Shown: positions 1-64,000 of the stretch, piece by piece
Layout of the letters: every line of letters begins with the position of its first letter
How positions within the stretch are numbered: position 1 is the stretch's first letter
From: Nocardioides iriomotensis
GTDB taxonomy: Bacteria; Actinomycetota; Actinomycetes; Propionibacteriales; Nocardioidaceae
Direction: 5' to 3'
Assembly (NCBI RefSeq): GCF_004168035.1
Contig: NZ_SDPU01000001.1
Span: 1 to 64,000 of the forward strand
Length of the DNA: 64,000 bases
Translations under genes and position numbers: made by a program
The notes under the pieces: model-generated
Told to the model about the DNA's origin: nothing
Seen by the model: the letters and a program-made list of their open reading frames with translations, nothing else
The model's database searches: none

Positions 1-81
1 TGGCTCGAGCACTACAACACTGACCGACGCCACAGCGCACTCGGAGGACGCCCGCCAATCAGCCGCCTGGCACCAACGTGA
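1..81 (+). mobile_element. IS481-type transposase, C-terminal end (truncated by window edge)
   Basis: The first 26 codons read as the end of an integrase-core transposase, with the string YNTDRRHSALGGRPPISRL typical of the IS481 family; the rest lies outside the window. The frame stops at TGA 79-81. One base over, the next codons read NVMAGYI and stop at TAG 96-98. Family members usually carry about this many residues after ISRL, so a single-base loss near 74-77 may have shortened the protein. The terminal inverted repeat cannot be identified. Family assignment is fairly firm; the frameshift is an inference. Confidence 0.7.
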
Positions 82-94
82 TGGCCGGGTACAT

Positions 95-322
95 CTAGTC
101 GCCGTGGTGCGGCGGCACCTGCCGCTGCAGCCACTCGTCCGGCGACCGGCTCGGTGCTGCCTCGTCGCGGTCGTCGCGGGTGGTCTCGGGCAGCACGTCG
201 CCGAAGACCTGGGCCCGCCGCCGTGCGCGCTCCCGCGCCTCCTGCCGAGCCCGGGCGGCGCGCGCGGCGGTGTCCCTGACGTCGGCGTCGGGAGCGTCCC
301 GACGGTCCGGCGTGTCGGTCAT
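95..322 (-). CDS. Small charged hypothetical protein coupled to the upstream epimerase gene
   Basis: A 75-residue, Arg/Asp-rich protein with no signal peptide or membrane segment. It has a predicted helical middle (alternating Ala, Arg, Glu) and a C-terminus EWLQRQVPPHHGD, of a type I recall at the end of small actinobacterial proteins of unknown function. The ATG at 320-322 was chosen over an upstream in-frame start because it overlaps the stop of the epimerase gene as ATGA, which implies translational coupling in one operon. Its stop lies against the transposase end. No function is proposed. Confidence 0.7.
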   Translation of the reverse strand: MTDTPDRRDAPDADVRDTAARAARARQEARERARRRAQVFGDVLPETTRDDRDEAAPSRSPDEWLQRQVPPHHGD

Positions 323-1233
323 CGGGCCGCGAGCTGGGCCACGTTGGCCTCGAGCCAGGCGGCGTCGAACGACGCCCGCTGCGGCGACCATCCGGTCGAC
401 GCGGTGAAGTGGTCCGTGCAGACCCGCAGGGACCGGGCGAGCGGTTCGGCGCGCGTGCCCGCGACCCGGGTCATGAACGGGCTCAGGAAGCTCAGACCGG
501 GGCGACCGACCGCGTCGGCGTACGCCTGGACGTAGTCGGCCCGCCGGACCGGCTCGCTGCCGACGTTGTAGACGCCGCTCGGGGCGGACAGGGCGGCCAC
601 GACGGCGGGGCCGAGGTCATCGGTGTGGACCGGGTGCAGCCACCCCTCCGGGTCGCCGATGCCGACGGAGCGCCCCTGGAGCGCTGCTCGGAGCTGCCAG
701 CGGGTCATCTCGTCGTCGCCGACGATGAAGCCGAAACGCAGCACGACGCCGATCCGCGAGTCGCAGGTGTAGTCCTGCACCTGGGCCTCCGCGACGGAGG
801 CCGGCTCGGTGGCGCGGGTGATGCCGAGAGGCGAGCCCTCCGCCACCCAGGTGTCGCCCTGGTCGGCGTACAGCTGGCTGACGCTCTCCTGGATGATCCG
901 GCGCACGCCGGCCTCGCGGGCGGCGTCCACGACCCGGCGGACGCCTTCGGTGCGCAGCCGGTCGTTGGTGCGCCAGGCGCCGGGGATGGCTCCGGCGAAG
1001 CCAACGGGGACGTGCGTGGCGAGGTTGGCCACGGCGTCGACGCCGGTGAACATGCCCACGAGCAGCTCGTGGTCGGCGAGCGAGCCGACGTACGGCGCGG
1101 CGCCGAGGCCGGCGAGGACGTCCGCCTTGTCGGGCGTGCGCGCGAGTCCGACGACGTCATGACCCGCGGCGACGAGCGCGCTGACGGCGGACGAGCCGAT
1201 GACTCCGGTGGCACCCGTGACGGCGACCTTCAC
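319..1233 (-). CDS. NAD(P)-dependent epimerase/dehydratase (extended SDR)
   Basis: A 304-residue Rossmann-fold protein of the NAD-dependent epimerase family. The cofactor loop GATGVIG sits at residues 7-13 right after the first beta strand, and NVGSEP near residue 230 fits the substrate-binding region. The usual Tyr-x3-Lys catalytic pair is not clear: the tyrosine in SVSQLYADQ is not followed by lysine, so catalysis may be atypical or the protein may mainly bind NAD(P). GTG at 1231-1233 was chosen because AGGAAGG lies just upstream and the Rossmann strand starts at once. The substrate cannot be read from the sequence. Likely cotranscribed with the small gene downstream. Confidence 0.85.
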   Translation of the reverse strand: MKVAVTGATGVIGSSAVSALVAAGHDVVGLARTPDKADVLAGLGAAPYVGSLADHELLVGMFTGVDAVANLATHVPVGFAGAIPGAWRTNDRLRTEGVRRVVDAAREAGVRRIIQESVSQLYADQGDTWVAEGSPLGITRATEPASVAEAQVQDYTCDSRIGVVLRFGFIVGDDEMTRWQLRAALQGRSVGIGDPEGWLHPVHTDDLGPAVVAALSAPSGVYNVGSEPVRRADYVQAYADAVGRPGLSFLSPFMTRVAGTRAEPLARSLRVCTDHFTASTGWSPQRASFDAAWLEANVAQLAAR

Positions 1234-1538
1234 ACGCGGCCTTCCTGCTCTGCCGGTCGGACCTCCCCCACCCAGGGGCACAGCCGATCCAGTCTGTCGT
1301 GTTCGTTCGAACCACCCGGGCGTCGCGACGTCCCCTCCGCACCCAGGAGCCGGTCATGTCCGGCGTTCCGCGTGCCAGTGTCCGATAACGGCTTGGTAAC
1401 AGCAAGTCCCGGCGCGGGTTTCTCCGTCAAATCTCCGGTCCAGCCGTCCGCTCAGCGGACGACTTGCGGGAAACCGCCGCTCCTACGCCGTCCCGTCCAT
1501 CGGGTCATTGCAGGTCAGGTGGCAGACAAAGCGGGCAA
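1234..1538. other. Gene-free stretch between the epimerase and LCP genes
   Basis: About 300 bases between two minus-strand genes. It must hold the promoter of the epimerase operon and the end of the LCP transcript. I see no convincing open frame, no strong GC hairpin followed by T, and no known regulatory motif. Confidence 0.5.
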
Positions 1539-2747
1539 TCAGGCGCAGAGGCCGTTCGCCTCGGCCGCGGCGGCCCGCGCCGCCTCGTCGCGCTGGTCCT
1601 GCTTGGTCGTACCCGAGCCGGTGCCGCCCTGGCCGCCCTGGCCGCCCTGGCCGCCCTGACCGCCCTTGTCGCCCTCGGCGACCGAGCTCGGGTCCTGCGC
1701 CGCGGTGGTGATGCCCAGCGACTGGCGCTTGCTGAGCTCGTCGTCGTGGCGCAGCCGGTCCCAGATGGCATCGGCCTGCGGGGCGAGCGCGAGCCGGTTG
1801 GGGTCGGGCTCGTAGGTCTCGAACGGGATGCTGAGGAACTGGATCTTGTCGAGGCCGATGTCCTGGAGCTGCTTGGCGAGGCCGCCGAGATCCTTGAGGC
1901 TCGCGAGGCCGGGGTCGGTCGTCAGCGACTTCGTCGCGGCGTCGAGGAAGTTGTAGAGCCGCACGGGGTTGGCCAGCGTGCCGGCGGAGATCGCCTTGTT
2001 GGCCATCGACGCCAGGAACGTCTGCTGCCGCTTCATCCGGCCGATGTCGCCGTTCTCCGACAGGCCGTGCCGCAGCCGCACGTAGCTGAGCGCCTGCTGG
2101 CCCTTCACCTCGTAGGAGCCGGCCGGCAGGTAGATCTTGCCGATGTCGTCGTTGACCTCCTCGGGCACGCACACCGGCACGCCGTCGAGGGCGTCGACCA
2201 TGGAGCGGAAACCGTTGAAGTCCACGACCACGAAGTGGTTGATGCGGACGTCGGACATCGCCTCGACGGTCTTGATCGTGCAGGCGGGGCCGCCGATGGC
2301 GTACGCCGCGTTGAACTGGTCGAGGCCGCCCGGGTCGGCGCCGGAGCCGTCCTTGCGCTCGCACTCGGGGCGCTCGATCATCAGGTCGCGCGGGATGCTC
2401 ACGCCGTACGCCCGGTCGCGCTTGGCCGAGAGGTGCAGCAGGATCGTGGTGTCGGACAGGCCCGGGGTGTCACCGCCGATGTGGCCAGACTGGCCCTCGC
2501 GGGTGTCGGAGCCGAGCAGCAGGATGTTCAGCGGCTTGTGCTCGACGTCCTTCTGGATGATCTCCTGCGGGCGGTCGTCGCCGAGCTGGTCGGTGATGTC
2601 GAGCGCCTCGATGTTGCCCTCGAGGTGCCGGTAGACGAAGAACCCCGCCGTGAGCGCGACGACGAGCACCGCGGACAGGGTGACGAGAGCGACCCTGATG
2701 ACGCGGTGCTTGCGCACTTCTTCGCGATGGCGGGGGGCGTGTGACAT
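1539..2747 (-). CDS. LytR-CpsA-Psr (LCP) family cell-wall glycopolymer ligase
   Basis: 402 residues. A short basic cytoplasmic start is followed by one membrane helix (about residues 17-39) and an extracellular LCP domain. Visible LCP blocks are NILLLGSDTREG (about 73-84), a YGVSIPRDLM segment with the conserved Arg-Asp, INHFVVVDFNGF, and ALSYVRLRH followed by IGRMKRQQ. LCP proteins transfer undecaprenyl-linked glycopolymers such as teichoic acids or arabinogalactan to peptidoglycan at the outer membrane face. The C-terminus ends in a Gly-Gly-Gln repeat and a charged Ala-rich tail, not typical of the core domain and perhaps a flexible wall-spanning region. The acceptor polymer cannot be named. 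AGGA lies before the ATG. Confidence 0.93.
   Translation of the reverse strand: MSHAPRHREEVRKHRVIRVALVTLSAVLVVALTAGFFVYRHLEGNIEALDITDQLGDDRPQEIIQKDVEHKPLNILLLGSDTREGQSGHIGGDTPGLSDTTILLHLSAKRDRAYGVSIPRDLMIERPECERKDGSGADPGGLDQFNAAYAIGGPACTIKTVEAMSDVRINHFVVVDFNGFRSMVDALDGVPVCVPEEVNDDIGKIYLPAGSYEVKGQQALSYVRLRHGLSENGDIGRMKRQQTFLASMANKAISAGTLANPVRLYNFLDAATKSLTTDPGLASLKDLGGLAKQLQDIGLDKIQFLSIPFETYEPDPNRLALAPQADAIWDRLRHDDELSKRQSLGITTAAQDPSSVAEGDKGGQGGQGGQGGQGGTGSGTTKQDQRDEAARAAAAEANGLCA
1624..1665 (-). repeat. In-frame 9-bp tandem repeat in the LCP gene
   Basis: On the plus strand the unit ccgccctgg occurs three times in a row, followed by ccgccctga and a partial copy. In the LCP frame it encodes Gly-Gly-Gln repeats. 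Copy number could vary by slippage without breaking the frame, changing only the length of the C-terminal linker. Confidence 0.85.
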
Positions 2748-2865
2748 GGAGTCCTGCGGGTAGACAGCAACGGCGGGCGACCATGGTTAGGACGACGCAG
2801 CACCCACCAGGGTTCCCGGTCCCATGATGCCCAACCCCCGGACGCTGGCGAAATCGTCGGGTGAC

Positions 2866-3393
2866 CTACGTCTCGCCGAGCCAGCCGCGCATCCGCTCCA
2901 GCTCGGCCTCCAGCGTGGCGACCGTCTCGTCGACCTCGCCTGCGAGCTCCTCGCTCTCTCCCCGCTCCTCGATCTCGGCGGCCAGCGTGAGCGCCTCCTG
3001 GTGGTGGGCGATCATCCGCTCGAGCCACGCGCGCTCGAACCGCGCGTCGCTCGCGGCGGCGAGCTTCTCCAGGTCGCCGTGGCCGTCCTCGTGCGGCGTG
3101 TGGCCGTCACCGGTGCCGAACCCCGTGCGCGGCGCCTTCTCGCCCCACTCCTTCAGGAGCGCCGCGAGCGCGTCGATGTCCGCGGTCCCGTCGACGCGGA
3201 TCTGCTCCGCCAGCTGGGCGATGCGCGGGCTGAGCCGGTCGCGCCCGATCGTCGTGTTGGCCAGCTCGATCCCGGCCGCTCGCTGCTCGATCAGCGATGC
3301 CGCGAGCTCGCTGTCGGCGTCGTTCGGCCCGTCACCGCCGCAGGCGGCGAGGAACGGCAGCGCGACGAGAAGGGTGAGGACGGCGCGGCGCAT
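2866..3393 (-). CDS. DUF305 family lipoprotein
   Basis: 175 residues with a lipoprotein signal: hydrophobic segment TLLVALPFLAAC ending at a lipobox (LAAC) with the acylated Cys about residue 18. The DUF305 core shows the hallmark MIAHHQEAL near residues 126-134, a His-His pair often proposed to bind metal; family members are ferritin-like helical bundles, often near copper-handling genes. An earlier segment GDGHTPHEDGHGD adds four more His. No copper operon lies next to it here, so a metal role is inference from the family. It is one of several consecutive minus-strand envelope genes. Confidence 0.85.
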   Translation of the reverse strand: MRRAVLTLLVALPFLAACGGDGPNDADSELAASLIEQRAAGIELANTTIGRDRLSPRIAQLAEQIRVDGTADIDALAALLKEWGEKAPRTGFGTGDGHTPHEDGHGDLEKLAAASDARFERAWLERMIAHHQEALTLAAEIEERGESEELAGEVDETVATLEAELERMRGWLGET

Positions 3394-3421
3394 CGATCCA
3401 TGCTTGCAGCCGCGTGCCGGC

Positions 3422-4366
3422 TCAGCCCTCCGGGTCCGGCAGCCGGGTGATCCAGTAGTCGGCGGTCGTCGGGGTCGTGTTGCCGAAGCGCGCGTTGACC
3501 GTCCACAGGCTCGTGCCGACGTCCGCGACGGTCGTGGGGACGTCGAGGTCGCTGCTCGTCTGCTCCTCGACGACGGTCGCCTTCAGCCGGCGCGGTGAGA
3601 GCCGGACGTCGACGACGAGGTTGTCCTGGTTGCGCACGACGTGCAGCCCGCGCTTGCCGTCCGGCTCGAGGCCGTCGCCGTTGCTGAAGTCGTGGCTGCC
3701 GGCGTCGATGGCCCGCGTGCGACCGGTCTTCTTGTTGACCCGGAACAGCGTGCCGGTGTTGGACTGCACGAGCACCAGCCAGCGTCCGGACCGCGCGATC
3801 CCGTTGGCGTTGAACCCGTCCTCGTACTGCAGGTCGCCGGTCAGCCGCATCTTCTCGGCACGGCCCGACGGCGGGATCTGGCCGTCGACGATCCGCACCA
3901 CACCGAGCTGCTGCTTCATGGAGTCGGTGGCGTACACCGCCTTGCGGGTGACGACGAGGTCGTTGACGAACCGGCCCTTGCGGTGCGGCAGCCGGTACGT
4001 CGCGAGCACCCGGCCGTTGCTGGCGGACTGGGCGCGGATCTCACCCTGGGGGCCGCCGGCGACCCAGAGGACGTCGCGCCACCGGTCGTAGTCGATGCCG
4101 ACCGCCGGCTTGCCGGTCTCGCTCTTCGACAGCACGGTCGTGCGCCCGTTGCGGAGGTCGGCGCGCAGGATCTTGCCGGTGGCCAGCGACCCGACGTACA
4201 GGTCGGTGCCGTCGGTCGTGACGCCCTCGGGCTGCCAGCCCGTGGGCAGGTCGATCCGGTCTCCCGCGCCGGAGGGTGCAGCGACGGCGGGGGCGAGCAG
4301 GCCGCCCGCGGCGAGCGGCAGGGTCAGCAGTGCGGTGGAGGCGCGCAGGCGCAGGGACTTCGTCAT
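3422..4366 (-). CDS. Secreted SMP-30/NHL-like beta-propeller protein
   Basis: 314 residues with a Sec signal peptide (basic start, hydrophobic core, cleavage near AVAAPSG). The mature part has repeated propeller blades of the kind GTDLYVGSLATGKILRADL, VLWVAGGPQGEIRA and NGIARSGRWLVLVQSNTG, with strand pairs about every 45 residues. Homologues I recall are labelled SMP-30/gluconolactonase-like, and some carry a superoxide dismutase label that nothing here supports. The role is probably binding or hydrolysis of a small molecule outside the membrane; no catalytic metal site can be assigned by eye. GGGAG lies upstream of the ATG. It stops only 28 bases before the DUF305 gene begins. Confidence 0.75.
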   Translation of the reverse strand: MTKSLRLRASTALLTLPLAAGGLLAPAVAAPSGAGDRIDLPTGWQPEGVTTDGTDLYVGSLATGKILRADLRNGRTTVLSKSETGKPAVGIDYDRWRDVLWVAGGPQGEIRAQSASNGRVLATYRLPHRKGRFVNDLVVTRKAVYATDSMKQQLGVVRIVDGQIPPSGRAEKMRLTGDLQYEDGFNANGIARSGRWLVLVQSNTGTLFRVNKKTGRTRAIDAGSHDFSNGDGLEPDGKRGLHVVRNQDNLVVDVRLSPRRLKATVVEEQTSSDLDVPTTVADVGTSLWTVNARFGNTTPTTADYWITRLPDPEG

Positions 4367-4459
4367 CGGGACTCCCGGGGTCGGTCGGTCGAGACGGTCC
4401 CGGCCATCCTGCCTCGCGAACCGGCCGCCGGGCCAGGGTCGACCGGCCAGGGCCAGTGG

Positions 4460-4819
4460 TCAGGCGCGCGCTGCGACGACGGCGTCGCGGAGCGCGCCGC
4501 CCAGCAGGGTGGTGTCGTTGGAGACCACCACGTAGTCGAACCCCGTGTCGACCAGCCCGCGCGCGGCGTCGCCACTGCCCGCGGCGATGCCGACCGGCAC
4601 GCCCGCGGCCTGGCTGACCGTGCGCACGTGGTCGATCCGGGCGGCGAGCTCGTCGGAGCCGGGGGCGACACCGAGCGACAGGCCGAGGTCGGCCGGTCCG
4701 ACGAAGAGGGAGGACACGAGCTCCTCGCCCAGGACCCTCTCGGCCGCGACCCACACCCGGAACTCCAACACCGGGCGCACCGTCCTGGCTCCCACGTCTG
4801 CCCCGTAGCCACCGGCCAC
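4460..4819 (-). pseudogene. HpcH/HpaI aldolase, C-terminal remnant
   Basis: 119 residues remain where the family has about 250. Residues from about 40 to the end match the back half of a class II HpcH/HpaI aldolase: VGPADLGLSLGV (metal/substrate loop), a helix with HVRTVSQAAGVPVGIAAG, and GFDYVVVSNDTTLLGGAL. The first 35 residues do not fit the family, and the N-terminal barrel strands with the metal-binding Glu are absent. Without half the barrel it cannot be an active aldolase. The adjoining upstream sequence already belongs to the peptidase gene, so a deletion or replacement is likely. Expression as a short protein cannot be excluded. Confidence 0.65.
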
Positions 4820-4835
4820 CCGAACACCTCGGTCG

Positions 4836-6512
4836 TTACCGGATCAGCCCCGCCGGCGGCAGTCCCACCAGCACCCGCTCCCGCCGGCTCTCGCGACCGG
4901 AGCCGGCCTGGAACGGGTTCGGGTTCGCTGGGCACACCTGACCCTCGGGCGGCAACGACACCGTCAGCAGGTAGGCATGCACGTAGTCGGTCACACACGC
5001 GCTGCGCTTGTACGCGGTGTGCCCCCAGCCGGCGTAGCTGAGCAGCCGGCTGTTCGGCAGCAGCGCCGCGGTGGCCGTCGCACCCCGGTAGCTGGTCACC
5101 CCGTCGAAGAAGTTCCCCACCACCAGCACCGGCGCCGCCGTCGTCGCGGTCCACGGCCCGGTGTACCGGTCCGCGTTGACCTCCCAGCGCGCACACCCCG
5201 TGTCGAGCCACCACCACAGCGGCCCGAACTGAGAGCCGTCCCGGGCGTACCGGCCCACGTCGCGCCACCTCGAGTACGCGCGTGGGTAGTGGCTGTCGGC
5301 GCAGTGGTTGCCGAAGTAGGCGTCCAGCCAGTTCGGGTAGTTGGCCGCACCGCCCGGTGGCCTCAGCTGCGCCCGCAGCCCCTGGTGCAGCCGGCCCGCG
5401 TCGGCCGCCGCACCGGCCTGGTCGCCGAGGGCCGCGTCGGCCAGGAAGTCGAACAGCGCCGCGGCTCCGTTCGGGCCGTCCCACACCTCGGGCGCGTACA
5501 TCGCGCTGGCGGCGTCGCCGACCAGGTAGTCGTAGGTGTAGGCGAGCCCCTCCGGAAGGAAGAGTGGCTGCCGGCGCAGGGCGCCGGCCAGCTGCGCCCA
5601 CCGTGCGGCCGACCCGGCGGGGGTCCAGAACGCGCACTCGGGGCCGGCCTCGTCGCACAGCCTCAGGAACTCGTTGAACTCCTCCTGGGTGGAGAGCCGG
5701 TCGTCCTCGATCTGCCTCCCGCTCGTCCACCGCTGCGGGTCCAGCACCCCGTCGACGACCAGGGCCCGGACCTTGTCGGGGAACAGGTTGGCGTAGGTGT
5801 TACCCAGATAGGACCCGTAGGAGAAGCCGAGGTAGGTCAGGCCCGCGTCGCCGACCGCCTCGCGCAGCCCGTCGAGGTCACGGGCCACGTCCGCGGTGTT
5901 CATGTGCTCGAGCACCGGGTCGCCGCGGTCGCGGCAGGCAGGGCCCAATGCGGCGAACGCGTCGAAGAAGGGGCGGTACTGCCCCCTGCCATACGGGAAC
6001 AAGGGTTGGCCTAACAAGGCGCCGATGAGCTGCATCCTGTTGTCAAAGCAGTGCATCGGGGCTGAGGCTCCCGCCCCGCGCGGGTCGAAACCGATCACGT
6101 CGAACCGGCCCTCGAGCCGGGTGCGGAGGTAGTTCCCGAAGCGCGAGAACACCAGGCCGACCCCGGACCCGCCCGGGCCACCGGGGTTCACGAACACGCT
6201 GCCGATGCGGCCTGCCGGGTTCGTCGCCGGCAGCCGGTTCACCGCAAGACGGATCGACCCCGCGTCCGGCCGGTCGTAGTCCAGCGGCACCCGGAACGTG
6301 GCGCACTCGTAGCCGGGGTGCTCGATGCCGCACGGCGCCCACCGCAACGCTGCCCGCTGGCCCGCGCCGGCAGGCCCTGCCGACGGCTGCGCTGATGAGT
6401 CGGCTGGTGCGGCCGCCGCGACTGTTGACCCGGCGGCGGTAGGTGTCGCCGCGAGCAGCGCGGCCACGACGAGCCGACGGACCCGTGCGTTCGACCGACC
6501 CCGAACGTTCAT
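4836..6512 (-). CDS. Secreted alpha/beta hydrolase, tripeptidyl aminopeptidase (S33) type
   Basis: 558 residues from an ATG preceded by GGGGAGGG; a longer upstream frame was rejected because the signal peptide (RRLVVAALLAATPTAAG) begins here. The alpha/beta hydrolase core shows an oxyanion segment VFVNPGGPGGSG and the nucleophile elbow GFSYGSYLG. The C-terminal TAP-like domain reads PVLVVGNFFDGVTSYRGA (acid) and YAGWGHTAYKRSACV (His), followed by a Cys pair. Streptomyces Tap and relatives remove tripeptides or handle small esters outside the cell. It stands alone in its transcript, and the aldolase remnant follows. The exact substrate is unknown. Confidence 0.88.
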   Translation of the reverse strand: MNVRGRSNARVRRLVVAALLAATPTAAGSTVAAAAPADSSAQPSAGPAGAGQRAALRWAPCGIEHPGYECATFRVPLDYDRPDAGSIRLAVNRLPATNPAGRIGSVFVNPGGPGGSGVGLVFSRFGNYLRTRLEGRFDVIGFDPRGAGASAPMHCFDNRMQLIGALLGQPLFPYGRGQYRPFFDAFAALGPACRDRGDPVLEHMNTADVARDLDGLREAVGDAGLTYLGFSYGSYLGNTYANLFPDKVRALVVDGVLDPQRWTSGRQIEDDRLSTQEEFNEFLRLCDEAGPECAFWTPAGSAARWAQLAGALRRQPLFLPEGLAYTYDYLVGDAASAMYAPEVWDGPNGAAALFDFLADAALGDQAGAAADAGRLHQGLRAQLRPPGGAANYPNWLDAYFGNHCADSHYPRAYSRWRDVGRYARDGSQFGPLWWWLDTGCARWEVNADRYTGPWTATTAAPVLVVGNFFDGVTSYRGATATAALLPNSRLLSYAGWGHTAYKRSACVTDYVHAYLLTVSLPPEGQVCPANPNPFQAGSGRESRRERVLVGLPPAGLIR

Positions 6513-7149
6513 AGCTCGGCCCTCCCCTAAGGCGACGAACTTTTCACGACGGTAGGCAGCCCCGACGAGTGGACGCCATAGTCCGATTGCGGTAACAGCG
6601 TCTGCGCCCGTAGCCTCCCCGACCCCCGTCCTGAGCTCCCGACGACGCCAGCGGACCTCGACTAACGCGCCGGGGGCAGACACCTGCGCCACACGGAGAT
6701 CGGTCGGCGGCGGGCGCCGCCTTGCTGCGGTTCGCCCAGGCGCTCAGGCTCGGCCATGAACGACCAATCAGGCGCTGGCACCGGCAGGTTCTCAACGTGG
6801 ACGATGAAGACGCTTGGCGAGCCTTGAAGGATGCAACAGACCTGCTCTCAAAGCGTCCGCAGCTTCTGTCCGTCGAGGTGATCGATGACCAGCGCGCTGC
6901 TGCGCTCACCTCCAAGCGCGGTCTTGACTCCAAAGTCGCGACCCTGCAATGACGCAAGCGACCGCAGCCCGGTCAGCGCACAGCCAGCCGCCAAAGTGTC
7001 TTACCGCCGCGTGGGCAAGCCACGTGTTGACGACCGGCTAATCCTGGTACCAACCCCAGTCCGACAGCCGACCCCGCGGCGGCTTGACCGGCGCCCATGC
7101 ACGCGTGGTGCGCCCGGTACCGCGGAAGACACGATCGAGTTCGTAACCT
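6513..7149. other. Mostly gene-free stretch at the left edge of the lower-GC region, with one doubtful small frame
   Basis: About 640 bases between divergent genes. A plus-strand frame at 6722-6952 (76 codons, TTG start) has plausible composition in its second half, with NVDDEDAWRALKDATDLL and VEVIDDQRAAALTSK, but no start context and no family I recognise; it may be the tail of a decayed gene. From about 6720 onward the DNA is visibly poorer in G/C than its surroundings, marking the beginning of an accessory segment. No promoter motif could be assigned. Confidence 0.4.
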
Positions 7150-9225
7150 GTGCTTGTGCCAAACGGTCCCAACGAATCGATCGCCACTGTCGTGGGATTC
7201 CTCATCCGTGACAGCCCGACAGAGTCCTTCGACGAGCTGTTACCCCTTGAGCCCGGCCTCAGTGTCCTGTACGGACTCAATGGAGCCGGCAAATCGAGAA
7301 CGCTTCAAGACGTCAGACGATTCTGGGCAGGACTTCACACCCACTCCCTTGCCCTAATTCGGTTGCCAGGATGGTCCTCGACCTTGATCGACTGGAACCG
7401 AGAGACCGATCGCGGCGACTGGTACCCCGACTGGGCTCGTCGAGCGCGCCTTTCGAGCGCTGACGAGGACGAAATTCTCGTAGCCTGGTTGCGCATGTGT
7501 CTCGAGGCTGATGACGTCACCTTTCCCGCCATAGCGATGGAGAGTGACCCGGTCAATCGCCGTGCAGAGCTAATAAAGACCTGGCTGAACCAGCGATTGA
7601 TTCTCGTATCCGCTGAAGGCTCGCAGGGGCGCGGGCGGTGGGTGTCGGCCCCTGCGTTCTTGACCGGACCTGGGTTCTCGTCCATCAACGCCGAGATCGA
7701 GTTGTATGACCGGATCGCGGAAGAGAACGCATGGGACGACCATGTCGGCGAACCGTTCCTCACCCCATTTGGCAAGATGGCGGACGGACGCACGATCTCT
7801 TGCGCAAGTCACTTCGGCATGCCGGCGCTGGACGTGTTTCAACGCTCCGCCACCGCGGCCCAGCACGACCGGCTGCTCGACGTCGCACCGGTGCTTCACG
7901 ACCTCGCCCAGGACGTCGATGAGCGCACACAATCGCACTTGCATGAGCGGATCAATCCCGCGGTGACCAGCGTCAATAGCGCGCCCTCACCGTCGCCGCA
8001 GCTCGTCGCTCGCGTACGAGAACTCGAAACCCGGGCGAACTTCCACTTCTCCGGTGTTCTTCAGGACGCTCCGACCCTCCGGTTACACGTCGATCCAATT
8101 GGTTTCGGTCACCGGGTGGAGTGGTTCGTAGCGAACGACACTGGTGGCCTCGAGGTCGACGACGAGTCCACCGAAGTGTCTATCGAGGTTTGGGAGCGCG
8201 AACGACGGGTCGCGGAACTTAGCGCAGCGCAACGACGCTGGGCGCACTGGAGCATTGAGATGGCCGTACATGACATTGAGCGTCCGGACGTTGCGTCTGA
8301 TCGGCTGATCCTCGTGGATGAGCCAGAGGCAGCGCTACACAGATCGGCCGAGGCCCGGATGGCTGACTACCTCTCAACGCTCGCGACCGACGGATCCACG
8401 CAACTATTGCTCGCCACCCATTCTCCCGAGTTGCTCGACCTCAACGCAGCTAGTGTCTACGAGATCGCCCGGCGAAACGGTCGACGGCGGCTCTCCCAGC
8501 TGACATCTGTTGCACGGGAGGACATGGATGAGTTGGGATTGCTTCCCAGCGATCTGCTCCGTCGTCAACGGGGCTTCATCCTGGTGGAGGGGCTGCACGA
8601 CGAAGTCGTCTTAGACGAGTTGTTCGGAGACGAACTCCGGCGTCAGCGGGTTGAGCCGTTGCCGATGCGCGGAACTACAGAACTTTCACCGGCGAAGATC
8701 GCGTTCTTATTCGAATACACGCCGGCGCATGTCTTCGTCCTGCTCGACAATGTGATGACCGCGGAGTTGTCTGACGCTTGGGGCCGGGTGCTCGAGTTGA
8801 CTGCTGACGGTCAACTCGATGCCGCTCAGGAGGCACTGTCCAGCGCGGCGAGTCTGAACACCGACGAGGGCAAGAAGCTGCGCAAGGTACTGACTGAGGT
8901 CGTCCTGGACGGTCAAGCCGCACGATTGACTCCATTCGGGCTCACTGCAGCCGATGTCATCGAGTACTTGCCGGTGGAGGTTCTTGTGCCAGGCGGCACG
9001 GATTGGCGAGCACTTCGAGAACGTCACCGGGTCTCTCGCGAGACGAGCAAGAAGACGCCCAAGGACTTCAAGACCTGGCTGAAGATCGCCCTTGACGCTG
9101 ACTTTAGTCAAGAGTCGGTTCGCGCGGCCGTGCAAAGGCTTGACCACATCCCGCCCGACCTACTGCGGCTACTCAAGACCATTGAAGCTCACGCGCAGCC
9201 CAGCGACAGGATCCAGAGTCTGTGA
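7150..9225 (+). CDS. OLD-like ATPase with C-terminal TOPRIM region (candidate phage defence)
   Basis: 691 residues. The ABC-type ATPase has Walker A GLNGAGKS (42-49), a weak signature LSAAQ (357-361), Walker B LILVDEPE (386-393) and H-loop LATHSPELL (His 424). After it RGFILVEGLHDEVVLDE (Glu 480) and HVFVLLDNVM (Asp 533) fit a TOPRIM fold, the arrangement of OLD nucleases. The second acidic position of the TOPRIM DxD is not conserved (DNV), so nuclease activity may be weakened or use another residue. Class 2 OLD systems such as Gabija pair with a UvrD-like helicase; none is adjacent. Start GTG 7150 or 7156 is undecided. Its base use is less G/C-rich than its neighbours, suggesting horizontal origin. 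Confidence 0.75.
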   Translation: MLVPNGPNESIATVVGFLIRDSPTESFDELLPLEPGLSVLYGLNGAGKSRTLQDVRRFWAGLHTHSLALIRLPGWSSTLIDWNRETDRGDWYPDWARRARLSSADEDEILVAWLRMCLEADDVTFPAIAMESDPVNRRAELIKTWLNQRLILVSAEGSQGRGRWVSAPAFLTGPGFSSINAEIELYDRIAEENAWDDHVGEPFLTPFGKMADGRTISCASHFGMPALDVFQRSATAAQHDRLLDVAPVLHDLAQDVDERTQSHLHERINPAVTSVNSAPSPSPQLVARVRELETRANFHFSGVLQDAPTLRLHVDPIGFGHRVEWFVANDTGGLEVDDESTEVSIEVWERERRVAELSAAQRRWAHWSIEMAVHDIERPDVASDRLILVDEPEAALHRSAEARMADYLSTLATDGSTQLLLATHSPELLDLNAASVYEIARRNGRRRLSQLTSVAREDMDELGLLPSDLLRRQRGFILVEGLHDEVVLDELFGDELRRQRVEPLPMRGTTELSPAKIAFLFEYTPAHVFVLLDNVMTAELSDAWGRVLELTADGQLDAAQEALSSAASLNTDEGKKLRKVLTEVVLDGQAARLTPFGLTAADVIEYLPVEVLVPGGTDWRALRERHRVSRETSKKTPKDFKTWLKIALDADFSQESVRAAVQRLDHIPPDLLRLLKTIEAHAQPSDRIQSL

Positions 9226-9697
9226 TCGCGAGGGCGCGCCGCTCGACATGCGACCTAACGAGGCCCCGATGGCCAAGATCACGGCGCCTGGCATGCCTTC
9301 GCACTAGCCGCATGGCGGGACCCGCGCGCATGCGTGTCGGCGCGAGGCTCCAGCTTCTTCGTCGAGCGCATCGCTCCGCTGCAGTCGGGACATCCCATCC
9401 CGAGAGCCGCGATCAACGAAGGTCGCGCGAGCAACAGGTTAGGCGGGCTGCCAGCGGTCGAAGAACCGGCGGGTCTCGGTGTGCCAAGGCGCCTTGCCGG
9501 CGCGGAACCCGGGGCTCGGCTCGCCGGACCTCTCGTTAACGACCAAGACTGCAAGGGAAGGTTCCTTGCGGCTGATGCAGTTGCACGTGAGCGCTCGGCC
9601 GCGGGCAGTTGAGGAGCGCACGACCGGGCAGCAGAGAACTGAGCGAGCCACGGGTCGGCGCGGCACCAAGGCGCAGAGCGAGGTCTGCGTGGCGTGT
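9226..9697. other. Decayed sequence between the OLD-like gene and the HEPN candidate
   Basis: No intact gene is supported. On the minus strand, at about 9439-9590, a frame ends with CISRKEPSLAVLVVNERSG, then EPSPGF, and runs to a stop; the pattern LVVN-x2-tG-x-P-x-GF recalls the end of small hypothetical proteins, but the frame upstream degenerates into unlikely sequence. I read it as the 3' remnant of a lost gene. Another minus-strand frame carries an isolated CPDC motif of doubtful meaning. Confidence 0.35.
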
Positions 9698-10219
9698 CTA
9701 GTCGCCGCTACCCAGCGATGATCGATTGTTGGAACGTTGCGCCCAAACGAGGTTGGCGAGGCGTGCGATCTCGTCGTTGAGCTCAACCAACTCGAGGAGG
9801 TCACCAGCCATCGCTTGCTCGGAGGTGGGTGTCCAAACAATTTCCGAGCCGCCCGGCGTGCCATTGGGCACGCGCTTCGAGCGCCATCCCTGCGCCTCCT
9901 CGAGCGAGGGGTTCGGCCAGAGACTGTGCACAAGACCATTCCGGCGATCCATGGCCTCCGAGACCCTCGACATCACGGCGGCGATTTCGGCTCGGAGGTC
10001 ACTAGCCACGTCGTCGAGACGCTGCTCGATCAACTGCCGCAGTTGCCAGAAGGGCTTGCCGGCATGAGTGGGTTGAGGTTGGTCATCCAAAGCCCACAAG
10101 AGCATGAGTGTGCGATCCTCCACGAGCGTCGACACCATCACGACCCGCCCGACGAGGCCGTAGAACTCCTCTGGAACGGGCCCGAACATGGATTCCGGGA
10201 CGCCATATTGATCCGTCAC
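9698..10219 (-). CDS. Small HEPN-like protein (candidate RNase or toxin)
   Basis: 173 residues from GTG 10217-10219; the frame continues upstream but in improbable, Arg/Ser-rich sequence. The protein looks wholly helical: VPEEFYGLVGRVVMVSTLVE, then RQLIEQRLDDVASDLRAEIA, then MDRRNGLVHSLW. The last contains R93-N94-x3-H98, the R-x4-H pattern with a polar residue after Arg that marks the catalytic site of HEPN ribonucleases. HEPN proteins act as toxins, Abi effectors or tRNA/mRNA nucleases. No antitoxin-sized partner adjoins it; the nearest gene is the convergent OLD-like gene. The motif alone is short, so the HEPN call is an inference; the gene itself is convincing. Confidence 0.6.
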   Translation of the reverse strand: MTDQYGVPESMFGPVPEEFYGLVGRVVMVSTLVEDRTLMLLWALDDQPQPTHAGKPFWQLRQLIEQRLDDVASDLRAEIAAVMSRVSEAMDRRNGLVHSLWPNPSLEEAQGWRSKRVPNGTPGGSEIVWTPTSEQAMAGDLLELVELNDEIARLANLVWAQRSNNRSSLGSGD

Positions 10220-10486
10220 ACCAGCAAGTCTGGCTCGGTTCCAAAAGGTCAAGCGGGGTGACCCTGCCCTGACGGTGCGTCTATCCGCCGCGTCGGGGGC
10301 GCAGCTTTGGCTGCGTGCCGACTGTGTGGGGCGGGATGGTCTCGGGAGTCCTGCCGGGGATGGCCGCGTCGACGTAATCTGTGCCCATGGCCCGGTCGCC
10401 CGGCGTAGCCTGGTGATCGGAGCCCGACGTCGCCCGCACCCTTGTTTGGGACTCACGCACAGTTGACTGCGCTAACGGGGGATCGA

Positions 10487-10894
10487 ATGGCGGGCACCGC
10501 GGACTGGTCACATCAGGCGACTCTGGCGGCTTCGCCGCTCAGCGCCTCGGAAGCCCGTCGCTTCGTCTGCGATCACCTGGTCGAGCACCGCCTGCTGTAC
10601 CTTGTCGATCCCGTCCGACTGGTGGCCAGTGAGCTCGCGACCCACGCCTTGGTGCACTCGCAGACCGCGTTCACCATCAGCCTGGCTGCGCTGGGTGAGA
10701 AGGTGGTCCTCACCGTGCGCAACGACTCCGACGCCGACTCCGCATGGGGGAGGGACACATCGGCGGCCATGCCCTCCGACGTACGCGGGCTGGAGATCGT
10801 CAGTCTGGTCAGCCTGGAGTGGGGAGCCGGCAGTGACGAGGGTGCCCAGACGCTGTGGGCCGCCTTTGCGATGCGCTCCGGACGGTCGTTCTAG
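10487..10894 (+). CDS. RsbW-like ATP-binding-fold protein with altered N-box
   Basis: 135 residues of the small HATPase (GHKL) type used by anti-sigma factors and partner-switch kinases. The helix-strand pattern fits the fold, and VRGLEIVSLVSLEWG corresponds to the G2 region. The N-box reads SELATHALVHS (His 53), whereas active members have E-L-x-x-N-A; the missing Asn normally coordinates Mg2+-ATP. The DGxG region is likewise unclear. It may therefore bind a partner without ATP turnover. ATG 10487 follows GGGGG and was preferred to an upstream frame. No sigma factor or anti-anti-sigma gene adjoins it; a better conserved relative lies at 12302-12691. Confidence 0.7.
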   Translation: MAGTADWSHQATLAASPLSASEARRFVCDHLVEHRLLYLVDPVRLVASELATHALVHSQTAFTISLAALGEKVVLTVRNDSDADSAWGRDTSAAMPSDVRGLEIVSLVSLEWGAGSDEGAQTLWAAFAMRSGRSF

Positions 10895-11028
10895 GGGCCC
10901 CGCGAGCGCGGAGGACGCCCGACGCAGTGCGCTCGCGCCTTGCACCAAGACAGAACGTCTGCTGACGCGAGCACCGCCACGCTCTCTACCCGAACCATGA
11001 TTCACGCGCGACCGGGTATCCCAGCGAG

Positions 11029-11232
11029 GTGTCGGTTATCTCGGTATGGCGTCCAGACGCGCTCGTCACCCCCAGTGACTACAAAGACCTCCTCCTCGTA
11101 GCGCTGCAAGCATTCCAACAACCTTCGTCAAGCCAACTGGCTCTCGTACTGAGCATCGACCCCGACCGGCACCTGTTCGCAGTGACCCGGCACCCCGGCG
11201 AGGGCGAACTGCGCCTGGAGGCCAAGGTCTGA
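11029..11232 (+). CDS. Small hypothetical protein
   Basis: 67 residues from GTG 11029. The sequence has sensible composition, with a helix (DYKDLLLVALQAFQQ) between two strands (LALVLSIDPDRHLFAVT and ELRLEAKV), so a compact alpha/beta mini-domain is possible. I do not recognise the family. It lies 134 bases after the RsbW-like gene on the same strand and is followed by a strong hairpin, consistent with the last gene of that transcript. Confidence 0.45.
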   Translation: MSVISVWRPDALVTPSDYKDLLLVALQAFQQPSSSQLALVLSIDPDRHLFAVTRHPGEGELRLEAKV

Positions 11233-11256
11233 GTGTCAGCGCCAAGCGGGGGAACC

Positions 11257-11284
11257 TTCCCCGCGCCGCCGCTGCCGCGGGGAA
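11257..11284 (+). terminator. GC-rich hairpin after the small hypothetical gene
   Basis: A perfect 9-bp stem (ttccccgcg with cgcggggaa) closes a 10-base loop, 25 bases after the stop at 11232. There is no T-run, as is common for actinobacterial terminators, so termination is inferred from position and stem strength only. Confidence 0.5.
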
Positions 11285-11806
11285 TGTCAGGACTAGGGTG
11301 GCGCCTTGGTCCCGAGACCCGCTCGGCGCCCCGGACGCTTGGTCCCGTCGTTGCTGACGAGCACGGGCTCGAACCTTCTCGCCATCATGCTCACCGGCAC
11401 CCTGACCCGCTACGACTGTCCACTCGGCTTCGTCGACATGCACCTCGAGTCCCAGGAGACGTAGAGGATGCGACCCCGTCCGTACTCACGGGAGAACGGC
11501 CGGACCGGATCGCCGCTCCAGGCTGCAGACCGCCCAGGCTTTGCCTCGGTTGGGGCGTCCGCTGCGGCACCCGGGTCTGCCACGAGCGCGCGTTCGAGAC
11601 GCGTCTTTCCGCCGCGTTCCGGCCTGCACCCTCAGCTGGCTCTCGCTCGCGCACCGCATGTGGTCGGGCGGGCGGAGCCTCCCCCTGCCGGGCAACCTCG
11701 CGTCCCTGTGCTCGATGGCTGCGGGCGGTTGACTATCCTTCTCGTGCGGCATGGACGGGCTCCCTGCAAACTGCGAGGGTTTCAGCGAGGGTTTCCGCCA
11801 TACTCC
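11285..11806. other. Gene-free stretch before tRNA-Arg
   Basis: Over 500 bases without a convincing gene. A 25-codon frame at 11387-11464 (MLTGTLTRYDCPLGFVDMHL and a few more residues) has protein-like composition, but no clear ribosome site or known relative. The rest reads as degenerate Arg/Pro/Ser-rich frames. The tRNA promoter should lie near 11740-11800; no clear -35/-10 pair was found. Confidence 0.4.
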
Positions 11807-11882
11807 GCCCTCGTAGCTCAGGGGATAGAGCGTCGGTTTCCTAAACCGTGCGTCGCAGGTTCGAATCCTGCCGGGGGCACCA
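11807..11882 (+). tRNA. tRNA-Arg (anticodon CCT)
   Basis: The acceptor strand gccctcg pairs with cgggggc (one T-G wobble); D-arm gctcaggggatagagc; anticodon loop ttcctaa with anticodon CCT at 11840-11842; T-arm gcaggttcgaatcctgc. The discriminator A is at 11879 and CCA (11880-11882) is encoded. It reads AGG codons. The sequence matches the actinobacterial tRNA-Arg(CCT) I know. Arg(CCT) tRNAs are frequent integration targets, but no integrase or repeated 3' end was seen here. Confidence 0.95.
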
Positions 11883-11976
11883 CACAGAACCGCAGGCCAG
11901 ACGGCAGGTTGACCGGGCTCCCGTCACAACTTGGCGGCATGTAAAGGGGCTCTGGGTCGGCACAGCTTCTCCAGCG

Positions 11977-12300
11977 TCATGTCTCCTCGCCGAGCACGCT
12001 CCGGCCGTACGGCCTGGAGGTTTCGTCGACCAGCCCCAGAAGCAGCAGCTCCTGCCGCAACTTCCTGGCCACAGGGAGGCGATCGCGCTCCAGGGCGTTG
12101 ATGTAGACGCGGAGCGCCTCGCGGAGCGCGAGCACGCTCTCGCGATGCTCGAGGACGGATTCGCGCTTGTGATGGCCGGCATCTAGTTCCAGACGAGCGG
12201 CCCTCAGGTCGCCGGCAGCGCGTGCGAGCGGGGGGATCGGTCGGCCTCGGCGAGGTTCCATCACGGCTCGCAGGACAGGAGACGGGAGCGGCGGGGACAC
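11977..12300 (-). CDS. Small helical hypothetical protein downstream of the RsbW-like gene
   Basis: Up to 107 residues from GTG 12300, or 94 from ATG 12261; no ribosome site clearly decides. The core is a long amphipathic helical stretch (RAAGDLRAARLELDAGHHKR, then VLEHRESVLALREALRVYIN and VARKLRQELLLLGLVDE), suggesting a helical hairpin or coiled coil. It starts one base after the stop of the ATPase-fold gene, so the two are probably one operon and this protein may modulate or partner it. The family is not recognised. Confidence 0.55.
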   Translation of the reverse strand: MSPPLPSPVLRAVMEPRRGRPIPPLARAAGDLRAARLELDAGHHKRESVLEHRESVLALREALRVYINALERDRLPVARKLRQELLLLGLVDETSRPYGRSVLGEET

Positions 12301-12301
12301 C

Positions 12302-12691
12302 TCACGAGATCACGCCCGCCGTCTCGCGAACGGGGATGTCGCACCACACCGTCTTGCCGTCGTCCAGACGGACGACCCCCCACCGGCGCGACAGCGCGTT
12401 CACGATCAGCAGCCCCCGACCGTCGAGCGCCGACAGCGAGGCCCGCAACTGTCGTGGTGGTTGTGGATGTCCGTCGGTCACCTCGACTCGCACCAGGTCC
12501 GGCCCGATCTCGTAGAGCAGCACGATCTCGGGCAAGCCGTGCATCACGGCGTTCGCGACCAGCTCGCTCACGACCAGGCGGACCACGTCCGTGACGTCGC
12601 GGGGCAGGTGCGCGCACGCGGTGGTCACGAGCGCCCGCGCCCGTCTCACCGATTCCAGCTCGTACTGGAGCTCCACGTGCTGGGCGGTCAC
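12302..12691 (-). CDS. RsbW-like ATP-binding protein (anti-sigma/serine kinase type)
   Basis: 129 residues. All boxes of the small HATPase fold are present: N-box SELVANAVMHG (Glu 43, Asn 47), G1 box VEVTDGHPQPPR, and G2 box LDGRGLLIVNALSRRWGV. The family includes RsbW/SpoIIAB anti-sigma kinases and the many stand-alone actinobacterial ATP-binding regulators. No sigma factor or STAS partner is adjacent, so its target is unknown. It is followed at once by a small helical protein and is the intact counterpart of the degenerate protein at 10487. Confidence 0.88.
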   Translation of the reverse strand: MTAQHVELQYELESVRRARALVTTACAHLPRDVTDVVRLVVSELVANAVMHGLPEIVLLYEIGPDLVRVEVTDGHPQPPRQLRASLSALDGRGLLIVNALSRRWGVVRLDDGKTVWCDIPVRETAGVIS

Positions 12692-13179
12692 AGCCAGACG
12701 CTCCTCGACGAGGTCATGGCCGGGCCTCCGGCTCGGTGGAAGGTGCGACGGCGACTGCCACGAGATACCCGCTTCCGAGACGGCGCCTCACCGGGCACCC
12801 GCCTCCGATCGTCGATCGCCGGGAATGGGTCACCGGCGGCGACGCGCTGAGACTCTCGGTTTCTCCACTGTACGCGTCCAGCCGCGTGCACCAACCCGAC
12901 GAGCGGGCAAGCCGGCCTCCGGGCCGTGTCGCCCGTCAGACGCCAGCGTCGGGCAGCTACCGCGCGTCGACTCCGCCTGGTCGACCCGTCGAGGAGCTCT
13001 GCATGGCGCCGAGTGAACGACCGCTCGTCGGTAATGTCCGAATGCTCCTCTGCGCTGAACCAGGGGCACGCCTGACAGGCCCGGCGCCCGCCGCCAGCAG
13101 CGTGGTCCGCGGGCTGGCGGCAGGACGAGGGAGACGCCAGCATGGAGACTTCAACCCTGCGTCGCTTTGGGGTGGTGGT
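12692..13179. other. Gene-free divergent promoter region
   Basis: Nearly 490 bases between the minus-strand RsbW-like gene and the plus-strand antiporter gene. Frames run through it on both strands but have Arg/Pro/Ser-rich, non-protein-like sequence. I see no known RNA motif and no strong palindrome. The antiporter frame is open upstream through much of it, but a start further up would add a non-homologous, soluble extension. Confidence 0.45.
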
Positions 13180-14373
13180 GTGGATCTCGAGACCGGCTTA
13201 CGGGCGCTGCTTGTGGTGTCGATCGTCTCGGCGGCCGCACCGTTCGTGTGTGCCCTGCTGGCCAGGTTTCGGATCCCTCAAGTGGTCGTCCTCATCGTCG
13301 GCGGGGTGCTGATCGGCCCCGAGGTCTTCGCGTTCGCGGAGCGGGACCCGATCGCGCTTGTGGCCAACGTCGGGCTGGGGTTCCTGTTCCTGCTCGCCGG
13401 CTACGAGCTCGAGCTCGACCACTTCCGCGAGCGGAGTGGACGGCTCGCGACGGTGGGGTGGCTGATCAGCGCCGTGGTGTCGGTTGCGGTCACCGGCGTA
13501 CTGGCGGTCACCGGCTTCGTGCATGCGTTCGTCCCGGTAGCGCTGGCCCTCACCACGACGGCGCTCGGGACGCTGCTCCCGATCTTGCGTGACAACCACA
13601 TGCTGGACGGGCCGCTCGGGCGTCACCTCATGCCCGCTGGTGCCGTCGGTGAGTTCTTCCCGATCATCGGGATCGCCGTCTTCCTGGGCTCCAAGGGCCG
13701 CGTGTACGGCCTTGTCTCACTCGTCGTGATGTGCGTGCTGGCGCTCGGCCTGGCGTGGCTGCCGCGGCTTGCGCGGCTCGACCGGCTCGGAGCGATCTCC
13801 CGGCAGCGCGAGCACGCGACGTCGCAGACCACGCTGCGGCTGACCGTGATGCTGCTGTTCGCGCTGCTGGTGTTCGCCAGCGACTTCGGGCTCGACGTGG
13901 TGCTCGGCGCGTTCCTCGCAGGTGTGGTGCTACGTCGGTGGGCGCCGGGTGACGTCGAGGCGCTCGAGGACAAGCTCGACGCAGTTGGCTACGGGTTCTT
14001 CATCCCGGTGTTCTTCGTCTCCTCCGGGATGGGCCTCGACCTCGACTCGATCGCGGAGGCGCCGGCGCGGCTGGTCGTGTTCTTCCTCCTGCTGCTGGGA
14101 GTGCGCGGGCTTCCATCGCTCGTCCTGTACCGCCGCGACCTCGATGTTCGTGAGCGAGCACAGATGACGCTGCTGACGGCCACGTCGCTGCCCCTGCTGG
14201 TGGCGCTGTCCGAGGTGGGACTGGCGAGCGGCGAGATGCTGCCGGAGAACGCCGCCGCCCTGGTCGGCGCGGGCGTCCTCTCGGTGATGGTCTTCCCGGG
14301 CGTTGCGGTCGCCCTCAACCGCCCCGCGCCGAGACCGACGAGCGACCAGCCGTCGCGATCCGCTCCGACCTGA
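13180..14373 (+). CDS. CPA2-type cation/H+ antiporter (Na+/H+ exchanger domain)
   Basis: 397 residues with about 11-12 membrane helices. The first helices (LLVVSIVSAAAPFVCALLA; PQVVVLIVGGVLIGPEVFAF) carry the VxGxxxGP motif of CPA transporters; FLFLLAGYELELDHF matches the conserved helix with an acidic residue, and DFGLDVVLGAFLAGVVL and IPVFFVSSGMGLDLDSI match the later inverted repeat. The C-terminal NAD-binding (KTN) domain of many CPA2 proteins is absent. GTG 13180 was chosen because the first helix follows directly. It should exchange Na+ or K+ for protons at the cytoplasmic membrane; the ion cannot be read from the sequence. Confidence 0.88.
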   Translation: MDLETGLRALLVVSIVSAAAPFVCALLARFRIPQVVVLIVGGVLIGPEVFAFAERDPIALVANVGLGFLFLLAGYELELDHFRERSGRLATVGWLISAVVSVAVTGVLAVTGFVHAFVPVALALTTTALGTLLPILRDNHMLDGPLGRHLMPAGAVGEFFPIIGIAVFLGSKGRVYGLVSLVVMCVLALGLAWLPRLARLDRLGAISRQREHATSQTTLRLTVMLLFALLVFASDFGLDVVLGAFLAGVVLRRWAPGDVEALEDKLDAVGYGFFIPVFFVSSGMGLDLDSIAEAPARLVVFFLLLLGVRGLPSLVLYRRDLDVRERAQMTLLTATSLPLLVALSEVGLASGEMLPENAAALVGAGVLSVMVFPGVAVALNRPAPRPTSDQPSRSAPT

Positions 14374-14489
14374 GCACGGCTGGAGCGTCCCGCTTCCCGA
14401 TTCCGGCTGCACACCACCACGAGCGCGACGCAGCCCACGCGGTCCCGGCTCACCCTGGGATCAGAGACCGGCCCGCTACATTGCGCCTC

Positions 14490-15383
14490 ATGGAGCTGCT
14501 GCCCTGCGTCACCGACGAGGAGTACGAAGCGTGGCGGGCTGTCCGACTCGCTGTCGTGCCGGAGGAGCGCTGCCTCACCGTCGAGGAGATGCGTCAGCAG
14601 GACTCGTCGGAGCGCCTCCTGCTGCTCGCGGTCGAGGACGGCGACGTGGTGGGCTCCGGCATCGCGGACCGGTCCGACACCGCCGGGGCGGGGTTCGTCG
14701 CCCCGCGCGTCCTGGCCGGGCACCGTCGCACGGGTGTGGGGTCGGCGCTGCTGCGAGCCCTGGCCGAGCACTGCGGCGACCTGGGCCTCTCCCCCATCGT
14801 GGCCGGCGTCGACGACGAGGGGTCCCTGGCCTTCGCCGAGCGTCACGGGTTCGTCGAGGTCGACCGCGAGGTCGAACAGGTGCGGACGGTGCGCGACGAA
14901 CCGGCTCCGACGGACCTGCCGGCCGGCGTCGAGGTGATCGAGGCGAGCCGCCGTCCCGGCCTCTGGGCCGCCAGCTACGAGACGTTCGGCAAGGAGGTGC
15001 TCGCCGACTTCGCGCTGTACACGCCGCTGCAGATCAGCGCGGAGCAGTGGAGCACGACGTGGTACGGCGACCCCATGTTCCTGGCGACGTACGACGGCGA
15101 GGTGATCGGCTGCGCGGGCCTCAACCGCGACACCGACCGGCCGGAACGTGCCGAGAACGCACTGACCGCGGTCCGCCGCACGTGGCGCGGCCGCGGCATC
15201 GCGTCACATCTCAAGCGCCGCACGTTGCACTGGGCTGCTCTCCACGGACTGGAAGAGATCTACACGTGGACACAGGTCCGCAACGAGCAGATGCTGCGCC
15301 TCAACGAGCACCTCGGGTACGTCACCACGCGGCAGAGCATCACCGTCTCGAGAACGCTTCCGCTCCCCGACGTGACGCCCTGA
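14490..15383 (+). CDS. Tandem GNAT N-acetyltransferase
   Basis: 297 residues with two GNAT folds in a row. The N-terminal half has the acetyl-CoA loop in RVLAGHRRTGVGSALLRALA (about 75-94). The C-terminal half has FLATYDGEVIGCAGLNRD, then VRRTWRGRGIASHLKRRTLH (Arg/Gln-x-x-Gly-x-Gly/Ala loop) and the late strand LRLNEHLGYVTT. Two-domain GNATs of this shape resemble mycothiol synthase-like or aminoglycoside acetyltransferase-like proteins, but the substrate cannot be assigned. ATG 14490 was preferred over TTG 14481. Confidence 0.85.
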   Translation: MELLPCVTDEEYEAWRAVRLAVVPEERCLTVEEMRQQDSSERLLLLAVEDGDVVGSGIADRSDTAGAGFVAPRVLAGHRRTGVGSALLRALAEHCGDLGLSPIVAGVDDEGSLAFAERHGFVEVDREVEQVRTVRDEPAPTDLPAGVEVIEASRRPGLWAASYETFGKEVLADFALYTPLQISAEQWSTTWYGDPMFLATYDGEVIGCAGLNRDTDRPERAENALTAVRRTWRGRGIASHLKRRTLHWAALHGLEEIYTWTQVRNEQMLRLNEHLGYVTTRQSITVSRTLPLPDVTP

Positions 15384-15436
15384 CCAGAGCCGTGAAGGAC
15401 GCCTGAACCGACCCGGGTGGAACCTAGGCTGACGCC

Positions 15437-15946
15437 ATGAGCCACGTGCCGCCGATCGAGCGTTCACGACCGATCCAGGTCGGCTCCGAGAGAGCGATGC
15501 TGGAGAGCATGCTCGACTTCTACCGCGCAACGGTGGTCAACAAGGTGGCCGGTCTGACCGACGCTCAGGCGTTCACCGCGGCTGTCTCGCCGTCCACGCT
15601 GACACCGGCCACCGTGGTCAAGCACCTCGCCGGGACCGAGCGGTTCTGGTTCAGCATCGACTTCGCGGACCTCGACGTGCCCTGGCCGTGGACCGACGAC
15701 GACCTGCACAGCAACTTCCGGATCGAGCACGGCGACACGCTCGCGACGGTCGTGGCCGACTACGTCGAGGAGTGCGCGAGGTCACGACGCGCGGTGGCCG
15801 GTGCGCGACTCGACGATGCCGCCCGCGGAGAGGGCATGGACTTCACGCTGCGCTACGCGATGATCCACATGATCCAGGAGACGGCGCGGCACTGCGGTCA
15901 TCTCGACCTGTTGCGCGAGAGGACCGACGGGGCTGTCGGCATGTGA
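15437..15946 (+). CDS. DinB/DUF664 family protein
   Basis: 169 residues forming a four-helix DinB-like bundle. The metal-site residues expected for the fold are visible: VVKHLAGTERFWF (first His) and IHMIQETARHCGHLDLLRE (last His pair). DinB-type proteins include bacillithiol- and mycothiol-dependent S-transferases; actinobacterial members are often thiol transferases with unknown substrates. It starts 53 bases after the GNAT gene on the same strand and may be cotranscribed. A second, frameshifted member of the family lies at 27.9-28.4 kb. Confidence 0.85.
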   Translation: MSHVPPIERSRPIQVGSERAMLESMLDFYRATVVNKVAGLTDAQAFTAAVSPSTLTPATVVKHLAGTERFWFSIDFADLDVPWPWTDDDLHSNFRIEHGDTLATVVADYVEECARSRRAVAGARLDDAARGEGMDFTLRYAMIHMIQETARHCGHLDLLRERTDGAVGM

Positions 15947-16014
15947 CACGGTGCCTCCATGGACGTGCCGGGGGGTCGGGTCCCTTCGACGGCCGCCTGA
16001 CGGACGCGGATCGG

Positions 16015-16581
16015 CTACGTCCCGCCCTCCGCAATCTGCGGGTCCGCGGAGACCGACGGCGGCCAGCGATGCTCGCGCCACGCGTCCCAGGTCGCGAATC
16101 CCGTCGGTGGCTCGTCGATGGGCTCGCTGCCGTCGAGCTCATCTGGCGTCGGGACGTCGATGCTGTCAGACCAAGCGGCGAGCTCCTCGTCGGAGATGGG
16201 CCACGTCGTGTGTGGCGCCTCGGCCTGGCGCTGATCGAGTCGTCTTCGCTGCTCGGCCGGGGTGAGCTCGAAGTAGCGGAGCTCCGCCCTCGCGCCGAGG
16301 TCTGCCGCTGCCTGCCGGAGGGCGGAGCGCTCGTCCCGACTCCACAGGCCGTAGTCGATCACGACGTTGTTGCCGAGCTCGAGGGCGCGAAGCCCGATCT
16401 GGATGAGTCGCCCCTCGATCACGTCCTGGGCCGAGGGTGGGTTCTCGTTCCCGTAGAGCGCCTTCACCCACTCGTCCTTCGTCAGACGAAGTGCTCTCTG
16501 CTCGACCTCGATGCGCCGCGCAGCAGTGGTCTTCCCGGTGCTCGGAAGCCCCACCGTCAGGAACAGTGTCGGTCGCCTCAT
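16015..16581 (-). CDS. P-loop ATPase/kinase of the zeta-toxin/chloramphenicol phosphotransferase type
   Basis: 188 residues. Walker A GLPSTGKTTAARRIE sits right after the first strand (LFLTVG), followed by RLTKDEWVKALYG, NNVVIDYGLWSRDER and RYFELTPAEQRRRLDQRQ, the layout of small AAA_33 kinases that phosphorylate small molecules. ATG 16581 is preceded by GAGGGG and lies 10 bases after the upstream hydrolase stop, so the two form an operon. A toxin role is unlikely given the lack of an antitoxin gene; a small-molecule kinase is the simpler reading. Confidence 0.8.
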   Translation of the reverse strand: MRRPTLFLTVGLPSTGKTTAARRIEVEQRALRLTKDEWVKALYGNENPPSAQDVIEGRLIQIGLRALELGNNVVIDYGLWSRDERSALRQAAADLGARAELRYFELTPAEQRRRLDQRQAEAPHTTWPISDEELAAWSDSIDVPTPDELDGSEPIDEPPTGFATWDAWREHRWPPSVSADPQIAEGGT

Positions 16582-16591
16582 GGTCAACCCC

Positions 16592-17374
16592 TCAGGACAG
16601 GAACGTGCGGATGAGCGGGACCACCTGGGAGCGGTGCTCCTCGAAGAAGCCGTGGCGGCCACCCTCCACGAGGTGGAGGCGCGCAGAGCGGATGCGCTGC
16701 GCGAGCAGATGCGCGTTGGCGACCGGGGCCATCAGGTCGTCGGTGCCGTGGAGCACGAGGGTCGGTGCCTCGATCTGGGCCAGCCTGTCCCAGGCGTCGT
16801 GGCGCGAGCTGGCACGGAGGTGCGCGCGTTGCTCCTGCTTGCTCATCGTCGGGTCTCCGAAGAGGTGGCTGTGCTCGGGCGGGTGCGGCCACTGGTCGGT
16901 GTAGAAGAGCCGTTGCAGAGCCGCACGCCTGCGGCCGGGATCGGGGTCGCCGAGGGAGCGGCGGACCTGGGCGTCGCGTTCCTGGGCGTGCGGCCCGCCG
17001 GGTGAGGTGCACGCCAGCACCAGTCGGTCGACCACCGCGGGATGCGCCGCCGCGAGGACCTGGGCGACACGCCCTCCCATGGACGTGCCGTACACCGTTG
17101 CGGACACGGCGCCGACGGCGGTCAGTACGTCGCGGGCGTCGTCGGCGAAGAGCTCGGTCGACCAGTCGGTGACGTCCCCTCTGCTCTCACCGGTGCCGCG
17201 CTGGTCGAAGGTCACGACGCGGAAGACGTCCTCGAAGTCCTCGCGGAGCGAGCTCCACCATCGGTGCGAGTTGGCCTGGCCTGCCAGCAGGAGCAGGGTC
17301 GGACCGGCCGCGAGTCCGCTGACTTGGACGGAGAGCCGGAAGCCGTCCGCCGCGGTGGCCGTCAGTCGTCTCAT
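16592..17374 (-). CDS. Alpha/beta hydrolase
   Basis: 260 residues, soluble. The full catalytic triad is visible: nucleophile elbow YGTSMGGRVAQ (Ser about 98), acid in VLHGTDDLMAP, and His in VEGGRHGFFEEH. The N-terminal strand pattern and TFDQRGTGES fit the family that includes haloperoxidase-like esterases and 3-oxoadipate enol-lactonases. The substrate is unknown. It is the first gene of a two-gene unit with the P-loop kinase. Confidence 0.87.
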   Translation of the reverse strand: MRRLTATAADGFRLSVQVSGLAAGPTLLLLAGQANSHRWWSSLREDFEDVFRVVTFDQRGTGESRGDVTDWSTELFADDARDVLTAVGAVSATVYGTSMGGRVAQVLAAAHPAVVDRLVLACTSPGGPHAQERDAQVRRSLGDPDPGRRRAALQRLFYTDQWPHPPEHSHLFGDPTMSKQEQRAHLRASSRHDAWDRLAQIEAPTLVLHGTDDLMAPVANAHLLAQRIRSARLHLVEGGRHGFFEEHRSQVVPLIRTFLS

Positions 17375-17543
17375 CGGGAGCCCAGCCTAGGCGGCCCTGC
17401 GGACGATGGACCCGGGACCATCGCCGAGGGATGAAGCCTGGGCGCGCACTTCACCTTCCTGCTCGAGCCGCAGCACCGCGGCTCCACGCGGTTGCTCTCC
17501 AGGCTGTCAGGGTCACGAACCCGGTCACCCCGGCCGTTGTCGC

Positions 17544-18254
17544 TCACGTCGCCGTGAAGTGCTCCGTGGCCCACGTGGTGGGGATGATCGCCCGGCGACC
17601 TCGGTCGGCCATCGTGAACCCGACCAGCTCGACGGTCCTCACGACGAAGGGGACGGGGTCGACGCGGCGGTGCTCCGACACCCAGGTCACGAGTGACTCA
17701 GGCTGTGCGATCGGGCCGGCGAAGTGGACCAGGTTGACGTACCAGATGTCACGCGGTGGCCACTGCGCCTCGTACCAGCCGAGGTCGCCGAGGGAGTCGG
17801 CGAGATCCTCCATGAAGCTCCACGCGGCATCGTCCTCGGCTTCGACCTGCGCCATCACCGTGCCCGGGGTGAGGGTGACACCCGTGAAGCGCAGGCGGAG
17901 CGGGGCGGTCCGGGCGCAGACCTCCCGCAGGACCCGCCCCCACCCGATCGCCACGTCGTCGGTCGGCGCGCGGTCCGGTTGCCGTGGCTCGAGTGCCCGC
18001 ACGGTGAGGTGCGCGCTCCCCCGGGCGCCCGTCTGCAGGTGACCCGGGCCGGCGTGCTCGAGGGCCTGTCCCATCCATGCGCTCATCAGTGCCGAGATTG
18101 GCTCCGGCGGCGACAGGATGAACGAGGCCGGCCACCTGCCGTCGGGCTGGAGCGGTCCCTCGCACCGGTGCAGCTGCCTGGTGATCAGCGGCGCCGCCTC
18201 CGCGAAGAGCTCGTCGAACCGAGAGGGTGCCTCCGTCTCCGCCGCCACTCGCAC
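17544..18254 (-). CDS. Hypothetical protein, possibly 2H phosphoesterase-like
   Basis: 236 residues from GTG 18254, soluble. SAHLTVRALE (His 82-Leu-Thr) and a second strand WYVNLVHFAG about 90 residues later are spaced like the two H-x-T/S motifs of the 2H phosphoesterase (LigT) fold, but the second motif lacks its His and Thr. It could be a divergent member without activity or an unrelated protein. The gene itself is well supported by composition and length. It lies alone on the minus strand. Confidence 0.6.
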   Translation of the reverse strand: MRVAAETEAPSRFDELFAEAAPLITRQLHRCEGPLQPDGRWPASFILSPPEPISALMSAWMGQALEHAGPGHLQTGARGSAHLTVRALEPRQPDRAPTDDVAIGWGRVLREVCARTAPLRLRFTGVTLTPGTVMAQVEAEDDAAWSFMEDLADSLGDLGWYEAQWPPRDIWYVNLVHFAGPIAQPESLVTWVSEHRRVDPVPFVVRTVELVGFTMADRGRRAIIPTTWATEHFTAT

Positions 18255-18416
18255 GGCGTGAGCCTAGAGGGTCATGCCGTGACCTCCTGCGGCGCAGCCG
18301 TGCGTGGCTGGTCCGAGCCCGGCCCCACCGAGCACGCCGGGCGGCATGATGACCCCGACGAGATGCAACCTCCTGCGCGTCTCGACTCGTTGACTGGGCA
18401 TGGAGCGGGGTGACTG

Positions 18417-18941
18417 ATGCGCGACGAGGCGGCGTTCGTCGAGTTCGCGCAAGCGGCGAGTGCCCGGTTGCGCCGGACGGCGTACCTGATGTGCGGCGAC
18501 TGGGACCTGGCCTCGGACCACGTGCAGGAGGGTCTGATCCGGGTGTACGTCGCGTGGCCGCGGCTGACCCGGTCAGGCGGCGAGTACGCCTACGCCCGCC
18601 GGGCCGTGGTCAGCGCCCTGATCGACCACGCCCGGCGCCGGTCGAGCACGGAGGTCGTCAGCGAGGTCACGGTCGAGCGGTCGTCCGAGCAGGACGTCGC
18701 CGAGGACGTCTCCGCGCGCGCCGCGCTGATGACGGCGCTGACCGCGCTGCCACCACGCCAGCGCGCGTGCGTGGTGCTGCGCTACTTCGAGGACCTCAGC
18801 GTCGCGCAGGTGGCGGAGGCTCTCGGGTGCAGCGAGGGCACGGTCAAGAGCCAGACGTCACGCGCGCTGGCCTCGCTCCGGTCCGTGTTCGACGGCTCGC
18901 CCCTCGGCGGGCTCGTGACCGAAGGAGCGTCGTCATGGTGA
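18417..18941 (+). CDS. ECF RNA polymerase sigma factor, SigE family
   Basis: 174 residues. Region 2 spans FVEFAQAASARLRRTAYLMC to QEGLIRVYVAWPRL, the typical start of SigE-family (actinobacterial ECF) sigma factors, and region 4 carries LPPRQRACVVLRYFEDLSVA, then EALGCSEGTVKSQTSRALA, the helix-turn-helix that contacts the -35 element. Its last codons overlap the start of the next gene by 7 bases, so the downstream membrane protein is translationally coupled and probably its regulator or co-effector. Confidence 0.93.
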   Translation: MRDEAAFVEFAQAASARLRRTAYLMCGDWDLASDHVQEGLIRVYVAWPRLTRSGGEYAYARRAVVSALIDHARRRSSTEVVSEVTVERSSEQDVAEDVSARAALMTALTALPPRQRACVVLRYFEDLSVAQVAEALGCSEGTVKSQTSRALASLRSVFDGSPLGGLVTEGASSW

Positions 18942-20284
18942 ACGAGCTGCGCGAGCTGCTCCGCGACAACGTCGCGTCCGCGCCGCAGGACCCCGTCGAC
19001 CTCTCCGTGGTCCTCGCGACAGGTCGCCGGCGGGTACGGCGCCGCCGCCTCTCGGCCGTGGGGGGCGCCGCACTGGCGAGCGCCGCCGTCATCGGCCTCG
19101 CCACGCTGGTGTGGCCCGCTCCCCCCGACCTGGGCGCGGCCGGCGTCCCCACCCCGGACGCACCGACCCTGCACCTGGCCGACGCGGCGGACGCCGTTGC
19201 CGGCGAGGACTACCGCGTGCTGGCGTCGCACACCAACGACGACCTCGAGGCCGACAACGGCCAGTACCTCGACGGCGTCACCGACGACGGGCAGATCCTG
19301 TTCCGCGACGGGCCGCGCGCGGACCTGCCGCAGGCGCGGTACGCGCTGATGGACCCGGCCACAAGCGAAAAGACCTGGCTGCCCGACCCACCCGCACCCG
19401 GCGGCGAGCAGCTGTGGCCGGTCGACCTCGGAGCGGAGCGGCTCGTGCTCACCGGGCTGCGCTTCGCGGAGGCCAGCGACGGCGCCGACCCCTTCGCCGG
19501 GGCGCGGCTCTTCGCACTCGTCCTCGACCGCGAGTCGCAGACGTGGTCGAGGCTGGAGTGGCCGGACCTGCCCGATGTCGACCGGCCGGGCACCCAGGCG
19601 CTCGGCCCGGACGGTCGCCTCTACGTCCGCGTGCCCGCGACACAGGGCCGGCCACCCGAGGGCGGCTGGCCGACCGGGCCGGACGGCGAGGCGGACGACG
19701 CCGACGCGCCGGGCGACACCTACGACCTGTGGTCGGTGTCGCTCACCGACACCGCCGACGTCCGGGACGAGGGACTCACCCTCGGAAGCATGGCGTTCAC
19801 GGACACGAGCATGGTGTGGACCGACTCCACGAACGGCGACGCCGGGGACGTGCACGTGCGCGACCTCGCCACCGGGGACACCCGGTCGTTCGACCCGCAG
19901 ACCGGCGAGAAGTGCAACCTGCTCTCCTTCGGCGCGACCCACGAACGCATCGTGATGGGGCAGTACTGCGGCACCTACGCCGACGGCGTCCGCGACGACC
20001 GCGTGCAGGTGCTCAGCACCGACGGCGACCAGGTCGTCACCGTGCAGGACGACAGGATCGATGGTGGTCTGGCCGGCACCGACGGCGTCGTGACCGTCAC
20101 GTCGTACCAACGCGGACGGGCCGGCACCTACGTGTACGACCTCAGGACCGACCGGTTCCTGCGCCTCAGCGACGACGTGTCGCAGTGGTCCATGGGCGGG
20201 CCAACGCCCGAGGGACGCGTCCTGTGGACCGTCCCCGAGCACCGGCGTGGCGCCACGCAGGTGCTCGGGGAGATCCTCGACTGA
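18935..20284 (+). CDS. Membrane-anchored propeller-like protein coupled to the sigma factor
   Basis: 449 residues. A cytoplasmic start (NELRELLRDNVASAPQDPVDL) resembles the short N-terminal region of proteins encoded after SigE-family sigma genes; an Arg-rich segment and one membrane helix (about residues 42-62, LASAAVIGLATLVW) follow, then an Asp-rich extracytoplasmic part with repeated strands such as ERLVLTGLRFAE and MAFTDTSMVWTDSTNG that suggest a beta-propeller. No zinc anti-sigma motif (H-x3-C-x2-C) is present, so an anti-sigma role is inferred only from coupling and topology. Confidence 0.75.
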   Translation: MVNELRELLRDNVASAPQDPVDLSVVLATGRRRVRRRRLSAVGGAALASAAVIGLATLVWPAPPDLGAAGVPTPDAPTLHLADAADAVAGEDYRVLASHTNDDLEADNGQYLDGVTDDGQILFRDGPRADLPQARYALMDPATSEKTWLPDPPAPGGEQLWPVDLGAERLVLTGLRFAEASDGADPFAGARLFALVLDRESQTWSRLEWPDLPDVDRPGTQALGPDGRLYVRVPATQGRPPEGGWPTGPDGEADDADAPGDTYDLWSVSLTDTADVRDEGLTLGSMAFTDTSMVWTDSTNGDAGDVHVRDLATGDTRSFDPQTGEKCNLLSFGATHERIVMGQYCGTYADGVRDDRVQVLSTDGDQVVTVQDDRIDGGLAGTDGVVTVTSYQRGRAGTYVYDLRTDRFLRLSDDVSQWSMGGPTPEGRVLWTVPEHRRGATQVLGEILD

Positions 20285-20286
20285 CG

Positions 20287-20865
20287 TCACCCGAGCAGGC
20301 TGGTGGCCCCCTCCACGACGAGCAGCACCCCGAACACCGTGAACGCGCCGGCGGCCAGGTACTTCACCAGCCTCTCCGGCAGCTGCCGGCCGAGCCACAG
20401 GCCGACAAGGATCGCCAGGGCGTCGGCGAGCACCATGCCGACGGTGCTGCCGATCCAGGTGCCGAACCAGCCGTAGTCGGTCGCCAGCGTGATCGTGGCG
20501 AGCATCGTCTTGTCACCGAGCTCGGCCAGGAAGAAGGCGGTGCCGACGGCGAGGAGGGCGGATCCGCTCGCCCGCGCCGCCTTCTTCTGCTCGTCCTCGG
20601 TCAGGGCGTCGCCGCGCAGGGTCCAGGCAGCGAAGGCGAGGAACGCGATGCCGGCGACGATCGCGATCACGTCGGTGGGGACCGCGTCGCCGATGACCGA
20701 GCCCAGGGCGACGGAGACCAGGTGGACGATGGCCGTCGCCACCGTGATCCCGGCCAGGACGGTGCGGGCCCGGAAGCGGGTGGCGAAGGTCATCGCCATC
20801 AGCTGGGACTTGTCGCCGAGCTCGGCGAGGAAGATGACGCCGGTGGAGACCAGCAGTGCGGTCAT
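20287..20865 (-). CDS. TMEM165/GDT1 family Mn2+/Ca2+ exporter
   Basis: 192 residues and six predicted membrane helices in two repeats. Each repeat opens with the family signature E-x-G-D-K-S/T: IFLAELGDKSQL at about 9-20 and FFLAELGDKTML at about 110-121. Members move Mn2+ or Ca2+ out of the cytoplasm, probably against H+. ATG 20865 has AGGAG upstream; the in-frame extension was rejected as non-hydrophobic. The upstream leader contains a yybP-ykoY aptamer, pointing to induction by Mn2+. It ends 2 bases from the convergent sigma-linked gene. Confidence 0.92.
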   Translation of the reverse strand: MTALLVSTGVIFLAELGDKSQLMAMTFATRFRARTVLAGITVATAIVHLVSVALGSVIGDAVPTDVIAIVAGIAFLAFAAWTLRGDALTEDEQKKAARASGSALLAVGTAFFLAELGDKTMLATITLATDYGWFGTWIGSTVGMVLADALAILVGLWLGRQLPERLVKYLAAGAFTVFGVLLVVEGATSLLG

Positions 20866-20956
20866 GAGGGGGTTCTCCTGTTCCGCCCGGTCCCGAGCGG
20901 CGCTGGAGCATGCCCTCGACCGGGCACGTGATGGTGTGGGTCCACGTCGTGCCGGT

Positions 20957-21095
20957 CGAAGGTCTCGCCCGCCCACGTGCGACCGCTTCCGCGACCGCCG
21001 GTGTGGGCCGGTGGAGCCGGACCGGACTCGTCCCGGGACTCCGGGCGGGAACGGTCAGTGTGTCGACTCCACTGTTGGGGGCTACTCCCCTTCGC
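20957..21095 (-). promoter_or_regulatory. yybP-ykoY (manganese) riboswitch
   Basis: On the minus strand the two invariant internal loops are present: ggggagtag (plus-strand 21082-21090) and gagacctt (20959-20966), and the flanking cgaag and cttcg pair to form P1. The segment between folds into GC-rich arms. The ATG of the TMEM165 gene is about 90 bases downstream, and no run of T follows a hairpin, so translational control is more likely than attenuation. Known members sense Mn2+. Confidence 0.88.
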
Positions 21096-21199
21096 TGGGC
21101 GTCACTTTATCGGAGGGCGGCCGATGGTCCCGACGCGTGTCCACGGCTGGTCGCATCGGGGCATGTCGTCGGCCGTCACCGCGTCATACCGTCGAGGTG

Positions 21200-21850
21200 A
21201 TGACCACGCTGCAAGCCACCGAGCGACACCTGCGACTGGCGACCGCGGGCGTGTGGCTGCTGCCGGCGTACGCCTTCTGCCTCGCACTCAGCACGCTGAC
21301 CCACGAGCCCGACCACAGCGAGGACTTCGCGGCCTGGTCGCGCTACGTGACCACGGACGTGTTCGTGGTCAGCCACGTCGGCCTCAGCATCCTCGGGGCC
21401 GGGCTCGGCCTGGTGGGCGTGGTCTGCGCGCTGGTGCTCATGCTGCCCGGGCCCGCGTCCGGTACGGCGCTCGTCGCCACGGCGCTGACGATCGTCGGCA
21501 ACGTCCTGTTCACGAGCATCTTCGCGGCCGCTGCCTACGCGCAGCCCGCGATCGGGCGTGCCTTCCTCGACGGGATGCCCGGCGCCGAGAGCCTCTACGA
21601 CCAGGTCTACGGAGCCCCCTTGCTGACGGCGTTCGCCCTCGGCGCGCTGACGTTCGTCTCCGGGGCGCTGCTCCTCGGCAGGGCGCTGGCGCGGACCACG
21701 CCCGCACTCCGGTTCGCCGGCTGGACGTACGGCGTGGCGCTGGTGGTGTTCCTCGTCGCGGGGTTCACGGTGTCCGTGCTGCAACCCGTCGCGGCCGCCG
21801 TCGCCTGCGCCGCGGGCGTGGTGGTGGCGCTCCGGCTGCCCGCGTCGTAG
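21200..21850 (+). CDS. Hypothetical integral membrane protein
   Basis: 216 residues with about five membrane helices: LATAGVWLLPAYAFCLALST, VGLSILGAGLGLVGVVCALV, TALTIVGNVLFTSIFAAAAY, APLLTAFALGALTFVSGALL and YGVALVVFLVAGFTVSVLQP. A loop LTHEPDHSEDFAAWSRY lies after the first helix. No transporter motif or family is recognised. GAGG precedes the ATG. It stands between divergent and convergent neighbours, so it is probably monocistronic. Confidence 0.75.
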   Translation: MTTLQATERHLRLATAGVWLLPAYAFCLALSTLTHEPDHSEDFAAWSRYVTTDVFVVSHVGLSILGAGLGLVGVVCALVLMLPGPASGTALVATALTIVGNVLFTSIFAAAAYAQPAIGRAFLDGMPGAESLYDQVYGAPLLTAFALGALTFVSGALLLGRALARTTPALRFAGWTYGVALVVFLVAGFTVSVLQPVAAAVACAAGVVVALRLPAS

Positions 21851-22030
21851 TCAGGCCCGCGCGCGCCCGAGCAGCCGGTCGAGCCAGCGCGGGCCGCCGT
21901 CGGCGCGCTCGGCGTCGTGACCGCTGCAGCGCTCGGAAGCGGGGACGCCGGCCAGCACCTGGTCGACGTGCTGGCCGCAGCCGGCCCAGGTGGTCCTGCC
22001 GCAGGTCCTGCAGGTGGTGCGTCGGCACAT
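21851..22030 (-). CDS. Small Cys-rich protein at the end of the sulfur module
   Basis: 59 residues with a zinc-ribbon-like start, CRRTTCRTCGRTTWAGCGQH, then a helix (VDQVLAGVP) and another Cys-His (ERCSGHD). The Cys-rich head probably binds zinc. Homologues I recall are short actinobacterial proteins of this exact design and unknown role. GAGGAGAA precedes the ATG. It follows the TauE gene after 38 bases on the same strand, so it belongs to the MBL-rhodanese/TauE transcript, though the small repeat between them could mark a boundary. Confidence 0.75.
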   Translation of the reverse strand: MCRRTTCRTCGRTTWAGCGQHVDQVLAGVPASERCSGHDAERADGGPRWLDRLLGRARA

Positions 22031-22045
22031 GGGTTCTCCTCGGTG

Positions 22046-22069
22046 GGTGATGGTGATGGTGATGGTGAT
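22046..22069. repeat. Four tandem copies of ggtgat
   Basis: Exactly four 6-base units lie between the stop codon of the TauE gene and the ribosome site of the small Cys-rich gene. It is non-coding, so slippage would change only the spacing between the two genes. Confidence 0.85.
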
Positions 22070-22914
22070 CAGGTCAGGACGGGGATCGCCTGCCACGCCG
22101 TGCCGGCACCGACCGCCACCAGGAGCAGGGTGAACGCCGTCTGCAGGCGGGCGCTCGGCACGGCGTCGGCGACGCGGCTGCCGAGCCGGCCTCCGGCCAC
22201 GGCGGCCGCGGTGAGCAGGGCGACGAGGATCCAGTCGGGCGCGGGTCCGGTGCCGGCGCGGACGGCCAGGGCCGCCGCGGAGGTGATCGTGATGACGACC
22301 AGGGACGTCCCGGCGGCGTAGCGGATCGGGAGCCCGAGCGCGAGAACGAGGGCGGGCACAACGAGGAAGCCGCCGCCGACACCCAGGAAGCCGGTGAGCA
22401 GGCCCACGACGGTGGCGGTGACGAGCACCTTCACGGCGCGCGGGCACCGGCACATGAACGTCGGGCTGAACGAGACGATCGGGTCGTCGAACCGCGGCCG
22501 GTCCGGGCCGCTGCCGCTGGCGACGCCGAGCCCGGCGCGGGTGCGGCGAGCGTGCCTCACCTGGCGGACGGTCATGACGGTGGCGACCACCGCGACCACG
22601 GCCGCGAACGACGCCAGCAGCACCGGCTCGGGCACCCGCGACGAGGCGACGGCACCGGCGGCCGCGCCTCCGGTCGCGACGATCCCGAGCACGGCGCCCC
22701 GGGCGGGCAGCACCCTCTCGGCGCGCCAGGCGGCGTAGGCGGAGACCGCGGACGTCGTACCGACGACGACGAGGGAGCCGGTGGTGGCCTGGGCCGCGTC
22801 CTGGCCGAGAAGGTAGACGAGCACCGGTACGGCGAGGATCGACCCGCCACCCCCGAGCGCGCCGAGGGCGAGCCCGATGCCGAGGCCGGCCACGAGCGCG
22901 ACGACGACGGTCAT
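22069..22914 (-). CDS. TSUP family sulfur-compound exporter (TauE/SafE)
   Basis: 281 residues, about eight membrane helices. The duplicated TSUP signature is clear: GIGLALGALGGGGSILAVPV (about 11-30) and VVGLLTGFLGVGGGFLVVPA (about 169-188). A soluble central loop holds FDDPIVSFSPTFMCRCPRAV. TauE/SafE proteins export sulfite, sulfoacetate or related anions, or take up thiosulfate. Its ATG overlaps the stop of the MBL-rhodanese gene (ATGA), so the products are coupled; removal of sulfite made from sulfane sulfur is the likely job. Probable control by the CstR-like repressor upstream. Confidence 0.92.
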   Translation of the reverse strand: MTVVVALVAGLGIGLALGALGGGGSILAVPVLVYLLGQDAAQATTGSLVVVGTTSAVSAYAAWRAERVLPARGAVLGIVATGGAAAGAVASSRVPEPVLLASFAAVVAVVATVMTVRQVRHARRTRAGLGVASGSGPDRPRFDDPIVSFSPTFMCRCPRAVKVLVTATVVGLLTGFLGVGGGFLVVPALVLALGLPIRYAAGTSLVVITITSAAALAVRAGTGPAPDWILVALLTAAAVAGGRLGSRVADAVPSARLQTAFTLLLVAVGAGTAWQAIPVLT

Positions 22915-24281
22915 GCCTCGGGACCGACGAGGTGCAGGTCGACCTCGCGGGCGTTGTCGAAGGTGTCGTCGATCGCGACCAGCGTGTGCCCGGCCGCGGA
23001 CAGGAAGGACGCGGCGACGGAGGCGCGGTAGCCGCCGGCGCAGTGCACCCAGACCTCGGTGCCCGGCACCTCGTCGAGACGGTGCGGCAGCTCGTGGACG
23101 GGGATGTTGAGCGCGCCCTGGATGCGGGCGGACTCGTGCTCGTCGGTGCGACGCACGTCGAGGACGGTGACGGCCCTGTGCCGACGCACGGCGGCGAGGT
23201 CGGCGAAGGTGGCCGTGGGGAACGACGCGAGGTCGCGGTCGGACCAGTCGGCGGGCCCCCCGGTCGCGGCGGCGGCCGGTCGGTCGATGCCGATGCGGAC
23301 CAGCTCGCGCTGCGCCCGGGCGACGTCGGCGGCGGTCTCACCCAGCAGGGTCAGCGGGGTGCCCCAGCCGATCAGCCAGCCCAGGTAGGTGGCGAACCCG
23401 CCGTCCAGCCCGAAGCTCAGCGTCCCCGGCACGTGGCCGGCCGCGAAGGCGGTCCGGTTGCGCAGGTCGACGACCCACTCGCCGGCCTCGATGCGACGGC
23501 GCAGCTCGGTGGCGTCGGCGGTGACCGGCGGGGACAGGTCGGGTGCCGACGGTCCGGCGGCGTTGGCCGGAGCCATGTGGGCGTAGTAGGCGGGGTAGGC
23601 GCCGAGCCCGTCGAGCAGCTCCTTGACGTACGTCTCCTCGTCCTGGGTGAGGACCGGGTTGCTCTCCTTCTCGCGACCGATCGTCGAGGCGTCGGCGTCG
23701 GACTGGGTGGCCGAGCAGAACGACCCGAAGCCGTGGGTCGGGTACACCGCGGCGTCGTCGGGCAGCGTGCCGGCGAGGCGGTGCGCGGAGGCGTGCTGCA
23801 GGTGCACGAGCTCGTGGGTGTGCGCGGCGCCGAGCAGGTCCGGGCGCCCGGTGGCGCCGAACAGCAGGCTGCCGCCGGAGAACACACCGACGTCGCGCCC
23901 GGTCGCCGTGTCGCGCAGCGCATAGGACAGGTGGGTGAAGGTGTGGCCCGGTGTCGCCAGGGCGGTGACGGCCATCCGGTCACCGACGCGCACCGTCTCC
24001 CCGTCGCGCACGGGCGTCCGGTCGAACGAGACGTCGTCGGCGGCGTTGACCAGGTACGCGGCACCGGTGGTCCGGGCGAGTGCGTGCCCGCCGGTGACGT
24101 AGTCGTTGTGGATGTGCGTCTCGAAGACGTGGGTCAGCCGTACGCCGTCGCGGTCGAGCAGGTCGAGGACCCGGTCGATGTCGCGCTGCGGGTCGACGAC
24201 GAACGCGACCCCGCCGTCGTGGACGAGGTAGCTGCGGTCGCCCAGCGTCGGGGTCTCGATCGGGATGACGGTCAGGTGCAT
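22911..24281 (-). CDS. MBL-fold hydrolase fused to rhodanese domains (persulfide-handling)
   Basis: 456 residues. The N-terminal metallo-beta-lactamase domain has the THIHNDYVTGG metal motif, a later His in ATPGHTFTHLSY, and DVGVFSGGSLLFG, as in ETHE1-like persulfide dioxygenases. Two rhodanese domains follow: WVVDLRNRTAFAAGHVPGTL (no active Cys visible) and a C-terminal one with the active loop HCAGGYRAS (Cys in CAGGYR). Such fusions oxidise or transfer sulfane sulfur. It is the first gene after the divergent promoter with two operators and overlaps TauE. Confidence 0.92.
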   Translation of the reverse strand: MHLTVIPIETPTLGDRSYLVHDGGVAFVVDPQRDIDRVLDLLDRDGVRLTHVFETHIHNDYVTGGHALARTTGAAYLVNAADDVSFDRTPVRDGETVRVGDRMAVTALATPGHTFTHLSYALRDTATGRDVGVFSGGSLLFGATGRPDLLGAAHTHELVHLQHASAHRLAGTLPDDAAVYPTHGFGSFCSATQSDADASTIGREKESNPVLTQDEETYVKELLDGLGAYPAYYAHMAPANAAGPSAPDLSPPVTADATELRRRIEAGEWVVDLRNRTAFAAGHVPGTLSFGLDGGFATYLGWLIGWGTPLTLLGETAADVARAQRELVRIGIDRPAAAATGGPADWSDRDLASFPTATFADLAAVRRHRAVTVLDVRRTDEHESARIQGALNIPVHELPHRLDEVPGTEVWVHCAGGYRASVAASFLSAAGHTLVAIDDTFDNAREVDLHLVGPEA

Positions 24282-24308
24282 GGCGGTCTCCGACTCCGGT
24301 GACGAGGC

Positions 24309-24672
<364 letters not shown>

Positions 24673-24689
24673 TCGCCATCGACCCGGCG

Positions 24690-25214
24690 TCACCGGCCGG
24701 GCATCAGCACCGTCGTGAACATCCGCCGGGTGCGCCGCTCCGAGGGCCGGTTGTCCAGCAGCGGCCGCACCACCGCGACCAGGTCGTCGAGGAGCTGTCG
24801 CATCTCGTCGTCACTGAGGTGGAGGGCGGCCTGGCGGTAGCCGACCAGGTCCCGGGCGAGGTCGACGTCACCGGAGTCGAGGTACCGGTCGAAGTCGCCC
24901 AGGAGGCCCGCGACGAACGCGGTGAACGCCTGCCGGTGCTCGTCGACGCTCATCGACGCCGCCTCCGCGGGCCCGACCACCCGCGCGGGGTCCCGCAGCC
25001 GGTAGGTCCGCTCGGTCGCGCCGCGCACCCGGCGCTCGTCGACGACCTGCAGCAGCCCAGCGTCGTGCAGGGTCGCGACGTGCCGGTAGAGCGTGGCCGG
25101 AGCCACGTCCGGCAGGTCCGCGCGCAGCTCGCCGGTGGTGCGCGACCGGTCCCCGAGGAGGCACTGCACGATCCGGAGCCGGACGGGGTGCAGCAGCAGG
25201 TCGGCGCTCGCCAT
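24690..25214 (-). CDS. Winged-helix transcriptional regulator (ArsR-like)
   Basis: 174 residues. The N-terminal winged helix reads LLLHPVRLRIVQCLLGDRSR, then TTGELRADLPDVAPATLYRH and the wing GLLQVVDERRVRGATERTYR. A helical C-terminal part without metal-binding Cys follows, as in the helix-turn-helix family with large C-terminal extensions. It faces the PH-like/hydrolase gene pair across a 55-base gap with a clear inverted repeat, so it probably represses that pair and itself. Confidence 0.87.
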   Translation of the reverse strand: MASADLLLHPVRLRIVQCLLGDRSRTTGELRADLPDVAPATLYRHVATLHDAGLLQVVDERRVRGATERTYRLRDPARVVGPAEAASMSVDEHRQAFTAFVAGLLGDFDRYLDSGDVDLARDLVGYRQAALHLSDDEMRQLLDDLVAVVRPLLDNRPSERRTRRMFTTVLMPGR

Positions 25215-25241
25215 GGGGCGATGTTATCTCAATTGACAATG

Positions 25242-25257
25242 TTCTCAGTGATGAGAA
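25242..25257. promoter_or_regulatory. Inverted-repeat operator between regulator and hydrolase operon
   Basis: ttctcagtgatgagaa has perfect 5-base arms around a 6-base centre, in an AT-rich gap that stands out from the GC-rich surroundings. A further ttatctca lies just to the left. Its place between divergent genes suggests it binds the winged-helix regulator. Confidence 0.6.
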
Positions 25258-25269
25258 TAGAATGCTGTC

Positions 25270-25620
25270 ATGACCACGATCTCCCTCCACGAGGACCGCC
25301 TGTCCGTCCGGTTCACCCGCACCGAGAAGGTGCTGGGCCTCGTCCGGGACCGGTCCTTCCCGCTCGGGTCGGTGACGGCCGCGCGGGTCGAGGACGTCGG
25401 GCTGCACGCCGTCCAGGGGCTCCGCGCCCCGGGTCTCGGCCTGCCCGGCCGGTGGCTCGTCGGCACCTGGCGCGGGCACGGCCGCACGCTGGTCTCGGTC
25501 CGCCGCGGCCAGCCGGCGCTCGTCGTCGAGCTCACCGGGCAGCGGTTCGACCGCCTGGTCCTCGGGACGCACGACGCGGCCGACCTGGCCGGCCGGCTCG
25601 GGACCGGACACCCCGCATGA
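25270..25620 (+). CDS. Hypothetical PH-like domain protein
   Basis: 116 residues, nearly all beta strands: MTTISLHEDRLSVRFTRTEK, RSFPLGSVTAARVEDVG, RWLVGTWRGHGRTLVSVRRG, then a final helix. This fits a small PH-like domain such as those with IgA-protease-like hydrophobic patterns; I recall similar proteins only as hypothetical. Its stop overlaps the next gene as ATGA. It is the first gene of the operon facing the winged-helix regulator. Confidence 0.75.
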   Translation: MTTISLHEDRLSVRFTRTEKVLGLVRDRSFPLGSVTAARVEDVGLHAVQGLRAPGLGLPGRWLVGTWRGHGRTLVSVRRGQPALVVELTGQRFDRLVLGTHDAADLAGRLGTGHPA

Positions 25621-26543
25621 CCACCGTCGACCTCGAGGTTCCCGGCCCCGCCGGGCCACTGGGCGCCACGCTGGAGCTGCCCGACGGCGCAGGCCCGTTC
25701 CCCGGCGTCGTGCTCGTCTCGGGGTCGGGCCCGCTCGACCGGGACTCGGACCACAAGCGGATCCGGTTCGGCGTCTCCCGGCAGCTGGCGGCCGCGCTCC
25801 AGGCGGCCGGCGCCGCCTCACTGCGCTTCGACAAGCGCGGCGTCGGGCAGACCGACCTCGACTGGCGGACGGCCGGCCTGGAGGACAACGCGGACGACGT
25901 CGCCGCCGCGGTCGAGACGCTGCGGGCACGGCCCGAGGTGCGCGACGACGCCGTGCTGGTCGTCGGGCACAGCGAGGGCGCGATCCTGGCCGGCATGGTC
26001 GCGGCCCGGGGCGTCCCGCTCGCCGGGGTCGGCCTGCTGTCCGGCGTCGCCCGGACCGGGCGCGACGTGCTGCGCTGGCAGACCCAGGCGATCCTGCCCA
26101 CCCTGCCTGCCCCCGTCCGCGGGCTGCTGCGCCTCCTGCGCATCGACCTCGCCGCGAAGGTGTCGAGGAACCACGACAAGATCGAGCGCACCACCACGGA
26201 CGTCGCGCGGATCGGGGGCGCCCGGCTCAACGCCCGGTGGTTCCGCGAGTTCCTCTCCCACGACGTGGTCGCAGACCTGCGCCGCACCGACGTCCCGGTC
26301 CTGGCGGTGACCGGGGCCAAGGACCTGCAGTCGCCGCCCGAGGACGTGCACCGCATCGCCGAGCTCGTCGGTCCGCGCGCCGAGGCACACCTGCTGCCGG
26401 ACGTGACGCACACCCTGCGCCGCCAGGACGGCACGCCGTCGCTGAAGCGCTACAAGGAGGAGGTACGGCGTCCGCTCGACCCGGCCGTGGTCGACCTCGT
26501 CGTGCACTGGGCGGCGCGGGTCACCGCGGGCGCGGCGACCTGA
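25617..26543 (+). CDS. Alpha/beta hydrolase (BAAT/dienelactone-like serine hydrolase)
   Basis: 308 residues. VVLVSGSGPLDRDSDHK gives the oxyanion strand and RFDKRGVGQT the next loop; the elbow is VVGHSEGAILAG with Ser about 119, the acid is in VTGAKDLQSPPED, and the His in LPDVTHTLRRQ. No signal peptide, so cytoplasmic. Translation is coupled to the PH-like gene by ATGA, and both probably answer to the divergent regulator. The substrate is unknown. Confidence 0.87.
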   Translation: MTTVDLEVPGPAGPLGATLELPDGAGPFPGVVLVSGSGPLDRDSDHKRIRFGVSRQLAAALQAAGAASLRFDKRGVGQTDLDWRTAGLEDNADDVAAAVETLRARPEVRDDAVLVVGHSEGAILAGMVAARGVPLAGVGLLSGVARTGRDVLRWQTQAILPTLPAPVRGLLRLLRIDLAAKVSRNHDKIERTTTDVARIGGARLNARWFREFLSHDVVADLRRTDVPVLAVTGAKDLQSPPEDVHRIAELVGPRAEAHLLPDVTHTLRRQDGTPSLKRYKEEVRRPLDPAVVDLVVHWAARVTAGAAT

Positions 26544-26553
26544 GCGGACGGCG

Positions 26554-26946
26554 TCAGGCCGCGACGGCGGCGCCCGGCGCGATGCTGCGGATCCTCAGCA
26601 GGTAGCCCGTGTCGCACGACAGCCGCGCCTCGGTCTCGCGGACTCCGGCGCGGGTCAGGATCACCAGGACGGACACCGGCTTGGCCACGACCGGTCGCAC
26701 CCAGAACGGCACGTGCTCGCAGGCCTCCTCGATCTCGTCCATCACGATCGGGCGCGCGGCGCTGACCGCGAGCGTGTCCTCCTTGGCGACGACGACCGTG
26801 CGCTCGGGGGCCGTGGCCCAGGACGGCGCGATCTCGTCGTACCCGGGGAGGTAGGTGATGCACCAGACCGCGGCGACGATCACGCCCATGACGACGGCGA
26901 CCTCGGCGGCGACTCCCCCGACGCGAGCGGTGCCGGACTGTCCCAT
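26554..26946 (-). CDS. Hypothetical membrane-anchored protein
   Basis: 130 residues. One membrane helix close to the N-terminus (VAVVMGVIVAAVWCITYL) is followed by an extracytoplasmic part with alternating strands and two Cys (EEACEHV; LSCDTG). ATG 26946 with GAGG at good spacing was preferred to GTG 26952. The family is not recognised. It lies convergent to the hydrolase gene. Confidence 0.65.
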   Translation of the reverse strand: MGQSGTARVGGVAAEVAVVMGVIVAAVWCITYLPGYDEIAPSWATAPERTVVVAKEDTLAVSAARPIVMDEIEEACEHVPFWVRPVVAKPVSVLVILTRAGVRETEARLSCDTGYLLRIRSIAPGAAVAA

Positions 26947-27056
26947 GCGCACCTCGCTCGCTCGCCGTGACCGGACCCGGTGCGTTGATCCCTACCCATC
27001 GTCGGACGGGGTCACACGACGCACATCAGCCGTTCGGTAAAACCTGGTGCGGAGCG

Positions 27057-27422
27057 TCAGGCGGAGAAGTGGTCGGCGTCGGTGAGGAAGTCGGGCCGGC
27101 CGGCGGCGCGCGCGACGGGCGCCGAGACGAGGTAGCTGACGCCGGGCACGACGGGGATGTCCTCGACCGGCACCGCCTCGCCGGACACGCGCTTGCGGAC
27201 GACGACGTGCTCGCCGACCGGCGTGTGGTCGGTGCCCGCCTGGTACGGCGAGGGCGGCACGACGGCGACGACCCGACCCCGCCCGTCGGTGATGCGGAAG
27301 GAGTCGTCGCTCATGTTGACCAGGCGCGGGAGCGGCGTGTGCACCTCACGGCGGGGCACCGCGACCCGGACGGCGGCGACGACGAGCAGGAGCATCAACG
27401 CGATCAGGAGCATGTCGTTCAT
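27057..27422 (-). CDS. Hypothetical membrane-anchored protein
   Basis: 121 residues. An N-terminal helix (MLLIALMLLLVVAAVRVAV) is followed by a soluble region with strands such as DSFRITDGRGRVVAVVPP and EHVVVRKRVSGEAV. The head could be a signal anchor facing the outside. GAGG lies before the ATG. No family recognised; composition is normal for the genome. Confidence 0.65.
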   Translation of the reverse strand: MNDMLLIALMLLLVVAAVRVAVPRREVHTPLPRLVNMSDDSFRITDGRGRVVAVVPPSPYQAGTDHTPVGEHVVVRKRVSGEAVPVEDIPVVPGVSYLVSAPVARAAGRPDFLTDADHFSA

Positions 27423-27618
27423 CGGTCGACCTCGGGCGGACAGAGACTGGGAGTAGCACCATGGTTGCCACCCGGCGACGGCTTGCAAACGGGTGCGACG
27501 GCAAAGAATTCCGACTCGTAAAGCGAGCGTGAGGGGTTGTTTCACACCTGCCCCAGTGGGCACGGTGGTGACCGTCAGCGAGCGGCGGCTCGGACCCGGC
27601 ACAGGAAGCGCGCGAGAC

Positions 27619-27870
27619 GTGGGCCCTGGAGTGGCACTGCTGATCATCGGCGCGATCTTCGCGTTCGCGATGCGCAAGGAGCTCCCCGGCATCGACATCC
27701 AGACCGTCGGCGTGATCCTCATGCTGGCCGGTGTCGCGGTGATCGTGCACGCGCGGCGCGGCCGCGTGCACGAGGAGGAGACGACCCGGGTCGAGGAGCA
27801 GCCGCACGACCCGACCAAGCCGACCCACACGGTCGTCCGCGAGAAGACCACCGAGCGGGAGCAGAAGTAG
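27619..27870 (+). CDS. DUF6458-like small membrane protein
   Basis: 83 residues. GTG 27619 was chosen because AGGAAG sits 10 bases upstream and because the family begins with a Gly-rich helix right at the start, here GPGVALLIIGAIFAFAM. A second helix (VGVILMLAGVAVIVHAR) follows, then an acidic and basic cytoplasmic tail with Glu/Thr repeats (EEETTRVEEQ). Two-helix proteins of this family are common in actinobacteria and of unknown role. It ends one base before the convergent DinB gene. Confidence 0.75.
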   Translation: MGPGVALLIIGAIFAFAMRKELPGIDIQTVGVILMLAGVAVIVHARRGRVHEEETTRVEEQPHDPTKPTHTVVREKTTEREQK

Positions 27871-27871
27871 C

Positions 27872-28377
27872 TCAGGCGCCGACGACCCCGTCGACGCCCT
27901 CGCGGAGCAGGTCGGCGTGCCCTTGTGGCGCGCGTACTCGTGCACGAGGTGCAGCAGGATCGTGCGCAGCGAGGCATCCGCCTCCCACGCCGGTACGGCG
28001 AACGTGGTGTCGAGCGACGGCACCGCGGCCTCGATCCGGCGCGCCTGCTCGACCTCGGTCCGCCAGGCCGCGAAGGCCTCCTCGCGGGTGCCGCCGCTCG
28101 CGTCGTACGCGGCCTGGAAGTCCCACTCCTCCGACCACACGTGCCGGACCGTCTCGCCCGCCACCACGCGGCGGAACCAGTGCCGCTCCACCTCCGCCAT
28201 GTGCCGCACCAGTCCGAGCAGCGACAGCGTCGACGGCGGCATCGACCGGCGGCGCAGTTCGTCGTCGTCGAGCCCGTCGCACTTCCAGGCGAGCGTGGCG
28301 CGGTGGTAGTCGAGCCAGCCGCGCAACGACGTCCGCTCGTCGGCGGTCATCGGCGGGTCGGGGCGCGTGGTCGTCAC
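27872..28377 (-). pseudogene. DinB family gene with a frameshift near its end
   Basis: From GTG 28377 the frame reads as a DinB/DUF664 protein: SLLGLVRHMAEVERHWFRRV, then LRTILLHLVHEYARHKG. At about 27922-27926 the family pattern stops; the expected ending HADLLREGVDGVVGA continues in the next frame to the TGA at 27872. One base is missing around cacaagggcacgcc. Restoring it would give a protein of about 168 residues, so this is either a recent mutation or a sequence error. If real, the unshifted frame adds a long unrelated tail. Confidence 0.8.
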
Positions 28378-28418
28378 GGCGGACGAACCTACCGCCCCGG
28401 CGGTGCGAGACTGGTGCG

Positions 28419-29456
28419 ATGCGCCTGACCCCGCTGCTGCTGGCCGGCGCCGTCGCCCTCGCCGGGTGCGGCGCGTCCGCGGAGCCCGACCCGCCTCGCG
28501 CGCGAGCCGCGACGCCGGCCGCCATCGTCGTCGCGATCTCGGTCGACGGGCTGAACCCCACCGCGATCACGCGCCTCGGGGCGGAGGGCACGCCCGCGAT
28601 CCACCGCATGCTCGCCCGCGGCGCCGGCACCCTCAACGCCCGGACCGAGCGGGAGATCACGCGCACGCTGCCGAACCACACCGGGATGCTGACCGGGCGG
28701 CCGGTCGGCGGCCCCGACGGGCACCACGTCACGTTCAACGAGGACAACGGCAGCATCCTGCCGGCCGTCGCCGAGGGCTACGTCGCGGGCGTCTTCGACG
28801 TCGTGCACGACAACGGCCTGGGCACGGCGTTCTATGCGTCGAAGGACAAGTTCGACTTCCTCGACCGGTCCTGGGACGCCGCCCACGGCGCCGCCGACGA
28901 GACCGGCGCGGACGACGGTCGCGACAAGATCGACCGGTACGTCGTCGACGACGAGGCCGACAACGTGGGCCGTCTGGTGAAGCGCCTGCAGCGCCGCCCG
29001 GACGCGTTCACGTTCCTGCACCTCGCCGAGCCGGACGCCGCGGGCCACGAGGACGGGTTCATGTCGCCGGCGTACCTCGCGGCGGTGACCGCGGCCGACC
29101 GCCAGGTCGGCCGCGTCCTCGACGCCGTGCGCAGCGACCCGGAGCTGCGGGCCAGGACGACCGTGCTGCTGACCGCCGACCACGGCGGCAAGGGGCCTGG
29201 CCACGACGACCCGACCAGGCGGGCCGACTACCGGGTGCCCTTCGTCGCCTGGGGTGCCGGCGTCGCCCGGGGCGCGGACCTCTACGCGCTCAACGACGGG
29301 CGGCGCGCCGACCCCGGCCGGGCGCGCACGTCGTACGCCGGGACCCAGCCGGTGCGCAACGGCGAGGTGGCCAACGCGGTGACCGGCCTGCTCGGTCTGC
29401 CGCCGGTGCCGGGCAGCACGTTCGGCCGGCCGCCGCTGCTGCTCGCCGGGTCCTGA
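28419..29456 (+). CDS. Lipoprotein phosphodiesterase/phosphatase (alkaline phosphatase superfamily)
   Basis: 345 residues with a lipobox (LAGCGAS; Cys 17). The catalytic layout of the alkaline phosphatase superfamily is present: AISVDGLNP (metal Asp), TRTLPNHTGMLTGRPVGGPD (Thr nucleophile region), FLHLAEPDAAGHEDGF (Asp-His), LLTADHGGKGPGHD (Asp-His and His). This matches type I nucleotide pyrophosphatases/phosphodiesterases. It acts outside the membrane; the substrate may be nucleotides, teichoic acid or lipid headgroups. Stands alone next to the frameshifted DinB gene. Confidence 0.9.
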   Translation: MRLTPLLLAGAVALAGCGASAEPDPPRARAATPAAIVVAISVDGLNPTAITRLGAEGTPAIHRMLARGAGTLNARTEREITRTLPNHTGMLTGRPVGGPDGHHVTFNEDNGSILPAVAEGYVAGVFDVVHDNGLGTAFYASKDKFDFLDRSWDAAHGAADETGADDGRDKIDRYVVDDEADNVGRLVKRLQRRPDAFTFLHLAEPDAAGHEDGFMSPAYLAAVTAADRQVGRVLDAVRSDPELRARTTVLLTADHGGKGPGHDDPTRRADYRVPFVAWGAGVARGADLYALNDGRRADPGRARTSYAGTQPVRNGEVANAVTGLLGLPPVPGSTFGRPPLLLAGS

Positions 29457-29540
29457 CACGCGGAACCGGGACTGCCGACCGCGCCCGGTCATGACCTAAG
29501 GTGGTCGCCTTCGGGGGCTTGAACAGCAGGGAGAACACCC

Positions 29541-29978
29541 ATGCCGCTCGGGCAAGGCATCGTGGACGTCTTCGAGGCGATTCCACGACGCATAGAGATG
29601 TCCGGCCATGCGCCGACCTGGCGCATCACCGGTCCGACGTTCGATGCCGCCTGGCAGTTCGCGCAGGAGGCCCTCGACCACCCCGTGGTGACCGACCGGG
29701 AGGACCGGTCCCGCTGGTGGCCGCGGGTGACGATCACGGTCACCACCGACCCGGCGCTCGCCGAGACCGCTCCCCCGATGGAGGAGCTCCGCAAGCCGCC
29801 GCCGGTCCCCGAGCAGGTCCGCCGGGAGCGGCCGGTCGCGCTGTGGAACGACGAGGAGTACGCCGAGTCGTTCTCGCCGCTCGAGGAGATCTTCGTGCAC
29901 CAGGAGGAGGTGCGCGCCGCGCGCCGTTCGGTGCCCCGCCAGCGCGACGACCGGTCGACGCACCGCGCCGACGCCTGA
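29541..29978 (+). CDS. Hypothetical soluble protein
   Basis: 145 residues, no signal or membrane segment. It has a structured first half (EMSGHAPTWRITGPTFDAAW, then a helix, then WWPRVTITVTTDPAL) and a Glu/Arg-rich, probably disordered second half ending DDRSTHRADA. AGGGAG precedes the ATG. I do not recognise the family. It sits alone between the phosphodiesterase gene and the convergent GH26-like gene. Confidence 0.65.
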   Translation: MPLGQGIVDVFEAIPRRIEMSGHAPTWRITGPTFDAAWQFAQEALDHPVVTDREDRSRWWPRVTITVTTDPALAETAPPMEELRKPPPVPEQVRRERPVALWNDEEYAESFSPLEEIFVHQEEVRAARRSVPRQRDDRSTHRADA

Positions 29979-30002
29979 GCCGGGTCCCGCGACCTCCCGG
30001 CG

Positions 30003-31238
30003 TCAGCAGCGCGGGGCGTCGGGGTCGCCGAACACCGCCCAGCCGGGCAGCGCGTCGCGGTAGGTCTGCCGCACGGCGGGCCGCCGCGTGGCCGTCCAGT
30101 CGACGCGGCCGCCGATCTCCTGCTCGTACCGGTTCCACTCGAACCAGTCGACGAGCTTGAGCTGCGGGAGCCGGTCGAGCAGGTCGGGCGCGAGCACCTG
30201 CCGGATCCACCCGGACTTGACCCGGGTCTCGGTGGCGCCCTCGTTGCCGGGCGCGTAGAGCGCGGCCGTCTCCACCAGCGCGACCGGCTTGCCGCGGCGC
30301 TCGCCGTAGAGCCGGTAGAAGTCCGGGGTACGGCGCTCGTCGACGCCGCCGGCGGCGTACCGGCCGCGCAGCTGCGCGACGAGCTTGCCGCGCGCGGGCG
30401 GCTCGTTCTCGCCCCAGGGGTAGACGGTCCCCCAGTGGAACAACGACATCCCGACCCAGTCGACGGCCTCGTCGCCGGGGTAGTACGGCGCGTAGGGGTC
30501 GTCCTCGGGGCCGAGGTCGCCGACGAGGTCGCGGTCCAGGCTGACCGCGGCCCGGCCGCCGGGGATGGCTTCGTACTGCCCACCGACGAAGGGGTAGCCG
30601 CCGCCGTAGGCGGGCGCCCACATCGTCGCGCTGCCCGGCACGTCGGCGTGCACCGCGTCGGCGACCGCGCGGAAGGCCCGCTTGAACCGCTTCGGCTGCT
30701 GGCCCCAGGGGTACCAGGAGCCGTTCATGTCCGGGCCGAACCGGACGACCACCGGCGCCCCGGCGGCGTTCCAGTCCTGCAGCGCCTTCACGAGGGCGTC
30801 GACCGCTGCGGAGTCGACGGCCCGCAGCCCGTCGTTGGGCTCGAGCGTGAGCAGCAGGACCGCGCCCTGCTCCGCGGCGAGCCGGGCCGCCCCGTCGACG
30901 TTGTCCACGTCGGCGTCGGTGAGCGGCATCGACGCCGAGGACACCACGGCGGCCGGGTGCTCGCCGAGCCGGGCGGCGTACTTGGCGGGGGTGTCGTGGT
31001 CCCAGTCGAGGCTGACGCCCAGCCAGGCCCCGGAGTCGGGACCGAGCGGTCGCCGCACCTCGCAGGTGCTGACGTCACCGCCGCCGCCGTCGTCGGACGA
31101 GGTGGTCCCTCCGGTCGACGGGTCCGAGGAAGGGGCCGCCGCATCGTCCGGGGACGCACTGCACGACGCGAGCGTGAGCACGAGGGCGGTCCCGAGGGCG
31201 GTCCCGAGGGCGAGCAGGCCGGCGCGGAGCCTGGGCAT
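30003..31238 (-). CDS. GH26-like secreted lipoprotein with altered acid/base residue
   Basis: 411 residues with a lipobox (LASCSAS) and a Ser/Thr/Gly-rich linker. The barrel matches GH26: VVRFGPDMNGSWYPWGQ, SATMWAPAYGGGYPFVGG and PVALVETAALYAPGNEG (nucleophile Glu). In the first motif the catalytic acid/base is Asp in GPDMNG where the neighbouring gene has Glu in GHEMNG. Asp is shorter, so activity may be altered, or the protein may bind rather than cleave. GH26 acts on beta-mannans and related beta-glucans. Tandem with the next GH26 gene at 37 bases. Confidence 0.82.
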   Translation of the reverse strand: MPRLRAGLLALGTALGTALVLTLASCSASPDDAAAPSSDPSTGGTTSSDDGGGGDVSTCEVRRPLGPDSGAWLGVSLDWDHDTPAKYAARLGEHPAAVVSSASMPLTDADVDNVDGAARLAAEQGAVLLLTLEPNDGLRAVDSAAVDALVKALQDWNAAGAPVVVRFGPDMNGSWYPWGQQPKRFKRAFRAVADAVHADVPGSATMWAPAYGGGYPFVGGQYEAIPGGRAAVSLDRDLVGDLGPEDDPYAPYYPGDEAVDWVGMSLFHWGTVYPWGENEPPARGKLVAQLRGRYAAGGVDERRTPDFYRLYGERRGKPVALVETAALYAPGNEGATETRVKSGWIRQVLAPDLLDRLPQLKLVDWFEWNRYEQEIGGRVDWTATRRPAVRQTYRDALPGWAVFGDPDAPRC

Positions 31239-31275
31239 GGCGTCATTCAACCAAGCCGGGCATTCCCGGACCGGC

Positions 31276-32298
31276 TCAGTACGTGGCGAGTCCCGCTCGG
31301 AAGGCGTCGAGGGCCGCGGCGCTGCTGGTGATGCGCCAGTCGGTCTCCTTGTCGAAGTGGAACCACGTGAAGCCGCGGATCTCCGGGTGCGCGTCGAGCG
31401 TGGCGAACATGTCACGGATCCAGGCCGCCTTGTCGCCGCCGACCTCGGTGCTCGCGGTCTCGCCGACGAAGATCGGCTTGCCGGTGATCGCCTGCACCTG
31501 GGTGACGCCCGCGGAGAAGACCTGCCAGAACGACTGCCACGACGTGCCGGTCTGCAGCGTCGACCAGTTGTAGCCGTCGAGCGCGACCCGGTCGACGTGG
31601 GCGTTGCCGGGGAACACCTGGTCCAGCGGCACCGAGCCCGGGTAGGGCACGTTGGGCGACCAGGACCAGGCGACGTTGGTCGCGCCGACCTTGTCGAAGA
31701 TGCCGCGCACGTGCCGGAACGCGGCCACGTAGTCGGCCGGGGTGTTGCCGTTGGCCTGGGCCGACCACGGGTACCAGCTGCCGTTCATCTCGTGGCCCCA
31801 GCGGAGCACGAGCGGCTTGCCCCAGCTCTTGACCTGCCTGGCCCAGGAGGTGATGTAGCTGTCGTGCCGGCCCGCGGTGATCCGGTCGAGGGCGTACGTC
31901 GGCTGGTCGACGCCGTCGGCCGGGTTCCACGGCTCCCAGGTGACGACCGGCGTGGCTCCGCTCGCGGCCACGGCAGCGGCCCGGTCGGCCGGGAACGCGG
32001 CGCGGTCGGACCAGGCGGCGTACCACATCACGAGGTCGGGACGGCGGCCGATCTGCCCGGCCAGGGCGTCGACGCCGGACAGGTCCCAGGGCGCGCCCTC
32101 CATCGCGAGGCCGAGCTGCTGGGTGGCCCCGGGCACCGGCTTCGGCGAGATCGGGGTGGTGGCCGGCTTGGCGGCGGCGGTGGCGACGCGTCCGAGCTTG
32201 TGGTGCGGCAGCGCGGCGGTGGCGGCGCCCCCGACGAGCGTCAGCAGGACGGCGCCGGTCGCCAGGACCGCGGCTCGGCGGATCGAACGGTGCAGCAT
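31276..32298 (-). CDS. GH26 family secreted endoglycosidase (mannanase/glucanase type)
   Basis: 340 residues with a signal peptide (RRAAVLATGAVLLTLVGGAA). GH26 catalytic motifs are intact: VLRWGHEMNGSWYPWSAQ (acid/base Glu) and PIFVGETASTEVGG (nucleophile Glu), with WSWSPNVPYPG and RVALDGYNW lining the cleft. Expected to cleave beta-1,4 mannan or mixed beta-glucan outside the cell; exact specificity cannot be read. It precedes the altered paralogue and lies next to the glycogen genes, though no link between extracellular GH26 activity and glycogen is known. Confidence 0.9.
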   Translation of the reverse strand: MLHRSIRRAAVLATGAVLLTLVGGAATAALPHHKLGRVATAAAKPATTPISPKPVPGATQQLGLAMEGAPWDLSGVDALAGQIGRRPDLVMWYAAWSDRAAFPADRAAAVAASGATPVVTWEPWNPADGVDQPTYALDRITAGRHDSYITSWARQVKSWGKPLVLRWGHEMNGSWYPWSAQANGNTPADYVAAFRHVRGIFDKVGATNVAWSWSPNVPYPGSVPLDQVFPGNAHVDRVALDGYNWSTLQTGTSWQSFWQVFSAGVTQVQAITGKPIFVGETASTEVGGDKAAWIRDMFATLDAHPEIRGFTWFHFDKETDWRITSSAAALDAFRAGLATY

Positions 32299-32427
32299 GG
32301 AACAGGCCCTCCCTGGCCACGGGTGGTGCAGGCGGGTGGACCTGTACCAGGGAGGGTATCGACGTCGCGGGCCGCCGCCTTGACCCCCGAATCGGACAAA
32401 TGCCCCGAAGTGCGTGTGGCCTGGCGC

Positions 32428-33582
32428 TCAGCGGAGCGAGCGGTACAGCTCCACCGTCCGGGCCGCGACGGCGTCCCAGCCGAACTGCTCGACGGCGCGG
32501 GCGCGTCCGGCGAGCCCCATCCGGCGGGCCTCGTCGGGGTCGGCGGCGAGCCGGTTGACCGCGTCCGCGAAGCGCTGCTCGAAGCCGGACGCGTCGTCGG
32601 GGGTGTAGTCGACGAGCAGGCCGGTGCTGCCGTCGTCCACGACCTCGGGGATGCCGCCGACCGCGCTCGCGACGACGGCGGTCTCGCAGGCCATCGCCTC
32701 GAGGTTGACGATGCCGAGCGGCTCGTAGACCGACGGGCAGCAGAACGCGAGCGCGTGGGTCAGCACCTGCCGGACCTCCTCGCGCGGCAGCATGTCCGAG
32801 ACCACGAAGATGCCGTCGCGGTCGGCCCGCAGGTCGTCGATCGCGGCGTCGGTCTCGGCCTTGAGCTCCGGCGTGTCGGCGGCACCCGCGAGCAGCACCA
32901 TCTGCACGGCCGGGTCGAGGTGCAGGCCCGCGCGCAGCAGGTGCGGCACGCCCTTCTGCCGGGTGATCCGGCCGACGAACGAGACGTAGGGCCGGCCGAG
33001 GTCCACCCCGATCCGCTCCAGCACGTCGGTGCCCGGGTCGGGCCGGTAGAAGTCGGCGTCGATGCCGTTGGAGATGACGTGCACCCGGGCCGGGTCTATG
33101 GCGGGGTACGACGCGAGCACGTCCTCGCGCATGCCCCGGCTCACCGCGACCACGGCGTCGGCGCCCTCCATCGCGGTGCGCTCGGCCCACGACGAGAGCC
33201 GGTAGCCGCCGCCGAGCTGCTCGGCCTTCCACGGCCGCTGCGGCTCGAGCGAGTGCGCCGTGACGACGTGCGGGACGTCGTACAGCAGCTTGGCCCAGTG
33301 GCCGGCCATGGCGGCGTACCAGGTGTGGGAGTGCACGACGTCGGCCGACGACACCGCGGCGGTCATGGTGAGGTCGGTCGAGAGCACCCGCAGCGCGGCG
33401 TTGGCGCCCGCCAGCCGCGGGTCGTCTTCGGAGTGCGCGGTCGCGCCCTCGCGCGGCTCGCCCATGCACTGCACGTCGACGTCGACGAGCTGCTTGAGCT
33501 CGCGGACGAGGAAGTCGACGTGGACGCCGGCGCCGCCGTAGACGTCCGGGGGGTACTCGCGGGTCAGCACCGACACCTTCAT
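32428..33582 (-). CDS. glgA: Glycogen synthase, actinobacterial GT4 type (GlgA/GlgM)
   Basis: 384 residues, short for the bacterial GT5 enzyme and right for the GT4 enzyme of actinobacteria. The N-terminal Rossmann half starts VSVLTREYPPDVYGGAGVHV (Lys/Arg-x-Gly-Gly loop), with VVHSHTWYAAMAGHW and VVTAHSLEP; the C-terminal half has VSFVGRITRQKGVPHLL and the E-x7-E motif in SVYEPLGIVNLEAMA. It uses ADP-glucose (made by GlgC) to make glycogen or, in mycobacteria, maltose-1-phosphate. glgC lies 4 kb away on the other strand. Confidence 0.93.
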   Translation of the reverse strand: MKVSVLTREYPPDVYGGAGVHVDFLVRELKQLVDVDVQCMGEPREGATAHSEDDPRLAGANAALRVLSTDLTMTAAVSSADVVHSHTWYAAMAGHWAKLLYDVPHVVTAHSLEPQRPWKAEQLGGGYRLSSWAERTAMEGADAVVAVSRGMREDVLASYPAIDPARVHVISNGIDADFYRPDPGTDVLERIGVDLGRPYVSFVGRITRQKGVPHLLRAGLHLDPAVQMVLLAGAADTPELKAETDAAIDDLRADRDGIFVVSDMLPREEVRQVLTHALAFCCPSVYEPLGIVNLEAMACETAVVASAVGGIPEVVDDGSTGLLVDYTPDDASGFEQRFADAVNRLAADPDEARRMGLAGRARAVEQFGWDAVAARTVELYRSLR

Positions 33583-33623
33583 GCTCGGAGGCTAGCCACC
33601 TCCGGCGAGGGAGTCGACCGGGC

Positions 33624-35552
33624 TCAGCTCGTCCACGCCCGCCAGAGGGCGGCGTACTCCCCGTCGCGCTCGACGAGCTCGTGATGGCTGCCGAGCTCGA
33701 CGATCCGGCCGTCGATCACGACCGCGATCCGGTCGGCGTCGTGGGCGGTGTGCAGCCGGTGCGCGATGGCCACGACGGTGCGGCCGTCGAGCAGGGCGTT
33801 CATCGAGCCCTCCAGCGTGCGGGCGGTGCGCGGGTCGATCAGCGAGGTCGCCTCGTCGAGCACGAGCGTGTGCGGGTCGGCCACGATCAGCCGGGCCAGC
33901 GCGATCTGCTGCGCCTGCGCTGGGGTCAGGCTCTGCTGACCGGACCCGATCATCGTGTCCAGGCCGTCGGGCAGGCGCTCGACCCAGCCCAGCGAGCCGA
34001 CGGCGCGCAGGGCGGCCCGCACGGCGGCGTCGTCGGAGTCCTCGCGGGCGAGGACGATGTTGTCGCGGATCGTGCCGATGAACAGGTGGTGCTCCTGGGT
34101 GACCAGCGCGACCTCGGTGCGCAGCACCTCGAGCGGCAGGTCGACGAGCTCGACGCCGCCGACGCTGGCGGAGCCGGTGCGCGGCCGGTTGATGCCCGAC
34201 AGCAGCCGGCCGAGCGTGGACTTGCCCGAGCCGCTCGGGCCGACGATCGCGAGCCGCTCCCCCACCTCGAGGTGCAGGTCGACACCGTGCAGCACGTCGT
34301 GGTCGGCGCGGTAGGCGAAGCGCAGGTCGCGGCCGACGAGCTCGACGCCGTCGGGACGGGTGTCGCCGGGCTCGCGGTCCGGCGGCACCTCGGCGATGCC
34401 GAGCAGCCGGGCGGTGGACGCGGCGCCGACCTGGAGCCGGTCGACCTCGCCGATCAGCCGGTCGAGCGGGTCTCCGAGCGCCTCGACGTACAGCACGGCG
34501 GTGGTGATCTGGCCGAGGTTCACCCAGCCCTGGGTGTAGGCGTAGGCACCGACGAGCAGGGTGATGACGCGCGGCGACTGGAAGGCGAAGTTCAGCACCA
34601 CGAACAGCAGGTTGCGCAGCGTCATGCCGTAGCGCTCGGCCTGCGCCGAGACGGCGATGTCGTCGGAGCCGGCGGCCACGCGGCGGTCGGAGAGGCGCAG
34701 CGACTCGGAGGTGCGGGCGCCCTCGACGGTCTCGGTCAGGGTGGTGTTGATGCGGGAGTACGTCGCGCCCTCGTTGATGTAGCCCTTGGGCGCACGCCGC
34801 AGGTAGCCGCGGACCGCCCAGAGAGCCGTCGCGAACGTCGCGAGGGCGGGCAGCGCGAGCACCACGGAGTTGAGCAGCATCGCGAGGATCGACAGCACGA
34901 CGGTGAGCAGCGAGATGATCGCCATCGGCAGGCCGTACTGCACGGACCGGCTCATCGTGCCGACGTCCCGGGTGACCCGGGTGACCAGGTCGCCGGTGCT
35001 GGCGCTCTCCACGCGTCCCAGCGGCAGCGCGAGGATCGTGCGGACGATGTGCTCGCGGGCGCTGGCCAGCAGGTCCTGGCCGAACAGCGTGGAGGTGCGC
35101 TGGGCGAGGAAGGTCAGCAGCGAGTGGGCGCACACCACGCCGACCACGAGGAGCGCGACGGTGCCGACTCCGTCGGGCACGCCACCCTTCGCGTCGACGG
35201 TGCGGTTGACGAGGTCGCCGAGCAGGCGCGGGACGACGAGGGCGGCGCCGGCCGCGAGCGCGTTGAGCACGACCAGGGCGGCGAACCGGCCGCGCCGGGT
35301 GAGCAGCAGCTCGCGGAAGAACGCGAGCACGGCGCGGTTGCCGGCGACCGGCCAGCCGCGGGCGGCGCTGCGCGAGGCGGTGTAGTTCTCCTCGGCGCGC
35401 ACCCGGCGCAGGTCGTGCCGTTGCCAGAGCGCGTGCCAGCGCTCCCGCCAGGTGGCGTCGACCGGGGGCTCGAGCGCGGGCGGGATCGCCGGCGGCTCGT
35501 CCCCGTGGTCGCGCCAGGTGTCGGCGGAGGTGGCGAGCAGGTCGGTGGTCAT
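33624..35552 (-). CDS. ABC exporter half-transporter with degenerate signature motif
   Basis: 642 residues: an N-terminal soluble lead, six membrane helices, then an NBD. Walker A (IVGPSGSGKSTLGRLL), Walker B with catalytic Glu-like Asp/Glu (TLVLDEATSLIDP) and H-loop (VAIAHRLHTAHD) are intact, but the signature reads SLTPAQAQQIAL instead of LSGGQ. In a dimer with the gene upstream, its Walker A/B would pair with that partner's intact LSGGQ, forming one good ATP site, while its own poor signature faces the partner's missing Walker A. Starts by ATGA overlap with that gene, so stoichiometric synthesis is likely. Confidence 0.9.
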   Translation of the reverse strand: MTTDLLATSADTWRDHGDEPPAIPPALEPPVDATWRERWHALWQRHDLRRVRAEENYTASRSAARGWPVAGNRAVLAFFRELLLTRRGRFAALVVLNALAAGAALVVPRLLGDLVNRTVDAKGGVPDGVGTVALLVVGVVCAHSLLTFLAQRTSTLFGQDLLASAREHIVRTILALPLGRVESASTGDLVTRVTRDVGTMSRSVQYGLPMAIISLLTVVLSILAMLLNSVVLALPALATFATALWAVRGYLRRAPKGYINEGATYSRINTTLTETVEGARTSESLRLSDRRVAAGSDDIAVSAQAERYGMTLRNLLFVVLNFAFQSPRVITLLVGAYAYTQGWVNLGQITTAVLYVEALGDPLDRLIGEVDRLQVGAASTARLLGIAEVPPDREPGDTRPDGVELVGRDLRFAYRADHDVLHGVDLHLEVGERLAIVGPSGSGKSTLGRLLSGINRPRTGSASVGGVELVDLPLEVLRTEVALVTQEHHLFIGTIRDNIVLAREDSDDAAVRAALRAVGSLGWVERLPDGLDTMIGSGQQSLTPAQAQQIALARLIVADPHTLVLDEATSLIDPRTARTLEGSMNALLDGRTVVAIAHRLHTAHDADRIAVVIDGRIVELGSHHELVERDGEYAALWRAWTS

Positions 35553-37441
35553 CGGCCCGCCTCCTCGACGGTGACCTCGTCGAGCCCGCGGGCGACGAGG
35601 TGGCGGTAGTCGGGGTTGTCGTGGAGCAGGTCGGCGTGCGCACCCTCGGCGACGACGGTGCCGTCGTGCAGCAGCACGACGTGGTCGGCGTGGTGCAGCC
35701 ACAGCGGCGACACCGTGGTGACCACGGTGGTGCGGCCGTGCCGCAGCTCGCTGACCCGCTCGGCGATGCGGGCCTCGGTGTGCGCGTCGACGGCGGAGGT
35801 CGGCTCGACCAGCACGAGCACCGGGGCCTCGGCGGCGAGGGCGCGGGCGAGGACGACGCGCTGGCGCTGGCCGCCGGACAGGCCGCGTCCGCGCTCCTCC
35901 AGCTCCCCCTGCCAGCCTTCGGGGAGGGCGTCGTACACGTCCTCGGCGTTGGCCACCCGCAGCGCGCGCTCGGCCTGCTCGCGGGTGAGCCGCCCGTGCG
36001 GGTCGATGGCCTGCTGGAGAGTGCCGGCGAACAGCTGGCTGCCGGTGTCGCTGACCAGGATCGTGCGGCGCACGTCGTCGAGGCGGGCGTCGGCGAGGTC
36101 GACGCCGCCGAGCCGGACGCCCCAGTCGCGGCCGGCGAGCTCCTCGTCCTGCGCGGCGATCAGCGCGCGGCGGCGGGCACGCTCGGCGCGGGCGCGGCGG
36201 GCGGCGCGGCCCTTCGCGTGCTCCTCGTCGTCGGCGGCGACCGGGTCGGTGTCGGTGGCGAGGTAACGGCCCAAGCGGTCGGCGAGCGCCGCGCTCTGCT
36301 CGGGCACGGCGCTGACCACGACGGTCAGCAGACCGGGCCGCGCGACGAAGCCGCTGACGTCGTCGACGAGCTCCGACGTACCGTCGAGCGACAGTGCTGC
36401 GGCACGTTCGCGCCAGGGCGGCTGCTGCTCGAAGATCGAGATCGCCCGGCGGGCGCTGACCAGCGCGCGGGTGGTCTTCTGGGCGAGCTCGAAGAAGCTG
36501 CGGATCGGGCCGACCATGAACAGGCCGTAGCCGAGGAAGCTCACCAGCTGGCCGACCGTGAGCTCGCCGGCGGTCACCTGCTGCGAGCCCAGCCAGAGCA
36601 GGCTGACCAGGAAGACGCCGGAGAACAGCACGCCGACGGCCTCGACCGCGGCCTGCCAGATCCCCGAGGAGGTGCCGGCCTCGCGGGCGAGCTGCGACTG
36701 CCGGGCGTAGTTGCGGCCGAACGTCCGCTCGCCGCCGATGCCGCGCAGGATGCGCAGGCCGGCCACGATGTCGGCGGCCATCGAGGTCAGGTCGGAGTTG
36801 CGGCTGCGCTCCACCTGCTGGCGTCGGTGCAGCGGGCGGAGCAGCGGCAGCGCGGCGCCGACGAGCACCGGCGCGGCGACGAGCACGACGACGCCGAGCA
36901 GGGGCGAGATGGAGAGCACGATGGCGGCGACGGTCAGGTAGGACACGAGCTGGGCGAGGCACCGCGCGACGATCTCGGTCATCGCGCCGAACTCGTCGGC
37001 GTCGCTGGAGGCCACGCTCAGCACCTCGCCGGTCGGCGACCGGCGCGGCAGGACGTGGCCCATCTGCGCGATCTTGCGGGTGACCATCTCGGTGGTGCCG
37101 TAGAGCGCGATCAGCCAGGTGCGGACGACGAAGGTGTGGAACACGACGCCGAACACGCCGCCCACCGCGACCACGGCCATCATCAGCCCGGCCCAGGCCC
37201 ACAGCGCCGGCTCGGAGCCGCCGAGGATGCCTTGGTCGACGGCCTTGCCGAAGATCCACGGGCCGAGCGTCATCGGCAGGAACCACAGCAGCGACGACAG
37301 CGTGGAGCAGGCGATCACCTTCCACTGCCGCGCCAGCATCCAGCGCAGGAAGGCGCCGGGAGAGCGCGTGTCGGGATCGGCCTCGGCGGGACTTCCGTCG
37401 CCCGAGACGAAGGTGCGGACGCGGGGCGGGAAGTCTTGCAT
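35549..37441 (-). CDS. ABC exporter half-transporter with degenerate Walker motifs
   Basis: 630 residues from ATG 37441 (a longer frame adds 23 doubtful residues). Six membrane helices precede an NBD with an intact signature (RGLSGGQRQRVVLARALAAE), but Walker A is gone: the loop is LLTVVVSAVPEQSAALADRL with no G-x4-GKS/T. Walker B reads VLVLVEPTSAVDA (Val for Asp) and the H-loop is VTTVSPLWLH with no His in place. A long charged insert (KGRAARRARAERARRRAL) follows. It must act as the non-hydrolytic half of a heterodimer with the downstream gene. Confidence 0.9.
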   Translation of the reverse strand: MQDFPPRVRTFVSGDGSPAEADPDTRSPGAFLRWMLARQWKVIACSTLSSLLWFLPMTLGPWIFGKAVDQGILGGSEPALWAWAGLMMAVVAVGGVFGVVFHTFVVRTWLIALYGTTEMVTRKIAQMGHVLPRRSPTGEVLSVASSDADEFGAMTEIVARCLAQLVSYLTVAAIVLSISPLLGVVVLVAAPVLVGAALPLLRPLHRRQQVERSRNSDLTSMAADIVAGLRILRGIGGERTFGRNYARQSQLAREAGTSSGIWQAAVEAVGVLFSGVFLVSLLWLGSQQVTAGELTVGQLVSFLGYGLFMVGPIRSFFELAQKTTRALVSARRAISIFEQQPPWRERAAALSLDGTSELVDDVSGFVARPGLLTVVVSAVPEQSAALADRLGRYLATDTDPVAADDEEHAKGRAARRARAERARRRALIAAQDEELAGRDWGVRLGGVDLADARLDDVRRTILVSDTGSQLFAGTLQQAIDPHGRLTREQAERALRVANAEDVYDALPEGWQGELEERGRGLSGGQRQRVVLARALAAEAPVLVLVEPTSAVDAHTEARIAERVSELRHGRTTVVTTVSPLWLHHADHVVLLHDGTVVAEGAHADLLHDNPDYRHLVARGLDEVTVEEAGR

Positions 37442-37611
37442 GGCACGGAGAAGCCTAGGTGGGGTCCGCGCGGGCAGCGACCGATTTTCGGCCGGTGTGG
37501 GCTTCCGCACGCAGCGTGGACCGGGCGCTCCGGGACCTGGTCACCCCGCCGTAGCCGCCCCGATCAAAGTGACAGAGGACAGGGGACTGCTCAGCCCCTA
37601 GGGTGCTGTTC

Positions 37612-38829
37612 ATGGCTCGCGTCCTCGCAATCGTCCTGGCCGGAGGGGAAGGGAAGCGGCTGATGCCGCTGACCGAGGACCGCGCGAAGCCGGCGGTGCC
37701 GTTCGGCGGCTCCTACCGGCTGATCGACTTCGCGCTGTCGAACCTCGTCAACGCCGGCTACCTCAACGTCGCCGTGCTGACGCAGTACAAGTCGCACTCC
37801 CTCGACCGGCACATCTCGATGACCTGGCGGCTGAGCAGCCTGCTCGGCAACTACGTCGCGCCGGTGCCGGCACAGCAGCGCCGCGGCCCCAACTGGTACC
37901 TCGGCAGCGCCGACGCGATCTACCAGTCGATGAACCTCATCATCGACGCCAAGCCGGAGTACATCGTGGTGTTCGGCGCCGACCACGTGTACCGGATGGA
38001 CGCCTCCCAGATGGTCGACGCGCACATCGCGTCCGGGGCGGGCGCGACGGTGGCCGGCATCCGGGTGCCGCGCAAGGACGCCTGGCAGTTCGGCGTGATC
38101 AAGACGGCCGACGACGGGATCGGGATCGACGAGTTCCTGGAGAAGCCGGCCGACCCGCCGGGGCTGGTCGACTCGCCCGAGGAGTCCTACGCGTCGATGG
38201 GCAACTACGTCTTCACCGCCGACGCGCTCGTCGAGGCGCTGGAGAAGGACGCCGCCAACCCCACCAGCCGGCACGACATGGGTGGCGACATCATCCCGAT
38301 GATGGTCGAGCAGGGCCGCGCGGCGGTCTACGACTTCAAGCGCAACGCCGTGCCCGGCGCGACCGAGCGGGACCGGGACTACTGGCGCGACGTCGGGACG
38401 CTCGACAGCTACCACGACGCGCACCTGGACCTGGTGTCGACGGTGCCGATCTTCAACCTGTACAACACCAGTTGGCCGATCTTCACGTCCAACTCCCAGC
38501 TGCCCGGCGCGAAGTTCAGCCAGGGCGCGAGCGTGCGCGACTCGATCGTGTGCGCGGGCTCGATCGTGTCGGCGGCGTCGGTGGAGACCTCCGTGATCGG
38601 CACGCAGGTGTTCGTCGGCGACGGCGCCTACGTGCAGCGCAGCGTGCTGCTGGACGGCGTGCGGATCGGGCGCGGCGCGGTCGTCCGCAACGCGATCCTC
38701 GACAAGAACGTCGTCGTCCCCGACGGGGCATTGATCGGCGTCGACCACGGCGAGGACAAGCGCCGCGGCTTCGTGGTGAGCGACGGCGGCGTGACGGTGC
38801 TCGGGAAGGGCAAGAAGGTCCTCCCCTGA
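37612..38829 (+). CDS. glgC: Glucose-1-phosphate adenylyltransferase
   Basis: 405 residues. The nucleotidyltransferase core starts [20 protein letters not shown] (G-G-x-G-x-R/K loop) with [16 protein letters not shown]; the substrate motifs [25 protein letters not shown], and [10 protein letters not shown] and [16 protein letters not shown] follow, then the left-handed beta-helix repeats ([32 protein letters not shown]). It makes ADP-glucose from ATP and glucose-1-phosphate, the donor for GlgA. ATG 37612 was preferred over GTG 37603. Divergent to the ABC genes. Confidence 0.95.
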
Positions 38830-38857
38830 CGGCCGGGCGGCACGGGCGGCGGGCGAA

Positions 38858-38887
38858 GGGAGAGGTCTGATGGCGGGAGAGGTCTGA
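38858..38887 (+). promoter_or_regulatory. Duplicated ribosome-site/start creating a five-codon leader frame
   Basis: The string gggagaggtctgatggc occurs twice, directly abutting. The first copy begins a frame at ATG 38870-38872 that codes for M-A-G-E-V and stops at TGA 38885-38887, which overlaps the ATG (38887-38889) of the GNAT gene as TGATG. Ribosomes ending the tiny frame could restart on the gene, so the duplication may raise or tune its translation. Confidence 0.75.
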
Positions 38888-39729
38888 TGGCCGACCCGGG
38901 ACGCGAGATCCTGCCGGATCCCGAGGAGCACCTGACCGACGGCTGGGATCCCGACACTCCCGACGACGACACCCTGGTCCGGCAGGCCGCCCTGGTCCAC
39001 GCGTCCTGGGCGGTGACCGTGGGCGCGGCGCTCGGCCGCCCGCACCGGACCACCCCGCGGTGGGCGGCCGCCTGCATCGCCGACCGGGGCGCGCTCAGCA
39101 ACCCGGTCGTGCTCCTCCAGCCGCCCCGCGAGGATCTCCGGGCCCTGCTCGCCGAGGTCGACGAGGTGGTCGCGCCGCCGGCGCCGTACTTCCTGGTCAG
39201 CCCGTTCCCCACCCCCGACCTCCGACCGCACGGGCTCGAGCTGATCGGGCACCCGCCACTGATGGTGCGCTTCCCCGCGCCGAGCCACCGGTCCGACCGT
39301 CCGCTGCCGGCCGGCGTCGAGCTGCGCGAGGTCACCGACGCCGACGGCCTCGCGGTGGCGGAGCGCGTGCTGGTCGAGGGCTACCCGATGCCCGACCTCC
39401 AGCCCCTCGTGCGCGGCTCGGTGCTCGGCGAGCCGCTGCTCGCCCACCGCACGCGGGTGTGGGTGGCGTACGTCGACGGCGCGCCGGCCGCGGTCGCCTG
39501 CGCACACCTGCACGCGCGCGCCACGCTGGTCGAGTACGTCGCCGCGCTGCCCGCCGCGCGAGGTCGCGGTGCGGGCGCGGCCGTCACGTGGGCCGCGACG
39601 ACGGCCGACCCGGACCTGCCGGCGATGCTGGTCGCCAGCGACGACGGGCGCCCGCTGTACGCGTCGATGGGGTTCGTGGCGATCGAGCGGTGGACGGCGT
39701 GGCTGCGGCCGGGTCAGAACGTCACGTAG
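38887..39729 (+). CDS. GNAT family N-acetyltransferase
   Basis: 280 residues. The GNAT fold lies in the second half: AGVELREVTDADGLAVAERV (strand 1), VWVAYVDGAPAAVACAHLHA, VEYVAALPAARGRGAGAAVT (acetyl-CoA loop R-G-x-G-A), DGRPLYASMGFVAIERWTAW. The first 130 residues are a family-specific N-terminal region. The substrate is unknown. The start is set by the duplicated leader described above. It ends overlapping the convergent DUF6518-like gene by 16 bases. Confidence 0.87.
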   Translation: MADPGREILPDPEEHLTDGWDPDTPDDDTLVRQAALVHASWAVTVGAALGRPHRTTPRWAAACIADRGALSNPVVLLQPPREDLRALLAEVDEVVAPPAPYFLVSPFPTPDLRPHGLELIGHPPLMVRFPAPSHRSDRPLPAGVELREVTDADGLAVAERVLVEGYPMPDLQPLVRGSVLGEPLLAHRTRVWVAYVDGAPAAVACAHLHARATLVEYVAALPAARGRGAGAAVTWAATTADPDLPAMLVASDDGRPLYASMGFVAIERWTAWLRPGQNVT

Positions 39730-40400
39730 AGCAGCCCGGACACCTGCAGCCACCACAGGCCGCCCAGCGCGACGCCGGCGAGAACCAACGCTCCCGCGAG
39801 GCCCCGCAGGCACGCCCGGACGCCGCACGAGCGCACCGCGTGCACGAGCAGCGTCGTGCCCACGACCGCGAACACCACCGCGGCAGGAAGCACACCCCGC
39901 GCCGGGAGATCGCCACCGGTGACCAGCAGCCACAGGGTCGGACCGGCTCCGACGACCAGCGCCGCGGTCACGATCCCGAGCGCCTTGGGCCCCGATCGTT
40001 CCCGGGCGTCCGCACTCGCCAGGCCGCCGAGCAGTCCCATCAAGGCCCCGCCGCCGACGGCAGCCACGGTCCAGGCGAGACCGCCGCTGTCCGAGAGCTG
40101 GGCAACGGCCGCGTGGCGCCCGTCGACCAGCCACTGCATCCCGTAGTAGCTGACGATCAGCACCAGTCCGGTCAGCGCTCCGGCTGCGGCCCCCCGGCCG
40201 ATGTGGCCACCCGCCCAGGCCCAGCCGGCCCCGAACGCGAGCAGCACCCAGGTGAACTGCGACGTCGCCACCACTGAGATCGCGCCGAGGTCCCAGCGCC
40301 ACAGCAGCACCTGGAAGACCCCGCCGACCAGCACGGCGACAGCCACGAGCCCCGCGACGGAGGCGGTACGACGCATCAGCACGGACGCATCCTCGCCCAC
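39714..40400 (-). CDS. DUF6518-like integral membrane protein
   Basis: 228 residues, six to seven membrane helices: SVAGLVAVAVLVGGVFQVLL, FTWVLLAFGAGWAWAGGHIG, AGALTGLVLIVSYYGMQWLV, LAWTVAAVGGGALMGLLGGL and others. I recall the same shape and the YYGMQ segment from DUF6518 proteins of unknown function. It starts 25 bases after the MarR gene ends, so it is probably in that operon. Confidence 0.72.
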   Translation of the reverse strand: MGEDASVLMRRTASVAGLVAVAVLVGGVFQVLLWRWDLGAISVVATSQFTWVLLAFGAGWAWAGGHIGRGAAAGALTGLVLIVSYYGMQWLVDGRHAAVAQLSDSGGLAWTVAAVGGGALMGLLGGLASADARERSGPKALGIVTAALVVGAGPTLWLLVTGGDLPARGVLPAAVVFAVVGTTLLVHAVRSCGVRACLRGLAGALVLAGVALGGLWWLQVSGLLYVTF

Positions 40401-40425
40401 CCCGGCGGCGGACCCGCGCAGGCGG

Positions 40426-40860
40426 TCACGCCTCGCGGGTGGCCAGCTCGTCCAGCACGGCGCGGAACGTCCGGTAGCGACGCTCCCCCACCTCCGCCCG
40501 CCACCGGTCCTCCACGCGTGCCACTCGCCGCGCGACCTTGCGCACCGTGCGGGTGCCGAGCGGGGTACGTCGCACGACCCGGAGCCGCCGGTCCGCAGGG
40601 TCCGCCACCGTGACCAGGTGCCCGGACTCGACGAGCTGGGTGACGAACTGGCCGCAACCCTGCTTGGTCATCCGGACCCGCTCGGCGAGGTCGGTGACGC
40701 TGATGCCCTCGTCGGGAACCAGGGTGATCACCCGGAAGTGTGACTGCCGCAGCCCCTGCCAGTCCTCGCCGGCGAACGCGTCGCGTACCTCCTCGATGAG
40801 GGTGCCGAGGAGCATCAGGACGTGCTTCTCGTCCTCGGCGATCCCCTTGACGAAACTCAT
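40426..40860 (-). CDS. MarR family transcriptional regulator
   Basis: 144 residues. The winged helix reads LRQSHFRVITLVPDEGISVT, then DLAERVRMTKQGCGQFVTQL and the wing VTVADPADRRLRVVRRTPLG, flanked by the long dimer helices typical of MarR. It precedes the DUF6518-like gene and faces the phosphotransferase gene; two identical AAGCAACTTT boxes sit right at its start, so it likely represses both directions. The inducing ligand is unknown. Confidence 0.92.
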   Translation of the reverse strand: MSFVKGIAEDEKHVLMLLGTLIEEVRDAFAGEDWQGLRQSHFRVITLVPDEGISVTDLAERVRMTKQGCGQFVTQLVESGHLVTVADPADRRLRVVRRTPLGTRTVRKVARRVARVEDRWRAEVGERRYRTFRAVLDELATREA

Positions 40861-40899
40861 AAAGCAACTTTACAGTCATCTGGTCGTCAAGCAACTTTC
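40861..40899. promoter_or_regulatory. Paired AAGCAACTTT boxes, probable MarR operator
   Basis: aagcaacttt occurs at 40862-40871 and again at 40889-40898, 27 bases apart (start to start), and each box with its flanking A is itself a near palindrome (aaagcaacttt). The AT-rich boxes lie between divergent genes, directly upstream of the MarR start codon. Confidence 0.7.
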
Positions 40900-40932
40900 C
40901 GATCTCGGCGGACCAGGCGAATCGAGGCAGCC

Positions 40933-42072
40933 ATGGCCGACCGGTCCCTCCTGGGCGGCGCCGACGTCAGCGACGAGCACCTGCGCGCGATGGTCGCCCA
41001 CCAGCTCGACACCTCCCCCGAACGGCTCGGCGAGCTGACCTGCGACGTCGAGGAGGTCGCCTACGACATCCCGGCGATCACGACCGCCGGCCGCTGGTGG
41101 GTGCGCGGGACCGCCGACACCGGGGACGGAGAGGCCTCGTTCGCGTTCTTCGTCAAGGCGGTGCAGGCGTGGGAGCGCTCACCGGTCTTCCAGTACGTGC
41201 CCGAGGAGCTCCGCGAGTTCGCCGCGAGCAGCTTCCCGTTCCGCACCGAGGGCGCCGCCTACCGCTCCGACCTGGCCGACCGGCTGCCGCCGGGCCTCCG
41301 CATGCCGACGGCGTACGACGTGCACGAGATCGACGACCGCTCCTACGCGCTCTGGCTCGAGGCGGTGCCGGCCGTCACCGCGACGTGGGACCTCGACCGC
41401 TACCGCCGGGCCGCCCGGCTGCTCGGCCGGATGGCCGCGAGCCGCGACGTCGCGCCGCTCGCGCTGGTCGGCGACTTCCCGTTCCGGGTGCGCGACTACG
41501 TCGAGGGCCGGCTCGCGAACCAGGTGGTCCCGGCACTGCGCTCCGACGTGTGGCAGCACCCGGCGATCGCGGCGACCTGGGACCCGGAGCTTCGGGAGCG
41601 GGTGCTCGCCTCGCTCGACCACCTCGCTGAGTGGGCCGACGAGGCCGACGCGCTCCCCCCGGCGGCCACCCACGGCGACGCCTGCCCCAACAACCTGCTG
41701 GTCACCCCGCTCGACCCCGACGGGTTCGTGCTGATCGACTACGGGCTCTGGAACGCGCTGCCGGTCGGCTTCGACCTGGGCCAGCTGCTCGTCGGCGACG
41801 TCGTCATCGGCCGCCGGCCCAGCGCGCGGCTGGCCGAGACGGAGGCGGCGATCGTGCCGGCGTACGTCGAGGGCCTGCGCGCCGAGGGCAGCGACGTCGG
41901 GGAGGCGACGGTGCGCCGCGGGCACGCGCTGATGACGTACCTGTTCAACGGTGTCTCCGCACTGCCGTTCGAGGAGCTCGACCTCGGTCAGGTGCCCGAC
42001 GCGCTCGCGGCGCTGGCCGCCGAGCGCGCCGCCGTCGCGCGGTTCTGCCTCGACCTCGTCGACGCGACCTGA
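40933..42072 (+). CDS. Aminoglycoside-phosphotransferase-fold kinase
   Basis: 379 residues. The APH/choline-kinase signature is present: ATHGDACPNNLLVTPLD (H-G-D-x4-N catalytic loop) and FVLIDYGLWNALPVGFDL (D-Y-G metal site), with FAFFVKAVQAW giving the ATP-binding Lys. Such kinases act on aminoglycosides, macrolides, choline or other small molecules; this one lacks features to name the substrate. Being divergent from a MarR regulator suggests inducible expression, but antibiotic resistance is not shown. Confidence 0.88.
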   Translation: MADRSLLGGADVSDEHLRAMVAHQLDTSPERLGELTCDVEEVAYDIPAITTAGRWWVRGTADTGDGEASFAFFVKAVQAWERSPVFQYVPEELREFAASSFPFRTEGAAYRSDLADRLPPGLRMPTAYDVHEIDDRSYALWLEAVPAVTATWDLDRYRRAARLLGRMAASRDVAPLALVGDFPFRVRDYVEGRLANQVVPALRSDVWQHPAIAATWDPELRERVLASLDHLAEWADEADALPPAATHGDACPNNLLVTPLDPDGFVLIDYGLWNALPVGFDLGQLLVGDVVIGRRPSARLAETEAAIVPAYVEGLRAEGSDVGEATVRRGHALMTYLFNGVSALPFEELDLGQVPDALAALAAERAAVARFCLDLVDAT

Positions 42073-42075
42073 CGG

Positions 42076-43593
42076 TCAGCCGGCCGAGGGGCGGGCCCGC
42101 CGACGGAGCCACCCGGCGAGCAGCAGGACCGGACCTGCGACGGCGAGGCTTCCCATGATGTCGATGCTCCTGAGCGGCTCGACGTCGACCTGCAGGTCGA
42201 CGGGGAGCAGCGGCGGCACGTCGCCGACGGTCTCGCCCGTGTACTCGTAGACGTCGAACCCGCGCACCAGGTCGTTGCCGTAGCCGTAGAACGAGCCGTC
42301 CCGCTCGATCTTGTTGGTCTTGAACGACCAGGTGTCGGAGTCGGGGAGGACGTAGTGACCGACCTCCCTGATCCCGACCCCGTCACCGAGACCGACGGCC
42401 ACCGGCGAGCCCGCGAAGTCCGCGAGACCGGACAGGTCGAGGACCCGGACGCCCTGGGAGTACCAGGCGATCGTGAGCAGCTTCTGGTCCGGGTACATGC
42501 GCAGCACGTGTGACGTGCAGGTCGAGCCGTCCTGCGGCTGGACCGCGGGGATGAACCACGTGCCGATCTTCTCGGGCGACGCCTCCTTGGCACCGGTGAT
42601 GTCGTAGAGGTGCAGCCCGCCGCCCGGGCACTCGGCGCTCGCCGCGGCGCCGGCCCGCTCGTCGGTGACGACGAGGACCTCGCGCTCCGTCCCGTCCGCA
42701 CGGGCGAGGGTGACGGGGTCGGCCTGGTGAGCGACGTTGATCGCCGGGTCGAGGATCTGGGACACGATCGTCGGGTTCGCCGGGTCCTCGGTGTCGAGCA
42801 CGAGCGTCTGGGACAGCGCCGCGGAGTAGGCGCGGGTGCCGGACTCGTTGAAGGTGATGTCGTGCGACTCGGAGCCCAGCGAGAGCGGCACGAAGGGGAT
42901 CGCGAAGTCGCGGACCTTCTTCGGCTCGGCCGGCTGGGAGACGTCGTAGATCGTGATGGTCGGCTGCGTGCTGGTGAGCAGGTCCGAGTTGGAGTTGTAG
43001 AGGTAGTCGCCGCTCGGGTGGATCGTCATGTTGTGCGAGCCGCGCGGCACGTACAGGTAGGACACGGTCCGGGGCCGGGTCGGGGTCGTGATGTCGACGA
43101 TGACCGTGCCGGACGCCGACGGGTCGAGGTGGAGGTCGCGACCGCACTGCGACGCCGCTCCCTCGGCGCCGAACGTGCCGTCCGCGGTGTAGCTGGCCAG
43201 GATCCGGCGGCCGTGACGCCACACCTGGATGTCGCCCTGGCTGACGGCGCAGTCGTAGACCGCGGCGACGTGCGGCTGCTCGGGCCGCGTGATGTCGACG
43301 ATCTGCATGCCGCCGCGCAGGGTGCCGGCGAGGGCGTACTCCTTGCGGCCGACCTTGACGAACTCGATGTCCGAGCCGTTCTGCGCCTCGCCGCTGTCGT
43401 CGTACTGGAGGTTGGCGACGTGCCTCATCGCCTCCCCCTCACCGTCCGTCGCGACCTGCAGCCCCCGCGTGTTGGTCGGTAGGTCGCCGACGTCCTCGCC
43501 GTGCGCTGCGGCCGGAGAGGCCGGGAGCAGCGCGAGACCCGTGGCCGCCACGGCCGCGAGCAGTCCGGACACGGTGCGGTGCGGGAGCGGCAT
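42076..43593 (-). CDS. LVIVD-repeat beta-propeller protein, cell-surface anchored
   Basis: 505 residues. A signal peptide (LLAAVAATGLALLPASPAAA) opens a propeller with LVIVD-type strands: GGMQIVDITRPEQPHVAAVY, TVIVDITTPTRPRTVSYLYV, TITIYDVSQPAEPKKVRDFA, GLHLYDITGAKEASPEKIGT. His clusters (GSHNMTIHPSGDY, ESHDITF) recall selenium-binding/methanethiol oxidase-like propellers. The end has one membrane helix (LAVAGPVLLLAGWL) and an Arg-rich tail, so it stays in the membrane facing out. Its ligand is unknown. Confidence 0.85.
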   Translation of the reverse strand: MPLPHRTVSGLLAAVAATGLALLPASPAAAHGEDVGDLPTNTRGLQVATDGEGEAMRHVANLQYDDSGEAQNGSDIEFVKVGRKEYALAGTLRGGMQIVDITRPEQPHVAAVYDCAVSQGDIQVWRHGRRILASYTADGTFGAEGAASQCGRDLHLDPSASGTVIVDITTPTRPRTVSYLYVPRGSHNMTIHPSGDYLYNSNSDLLTSTQPTITIYDVSQPAEPKKVRDFAIPFVPLSLGSESHDITFNESGTRAYSAALSQTLVLDTEDPANPTIVSQILDPAINVAHQADPVTLARADGTEREVLVVTDERAGAAASAECPGGGLHLYDITGAKEASPEKIGTWFIPAVQPQDGSTCTSHVLRMYPDQKLLTIAWYSQGVRVLDLSGLADFAGSPVAVGLGDGVGIREVGHYVLPDSDTWSFKTNKIERDGSFYGYGNDLVRGFDVYEYTGETVGDVPPLLPVDLQVDVEPLRSIDIMGSLAVAGPVLLLAGWLRRRARPSAG

Positions 43594-43663
43594 GGCGGGT
43601 CGCCTTCGGTTCGGGAACGGTCGAGATGCTCAACGAGTGGTTCCCCGCGCGGTTACTCCTCAC

Positions 43664-44776
43664 TCAACGGCGCCGCGCCAGCCGCTCGAACTGCTGCTGG
43701 TCGATCAGCACGATCGGCTGACCGGTGCGGATCCGCTCGCGCACGCCGAACAGCTTGATCCCCTCCGCGGCACCGACCCCGCCCGCGCGCATGCTCCCGG
43801 TCACGACGACGGTGGTGGAGTCGGTGACGCGGCTCTGCACCCGGGCGCCCGCCTTCCGGGCCCGGGCGGTCGCCTCCGTGCGCGGCAGGTCCTCGAGCCG
43901 GCCGCTGAACACGATGCACTGCCCGCGCAGCGACCGCGGCGGCCGGCCGGGACGCATGTCGATCTGCCGCAGCGCCGACAGGGCGTGGACGGCGTCGAAC
44001 GCGTCGAGGTAGCGCTTGGACTTCGCGCCGGTGGCGTGCCAGATCCAGCTCTTGAACGCGTCGCTGCACTCGAGCGCGGCGATCGAGCCGATCGACACGG
44101 ACTGGTTCCACCAGACCTCGCCGGACAGCAGCGTCCCCGCGAGCAGGCCGACCTGGTAGATGTCGTCGTGCGGACCCCACACCGACCCGGCGGTGACGTT
44201 GCCCGGCGCGAAGTCGCCCTGCAGCCGCGAGACGGGTGACGGGCTGGTGTCGAGCACCAGCTTGGAGATGCCGAAGTCGCCGAGCACCAGCCGGCCGTCG
44301 CGCAGGAACACGTTGTCCGGCTTGATGTCGCGGTGCAGCAGCCACACCGCGTGCATCCGCTGCAGAACGGAGAGCAGCGCGCGGATCTCCCGCCTCACCT
44401 TGGCCTCCGACCAGACCAGGCCGCCGTCCTCGACCGCGTCCCAGACGGTCCCGTCCGCCATGTACTCGAACACCAGGACGTGCCTCCGGCGCTGCCGGGA
44501 GCCACGGCCGGTCGCGTCGACGAAGACGTCCAGCAGGTCGACGACGCGCTCGTCGCCGGCGAGCAGCCGACCGAAGTACGCCTCGCCGTGCCAGTCGTCG
44601 AGGCTGCGGCAGACCTTGATGGCCACCTCGCGTCCCGGCCGGCCGGACGGCGTGAGCCGGTGGCCGAAGTAGGTCTGCCCGAAGCCGCCCTCGCTGAGCA
44701 GCCGCTCCACGACGTACGGCGTGCCCGCGTCGTTGTGCAGGAGCGTGCCCGCCCGGAGCCTGGACATGTCGGTCAT
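43664..44776 (-). CDS. Soluble Ser/Thr protein kinase fused to a C-terminal BRCT domain
   Basis: 370 residues. Kinase domain: Gly loop LSEGGFGQTYFG (28-38), ATP Lys in VAIK (54), catalytic loop HRDIKPDN (148-155), DFG (167-169); the usual APE segment is altered. There is no membrane helix or PASTA repeat. After a short linker, residues 282-367 read as a BRCT domain: LRGQCIVFSGRLEDL, TEATARARKAGARVQSRVT, TTVVVTGSMRAGG and PIVLIDQQQFERLA. BRCT domains bind phospho-peptides or DNA ends in NAD+-ligase and eukaryotic repair proteins. The fusion suggests a kinase directed to DNA metabolism or to phosphorylated partners; no repair gene adjoins it. Confidence 0.88.
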   Translation of the reverse strand: MTDMSRLRAGTLLHNDAGTPYVVERLLSEGGFGQTYFGHRLTPSGRPGREVAIKVCRSLDDWHGEAYFGRLLAGDERVVDLLDVFVDATGRGSRQRRRHVLVFEYMADGTVWDAVEDGGLVWSEAKVRREIRALLSVLQRMHAVWLLHRDIKPDNVFLRDGRLVLGDFGISKLVLDTSPSPVSRLQGDFAPGNVTAGSVWGPHDDIYQVGLLAGTLLSGEVWWNQSVSIGSIAALECSDAFKSWIWHATGAKSKRYLDAFDAVHALSALRQIDMRPGRPPRSLRGQCIVFSGRLEDLPRTEATARARKAGARVQSRVTDSTTVVVTGSMRAGGVGAAEGIKLFGVRERIRTGQPIVLIDQQQFERLARRR

Positions 44777-44798
44777 CTTGCACCAGGGCTCTGGCTTG

Positions 44799-45713
44799 TC
44801 AGGTGGCCGGTTCCTCCGGTACGGCGGCCGCTCCGCGCGTGGCCGCGGCGACCCCGAGCACGGCCACGACGAGCCCGATCCCCTCGCGCGGCGTCAGGGT
44901 CTCGCCGAGCACGAGCCAGGCCATCACGGCGGTGACCGGAGGCGACAGGAAGAACACGCTCGACCCGGCGCCGGCGCCGCCATGTCGCACGAGCACGCCG
45001 AGCAGGACGAGGCCGACGATCGAGTTCACGACCGCCAGGTACGCCAGCACGCCGAGCGCGCGGGACCAGTCGTGGACGGGGTCGCCACCCTCCACCACCG
45101 CGGCCAGGATCAGCAGCGGCGGGCCCGACACGGCGAACTGGATCGCGGCCGACCACAGCGGGTCCGGCCCGTGGCCGATCCACCGCTGCCCGATGGTGCC
45201 GAGGCTCAGCGAGAGCACGCCGACCACGGCGAAGCCCAGGCCGACGGCGCCGCCGGCCTGGTCGACGTCGGGTCCGAGCACGATCAGCACGCCGGCGACG
45301 CCGACCACGAAGCCGAGCAGCTGGACGCGGGTGAGCCGCTCGCCCATCAGGGCGGCGGCGATGGCAGCGGTGAGCACCGGGCTGAGCGAGTGCAGCAGCG
45401 CACCCATGGTGGCGCCCAGCCCGGCGGCGAAGGCGAGGTACATGGCCCCGAACTGCAGCCCGTTCATCACGAAGCCGACGCCCGAGATCCGCAGGGCCGT
45501 GCCGCGGTCCACCCGGAGCGGGCCGCGCAGCAGCCGGGCCAGGGTCGCGACGATGACGGTGGCGAGGACGAACCGCCACCCGACGAGCGCGAGCGGCTCC
45601 ATCGCGGTGACGCCGTACGGCCCGGCGATGTAGCCCGACGACCAGACCAGCACGAAGCCCAGGGCAGGCAGGAACGGCAGGGAGACCGCGGTCCCGAGCG
45701 TGCGCGTGGACAT
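44799..45713 (-). CDS. EamA family (DMT) transporter
   Basis: 304 residues, ten membrane helices in two EamA halves; FLPALGFVLVWSSGYIAGPY starts the first and VGVLSLSLGTIGQRWIG the second. The conserved Glu in GERLTRVQLLGFVVGVAGV and again GETLTPREGIGLVVAVLGV ends each half. DMT transporters export metabolites such as amino acids or take up small molecules; the substrate cannot be assigned. ATG 45713 is preferred over GTG 45722. It ends 22 bases before the kinase-BRCT gene starts on the same strand. Confidence 0.88.
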   Translation of the reverse strand: MSTRTLGTAVSLPFLPALGFVLVWSSGYIAGPYGVTAMEPLALVGWRFVLATVIVATLARLLRGPLRVDRGTALRISGVGFVMNGLQFGAMYLAFAAGLGATMGALLHSLSPVLTAAIAAALMGERLTRVQLLGFVVGVAGVLIVLGPDVDQAGGAVGLGFAVVGVLSLSLGTIGQRWIGHGPDPLWSAAIQFAVSGPPLLILAAVVEGGDPVHDWSRALGVLAYLAVVNSIVGLVLLGVLVRHGGAGAGSSVFFLSPPVTAVMAWLVLGETLTPREGIGLVVAVLGVAAATRGAAAVPEEPAT

Positions 45714-45743
45714 CACCGCCACGCTAGGACATGGCGGCCGGCG

Positions 45744-47153
45744 TCAGCGCGGGAAGGTCTTCCCGGCCAGCTCGCGGACGACGAGCACCCCGTCGCTGAG
45801 GAGCGCGCGCACGGCCACCGATCCGCCGGCGAGCCCCGTGAGCTCCTGGTCGAGGGTCTCGGGCGTGCCGTCGCCGTCGTAGTCGGCCGCGGCGTCCTGC
45901 CCGAGCGCGGAGTCGGGCCCGAGGTCGAGGCGTCTCTCGTCGAGGCACCAGGCAGTGGCGCCGCAGCTCGCGAGCGTGCCGCTGTAGGTCTCGACGGTCG
46001 GCGTAGGGGTCGGCGAGGGGTCCGGCGAGGGCGACTCGCTCCGCGGCGGCGAGGGCTCGGACGGCTGCGGTGCGGGCGCAGCCGGCTGCGGCGCGGGCTG
46101 GCCCGGCGGCGCGGGAGCCGGCTTGGGGGCGGGCGCGGGGTCCGCCTTGGGCTTGGGCTTCGGCGTGGGCGTGGGCGACGGCTTCGGCGACGGCGACGGG
46201 TCGTCCTGCTTCTTCGGGCCGTCACCGCGCTTCGGCCGGGTGCCACCCTTGCCGTCGCCGTCCCGGTCCTTGTGGTGGTGCTTCTTCCGGGGCTTGTCGT
46301 GGTCGGCAGGGGCGTCGGGCGACGGGAGGACGAAGATGCCGGTGCGGTAGCCCGCCTCGAAGGCACGGACGAGCGCGACGTAGTAGTCCGACGGGTTGTA
46401 GCGCAGGATCGCGGCGTCCATGGCGTCGCTGTCGCGCAGGTCCGTGCCGGAGCACAGGTAGTCGCCCGCGGCGAGCGCGGCGTCGTCGAGGTCGTGCGGG
46501 TTCATCCGACCGTCGCCGTCGCCGTCGCGCCCGGCCCAGGCCCACGTGCTCGGGATGAACTGCATGGGGCCGACCGCGCGGTCCCAGGTGTCGTCGCCGT
46601 CGAGCCGGCCGCCGTCGGTGTCGTGGATCGCGGCGACCGGGCCCTTGCCGTTCAGCGCGACACCGATGATCTCCGGGCGGGAGACGCCGTCGGTGGCCAG
46701 CACCGACCCGCCGTACCGGCCGTGGTCAGACTCGACCCGGCCGATGCCCGCGAGGAGTGTCCAGGGCAGGTGGCAGCCGGGGTCGGTGCTCGCCAGGGTC
46801 GCCGCCGCGTCCTGGTACGCCGACAGAGCCGCCTGCGGCAGGTCGTGCGAGGCGAGCTGGCTCGCGGTGAACACGTGCCCTCCGCGCGGGCTGTCGATCC
46901 GCACCTTCTTGTGCCGGTCCTTGGTGGCGACCAGGATCGTGGACCGCTCGACGGGCTGCGGCTGCACCGGGTCGAAGCGGACCTCGCGGTGCGGCTGCAC
47001 CACGACCGACGCGGCCGACTCGGCCGCGGCCTGCTCGGCGGCGTCGTTCGCGGACGCCGAGGCGGTCAGCGCGAGGGTGAGCGCGACCGCGGCCACGGCC
47101 GGCAGCTTGGCTGCCTGCAGTAGTCGGTCGAGGTCCAGATGCTGTGCCGGCAC
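45744..47153 (-). CDS. Secreted lytic transglycosylase with Pro/Lys-rich tail
   Basis: 469 residues from GTG 47153 (GGGGAGAAG upstream); the signal peptide PAVAAVALTLALTASASA follows. The SLT domain has LLAGIGRVESDHGRYGGSVL (catalytic Glu), DRAVGPMQFIPSTWAWAGRD and the calcium loop DGDGDGRMNPHDL of GH103-like MltB enzymes, then ILRYNPSDYYVALVRAF. A long low-complexity linker (Pro, Lys, Ser repeats, His cluster KKHHHKDRD) leads to a C-terminal segment DYDGDGTPETLDQEL that could bind calcium. It cleaves peptidoglycan glycan strands with 1,6-anhydro ends. Confidence 0.9.
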   Translation of the reverse strand: MPAQHLDLDRLLQAAKLPAVAAVALTLALTASASANDAAEQAAAESAASVVVQPHREVRFDPVQPQPVERSTILVATKDRHKKVRIDSPRGGHVFTASQLASHDLPQAALSAYQDAAATLASTDPGCHLPWTLLAGIGRVESDHGRYGGSVLATDGVSRPEIIGVALNGKGPVAAIHDTDGGRLDGDDTWDRAVGPMQFIPSTWAWAGRDGDGDGRMNPHDLDDAALAAGDYLCSGTDLRDSDAMDAAILRYNPSDYYVALVRAFEAGYRTGIFVLPSPDAPADHDKPRKKHHHKDRDGDGKGGTRPKRGDGPKKQDDPSPSPKPSPTPTPKPKPKADPAPAPKPAPAPPGQPAPQPAAPAPQPSEPSPPRSESPSPDPSPTPTPTVETYSGTLASCGATAWCLDERRLDLGPDSALGQDAAADYDGDGTPETLDQELTGLAGGSVAVRALLSDGVLVVRELAGKTFPR

Positions 47154-47295
47154 GAGCCGCTTCTCCCCAGGTCGCGGAAGGACCTGACCGACGCTAGGGG
47201 CAGCCGTGGCCGGATTGGCCGGAAAGAGCGGGAATGGTCCGGATGGAACCGGGGCCATGGCCTCGACGGGCCAGGGCGCGGGGGAACCCGACCGG

Positions 47296-48486
47296 TCAGA
47301 GCACCTCGAACCGCAGCCCCGCGGCCACCAGGCGGTCGGTCAGCCGCTCCCCCATCGCGACCGCGGTGGTGACCTGCCCGGCGGTCGGCGGGTTGTCGTC
47401 GAACGCGAGACACAGGGCGGACTCGCCGAGCATCTTCGCGGTCTCGGTGTAGCCCGGGTCCCCGCCGGACACCGACGTCCGCACCGTGCTGCCACCGCCC
47501 TCGGCGACGAACCGCATCGTGAACGAGGAACGGGCACGCTTCTCCTCGCTGGGCCCGGTGCCCTGCGGGACCCGCTTGAGGAGCTGGCGCCGCAGGGGCG
47601 GCACCTGCGCGGCAGCGGCGAGCAGACCCACGGCGCCGATCCCGCCGACCACGGTCGGCAGCCGCTTCGCCGCGGCGTAGTGGGCGTAGCTGAAGTCGGG
47701 GCCGTACCGCTCCAGGGCGGCGGCCGACCGCTTGACGACGAACGGGTCGATGGTCGGCAGCGGCACCAGCCAGTAGCCGGTGTCCTTGTCGTGGTGCGGT
47801 CGCTTCGCGACGGTGCGGACCCGCCGCCCGGCGTCCACGTGCGGGCGCGGCTCGACCTTGCGCCGCTCGGCGAGCGCCTTCTTCATCTGGCCGGCCCGGG
47901 AGAAGGCACCGAGGGCGGAGGCGAAGGTGCCGCCCGAGATCGCCGCGTTGGTGCGCAGCATGCCCTTCATCGCCACCGGGACGCCCTCGGGCAGCTGCTT
48001 GACGGTGAACAGTGCGCCGAGGTCGTGCGGCACCGAGTCGAACCCGCAAGCGTGCACGATCCGGGCACCCGTCTCGACGGCGCGGGCGTGGTGGCGCACG
48101 TACATCGTGTCGATGAACTCCGGCTCGCCGGTCAGGTCGGCGTAGTCGGTGCCCGCCTCGGCACAGGCCGCGACCAGGCCCGCGCCGTGCTCGACGTACG
48201 GGCCGACGGTGGTGACGACCACGCGGGTCTGCCCGGCGACGTCCGCAAGTGACGCGGGGTCGCCGGCGTCGGCGTGCAGCAGCGGCAGCTCGGCGAGCTT
48301 CGGGTCGATCGCGGCCAGCCGATCGCGGACCGCCTCGAGCTTGGCCTGGTTGCGCCCGGCCAGCGCCCAGCGGCAACCGTCGGGAGCGTGGCCGGCGAGG
48401 TACTCGGCGGTCAGCCCGCCGGTGAAGCCGGTGGCGCCGAACAGCACCAGGTCGTACGGGCGGTCGCTGCGGTCCTCCGGAGGCAT
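47296..48486 (-). CDS. Saccharopine dehydrogenase-like / trans-acting enoyl reductase family protein
   Basis: 396 residues. Rossmann start YDLVLFGATGFTGGLTAEYL, with WALAGRNQAKLEAV and VVVTTVGPYVEHGAGLVAAC; IVHACGFDSVPHDLGALFTV is typical of the mycobacterial trans-acting enoyl reductase (Rv2953-like) group. A hydrophobic segment (VGGIGAVGLLAAAAQVPPL) near residue 260 may touch the membrane. Related enzymes reduce lipid intermediates; without polyketide synthases nearby, the substrate is open. ATG 48486 or 48510 are both possible. Confidence 0.87.
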   Translation of the reverse strand: MPPEDRSDRPYDLVLFGATGFTGGLTAEYLAGHAPDGCRWALAGRNQAKLEAVRDRLAAIDPKLAELPLLHADAGDPASLADVAGQTRVVVTTVGPYVEHGAGLVAACAEAGTDYADLTGEPEFIDTMYVRHHARAVETGARIVHACGFDSVPHDLGALFTVKQLPEGVPVAMKGMLRTNAAISGGTFASALGAFSRAGQMKKALAERRKVEPRPHVDAGRRVRTVAKRPHHDKDTGYWLVPLPTIDPFVVKRSAAALERYGPDFSYAHYAAAKRLPTVVGGIGAVGLLAAAAQVPPLRRQLLKRVPQGTGPSEEKRARSSFTMRFVAEGGGSTVRTSVSGGDPGYTETAKMLGESALCLAFDDNPPTAGQVTTAVAMGERLTDRLVAAGLRFEVL

Positions 48487-48547
48487 GCCGACACTCTGCC
48501 AGCCGGCCATGGGGGAACCGCACCGGGTCCGAGGGCGTCCCACCCGG

Positions 48548-50347
48548 GTGAACCTCCCCGTCCGCGTTGCCCTCGCGCTGACCGCCCTCCCGCTCCTCTC
48601 GTTACCGACCGCGCCGGTCGGGTCCGTGGCGCAGTCCCCCGGCCTGAGCGGGTTCGCGGACTGCATGGCGTTGCGCCAGTGGTACGTCGCCGCGGCGCTG
48701 CCGCGGGTCGGGCCGTGGGGCTGGAACGTCCCGATCGTCGCGTACGACACGGCGGTGCGCGGCGCGGCGGCCGCCGAGGCCGTGGGCAACAGCGGCACCG
48801 GCACCAACGTGCAGGAGACAGGGGTCGACGAGCCCGACGTCGCCAAGACGGACGGCTCGCTGCTGGTGCGCACGCTCGGCCGGCGGCTCGTCGTGGTCGA
48901 CGTGAGCGGCGCCCGGCCGCGCGAGCTGTCGCGCACCCGGCTGCCCGGCAACGGGACCACCGACCCCGAGCTGCTGCTCGTCGGCTCGACCGTGCTCGCC
49001 CTGGCCACCGAGGGTGGCGAGGTCGGCGAGGTGGGCGACCGCACCCACGTCACCCGGGTGGACGTCACCGACCCGGCGCACCCGGTCGTGCTCAGCCACC
49101 AGCGCGTGGACGGCAGCCTGGTCGAGGCCCGCGAGTACGGCGACGGCACGACCCGCGTCGTGGTCGCCACCGGCCTGCCCGAGCTCGACTTCGTGCGGCC
49201 GAGCCGGACCCGGACGCCCCGCGAGGCCCTGCGGCACAACCGGGCGGTCGTGCGTGCCACGCCGGTCGAGACCTGGCTGCCGGGTCTCCGGCAGGGCGAC
49301 GGCCGCGGCCGGCACCCGCTGCTCGACTGCGCGGCGGTGCTGCACCCCGGAGCGTCGGCCGGCTTCGGCACGCTCAGCGTGCTGACCTTCGCGGCGAGCG
49401 ACCCGCGCGGCCTCACCGCCACCGGCATCCTGGCCGAGGGCGACCTGGCGTACTCCTCCGCGCAGCGGCTGTACGTCGGCACGCTCGACGGGCAGTGGTG
49501 GGATGACGTCGTGCTCCGCGGCGGTGGTGCCGGCGAGGTCGACGACCCGCCCACCACGCAGGTGCACGCGTTCGCGCTCGACGGCACCGGCACCCGGTAC
49601 GTCGCCAGCGGCCGGGTGCCCGGCACGGTGCGCGACCGGTGGTCGTTCAGCGAGCACGACGGGGTGCTGCGCGTGGCCACCGCGCTGGGCCGCGGCTGGC
49701 TGCCGCGCGAGAACGCCGTGCTCACCCTGGCCGAGCGGGACGGTCGGCTCGAGGTCGCCGGCCGCCTCGACGGTCTCGGGCCGCGCGAGCAGATCCGGTC
49801 CGTGCGCTGGCTCGGTGACCTCGCCGTCGTCGTGACGTTCCGCCAGGTCGACCCGCTCTACACGCTCGACCTGGCCGACCCCACCGCCCCGCGCCGGCTC
49901 GGCGCGCTGAAGATCCCGGGCTTCTCGTCGTACCTCCACCCGCTCGGCGACGGCCTCCTGCTCGGCCTCGGCGAGCACGCGGACCGGCGCGGCCGCAGCC
50001 TCGGCGGCCAGGCGGCGGTGTTCGACCTGTCCGACCTGACCCGGGTCCGGCGTGCCGGCAGTGTCCGGCTGGGGCTCTCCGACCGGTTCGCCGCAGCGTG
50101 GGAGACGCGGGCGTTCACCTACCTCCCCGACCAGCGGCTCGTCCTGGCCGGCGTCGAGAGCTGGGGCCGGGGCGGCACCCGTCTCGTCGCGCTGCACGTC
50201 GGCCGCGCGGGCACGCTGCGCCGGGTCGGCTCCTGGGAAGCCGGCCGCTGGAGCGCCGGCGACCTGCGGGCACTGCCGCTCGGTGACGGCCGGGTCGCGA
50301 TGGTGCGGCGCGGCGACCACCGGGTGCGGCTGCTCGAGCTGGGCTGA
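48548..50347 (+). CDS. Secreted PF09826-type beta-propeller protein
   Basis: 599 residues from GTG 48548. After a signal peptide (RVALALTALPLLSLPTAPVG) comes the hallmark of this family, TGTNVQETGVDEPDVAKTDG (related members read N-V-Q-x-x-G-V-D-E-x-D-x-x-K-T-D), and then propeller blades such as LVVVDVSGARPRELSRTRLP, LLLVGSTVLALATEGGEVG and VRWLGDLAVVVTFRQVDPLY. Extracellular; often found in pairs with proteases or as a lone surface protein; role unknown. Divergent from the enoyl-reductase-like gene. Confidence 0.88.
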   Translation: MNLPVRVALALTALPLLSLPTAPVGSVAQSPGLSGFADCMALRQWYVAAALPRVGPWGWNVPIVAYDTAVRGAAAAEAVGNSGTGTNVQETGVDEPDVAKTDGSLLVRTLGRRLVVVDVSGARPRELSRTRLPGNGTTDPELLLVGSTVLALATEGGEVGEVGDRTHVTRVDVTDPAHPVVLSHQRVDGSLVEAREYGDGTTRVVVATGLPELDFVRPSRTRTPREALRHNRAVVRATPVETWLPGLRQGDGRGRHPLLDCAAVLHPGASAGFGTLSVLTFAASDPRGLTATGILAEGDLAYSSAQRLYVGTLDGQWWDDVVLRGGGAGEVDDPPTTQVHAFALDGTGTRYVASGRVPGTVRDRWSFSEHDGVLRVATALGRGWLPRENAVLTLAERDGRLEVAGRLDGLGPREQIRSVRWLGDLAVVVTFRQVDPLYTLDLADPTAPRRLGALKIPGFSSYLHPLGDGLLLGLGEHADRRGRSLGGQAAVFDLSDLTRVRRAGSVRLGLSDRFAAAWETRAFTYLPDQRLVLAGVESWGRGGTRLVALHVGRAGTLRRVGSWEAGRWSAGDLRALPLGDGRVAMVRRGDHRVRLLELG

Positions 50348-50394
50348 GGGCGCTGATGCTGGGGCGCCGGAGGACGCGGGCGTAGGTTGACGGC

Positions 50395-50664
50395 ATGTGC
50401 CGAAACATCCGCGTCCTGCACAACTTCGAGCCTCCTGCGACCCGGGACGAGGTGCACGCGGCCGCGCTGCAGTACGTCCGCAAGGTGAGCGGCTCGACCC
50501 GACCCTCGCAGGCCAACCAGGAAGCGTTCGACGAGGCCGTCCGCGAGGTGACCGAGACGACGCGGCGGCTGCTCGACCGGCTGGTGACCAGCGCACCGCC
50601 CAAGGACCGCGAGGTCGAGGCGGCCAAGGCGCGCGCCCGCGCGGAGCTGCGCTACGGCTCCTGA
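50395..50664 (+). CDS. DUF2277 protein
   Basis: 89 residues. Begins CRNIRVLHNFEPPATRDEVH, the invariant start of DUF2277 with its early Cys, then two helices (ALQYVRKVSGSTRPSQANQE and FDEAVREVTETTRRLLDRLV). Found in many actinobacteria and proteobacteria without known function. It follows the propeller gene by 47 bases and precedes the methyltransferase gene by 25, so the three may be cotranscribed. Confidence 0.9.
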   Translation: MCRNIRVLHNFEPPATRDEVHAAALQYVRKVSGSTRPSQANQEAFDEAVREVTETTRRLLDRLVTSAPPKDREVEAAKARARAELRYGS

Positions 50665-50689
50665 CCCGGTCTCCGAGGCGCTCGCGACC

Positions 50690-51277
50690 GTGCGTCGCGA
50701 GTGGTTCCTCCCGCCCGGGCAGCGGCCGTTCGCCGGCCTCGACCAGCCGCTGCCGATCGGGCACGACCAGACCAACAGCCAGCCGACGACGGTCCGGCAC
50801 TGCCTGGAGCACCTCGACGTACGACCGGGTCAACGGGTGCTCGACGTCGGCTGCGGGTCGGCCTGGACGACCGCACTGCTGGCCCACCTCGTCGGCCCGG
50901 ACGGCGACGTCACCGGCGTGGAGGTGGTGCCCGAGCTGGTGGCGTTCGGCCGCGCGAACCTCGAGCCGCTCGGCCTCGACCCCGACCACGTCCGGGTCGA
51001 GCAGGCGCTCCCGGACGCCCTCGGCTGGCCGGCGCGGGCGCCGTACGACCGGGTGCTGGTCTCGGCCGAGGCGAGCGAGCTGCCCGACGCGCTGGTCGCC
51101 CAGCTCGCGGACGACGGCGTGCTGGTGGTGCCCGTCGCCGGGCGCCTGACGGTGGCCACCCTCGGCCCGGACCGCCGGGTGGAGGTCAGAAGACTGGGGC
51201 GCTACCGCTTCGTGCCACTTCGACCGCCCGTGCCCGGCCCGAAGCATCGTGCACCGCCGCCATGGCGATCCCGGTGA
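50690..51277 (+). CDS. Protein-L-isoaspartate O-methyltransferase-like protein
   Basis: 195 residues from GTG 50690. PCMT features: QTNSQPTTVRHCLEHL (substrate/AdoMet loop, as in the I-S-Q-P motif), AdoMet motif VLDVGCGSAWTTALLAHLVG, acidic loop TGVEVVPELVAFGRANL, and YDRVLVSAEASELPDALV. The function would be repair of isoaspartyl residues or a related methyl transfer. The family usually ends near YRFVPL; here the frame goes on 20 residues and overlaps the convergent gene by about 90 bases, so a lost stop codon is possible. Confidence 0.85.
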   Translation: MRREWFLPPGQRPFAGLDQPLPIGHDQTNSQPTTVRHCLEHLDVRPGQRVLDVGCGSAWTTALLAHLVGPDGDVTGVEVVPELVAFGRANLEPLGLDPDHVRVEQALPDALGWPARAPYDRVLVSAEASELPDALVAQLADDGVLVVPVAGRLTVATLGPDRRVEVRRLGRYRFVPLRPPVPGPKHRAPPPWRSR

Positions 51278-51857
51278 ACGCGAAGGCCAGCGCCACCACC
51301 TGCGCGACCTGACCGACCCGGCCCAGCTTGTCGATCACCGGGAACAGAGCGACGAAGAGCAGCACCAGCAGCGGTACCCACACCGGCGTACGGCGGGCGA
51401 CGAAGAGCGCCAGCGCGAGCAGGGTCAGGCCGGCGTAGAACGCCGCCAACCAGCCGAAGAGGAAGATCCCGAGCCCGACGTCCTCGGTGACCGTGTCGAG
51501 GGTGCCGGCGCGGATCGCCTGCTCGCGGACGAGCGCGCGGAAGAACACCAGCAGCATGGCGTAGCCGGACGTGCCGATGAAGCCGATCGACAGCACGGAC
51601 ACGGCGATCACGCCGAGCGCGCGGGCGCGCACGTGGAAGAGCGACAGGACCGCCGGAAGACCGAGGGTCAGCGTGACCGAGGCGAGGAAGTACATCACCG
51701 CCATGCCGAGCCAGCGGCCGCCGGCCATCGCCACGGTCGCGACGGTCTGGGCGGAGTCACCGTCCGCGGGGACCGGGTTCAGGAGCGCGCCGAAGGCGAG
51801 CGCCATGACCCCGACGACCAGGGCGGACGCCGACAGGGGGATCCAGTCCCAGCGCAT
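51186..51857 (-). CDS. Hypothetical integral membrane protein
   Basis: 223 residues with six predicted helices: IPLSASALVVGVMALAFGAL, WLGMAVMYFLASVTLTLGLP, LGVIAVSVLSIGFIGTSGYA, IFLFGWLAAFYAGLTLLALA, VPLLVLLFVALFPVIDKL and VAQVVALAFAFTGIAMAAVH. I recall similar actinobacterial membrane proteins only as hypothetical. Its 3' end overlaps the methyltransferase gene antisense. Confidence 0.75.
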   Translation of the reverse strand: MRWDWIPLSASALVVGVMALAFGALLNPVPADGDSAQTVATVAMAGGRWLGMAVMYFLASVTLTLGLPAVLSLFHVRARALGVIAVSVLSIGFIGTSGYAMLLVFFRALVREQAIRAGTLDTVTEDVGLGIFLFGWLAAFYAGLTLLALALFVARRTPVWVPLLVLLFVALFPVIDKLGRVGQVAQVVALAFAFTGIAMAAVHDASGRARAVEVARSGSAPVF

Positions 51858-51963
51858 GGGGGAACGCTAGGCGGACGCGCGCGGCCGCACCACGTTTTCG
51901 AGCAAAATCGCACAACATCCGTGACGAAATTCCCGAGTGGGGCGGGTCCGTACCCTGGTGGGC

Positions 51964-52821
51964 GTGACCACGGCGATCCCTGCCACCCCGGAAGCGACGG
52001 CCGACCGGTTCGCGTCCGCGCTCGACGTGCTCGCCGACCGGCCCCTGCTGGTGCTCACCGGCGCCGGCATGAGCACCGACTCGGGCATCCCCGACTACCG
52101 CGGACCGGGCTCTCCCAGCAGGACCCCGATGACCTACCAGGAGTTCGCGGCCGGTCCGGACGCGCAGCGCCGCTACTGGGCGCGCTCACACCTGGGCTGG
52201 AGCCGGATGGGCCGGGCGACGCCCAACGCCGGCCACGACGCCGTCGCCGCGCTCGAGACCCGCGGCCGGCTCACCCTGACGATCACCCAGAACGTCGACG
52301 GCCTGCACGAGTCCGCCGGCTCACGCAACCTGTGCGCACTGCACGGCCGGGTCGCCGACGTGATCTGCCTGGGCTGCCGCACCACCAGCTCGCGGCGCGC
52401 GCTGGCCGCCCGGCTCGACGCGCTCAACCCCGGCTGGTCGGCCGCGCACGCCGACGTCGCCTCCCGGCCCGACGGCGACGTCGACCTGGAGGAGACGGCG
52501 GGCTTCGTGGTCCCCGGCTGCGACGACTGCGGCGGCGTGCTCAAGCCGGACGTCGTGTTCTTCGGCGAGAACGTCCCCAAGCCCCGCGTCGAGCGCTGCT
52601 ACGCCGCCGTCGACGCGCTCCCCGCCTGCGACGGCGCCCTGCTCGTGCTCGGCTCGTCGCTGACCGTCATGTCGGGCTTCCGGTTCGTCCGGCACGCCGC
52701 GAAGCTCGGTGTCCCGGTCGTGATCGTCAACCGCGGCACCACCCGCGCCGACGACCTGGCGACGGTGAAGCTGCACGCCGGCACGACCGACTTCGCCACC
52801 GCGCTCGCATCCGTCGGGTGA
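51964..52821 (+). CDS. Sir2 family NAD+-dependent protein deacylase
   Basis: 285 residues. Sirtuin motifs: [20 protein letters not shown] (NAD-binding GAG and the D-Y-R loop), [15 protein letters not shown] (TQNxDxLH), ALHGRVADV with the catalytic His, zinc Cys pairs ICLGC and CDDC, and [16 protein letters not shown] with VVIVNRG. It should remove acetyl or acyl groups from lysines using NAD+. GTG 51964 was preferred over an upstream start because the family begins close to here. It ends next to a strong palindrome shared with the sucD end. Confidence 0.92.
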
Positions 52822-52858
52822 TCGAGCTTGTCGAGATCACTGGTCTCGACAAGCTCGA
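52822..52858. terminator. Perfect 15-bp hairpin between convergent sirtuin and sucD genes
   Basis: tcgagcttgtcgaga (52822-52836) and tctcgacaagctcga (52844-52858) form a perfect stem with a 7-base loop. Placed between two converging stops, it can terminate both transcripts. The TCGACAAGCTCGA core is a repeat type I recall as abundant between genes in Nocardioides and relatives, so it may be a member of a repetitive palindrome family. Confidence 0.75.
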
Positions 52859-52867
52859 CCAGCCGGA

Positions 52868-53749
52868 CTAGAGGTTCTGCAGCACCTCGCGCATCAGCGC
52901 GGCTGTCTCGGACGGCGTCTTGCCGACCTTCACGCCGACGGCCTCGAGGGCCTCCTTCTTGGCCTGCGCGGTGCCGGACGAGCCGGACACGATCGCGCCG
53001 GCGTGGCCCATGGTCTTGCCTTCCGGCGCGGTGAAGCCGGCGACGTACCCGACGACGGGCTTGGTGACGTTGTCCTTGATGTACGCCGCCGCGCGCTCCT
53101 CGGCGTCGCCGCCGATCTCGCCGATCATCACGATCGCCTTGGTCTCCGGGTCGGCCTCGAACGCCGCGAGGGCGTCGATGTGGGTGGTGCCGATGACCGG
53201 GTCACCGCCGATGCCGATCGCGGTCGAGAAGCCGTAGTCCCGCAGCTCGTACATCATCTGGTAGGTCAGCGTGCCGGACTTCGACACCAGGCCGACCGGG
53301 CCCTTGCCCGCGATGGTGTGCGGGGTGATGCCGGCGAGCGACTCCTCCGGGGTGATGATGCCCGGGCAGTTGGGGCCGATCATCCGGGTGTCCTTGCCCT
53401 GCAGGTAGGACCACACCTCGGCGGTGTCCTGCACCGGCACGCCCTCGGTGATCACCACGAGCAGGCCGATGCCGGCGTCGATGGCCTCGATGCAGGCGTC
53501 CTTGGTGAACGCCGGCGGCACGAACACGACCGACACGTCGGCGCCGGTCTCGGACATGGCCTCCTTGACGCTGCCGAACACCGGCAGCTCCTTGCCGCCG
53601 AGCTCGACCGACGTACCGGCCTTGCGGGCGTTGACGCCGCCCACGATGTTGGAGCCCGCGTCGAGCATGAGGGTGGTGTGCTTGGAGCCCATCCCGCCCG
53701 TCATGCCCTGGACAATGATCTTGGAGTCCTTGTTGAGGTAGATAGACAT
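52868..53749 (-). CDS. sucD: Succinyl-CoA ligase, alpha subunit
   Basis: 293 residues. CoA-binding start [20 protein letters not shown], ligand loop [30 protein letters not shown], and the phosphohistidine site [20 protein letters not shown]. It carries the His that relays phosphate between succinyl phosphate and NDP. Works with SucC in the TCA cycle. It begins 17 bases after the sucC stop in the same operon. ATG 53749 was chosen because the CoA-binding strand starts here. Confidence 0.97.
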
Positions 53750-53766
53750 CTCTTCGTCCCTGTCCC

Positions 53767-54927
53767 TTACGCGTTCGCGAGCTCGGCGGCCTTGTCGGCC
53801 GCGCCGTCCATGGTGTCGACCTGGGTGACCAGCGGGTGCGCCAGCTCGTCCAGGATCCGGCGGCCCTCGGCCACGTTGTTGCCGTCGAGGCGTACGACGA
53901 GCGGCTTGGTGGCCTCGTCGCCGAGGATCTCCAGCGCGCCCTTGATGCCGTTGGCCACCTCGTCGCACGCGGTGATGCCACCGAAGACGTTCACGAACAC
54001 GCTCTTGACCTGGGCGTCGCCGAGGATCACGTGCAGGCCGTCGGCCATCACCTGGGCGTTGGCGCCGCCACCGATGTCGAGGAAGTTGGCCGGCTTGACG
54101 CCGCCGTGCTTCTCGCCGGCGTAGGCCACGACGTCGAGCGTGGACATGACCAGGCCCGCGCCGTTGCCGATGATGCCGACCTCGCCGTCGAGCTTGACGT
54201 AGTTGAGGCCCTTGTCCTTGGCCTGCGACTCCAGCGGGTCCTCCTCGTCACGGATGACGAAGGCGGCGTGGTCCTCGTGGCGGAAGTCGGCGTTCTCGTC
54301 GAGCGAGACCTTGCCGTCGAGCGCCTCGAGCTTGTCACCGGCCAGGCGGGCCAGCGGGTTGACCTCGACGAGGGTGGCGTCCTCCTCGACGAAGACCTTC
54401 CAGAGCGCGAGCACCGTCTGCACGGCCTGCTCCACGAGCGCCTCGGGGAACTTCGCCTCCGCGACGATCGCGCGGGCCTTCTCCTCGTCGACGCCGGAGC
54501 CCGGGTCGATGTCGATCTTCTTCACGGCGTCGGGGTTGGTCTTGGCGACCTCCTCGATCTCGACGCCGCCCTCGACGCTGGCGATGCAGAGGTACTGCCG
54601 CTGCGCACGGTCGAGCAGGAACGAGAAGTAGTACTCCTCCTCGATGCTCGCGGCGGGCGCGATGAGGACCCGGTTGACGGTGAGGCCCTTGATCTCCATG
54701 CCGAGGATCGCGGCCGCGTGCTGCTCGGCCTCGTCGGGCGTCTTGGCGAGCTTGACGCCGCCGGCCTTGCCGCGGCCACCCGCCTTCACCTGGGCCTTCA
54801 CCACGACGGTGCCGAGCTGCTCGGCCGCCGCGCGCGCCTCGGCGGGCGTGTTCGCCACGATGCCGAGCGTCACCGGCACGTCATGCTTGGCGAAGAGCTC
54901 CTTCGCCTGGTACTCCATCAGGTCCAC
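53767..54927 (-). CDS. sucC: Succinyl-CoA ligase, beta subunit
   Basis: 386 residues. ATP-grasp domain: [40 protein letters not shown] (nucleotide Lys region), [20 protein letters not shown] (metal Glu/Asn), and the C-terminal ligase half [20 protein letters not shown] and [17 protein letters not shown]. Makes ATP or GTP from succinyl-CoA in the TCA cycle. The GTG at 54925-54927 gives Val-Asp-Leu-Met; ATG 54918 is the alternative. Confidence 0.97.
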
Positions 54928-55100
54928 AGGGATCTACCCGTCCTTCTCGATGTCGGAGCTGTCCGGGCGCACGGCCGTCAGACGACAGAGGCGCCTCTGC
55001 CGACCCTAGACCCGTGAGGCCGGTCACCTCCACGTCACCCTGGTCACACACGTCGTACCCCCGGTACGGCGAGGTGCGGCCTGGGTAGGAGGCAGCCGTG

Positions 55101-56000
55101 ATGCGCATCGTCGACTCGGGAGGCGTCCGGATCGCCGTCCGCGAGCACTCCGCCGCCGGGCCGGACCGGCCCACCGTCGTGCTCGTGCACGGCTACCCCG
55201 ACCAGCAGGACATGTGGGACCTCGTGGTCGCCGCCCTGCCGACCGACCGCCTCCACGTCGTGACGTACGACGTCCGGGGCGCCGGGGACAGCGACGCCCC
55301 CGACGGGCTGCGCGAGTACCGCACCGACCGGCTCGTCGACGACCTGGCCGCGGTGCTCGACGCGGTGAGCCCGGCCGGACCGGCCCGCCGGCCGGTGCAC
55401 CTGGTCGGTCACGACTGGGGCTCGGTACAGCTGTGGGACGCGGTCGGCGTCGCGGACGAGCACCCCGGGCTGCGCGGCCGGCTGGCGTCGTTCACCTCGA
55501 TCAGCGGGCCGTCGCTGGCGCACAGCGCCTGGGTCGCGCAGCACCCGCGCGGCCGCCGGCTCCGGCTGCTCCGGCAGCTCGCGCACTCCTGGTACGTCTA
55601 CCTCTTCCTCCTGCCCCTGCTGCCCGAGCTGGTCTGGTGGCTGGGGCACCGGCCGCTCGCCCGGGTCATCGCGGCCAAGGAGGGACTCGGCCGCGGCCAC
55701 TGGGGCGCCGAGCTGCGCCGGAACGCCGCCCGCGGCGTGCGGCTCTACCGCGCCAACTTCCCCGCGGGCCTGCGGCGCGACGTCCGGCACTGGCGCACCG
55801 ACGTCCCGGTGCAGGTGGTGCGGCCGACCCGCGACGCGTACCTCACCGACGTGCTCCTCGACGACCTCGACCGGATCGCCTCCGACGTCCGCGTGGTCGA
55901 GGTCGACGCCGGCCACTGGGTCGCGCGCACCCACCCGGACCGGGTCGCCGCCCTCGTCGCCGGGCACGTGGATCGGACCGCCGGAGCTACCGGCGCGTAG
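55101..56000 (+). CDS. Alpha/beta hydrolase, epoxide hydrolase/haloalkane dehalogenase-like
   Basis: 299 residues. VVLVHGYPDQQDMWD gives the H-G-x-P oxyanion motif, VTYDVRGAGDSDAP the next loop, and VHLVGHDWGSVQLWD has Asp as nucleophile (D-W-G), as in epoxide hydrolases and dehalogenases. The cap domain includes RLLRQLAHSWYVYLFLLPLL, unusually hydrophobic. The His is in VEVDAGHWVARTHPD. ATG 55101 or GTG 55098. It stands upstream of the S15-type gene by 31 bases, probably one transcript. Confidence 0.87.
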   Translation: MRIVDSGGVRIAVREHSAAGPDRPTVVLVHGYPDQQDMWDLVVAALPTDRLHVVTYDVRGAGDSDAPDGLREYRTDRLVDDLAAVLDAVSPAGPARRPVHLVGHDWGSVQLWDAVGVADEHPGLRGRLASFTSISGPSLAHSAWVAQHPRGRRLRLLRQLAHSWYVYLFLLPLLPELVWWLGHRPLARVIAAKEGLGRGHWGAELRRNAARGVRLYRANFPAGLRRDVRHWRTDVPVQVVRPTRDAYLTDVLLDDLDRIASDVRVVEVDAGHWVARTHPDRVAALVAGHVDRTAGATGA

Positions 56001-56031
56001 CCTTCCGGCGGACCGGCTCGTTGTCCCCTGC

Positions 56032-57876
56032 ATGACCCGCCGCCGTACCGCCGCCCTCACCGCCGGGCTGACCGCCACCGCCGGCCTCGCCCTGCTCGGG
56101 CCGGGCACCCCCGCCACCGCCGACGACACCCCCGGCTACTCCGTCCGGCACATCACCGTCGACACGCTGGTCGGGCCGAACGGCGACCAGCCGTGCGCGG
56201 TGACCGCCGACCTCTACACGCCCGACGGCGCGAGCGCGCGGCACCGCAAGCCGGCGATCCTCACCACGCACGGCTTCGGCGGCAGCAAGGACGACGGCAA
56301 CCAGACCGCGATCGGCCAGGGCTTCGCCCAAGAGGGGTACGTCGTGCTCTCCTACTCCGGCCTCGGCTTCGGCGGGTCGGAGTGCAAGATCCGGCTCGAC
56401 GACCCGGCCTGGGACGGCAAGGCCGGATCGCAGGTCCTCGACGTGCTCGCCGGCGCGCGCTCGTTCACCGACGAGGACACCGGCGCCGCCGGCCGCGTCG
56501 ACTACGTCGCGCGCGAGCGGAAGGGCGACCCGAAGGTCGGCATGATCGGCGGCTCCTACGGCGGACAGATCCAGTACGCCGTCGCGATGCAGGACCCGCG
56601 CGTCGACGCGCTGATCCCGATCATCACGTGGAACGACCTGGAGTACTCCCTCGCACCCAACAACGCCGACCAGGTCGCCACCGGCCGCAGCGTCGACACC
56701 CGCACGCCGGGCGTCGCCAAGAAGCAGTGGGTCGACCTCTTCTTCGCCGGCGGGATCATCGACGGCGTCGACGACGCGCAGGTCGACCCGGGCCGCAACG
56801 TCGGCTGCCCCAACTTCGCCGACGAGGTCTGCCCGACGGCGCTGAAGCTGAACACGCTCGGCTACCCCGACGCCGACATGAGCGCGATCGCGGCCCGCTC
56901 CTCCGTGGCGTCGTACCTGTCCCGGATCAACGTCTCGACCCTGCTCGTGCAGGGACAGAAGGACACCCTGTTCAACCTCCAGGAGGCGGTCGCGACCTTC
57001 AAGGGTCTCCGCCGCCAGGGCACCGAGGCGCGGATGGTGTGGCAGTCGTGGGGCCACTCGGGCAGCACCCCCGCGCCGGGCGAGCTCGACTTCGACGCGC
57101 CGTCGCTGCGCGACTCCTACCTCGGCCGCCGGTTCCTCGCCTGGATGGACCACCACGTCCGCGGCGACGAGGACGCCCCGGTCGGCCCGCGGTTCGCGTA
57201 CTTCCGCGACTGGGTCCGCTACGACACCTCCCCGGCTGCGGCCGGTACCGCGGTCGAGAAGGCGTACGCCGAGAAGCGCCGGTTCCGCACGCCGATGTCC
57301 GCCTCGCTCTACCTCTCCGGCAAGGACGGCCTGACACCTACGGCCGACGCCGTCGAGGCCGGGTCGGCGTCCTACGCCAACGCGCCCGGCGCGCCGACGT
57401 CGTACTCGGAGACCTCCGGCCTCGAGGGCGGCCAGGTGAACAACCCGGTCTCCGACGCGCCCGGCACCTTCGCGGCGTTCACCAGCGCCCCGCTCGCGAA
57501 GGGCGCCTCGATCGTCGGCAGCCCGCGGCTCACCCTGCACCTCGACGCCCCGGTCGCCGCGCAGTCCCAGGCTGGCGGGCCGGGCGGTCAGCTGATCCTC
57601 TTCGCCAAGGTGTACGACCTCGCTCCCGACGGCACCCCGACGCTGAAGAACCGGCTCGTCTCTCCGGTGCGCGTGGGCGACGTGACGGAGCCGGTCCGGG
57701 TGGAGCTGCCGGGCATCGTGCACCGGGTGCGGAAGGGCCACCGGATCCAGGTGGTGCTCGCCGCGAGCGACTGGGCCTACGCCGACAACGCCCTGGTGCA
57801 GCCGGTGACCGTGACCACCAGCAAGGAGGAGCCGAGCGTGCTGCGGCTCCCCCTCACCGGCGACCTGGTGTTCTGA
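56032..57876 (+). CDS. Secreted CocE/NonD-type (S15, X-Pro dipeptidyl-peptidase-like) hydrolase
   Basis: 614 residues with a signal peptide (ALTAGLTATAGLALLGPGTP). LTTHGFGGSKDDGNQTAIGQ is the oxyanion region; the elbow is VGMIGGSYGGQIQYAVAM; acid in LLVQGQKDTLFN and His in WQSWGHSGSTPAP. The last 200 residues form the jelly-roll domain of this family (PLAKGASIVGSPRLTLHLDA, VHRVRKGHRIQVVLAASDWA). May hydrolyse peptides or acyl esters outside the cell. Its stop is 5 bases from the nested palindrome. Confidence 0.9.
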   Translation: MTRRRTAALTAGLTATAGLALLGPGTPATADDTPGYSVRHITVDTLVGPNGDQPCAVTADLYTPDGASARHRKPAILTTHGFGGSKDDGNQTAIGQGFAQEGYVVLSYSGLGFGGSECKIRLDDPAWDGKAGSQVLDVLAGARSFTDEDTGAAGRVDYVARERKGDPKVGMIGGSYGGQIQYAVAMQDPRVDALIPIITWNDLEYSLAPNNADQVATGRSVDTRTPGVAKKQWVDLFFAGGIIDGVDDAQVDPGRNVGCPNFADEVCPTALKLNTLGYPDADMSAIAARSSVASYLSRINVSTLLVQGQKDTLFNLQEAVATFKGLRRQGTEARMVWQSWGHSGSTPAPGELDFDAPSLRDSYLGRRFLAWMDHHVRGDEDAPVGPRFAYFRDWVRYDTSPAAAGTAVEKAYAEKRRFRTPMSASLYLSGKDGLTPTADAVEAGSASYANAPGAPTSYSETSGLEGGQVNNPVSDAPGTFAAFTSAPLAKGASIVGSPRLTLHLDAPVAAQSQAGGPGGQLILFAKVYDLAPDGTPTLKNRLVSPVRVGDVTEPVRVELPGIVHRVRKGHRIQVVLAASDWAYADNALVQPVTVTTSKEEPSVLRLPLTGDLVF

Positions 57877-57880
57877 CGGC

Positions 57881-57974
57881 GTCGGTTTCCCACCATCCGG
57901 TGGGAAACTTGCGCATCCGGGCCGAAACTTCGGCCCGGATGCGACGGGTTACCACCATCTGGTGGGAAACCGAC
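57881..57974. repeat. Nested palindrome (three hairpins within an outer inverted repeat)
   Basis: gtcggtttcccacca (57881-57895) and tggtgggaaaccgac (57960-57974) are perfect outer arms. Inside are hairpin 1 at 57885-57908 (gtttcccacc with ggtgggaaac), a 15-bp core hairpin at 57912-57943 (cgcatccgggccgaa with ttcggcccggatgcg), and a weaker third at about 57947-57971. The spacer also repeats catccgg-x4-aaactt. It lies between convergent genes. It could be a bidirectional terminator, a BIME-like repeat, or the end of a small mobile element. Confidence 0.9.
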
Positions 57975-57979
57975 AGGGG

Positions 57980-58768
57980 TCAGTCGGCGGCGCGCATCGC
58001 CCGGCCGCCGACCAGCAGCCCGAGCGCGCAGACGAAGGCGGCGGCAACGAACCCGGCGGCGACGGTCGATCCGTCGAAGCTGCCGGCGAACAGCGCCCGC
58101 TCGGCGTCGACGACGTACGTCAGCGGGTTGAGCCTCGACGCGGTCTGCAGCCAGCCCGGTGCGGAGTCGACCGGCAGCAGCATCCCGGCGAGCAGCAGGA
58201 TCGGGAACAGGAAGGTCTGCTGCACCGTCCAGAAGATCCAGTCCGCGCCCTTCGCGGCGAGCGCCAGCGCGTAGGACAGCGATCCGAGCCCGACGCAGAA
58301 CACCGACAGCATCAGCAGGCCGACGACCGTCCCGGCGACGTGCAGCTCGAACGAGAACGGCACGACGACCGCGATCACGATGACCGCCTGCACCAGCACC
58401 GGCACGATCTCCTTCAGCGCCCGGCCCATCAGCAGCGCGGACCGCCGCATCGGCGTGACGAGCGTGCGTTCGTGGGAGCCGGTCTGCATCTCGAAAAGCA
58501 GGTTGGAGCCGGTCATCGAGGCGCCGAACAGGCACGACATCACCACGATGCCGGGCACGAACCACTGCAGCGCGCCGCCGGAGAGGCCCGGCACGTTGCC
58601 GAGCAGCGGGGCGAACAGGCCGAGGAACACCAGCGGCTGGATCATCGAGAACACGACCGAGAACGGGTCGCGCAGCACCGGGCGGAGCTCGCGGCCGAAC
58701 ACGATGGCGGTGTCGCGCGCGAGGTTGCTCGGCGCGGTGAGCGTGGGGGTCAGGGTGGCGGTGCTCAT
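57980..58768 (-). CDS. ABC-2 type transporter permease (Drr-type)
   Basis: 262 residues with six membrane helices; FGRELRPVLRDPFSVVFSMI at the start, VFLGLFAPLLGNVPGLSGGA, VVPFSFELHVAGTVVGLLML and LLLAGMLLPVDSAPGWLQTA are typical of DrrB-like permeases. It forms an exporter with the ATPase encoded upstream (ATGA overlap). Drr-type systems export hydrophobic drugs or lipids. Probably controlled by the divergent WYL regulator. Confidence 0.92.
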   Translation of the reverse strand: MSTATLTPTLTAPSNLARDTAIVFGRELRPVLRDPFSVVFSMIQPLVFLGLFAPLLGNVPGLSGGALQWFVPGIVVMSCLFGASMTGSNLLFEMQTGSHERTLVTPMRRSALLMGRALKEIVPVLVQAVIVIAVVVPFSFELHVAGTVVGLLMLSVFCVGLGSLSYALALAAKGADWIFWTVQQTFLFPILLLAGMLLPVDSAPGWLQTASRLNPLTYVVDAERALFAGSFDGSTVAAGFVAAAFVCALGLLVGGRAMRAAD

Positions 58769-59793
58769 GCGGAGACTCCGATCGGGTCGAGCTGGTCGGT
58801 GGCGGGCTGGTCGGCCGTGTGGCCCTCACGGAGGCTGCGGCCGGTGAGGTTGAGGAAGACGTCGTCGAGGGTCGGTCGCGCGACCTCGACGGACCGGGCC
58901 GGAAGCCCCGCGTCCTGCAGGTCGACGAGCATCGCGGGCGCGAGGCGAGCCCCGGACGCGACGCGTACGACGACCTCCCGCTCGGCGTGCTCCACCTCGG
59001 CGTCGCCGTGGCCGCGGACGATCCGGGCGGCGGCGTTGGCGGCGTCGACGACCTCGTCGAAGGCAAGCGTGATCCGGTCGCCGGCGTGGTCGGCCTTGAG
59101 CCGGGCCGGGGTGTCGTCGGCGACGAGCCGCCCGTGGTCGATCACGACGACACGCTCGGCGAGCGAGTCGGCCTCGTCGAGGTAGTGCGTGGTCAGCACG
59201 ACCGTCGTGCCGTAGCGCTCGCGGAGCGCCACGACGTGCTCCTGGAGGTTGGCCCGGTTCTGCGGGTCCAGCCCGGTCGACGGCTCGTCGAGGAACAGCA
59301 GGGCGGGCGCGTGGATCAGGCCCATCGCGATGTCGAGCCGGCGGCGCTGGCCGCCGGACAACGAGGAGACCTTGCGGTCGGCGACCTGGGTCAGGTCGAG
59401 CGAGTCGACCAGCTCGTCGGCCCGCGAGCGCGCGGACGCCTTGCTCATGCCGTAGGCGAGGCCGTGGCTGACCAGCTCGTCGCGGCCGCGCTGGTTGTGC
59501 CCGGCGCCGTTGCCCTGGCCGATGTAGCCGATCGCGCGCCGCACCTGCTGCGGCTGCGTCGCGACGTCGTACCCGGCGACGCGCGCGGTGCCCGAGGTCG
59601 GCGCGATGAGGGTCGTGAGCATCCGCAGGGTCGTCGACTTGCCGGCGCCGTTGGGCCCGAGCAGGGCGACCAGCTCGCCCGGCGCGACCGTGAGGTCGAG
59701 GCCGCGCACGGCCTCGACCGTCCGCTTGCGGGCCGTGAAGGCCTTGGTCAGGCCGTGGGTCTCGATCATGTGCTGCGTCGTCTGTGCGGTCAT
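58765..59793 (-). CDS. ABC transporter ATP-binding protein (DrrA-type)
   Basis: 342 residues. Walker A LLGPNGAGKSTTLRMLTTLI, Q-loop IGYIGQGNGAGHNQRGRDEL, signature SSLSGGQRRRLDIAMGLIHA, Walker B LLFLDEPSTGLDPQNRANLQ and H-loop VVLTTHYLDEADSLAERVVV are all intact. The C-terminal extension (about residues 230-320) is the DrrA type. Energises the permease downstream. A 63-base gap with a partial inverted repeat separates it from the WYL gene. Confidence 0.94.
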   Translation of the reverse strand: MTAQTTQHMIETHGLTKAFTARKRTVEAVRGLDLTVAPGELVALLGPNGAGKSTTLRMLTTLIAPTSGTARVAGYDVATQPQQVRRAIGYIGQGNGAGHNQRGRDELVSHGLAYGMSKASARSRADELVDSLDLTQVADRKVSSLSGGQRRRLDIAMGLIHAPALLFLDEPSTGLDPQNRANLQEHVVALRERYGTTVVLTTHYLDEADSLAERVVVIDHGRLVADDTPARLKADHAGDRITLAFDEVVDAANAAARIVRGHGDAEVEHAEREVVVRVASGARLAPAMLVDLQDAGLPARSVEVARPTLDDVFLNLTGRSLREGHTADQPATDQLDPIGVSA

Positions 59794-59856
59794 GCCCAGG
59801 ACGCTACGGAGCCTTTAGGTCAGTTTCTGTCCTGAAGGCGACCTATTCTCGAGGGC

Positions 59857-60816
59857 ATGTCAGGTTCCAGCGCCCGGATGCTCCAGCTGCTGTCGCTGCT
59901 CCAGACCCACCGCTTCTGGTCCGGCGGCGAGCTGGCGGAGCGGCTCGAGGTCAGCGAGCGCACGCTGCGCCGCGACGTCGACCGGCTGCGCGAGCTCGGC
60001 TACCCCGTCGACGCCGTGCGCGGTACGGCGGGCGGCTACCAGCTCCAGGCCGGCGCCGCCCTCCCGCCGCTGCTCCTCGACGACGACGAGGCGGTGGCGA
60101 TCGCGGTCGGTCTGCGCGGCGCGGCGGGCGGCATGGTCGAGGGCATCGCCGAGACGTCCGTGCGCGCGCTCGGCAAGCTCGTGCAGGTGATGCCGCCGCG
60201 GCTGCGCCGCCGGGTCGACGCGCTGCAGGACGCGACCGTGCCCGTCGGGTTCTCCGGCGGCCCGTCGTTCGACGCCGGGGTGCTGACCACGCTGGCGATG
60301 GCCTGCCGCGACGACGAGCGGGTCCGGTTCGACTACACCCCGCGCGAGGGCGAGAGGATGCAGCGCCACGTCGAGCCGCAGAAGCTCGTCTCGCTCGGGC
60401 GGCGCTGGTACCTCGTCGCCTACGACCTCACCCGGCACGACTGGCGGTCGTTCCGCGTCGACCGGCTGAGCGACCCCGAGGCGACCGGCGTGAAGTTCCG
60501 GCAGCGCGACCTCCCGGCACCGCACACCGGCGACCCGGCGTCGTTCGTGCAGGCCGGCATCCGGTCGGTCCCGCAGAAGCACGAGGTGGCGGTGCTGGTG
60601 CACACCTCCGCCTCCTCGGTCGCCCAGGTCGTGCGCGGCTGGGGCCGGGTCGAGCCGCTCGACGACGGCACCTCGCGGCTCCGGATGAGCGTCGACGACC
60701 TCGGGTGGCCGGTGATGGTGCTGGCCGCCGTCGGTGCGCCGTTCGAGGTCGAGTCGCCGCCGGCGCTCGCCGAGGAGGTACGGCGGGTGGCCGCGCAGTT
60801 CGCGGCGGCCGGCTGA
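59857..60816 (+). CDS. WYL domain transcriptional regulator
   Basis: 319 residues. N-terminal winged HTH (RMLQLLSLLQTHRFWSGGEL, then LEVSERTLRRDVDRLRELGY and VRGTAGGYQLQAG), then the WYL domain with FDYTPREGERMQRHVEPQKL, SLGRRWYLVAYDLTRHDWRS (the W-Y-L motif) and FRVDRL, and a C-terminal WCX part. WYL domains bind nucleic acid or nucleotide ligands. Divergent from the Drr-type ABC genes and likely their repressor or activator. Confidence 0.93.
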   Translation: MSGSSARMLQLLSLLQTHRFWSGGELAERLEVSERTLRRDVDRLRELGYPVDAVRGTAGGYQLQAGAALPPLLLDDDEAVAIAVGLRGAAGGMVEGIAETSVRALGKLVQVMPPRLRRRVDALQDATVPVGFSGGPSFDAGVLTTLAMACRDDERVRFDYTPREGERMQRHVEPQKLVSLGRRWYLVAYDLTRHDWRSFRVDRLSDPEATGVKFRQRDLPAPHTGDPASFVQAGIRSVPQKHEVAVLVHTSASSVAQVVRGWGRVEPLDDGTSRLRMSVDDLGWPVMVLAAVGAPFEVESPPALAEEVRRVAAQFAAAG

Positions 60817-60835
60817 GCGTCGTACCGCGGCAGGC

Positions 60836-61249
60836 TCAGGCCTCGACCGCGGAGCCGTCCTGCACGTGGTCGCGGACCCAGGCGACGATCTCGGTCGTCG
60901 TCGCGCCCGGCGTGAACACCTGGGCGACACCGAGCTCCTTGAGCAGCGGGATGTCGGCCTCCGGGATGATCCCTCCGCCGATCACGACGATGTCGCGGGC
61001 GTCGCGCTCGTCGAGCAGCTCGATGAGCTTCTTGAACAGCGTCATGTGCGCACCGGACAGGACGGACAGGCCGATCACGTCGGCGTCCTCCTGGATCGCG
61101 GTCTCGACGATCTGCTCGGGAGTCTGGTGGAGGCCCGTGTAGATGACCTCGTGGCCCGCGTCGCGCAGGGCGCGGGCGATCACCTTGGCGCCGCGGTCGT
61201 GCCCGTCAAGGCCCGGCTTCGCCACCACGATCCGGATCGGAGCCACCAT
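60836..61249 (-). CDS. Cobalamin-binding small subunit of an acyl-CoA mutase
   Basis: 137 residues consisting only of the B12-binding domain: [20 protein letters not shown] (the D-x-H-x-x-G motif that coordinates cobalt), [20 protein letters not shown] (S-x-L) and [20 protein letters not shown] (GG). Matches the small subunit of isobutyryl-CoA or related mutases and lone MutB C-terminal domains. The large subunit is not in the window, so the substrate is uncertain. ATG 61249 begins the domain. Convergent with the WYL gene. Confidence 0.92.
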
Positions 61250-61525
61250 GACCTGCACCTGCACTTCCCTGGACGACGGGCCGGCCCTTGGTTCGGAGCC
61301 GACTGTGCGGCACCCTAGTCCGGGCGTGCCGGACGTCACCAGGCCGGCCCTGTTTCGCCCGCCGTGAGATGGGGCACGTCTGCCACGAGGTTCCGGGGGA
61401 TCTGGAGCGGGCCGCGGACGGCGGCGAGTGAGCCGGCCCACAGACAGGTAGGACCCTAGTGGGACATGTCGTGACTGTTCCGTTATTGTTCATGCTCGCG
61501 TGCCCCCGACGACAAGGATTCACCT

Positions 61526-62719
61526 GTGGCGAATCACCGTGCTGAGAGGCGTGCGCCCTCTCGCCGGAGCGACACAGCTCGCGCGGGGGCGCGGGCCGAG
61601 GAGTCGAACCCGACGACCTCGACGATCTCGGTTGCAGAGCGGTCGACCGACGCACCTTCGGGTACCACGACTGCTACTTCCGTAAACGTGGCGGCTCCCG
61701 TGGCCGCCACGTCGCCTGTCCAGTCCGCGACCGCCACGTCGGGCCCCGGCAAGCGCCGCGCGGCCAAGCCGACGCGCCACGACCGCGCCGCCGCCCGTGA
61801 CGCCGAGCGTTCGGCGCAGCGCGAGGCGCAGCAGCGCGCCGCCCGTGAGGCCGCGCGCGCCGAGGCTGTCCGCAAGGCCGAGGCCCAGGCCGCCCGTGAG
61901 GCCGCCCGTGAGTCCGCCCGGGCCACGGTGCAGCCCGTTGCGCGCGGCAACCACACCGGCGGGCGCAAGAGCCTGTTCCCCGCGCTCCCCTCGGCCCCGA
62001 CGCTGGTCGGCGCTGCCGCCCTCGCCTTCGCGGCCGTCGGTGCCACGGTGAGCCAACAAAGCGCCAGCACCCCCGACGAGTTCCAGAAGTTCGCCTCGCA
62101 GGCCAGCGTGCTCAACGCCGCCACCAGCATCGGGTCCAGCGACGCGGTCAGCGGTCGCAAGCGCGCGGTCAGCCGCGACAGCGAGCGTGAGGCGCTGAAG
62201 GACGCCGCCGACGCCGAGCTGCTCGCCGCGGCCGAGGACCAGGCCAAGGAGCGCGACGCCGCCCTGGCCGCGCTCGCCGCGAGCGCCGAGAAGCACGCCA
62301 AGGTGATCGCCCGCAACGCGTGGCAGTTCGCCCTGCCGTCCGGCAGCTACCGGGTCAGCTACAACTACGGGCAGTGCTCCTACCTCTGGTCCAACTGCCA
62401 CACCGGTGAGGACTTCTCCGCGCCCTACGGCACGACGATCTACAACATCGCGGCCGGCACCGTGACCTCCGCCGGCTACGACGGCTCCTACGGCAACAAG
62501 ACGGTCGTCACGCTCGAGGACGGCACCGAGCTCTGGTACTGCCACCAGTCCTCGATGAACGTCTCCGTCGGCCAGACCGTCGAGCCGGGCCAGGCCATCG
62601 GCGCGATCGGCACGACCGGCAACACCACCGGCCCGCACCTCCACCTCGAGGTCCGGCCGGGCGGCGGTGACCCGGTCGACCCGCTGAGCACGCTCGCCGT
62701 GCACGGCGTCACCCCCTGA
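61526..62719 (+). CDS. M23 peptidoglycan endopeptidase with long cytoplasmic N-terminus
   Basis: 397 residues from GTG 61526. The first 150 are Ser/Thr- then Arg/Ala/Glu-rich (coiled coil, QREAQQRAAREAARAEAVRK), followed by one membrane helix (PTLVGAAALAFAAVGATV), a second helical spacer, and a C-terminal LytM domain with metal ligands in CHTGEDFSAPYG (His, Asp) and HLHLEVRPGG (His-x-His). There is no cleavable signal, so it is a type II membrane protein. Cleaves peptide cross-links of peptidoglycan. Confidence 0.93.
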   Translation: MANHRAERRAPSRRSDTARAGARAEESNPTTSTISVAERSTDAPSGTTTATSVNVAAPVAATSPVQSATATSGPGKRRAAKPTRHDRAAARDAERSAQREAQQRAAREAARAEAVRKAEAQAAREAARESARATVQPVARGNHTGGRKSLFPALPSAPTLVGAAALAFAAVGATVSQQSASTPDEFQKFASQASVLNAATSIGSSDAVSGRKRAVSRDSEREALKDAADAELLAAAEDQAKERDAALAALAASAEKHAKVIARNAWQFALPSGSYRVSYNYGQCSYLWSNCHTGEDFSAPYGTTIYNIAAGTVTSAGYDGSYGNKTVVTLEDGTELWYCHQSSMNVSVGQTVEPGQAIGAIGTTGNTTGPHLHLEVRPGGGDPVDPLSTLAVHGVTP

Positions 62720-62746
62720 CGCTGCGCCAGGAGGCCGCGAGGAGCG

Positions 62747-64000
62747 TCAGAGCTTCTCGACCGGGGCGTAGCGCATCAGCAGCCGCTTGACGCCCTGGGA
62801 ACCGAAGTCGATCGAGGCGACCGCCTTGTCACCGACGCCCTCCATCGTGACGACCGTGCCCATCCCGAAGCTGTCGTGCACGACGCGGTCGCCGGGCTCC
62901 AGGCTCGGAATCTCGCGGGTCTTGCCGCGGGCGTCGGCGTCGGCCCTCGCGGCCGCGGTGCCGAAGCGCCGCACGGGCTGGGTGCCCCGGGAACCAGCAC
63001 CGGGGAAGGCCGCCACGGGCCGGTTCCAGGACGTCTGGGCGGCCTCGGTGCGCTGCCAGTCGACGAGGTCGACCGGGAGCTCGTCGAGGAACCGCGACGC
63101 CGGGTTGTGCGACGGGGCGCCCCAGGCCGACCGGACGACCGCGCGCGAGACGTAGAGCCGCTGCTGCGCGCGGGTCACCCCGACGTACGCGAGACGCCGC
63201 TCCTCCTCGAGCTCGGGCTGGTCGCCGAGCGCGCGCTGGTGCGGGAAGACGCCGTCCTCCATGCCGGTGAGGAAGACGACCGGGAACTCCAGGCCCTTGG
63301 CGGTGTGCAGCGTCATCAGCGTGACCACGCCGCCGCTCTCGTCGGCGTCGGGGATCTGGTCGCTGTCGGCGACCAGAGCGACCCGCTCGAGGAAGTCGCC
63401 CAGCCCCGGGGTCGGTGCGTCCGGCCCGGCCGCGTCGGCGGGGTCGGCGGAGGGGCCGAGCACCGGCTCGTCGGCGAACTCGCGGGCGACGGCGACGAGC
63501 TCGGCGAGGTTCTCGACGCGGGTCTCGTCCTGCGGGTCGTCGCTGGCCTCGAGCTCGGCGAGGTACCCGCTGCGGGTCAGCACGGCCTCGAGGACGACGT
63601 CGGCCCGCTCCCCCGCGTCGACCATCGACTGCAGCTCCTGGACCATCTCGACGAAGCCGCGGACCGCGCCCAGCGAGCGGGTGGCGATGCCGGGCGCGTC
63701 CTCGGCCCGCTGGAGCGCCTCCCAGAAGGTCAGCCCGTCGCGCTGCGCGAGCGCGTCGACGCAGGCCTCGGCCCGCTCACCGATGCCGCGCTTGGGCGTG
63801 TTGAGCACTCGGCGCAGCGAGATCTCGTCGGCCGGGTTGACCAGCATCCGGAGGTAGGCGAGCGCGTCGCGCACCTCGCGGCGTTCGTAGAAGCGCACCC
63901 CGCCGACGACCTTGTAGGGCTGGCCGGTGCGGATGAACACCTCCTCGAACACACGGGACTGGGCGTTGGTGCGGTAGAAGACCGCGACGTCCATCGGTTC
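62747..64000 (-). CDS. pcrA: ATP-dependent DNA helicase PcrA/UvrD, C-terminal part
   Basis: 417 residues are visible; the gene runs off the window at 64000. Superfamily 1 helicase motifs IV-VI: VAVFYRTNAQSRVFEEVFIR, VVTLMTLHTAKGLEFPVVFL (motif V) with GMEDGVFPHQRAL, and EERRLAYVGVTRAQQRLYVS (motif VI). The C-terminal Tudor-like region with DRVVHDSFGMGTVVTMEGVG is typical of PcrA and binds RNA polymerase. Roles: replication restart, excision repair, transcription-coupled repair. The ATP-binding N-terminal half is out of view. Confidence 0.95.
   Translation of the reverse strand, partial: EPMDVAVFYRTNAQSRVFEEVFIRTGQPYKVVGGVRFYERREVRDALAYLRMLVNPADEISLRRVLNTPKRGIGERAEACVDALAQRDGLTFWEALQRAEDAPGIATRSLGAVRGFVEMVQELQSMVDAGERADVVLEAVLTRSGYLAELEASDDPQDETRVENLAELVAVAREFADEPVLGPSADPADAAGPDAPTPGLGDFLERVALVADSDQIPDADESGGVVTLMTLHTAKGLEFPVVFLTGMEDGVFPHQRALGDQPELEEERRLAYVGVTRAQQRLYVSRAVVRSAWGAPSHNPASRFLDELPVDLVDWQRTEAAQTSWNRPVAAFPGAGSRGTQPVRRFGTAAARADADARGKTREIPSLEPGDRVVHDSFGMGTVVTMEGVGDKAVASIDFGSQGVKRLLMRYAPVEKL

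Follow-up and report, generated by a model that had tools for sequence, protein, structure and literature searches.

Eukaryotes have kinases joined to a phosphate-reading module, such as the FHA-kinases Chk2 and Rad53, and in these proteins the reader serves processive or feedback phosphorylation. In bacteria, the accessible parts of two reports describe YabT of Bacillus subtilis as a Hanks-type kinase that lacks a sensor domain, depends on a basic C-terminal region for its activation by DNA, and has RecA as a substrate (PMC3708118; PMC6333020). YabT, which is membrane-anchored, was the only DNA-activated bacterial Ser/Thr kinase found in the literature searched. For single BRCT domains, the 5′ phosphate site of yeast Rfc1 is assigned to T166, G167, R174 and K209 in the text available (PMC9359705). 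The Ser/Thr-Gly pair and the alpha2 lysine of this pocket also form the phosphopeptide pocket of BRCT domains (PMC10386641, in part), and the portion at hand of a study on XRCC1 places poly(ADP-ribose) in that pocket of BRCT1 and DNA elsewhere on the domain (PMC6334254). Among the matches listed by full-text literature searches, in a collection that covers subscription papers in small part, none described a fusion of kinase and BRCT in a bacterium; papers that came up as the single match of a search name BRCT only in connection with BRCA1 or within a reference.

Such a fusion is encoded in the window, the whole 64,000-nucleotide stretch of DNA analyzed here, which comes from a Nocardioides-like actinobacterium (Table 1). 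The plus strand of 43664-44776 reads into an in-frame stop, and the kinase-BRCT frame lies on the minus strand, with the BRCT domain beginning about 12 residues after the kinase domain. The initial annotation had proposed a soluble kinase joined to a BRCT, and this architecture was borne out by profile matches to PF00069 and PF00533, its domain limits by Pfam and NCBIfam matches, and its solubility by a largest 19-residue Kyte-Doolittle mean of 0.88, which leaves the protein without a membrane helix. The same annotation had named two ways to be wrong, a C-terminus that is not a BRCT and a BRCT that belongs to a separate gene. Neither applies, since profiles recognize the C-terminus as a BRCT and the two domains form a single gene in four genomes. 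Three further genomes of the family carry the fusion intact, at 55-67% identity, so the kinase-BRCT is one gene and not an artefact.

Table 1. Features of the kinase-BRCT gene and its neighbors in the window.
Feature	Coordinates	Strand	Details
505-aa gene	42076..43593	-	Downstream of kinase gene; no Pfam match at E 1
Kinase-BRCT gene	43664..44776	-	370 aa; ATG start at 44776, TGA stop
BRCT domain	43673..43930	-	Residues 283-368; phosphate-site residues S291, G292, R299, K341
Linker	43931..43966	-	Residues 271-282; PGRxPR kept in 4/4 fusions (alignment)
Hanks-type kinase domain	43967..44776	-	Residues 1-270; Pfam match 21-226
EamA-family transporter	44799..45722	-	Upstream of kinase gene, 22 bp gap
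SLT_2-like gene (transglycosylase, weak match)	45744..47153	-	Start uncertain, 47153 or 47258

The kinase half is conventional in most respects. PF00069 matched it with an E value of 1.2e-18 and 67.9 bits (cut-off 31.7), and all four fusions exceeded the curated cut-off. The glycine loop, beta3 Lys, alphaC Glu, HRD and DFG are all present. The initial annotation had named Lys54, HRDIKPDN and DFG; Lys54, HRD Asp150 and DFG Asp167 are in place, and together with Glu65 and Asn155 they are invariant in the four fusions. The APE motif, which is not required for membership of the Pfam kinase family, is absent: the window protein has APG (190-192), its homologue from the same genus (G003) has APR, and the two homologues from genus g7 (G252 and G125) have APK-E. 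A Glu thus stands one place beyond the APE position in two of the four homologues, and Arg255, at the position of the usual partner of the APE Glu, is invariant in the fusions. The alteration noticed earlier is therefore real, and because of the shifted Glu and the invariant Arg255 it is weak evidence for the unusual activation that had been read from it. We regard it as a minor trait of this small fusion group and not as strong evidence of a new activation mode.

The C-terminal domain was recognized by several profiles. PF00533 matched residues 283-328 with an E value of 2.4e-6 in the whole protein, and with 2.4e-7 and 31.3 bits (cut-off 21.3) when the last 98 residues were searched alone. 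The G125 homologue passed this cut-off with 26.2 bits, the G252 homologue fell just under it with 20.5, and the whole G003 protein gave no match at E 0.1; cut out as domains, all four BRCTs matched PF00533 at E 0.1. In NCBIfam, residues 282-364 matched the end of PRK06195, a model named DNA polymerase III epsilon and the best match of the domain (E 7e-8 in a whole-protein search, 7e-9 with the isolated domain), and residues 280-329 matched a LigA BRCT, both far under the whole-protein cut-offs of those models. A domain-long profile comparison with the LigA BRCT gave a probability of 96% and an E value of 2.5e-9.

In hhalign, the kinase BRCT reached 3e-20 against exonuclease-BRCTs versus 6.4e-15 against LigA, a gap that is suggestive because the profiles differ in depth (template Neff 2.98 and 2.05). 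The alpha2 region has a longer form in both the kinase BRCTs and the exonuclease-BRCTs, and a shorter one in LigA. It is thus suggested by profile comparison that the kinase BRCT is somewhat closer to the DEDDh exonuclease-BRCT proteins (Pfam RNase_T plus BRCT), its best match among those compared, than to LigA. The four kinase BRCTs grouped together in a BRCT tree (FastTree support 0.985, ultrafast bootstrap 100), which gives no resolution on their descent from exonuclease-BRCTs. Predicted structures had a mean pLDDT of 45 for the whole protein and 62 for the BRCT alone, too poor to place surfaces. With the latter model, Foldseek returned no match at E 0.001, and VIA-align placed the BRCTs of LigA, Rfc1 and TopBP1 among unrelated folds (Z 2.0-3.2, FtsY first).

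A BRCT-only profile search found a match in at least 296 of the 396 phylum genomes, with exonuclease and LigA frames ranked among the matches listed. Sixteen places, picked mainly for short frames, were examined, and no kinase was among them. Eight were RNase_T exonucleases, including one (L196) in the window's own genome; five of these exceeded the Pfam BRCT cut-off, and the other three, L196 included, are BRCT proteins only by the profile built in this analysis. Six were LigA (two by Pfam, four by eye), one (L201) was a BRCT-only piece at a contig end, and one (L197) was rejected as a chance match in a MarR-type frame. The remaining places listed were mostly frames of roughly 670-1050 aa, a LigA-like length. 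By the Pfam cut-off, the BRCT proteins of the own genome among scored candidates are two, LigA and the kinase-BRCT. The exonuclease at L196:1594-3183 (G000:C47), for which no Pfam BRCT match at 0.001 was found, carries a further cysteine-rich C-terminal region after its BRCT-like domain.

The phosphate-site residues were compared in a joint alignment of four kinase BRCTs, eight exonuclease-BRCTs and eight LigA BRCTs (L106, L108 and L111 left out). Ser/Thr291, Gly292, Arg299 and Lys341 are kept in all four kinases, and the equivalent residues in 8/8 exonuclease-BRCTs and 8/8 LigA. S291, G292 and R299 align with yeast Rfc1 chain positions 166, 167 and 174, and K341 occupies the column of the GSK/SSK lysine of LigA and the exonucleases, a placing that depends on the alignment: it falls off the phosphate lysine in a direct comparison with LigA and on it once exonuclease-BRCTs are added. 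The kinase BRCTs are also the most basic of the three groups, with a trimmed-core net charge of +5 to +7, against -1 to +3 in the exonuclease-BRCTs and -5 to +1 in LigA. In the own genome, the LigA BRCT has a net charge of -2 and the exonuclease-BRCT 0, and the kinase domain to which the basic BRCT is attached is near neutral (-2). The kinase BRCT shares its class and its four phosphate-site residues with the single BRCTs of LigA and Rfc1, which are attached to a ligase or a clamp loader, and differs from the LigA domain in its longer alpha2 and in its charge, that of LigA being near neutral or acidic; from its exonuclease counterparts it differs in its catalytic partner and in being more basic. 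The sequence gives good reason to expect that the kinase BRCT binds phosphate or DNA, and points to no particular pathway. The earlier proposal that the domain binds phosphate gains support from the retained pocket and the basic charge, which do not separate DNA from phosphopeptide as ligand.

The fusion is rare. In overlapping genome samples, profile searches found it intact in 4 of 294 family genomes, in the same four among 391 order genomes, in two of 393 class genomes (both from the window's family) and, among 396 phylum genomes, in its own genome; within the genus it is present in two of seven (own and G003). About five to six first-look candidates were scored per genome with cut-offs of 1e-12 to 1e-24, and with so few candidates and such strict cut-offs distant kinase-BRCT fusions can be missed. 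The single place in the phylum search that reached model position 311 (G446) proved to be a PASTA kinase. A contig search with two fusion sequences yielded no related locus, and one with four yielded Nocardioides silvaticus and one Erysipelotrichaceae kinase (28% over residues 21-224). Viral contigs gave nothing in a first search and 49 weak kinase matches in a later one, none past query residue 228. Among 114 plasmid records none covered 80% of the protein, and the best-covering match (residues 20-310) was discarded as a fusion, being a kinase with WD40 repeats and without a BRCT.

The homologue in G003 is 66-67% identical to the window protein and those in G252 and G125 55-56%. In the closest pair, G252-G125, purifying selection is seen in the kinase (dN/dS 0.067/0.392) as well as in the BRCT (0.168/0.677). 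Constraint is weaker and less clear between the window protein and G003 (0.247/0.508 and 0.259/0.337). One further genome of genus g7, G248, has a decayed copy in which a segment resembling residues 1-79 directly adjoins another that resembles BRCT residues 335-359 (L056:9869-10166), and G249 has a kinase-only relative of about 39% identity. Given its rarity (4/294), the decayed copy and the kinase-only relative, the gene is accessory, dispensable and easily lost. The kinase-BRCT thus adds a new combination of domains, rare and accessory, to a known family of kinases.

The genomic context is equally variable. The SLT_2-like gene, the EamA transporter, the kinase and the 505-aa gene form a minus-strand run with short gaps. 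At E 1e-20, the SLT_2-like gene has a match in 7/7 genus genomes (perhaps a paralogue in G004 and G005), the EamA transporter has relatives of 30-31% identity, located elsewhere, in two of six other genomes, and the 505-aa gene matches in one of seven, its own. A variable zone, which spans 38887-45722 in the window, is bordered by the SLT_2-like gene. The kinase is part of this broad zone in the own genome (G000) and also, between the SLT_2-like gene and the homologue of 38887, in G003, and it is absent from the zone in G002. In the latter, the SLT_2-like gene adjoins homologues of 27631 and 37603. A conserved neighborhood was ruled out, the neighboring genes being accessory or differing between genera, and no functional partner could be read from it. 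No repair or SOS neighbor was recognized. Control by SOS or PafBC was likewise rejected: the window gave no match to a LexA-like or PafBC-like consensus motif, and upstream of the kinase-BRCT homologues a stretch of 300-400 bp was free of LexA-like sites.

What, then, might the fusion do? It may combine sensor and kinase in one protein and respond to broken DNA or to phosphorylated partners. We tentatively favor, with a confidence that stops a little short of even, a cytosolic single-gene sensor-kinase whose BRCT either guides it to the ends or gaps of DNA or lets them activate it. The C-terminal domain, of the single-BRCT class of DEDDh exonuclease-BRCT, LigA and Rfc1, would bind DNA, most likely by contacting a phosphate where the DNA has a 5′ end, a nick or a gap. 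Binding would concentrate the N-terminal kinase on DNA and bring copies together, resulting in trans-autophosphorylation, and the kinase on DNA would then phosphorylate proteins near the break; a role in the damage response or against foreign DNA could follow. That the BRCT would recruit the kinase to phosphates of DNA and make it more active there is argued by analogy with YabT, which also lacks an extracellular sensor and has a basic C-terminal region. DNA activation was demonstrated for YabT and is proposed here for the kinase-BRCT. The two differ in that YabT has a transmembrane helix and a DNA-binding stretch that is disordered in the crystal, as far as the accessible text describes it (PMC3708118; PMC6333020), whereas the kinase-BRCT is soluble, without such a C-terminal helix, and ends in a BRCT.

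The four retained pocket residues, the basic charge of the domain, the purifying selection between G252 and G125, and the position of the nearest BRCT relatives on nucleases and ligases would favor DNA reading. Against it stand the pocket residues shared with phosphopeptide-binding BRCTs (PMC10386641, in the parts available), the example of XRCC1 BRCT1, whose pocket takes up poly(ADP-ribose) and whose DNA contact lies outside it (PMC6334254), the lack of a repair or SOS neighbor or motif in the window, the alignment-dependent placing of K341, the weaker constraint between the window protein and G003, and the dispensability of the gene. In a bolder form, which we consider rather doubtful, a one-protein DNA-break kinase would have acquired an exonuclease-type BRCT, made it strongly basic and come to be switched on by 5′-phosphorylated ends, as a minimal functional analogue of the eukaryotic damage kinases used in the damage response or against invading DNA. 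Should DNA ends or phosphate marks prove to be its signal, the fusion would offer a soluble two-domain system for studying such signaling on the purified protein, with a small number of point substitutions, and a bacterial counterpart of the proteins that combine kinase and reader in eukaryotic damage signaling. The reader domain of Chk2 and Rad53 is other than a BRCT, and no kinship is claimed.

The main rival, which we hold to be unlikely, is a phospho-reader: the BRCT would bind phosphoserine or phosphothreonine, either of a substrate or of its own kinase, and phosphorylation would thereby become processive or subject to feedback. The Ser/Thr-Gly pair and alpha2 Lys kept in 4/4 fusions are those of the phosphopeptide pocket as well, and three single BRCTs prefer phosphoserine peptides according to the available part of the same source (PMC10386641). 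However, the Thr/Ser-X-Lys motif that it gives for phosphopeptide BRCTs reads Gly-Ile/Leu-Lys in all four kinases, the domain is strongly basic, and its match is to the LigA/exonuclease/Rfc1 class, of which the Rfc1 member binds DNA. Moreover, S180 is the sole Ser/Thr of the activation loop that is invariant in the four fusions.

A defence function, in which host processes are shut down by the kinase once its BRCT has sensed the free ends of incoming phage or plasmid DNA, would fit the patchy presence of the fusion, its variable zone, the decayed copy in G248 and the setting of the kinase-only relative, which in G249 follows a co-oriented GmrSD-family gene at a distance of 57 bp. We nevertheless give it a low probability. 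No defence gene was recognized beside the four fusions among the neighbors run against Pfam or PADLOC (part of them), and the PADLOC matches of the kinase-BRCT are generic (mad6, 72.8 bits; PD-T4-6 model PDLC04042, 62.8 bits). Of two other kinases of the own genome, one reaches 228 bits (mad6) and 254.9 bits (PDLC04042), and the other 217.5 bits (mad6) and 240.9 bits (PDLC04042). Since the scores of these ordinary kinases exceed those of the kinase-BRCT by a factor of three to four, membership of PD-T4-6 or Mad6, with which the protein shares the Hanks kinase fold and for which no partner gene was recognized, was rejected.

It is equally improbable that the protein is an ordinary soluble kinase whose BRCT binds neither phosphate nor DNA and serves only as a protein-protein module for dimerisation or docking: some single BRCTs do pair with other BRCTs (PMC10386641, in part), and the own-genome LigA and the exonuclease with a BRCT-like domain could be partners, but such a role alone would call for neither the full set of four pocket residues nor the charge bias.

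Some minor observations concern the relatives of the gene. In G249, the kinase-only relative and the GmrSD-family gene (L055:9643-12435) form a possible pair of kinase and type IV nuclease, with ArsR-like and P-type ATPase-like genes (by eye) nearby. A palindrome of about 70 nt lies upstream of the kinase gene in G003 (L052:9283-9353), and one of its arms recurs at G003:C1:1241103. The kinase genes of G252 and G125 sit among neighbors other than those in the window and G003, and near them are related proteins of 283-386 aa, one in G252 (L053:10585-11745) and two in tandem in G125 (L054:11915-13931), with a propeller-like look by eye.
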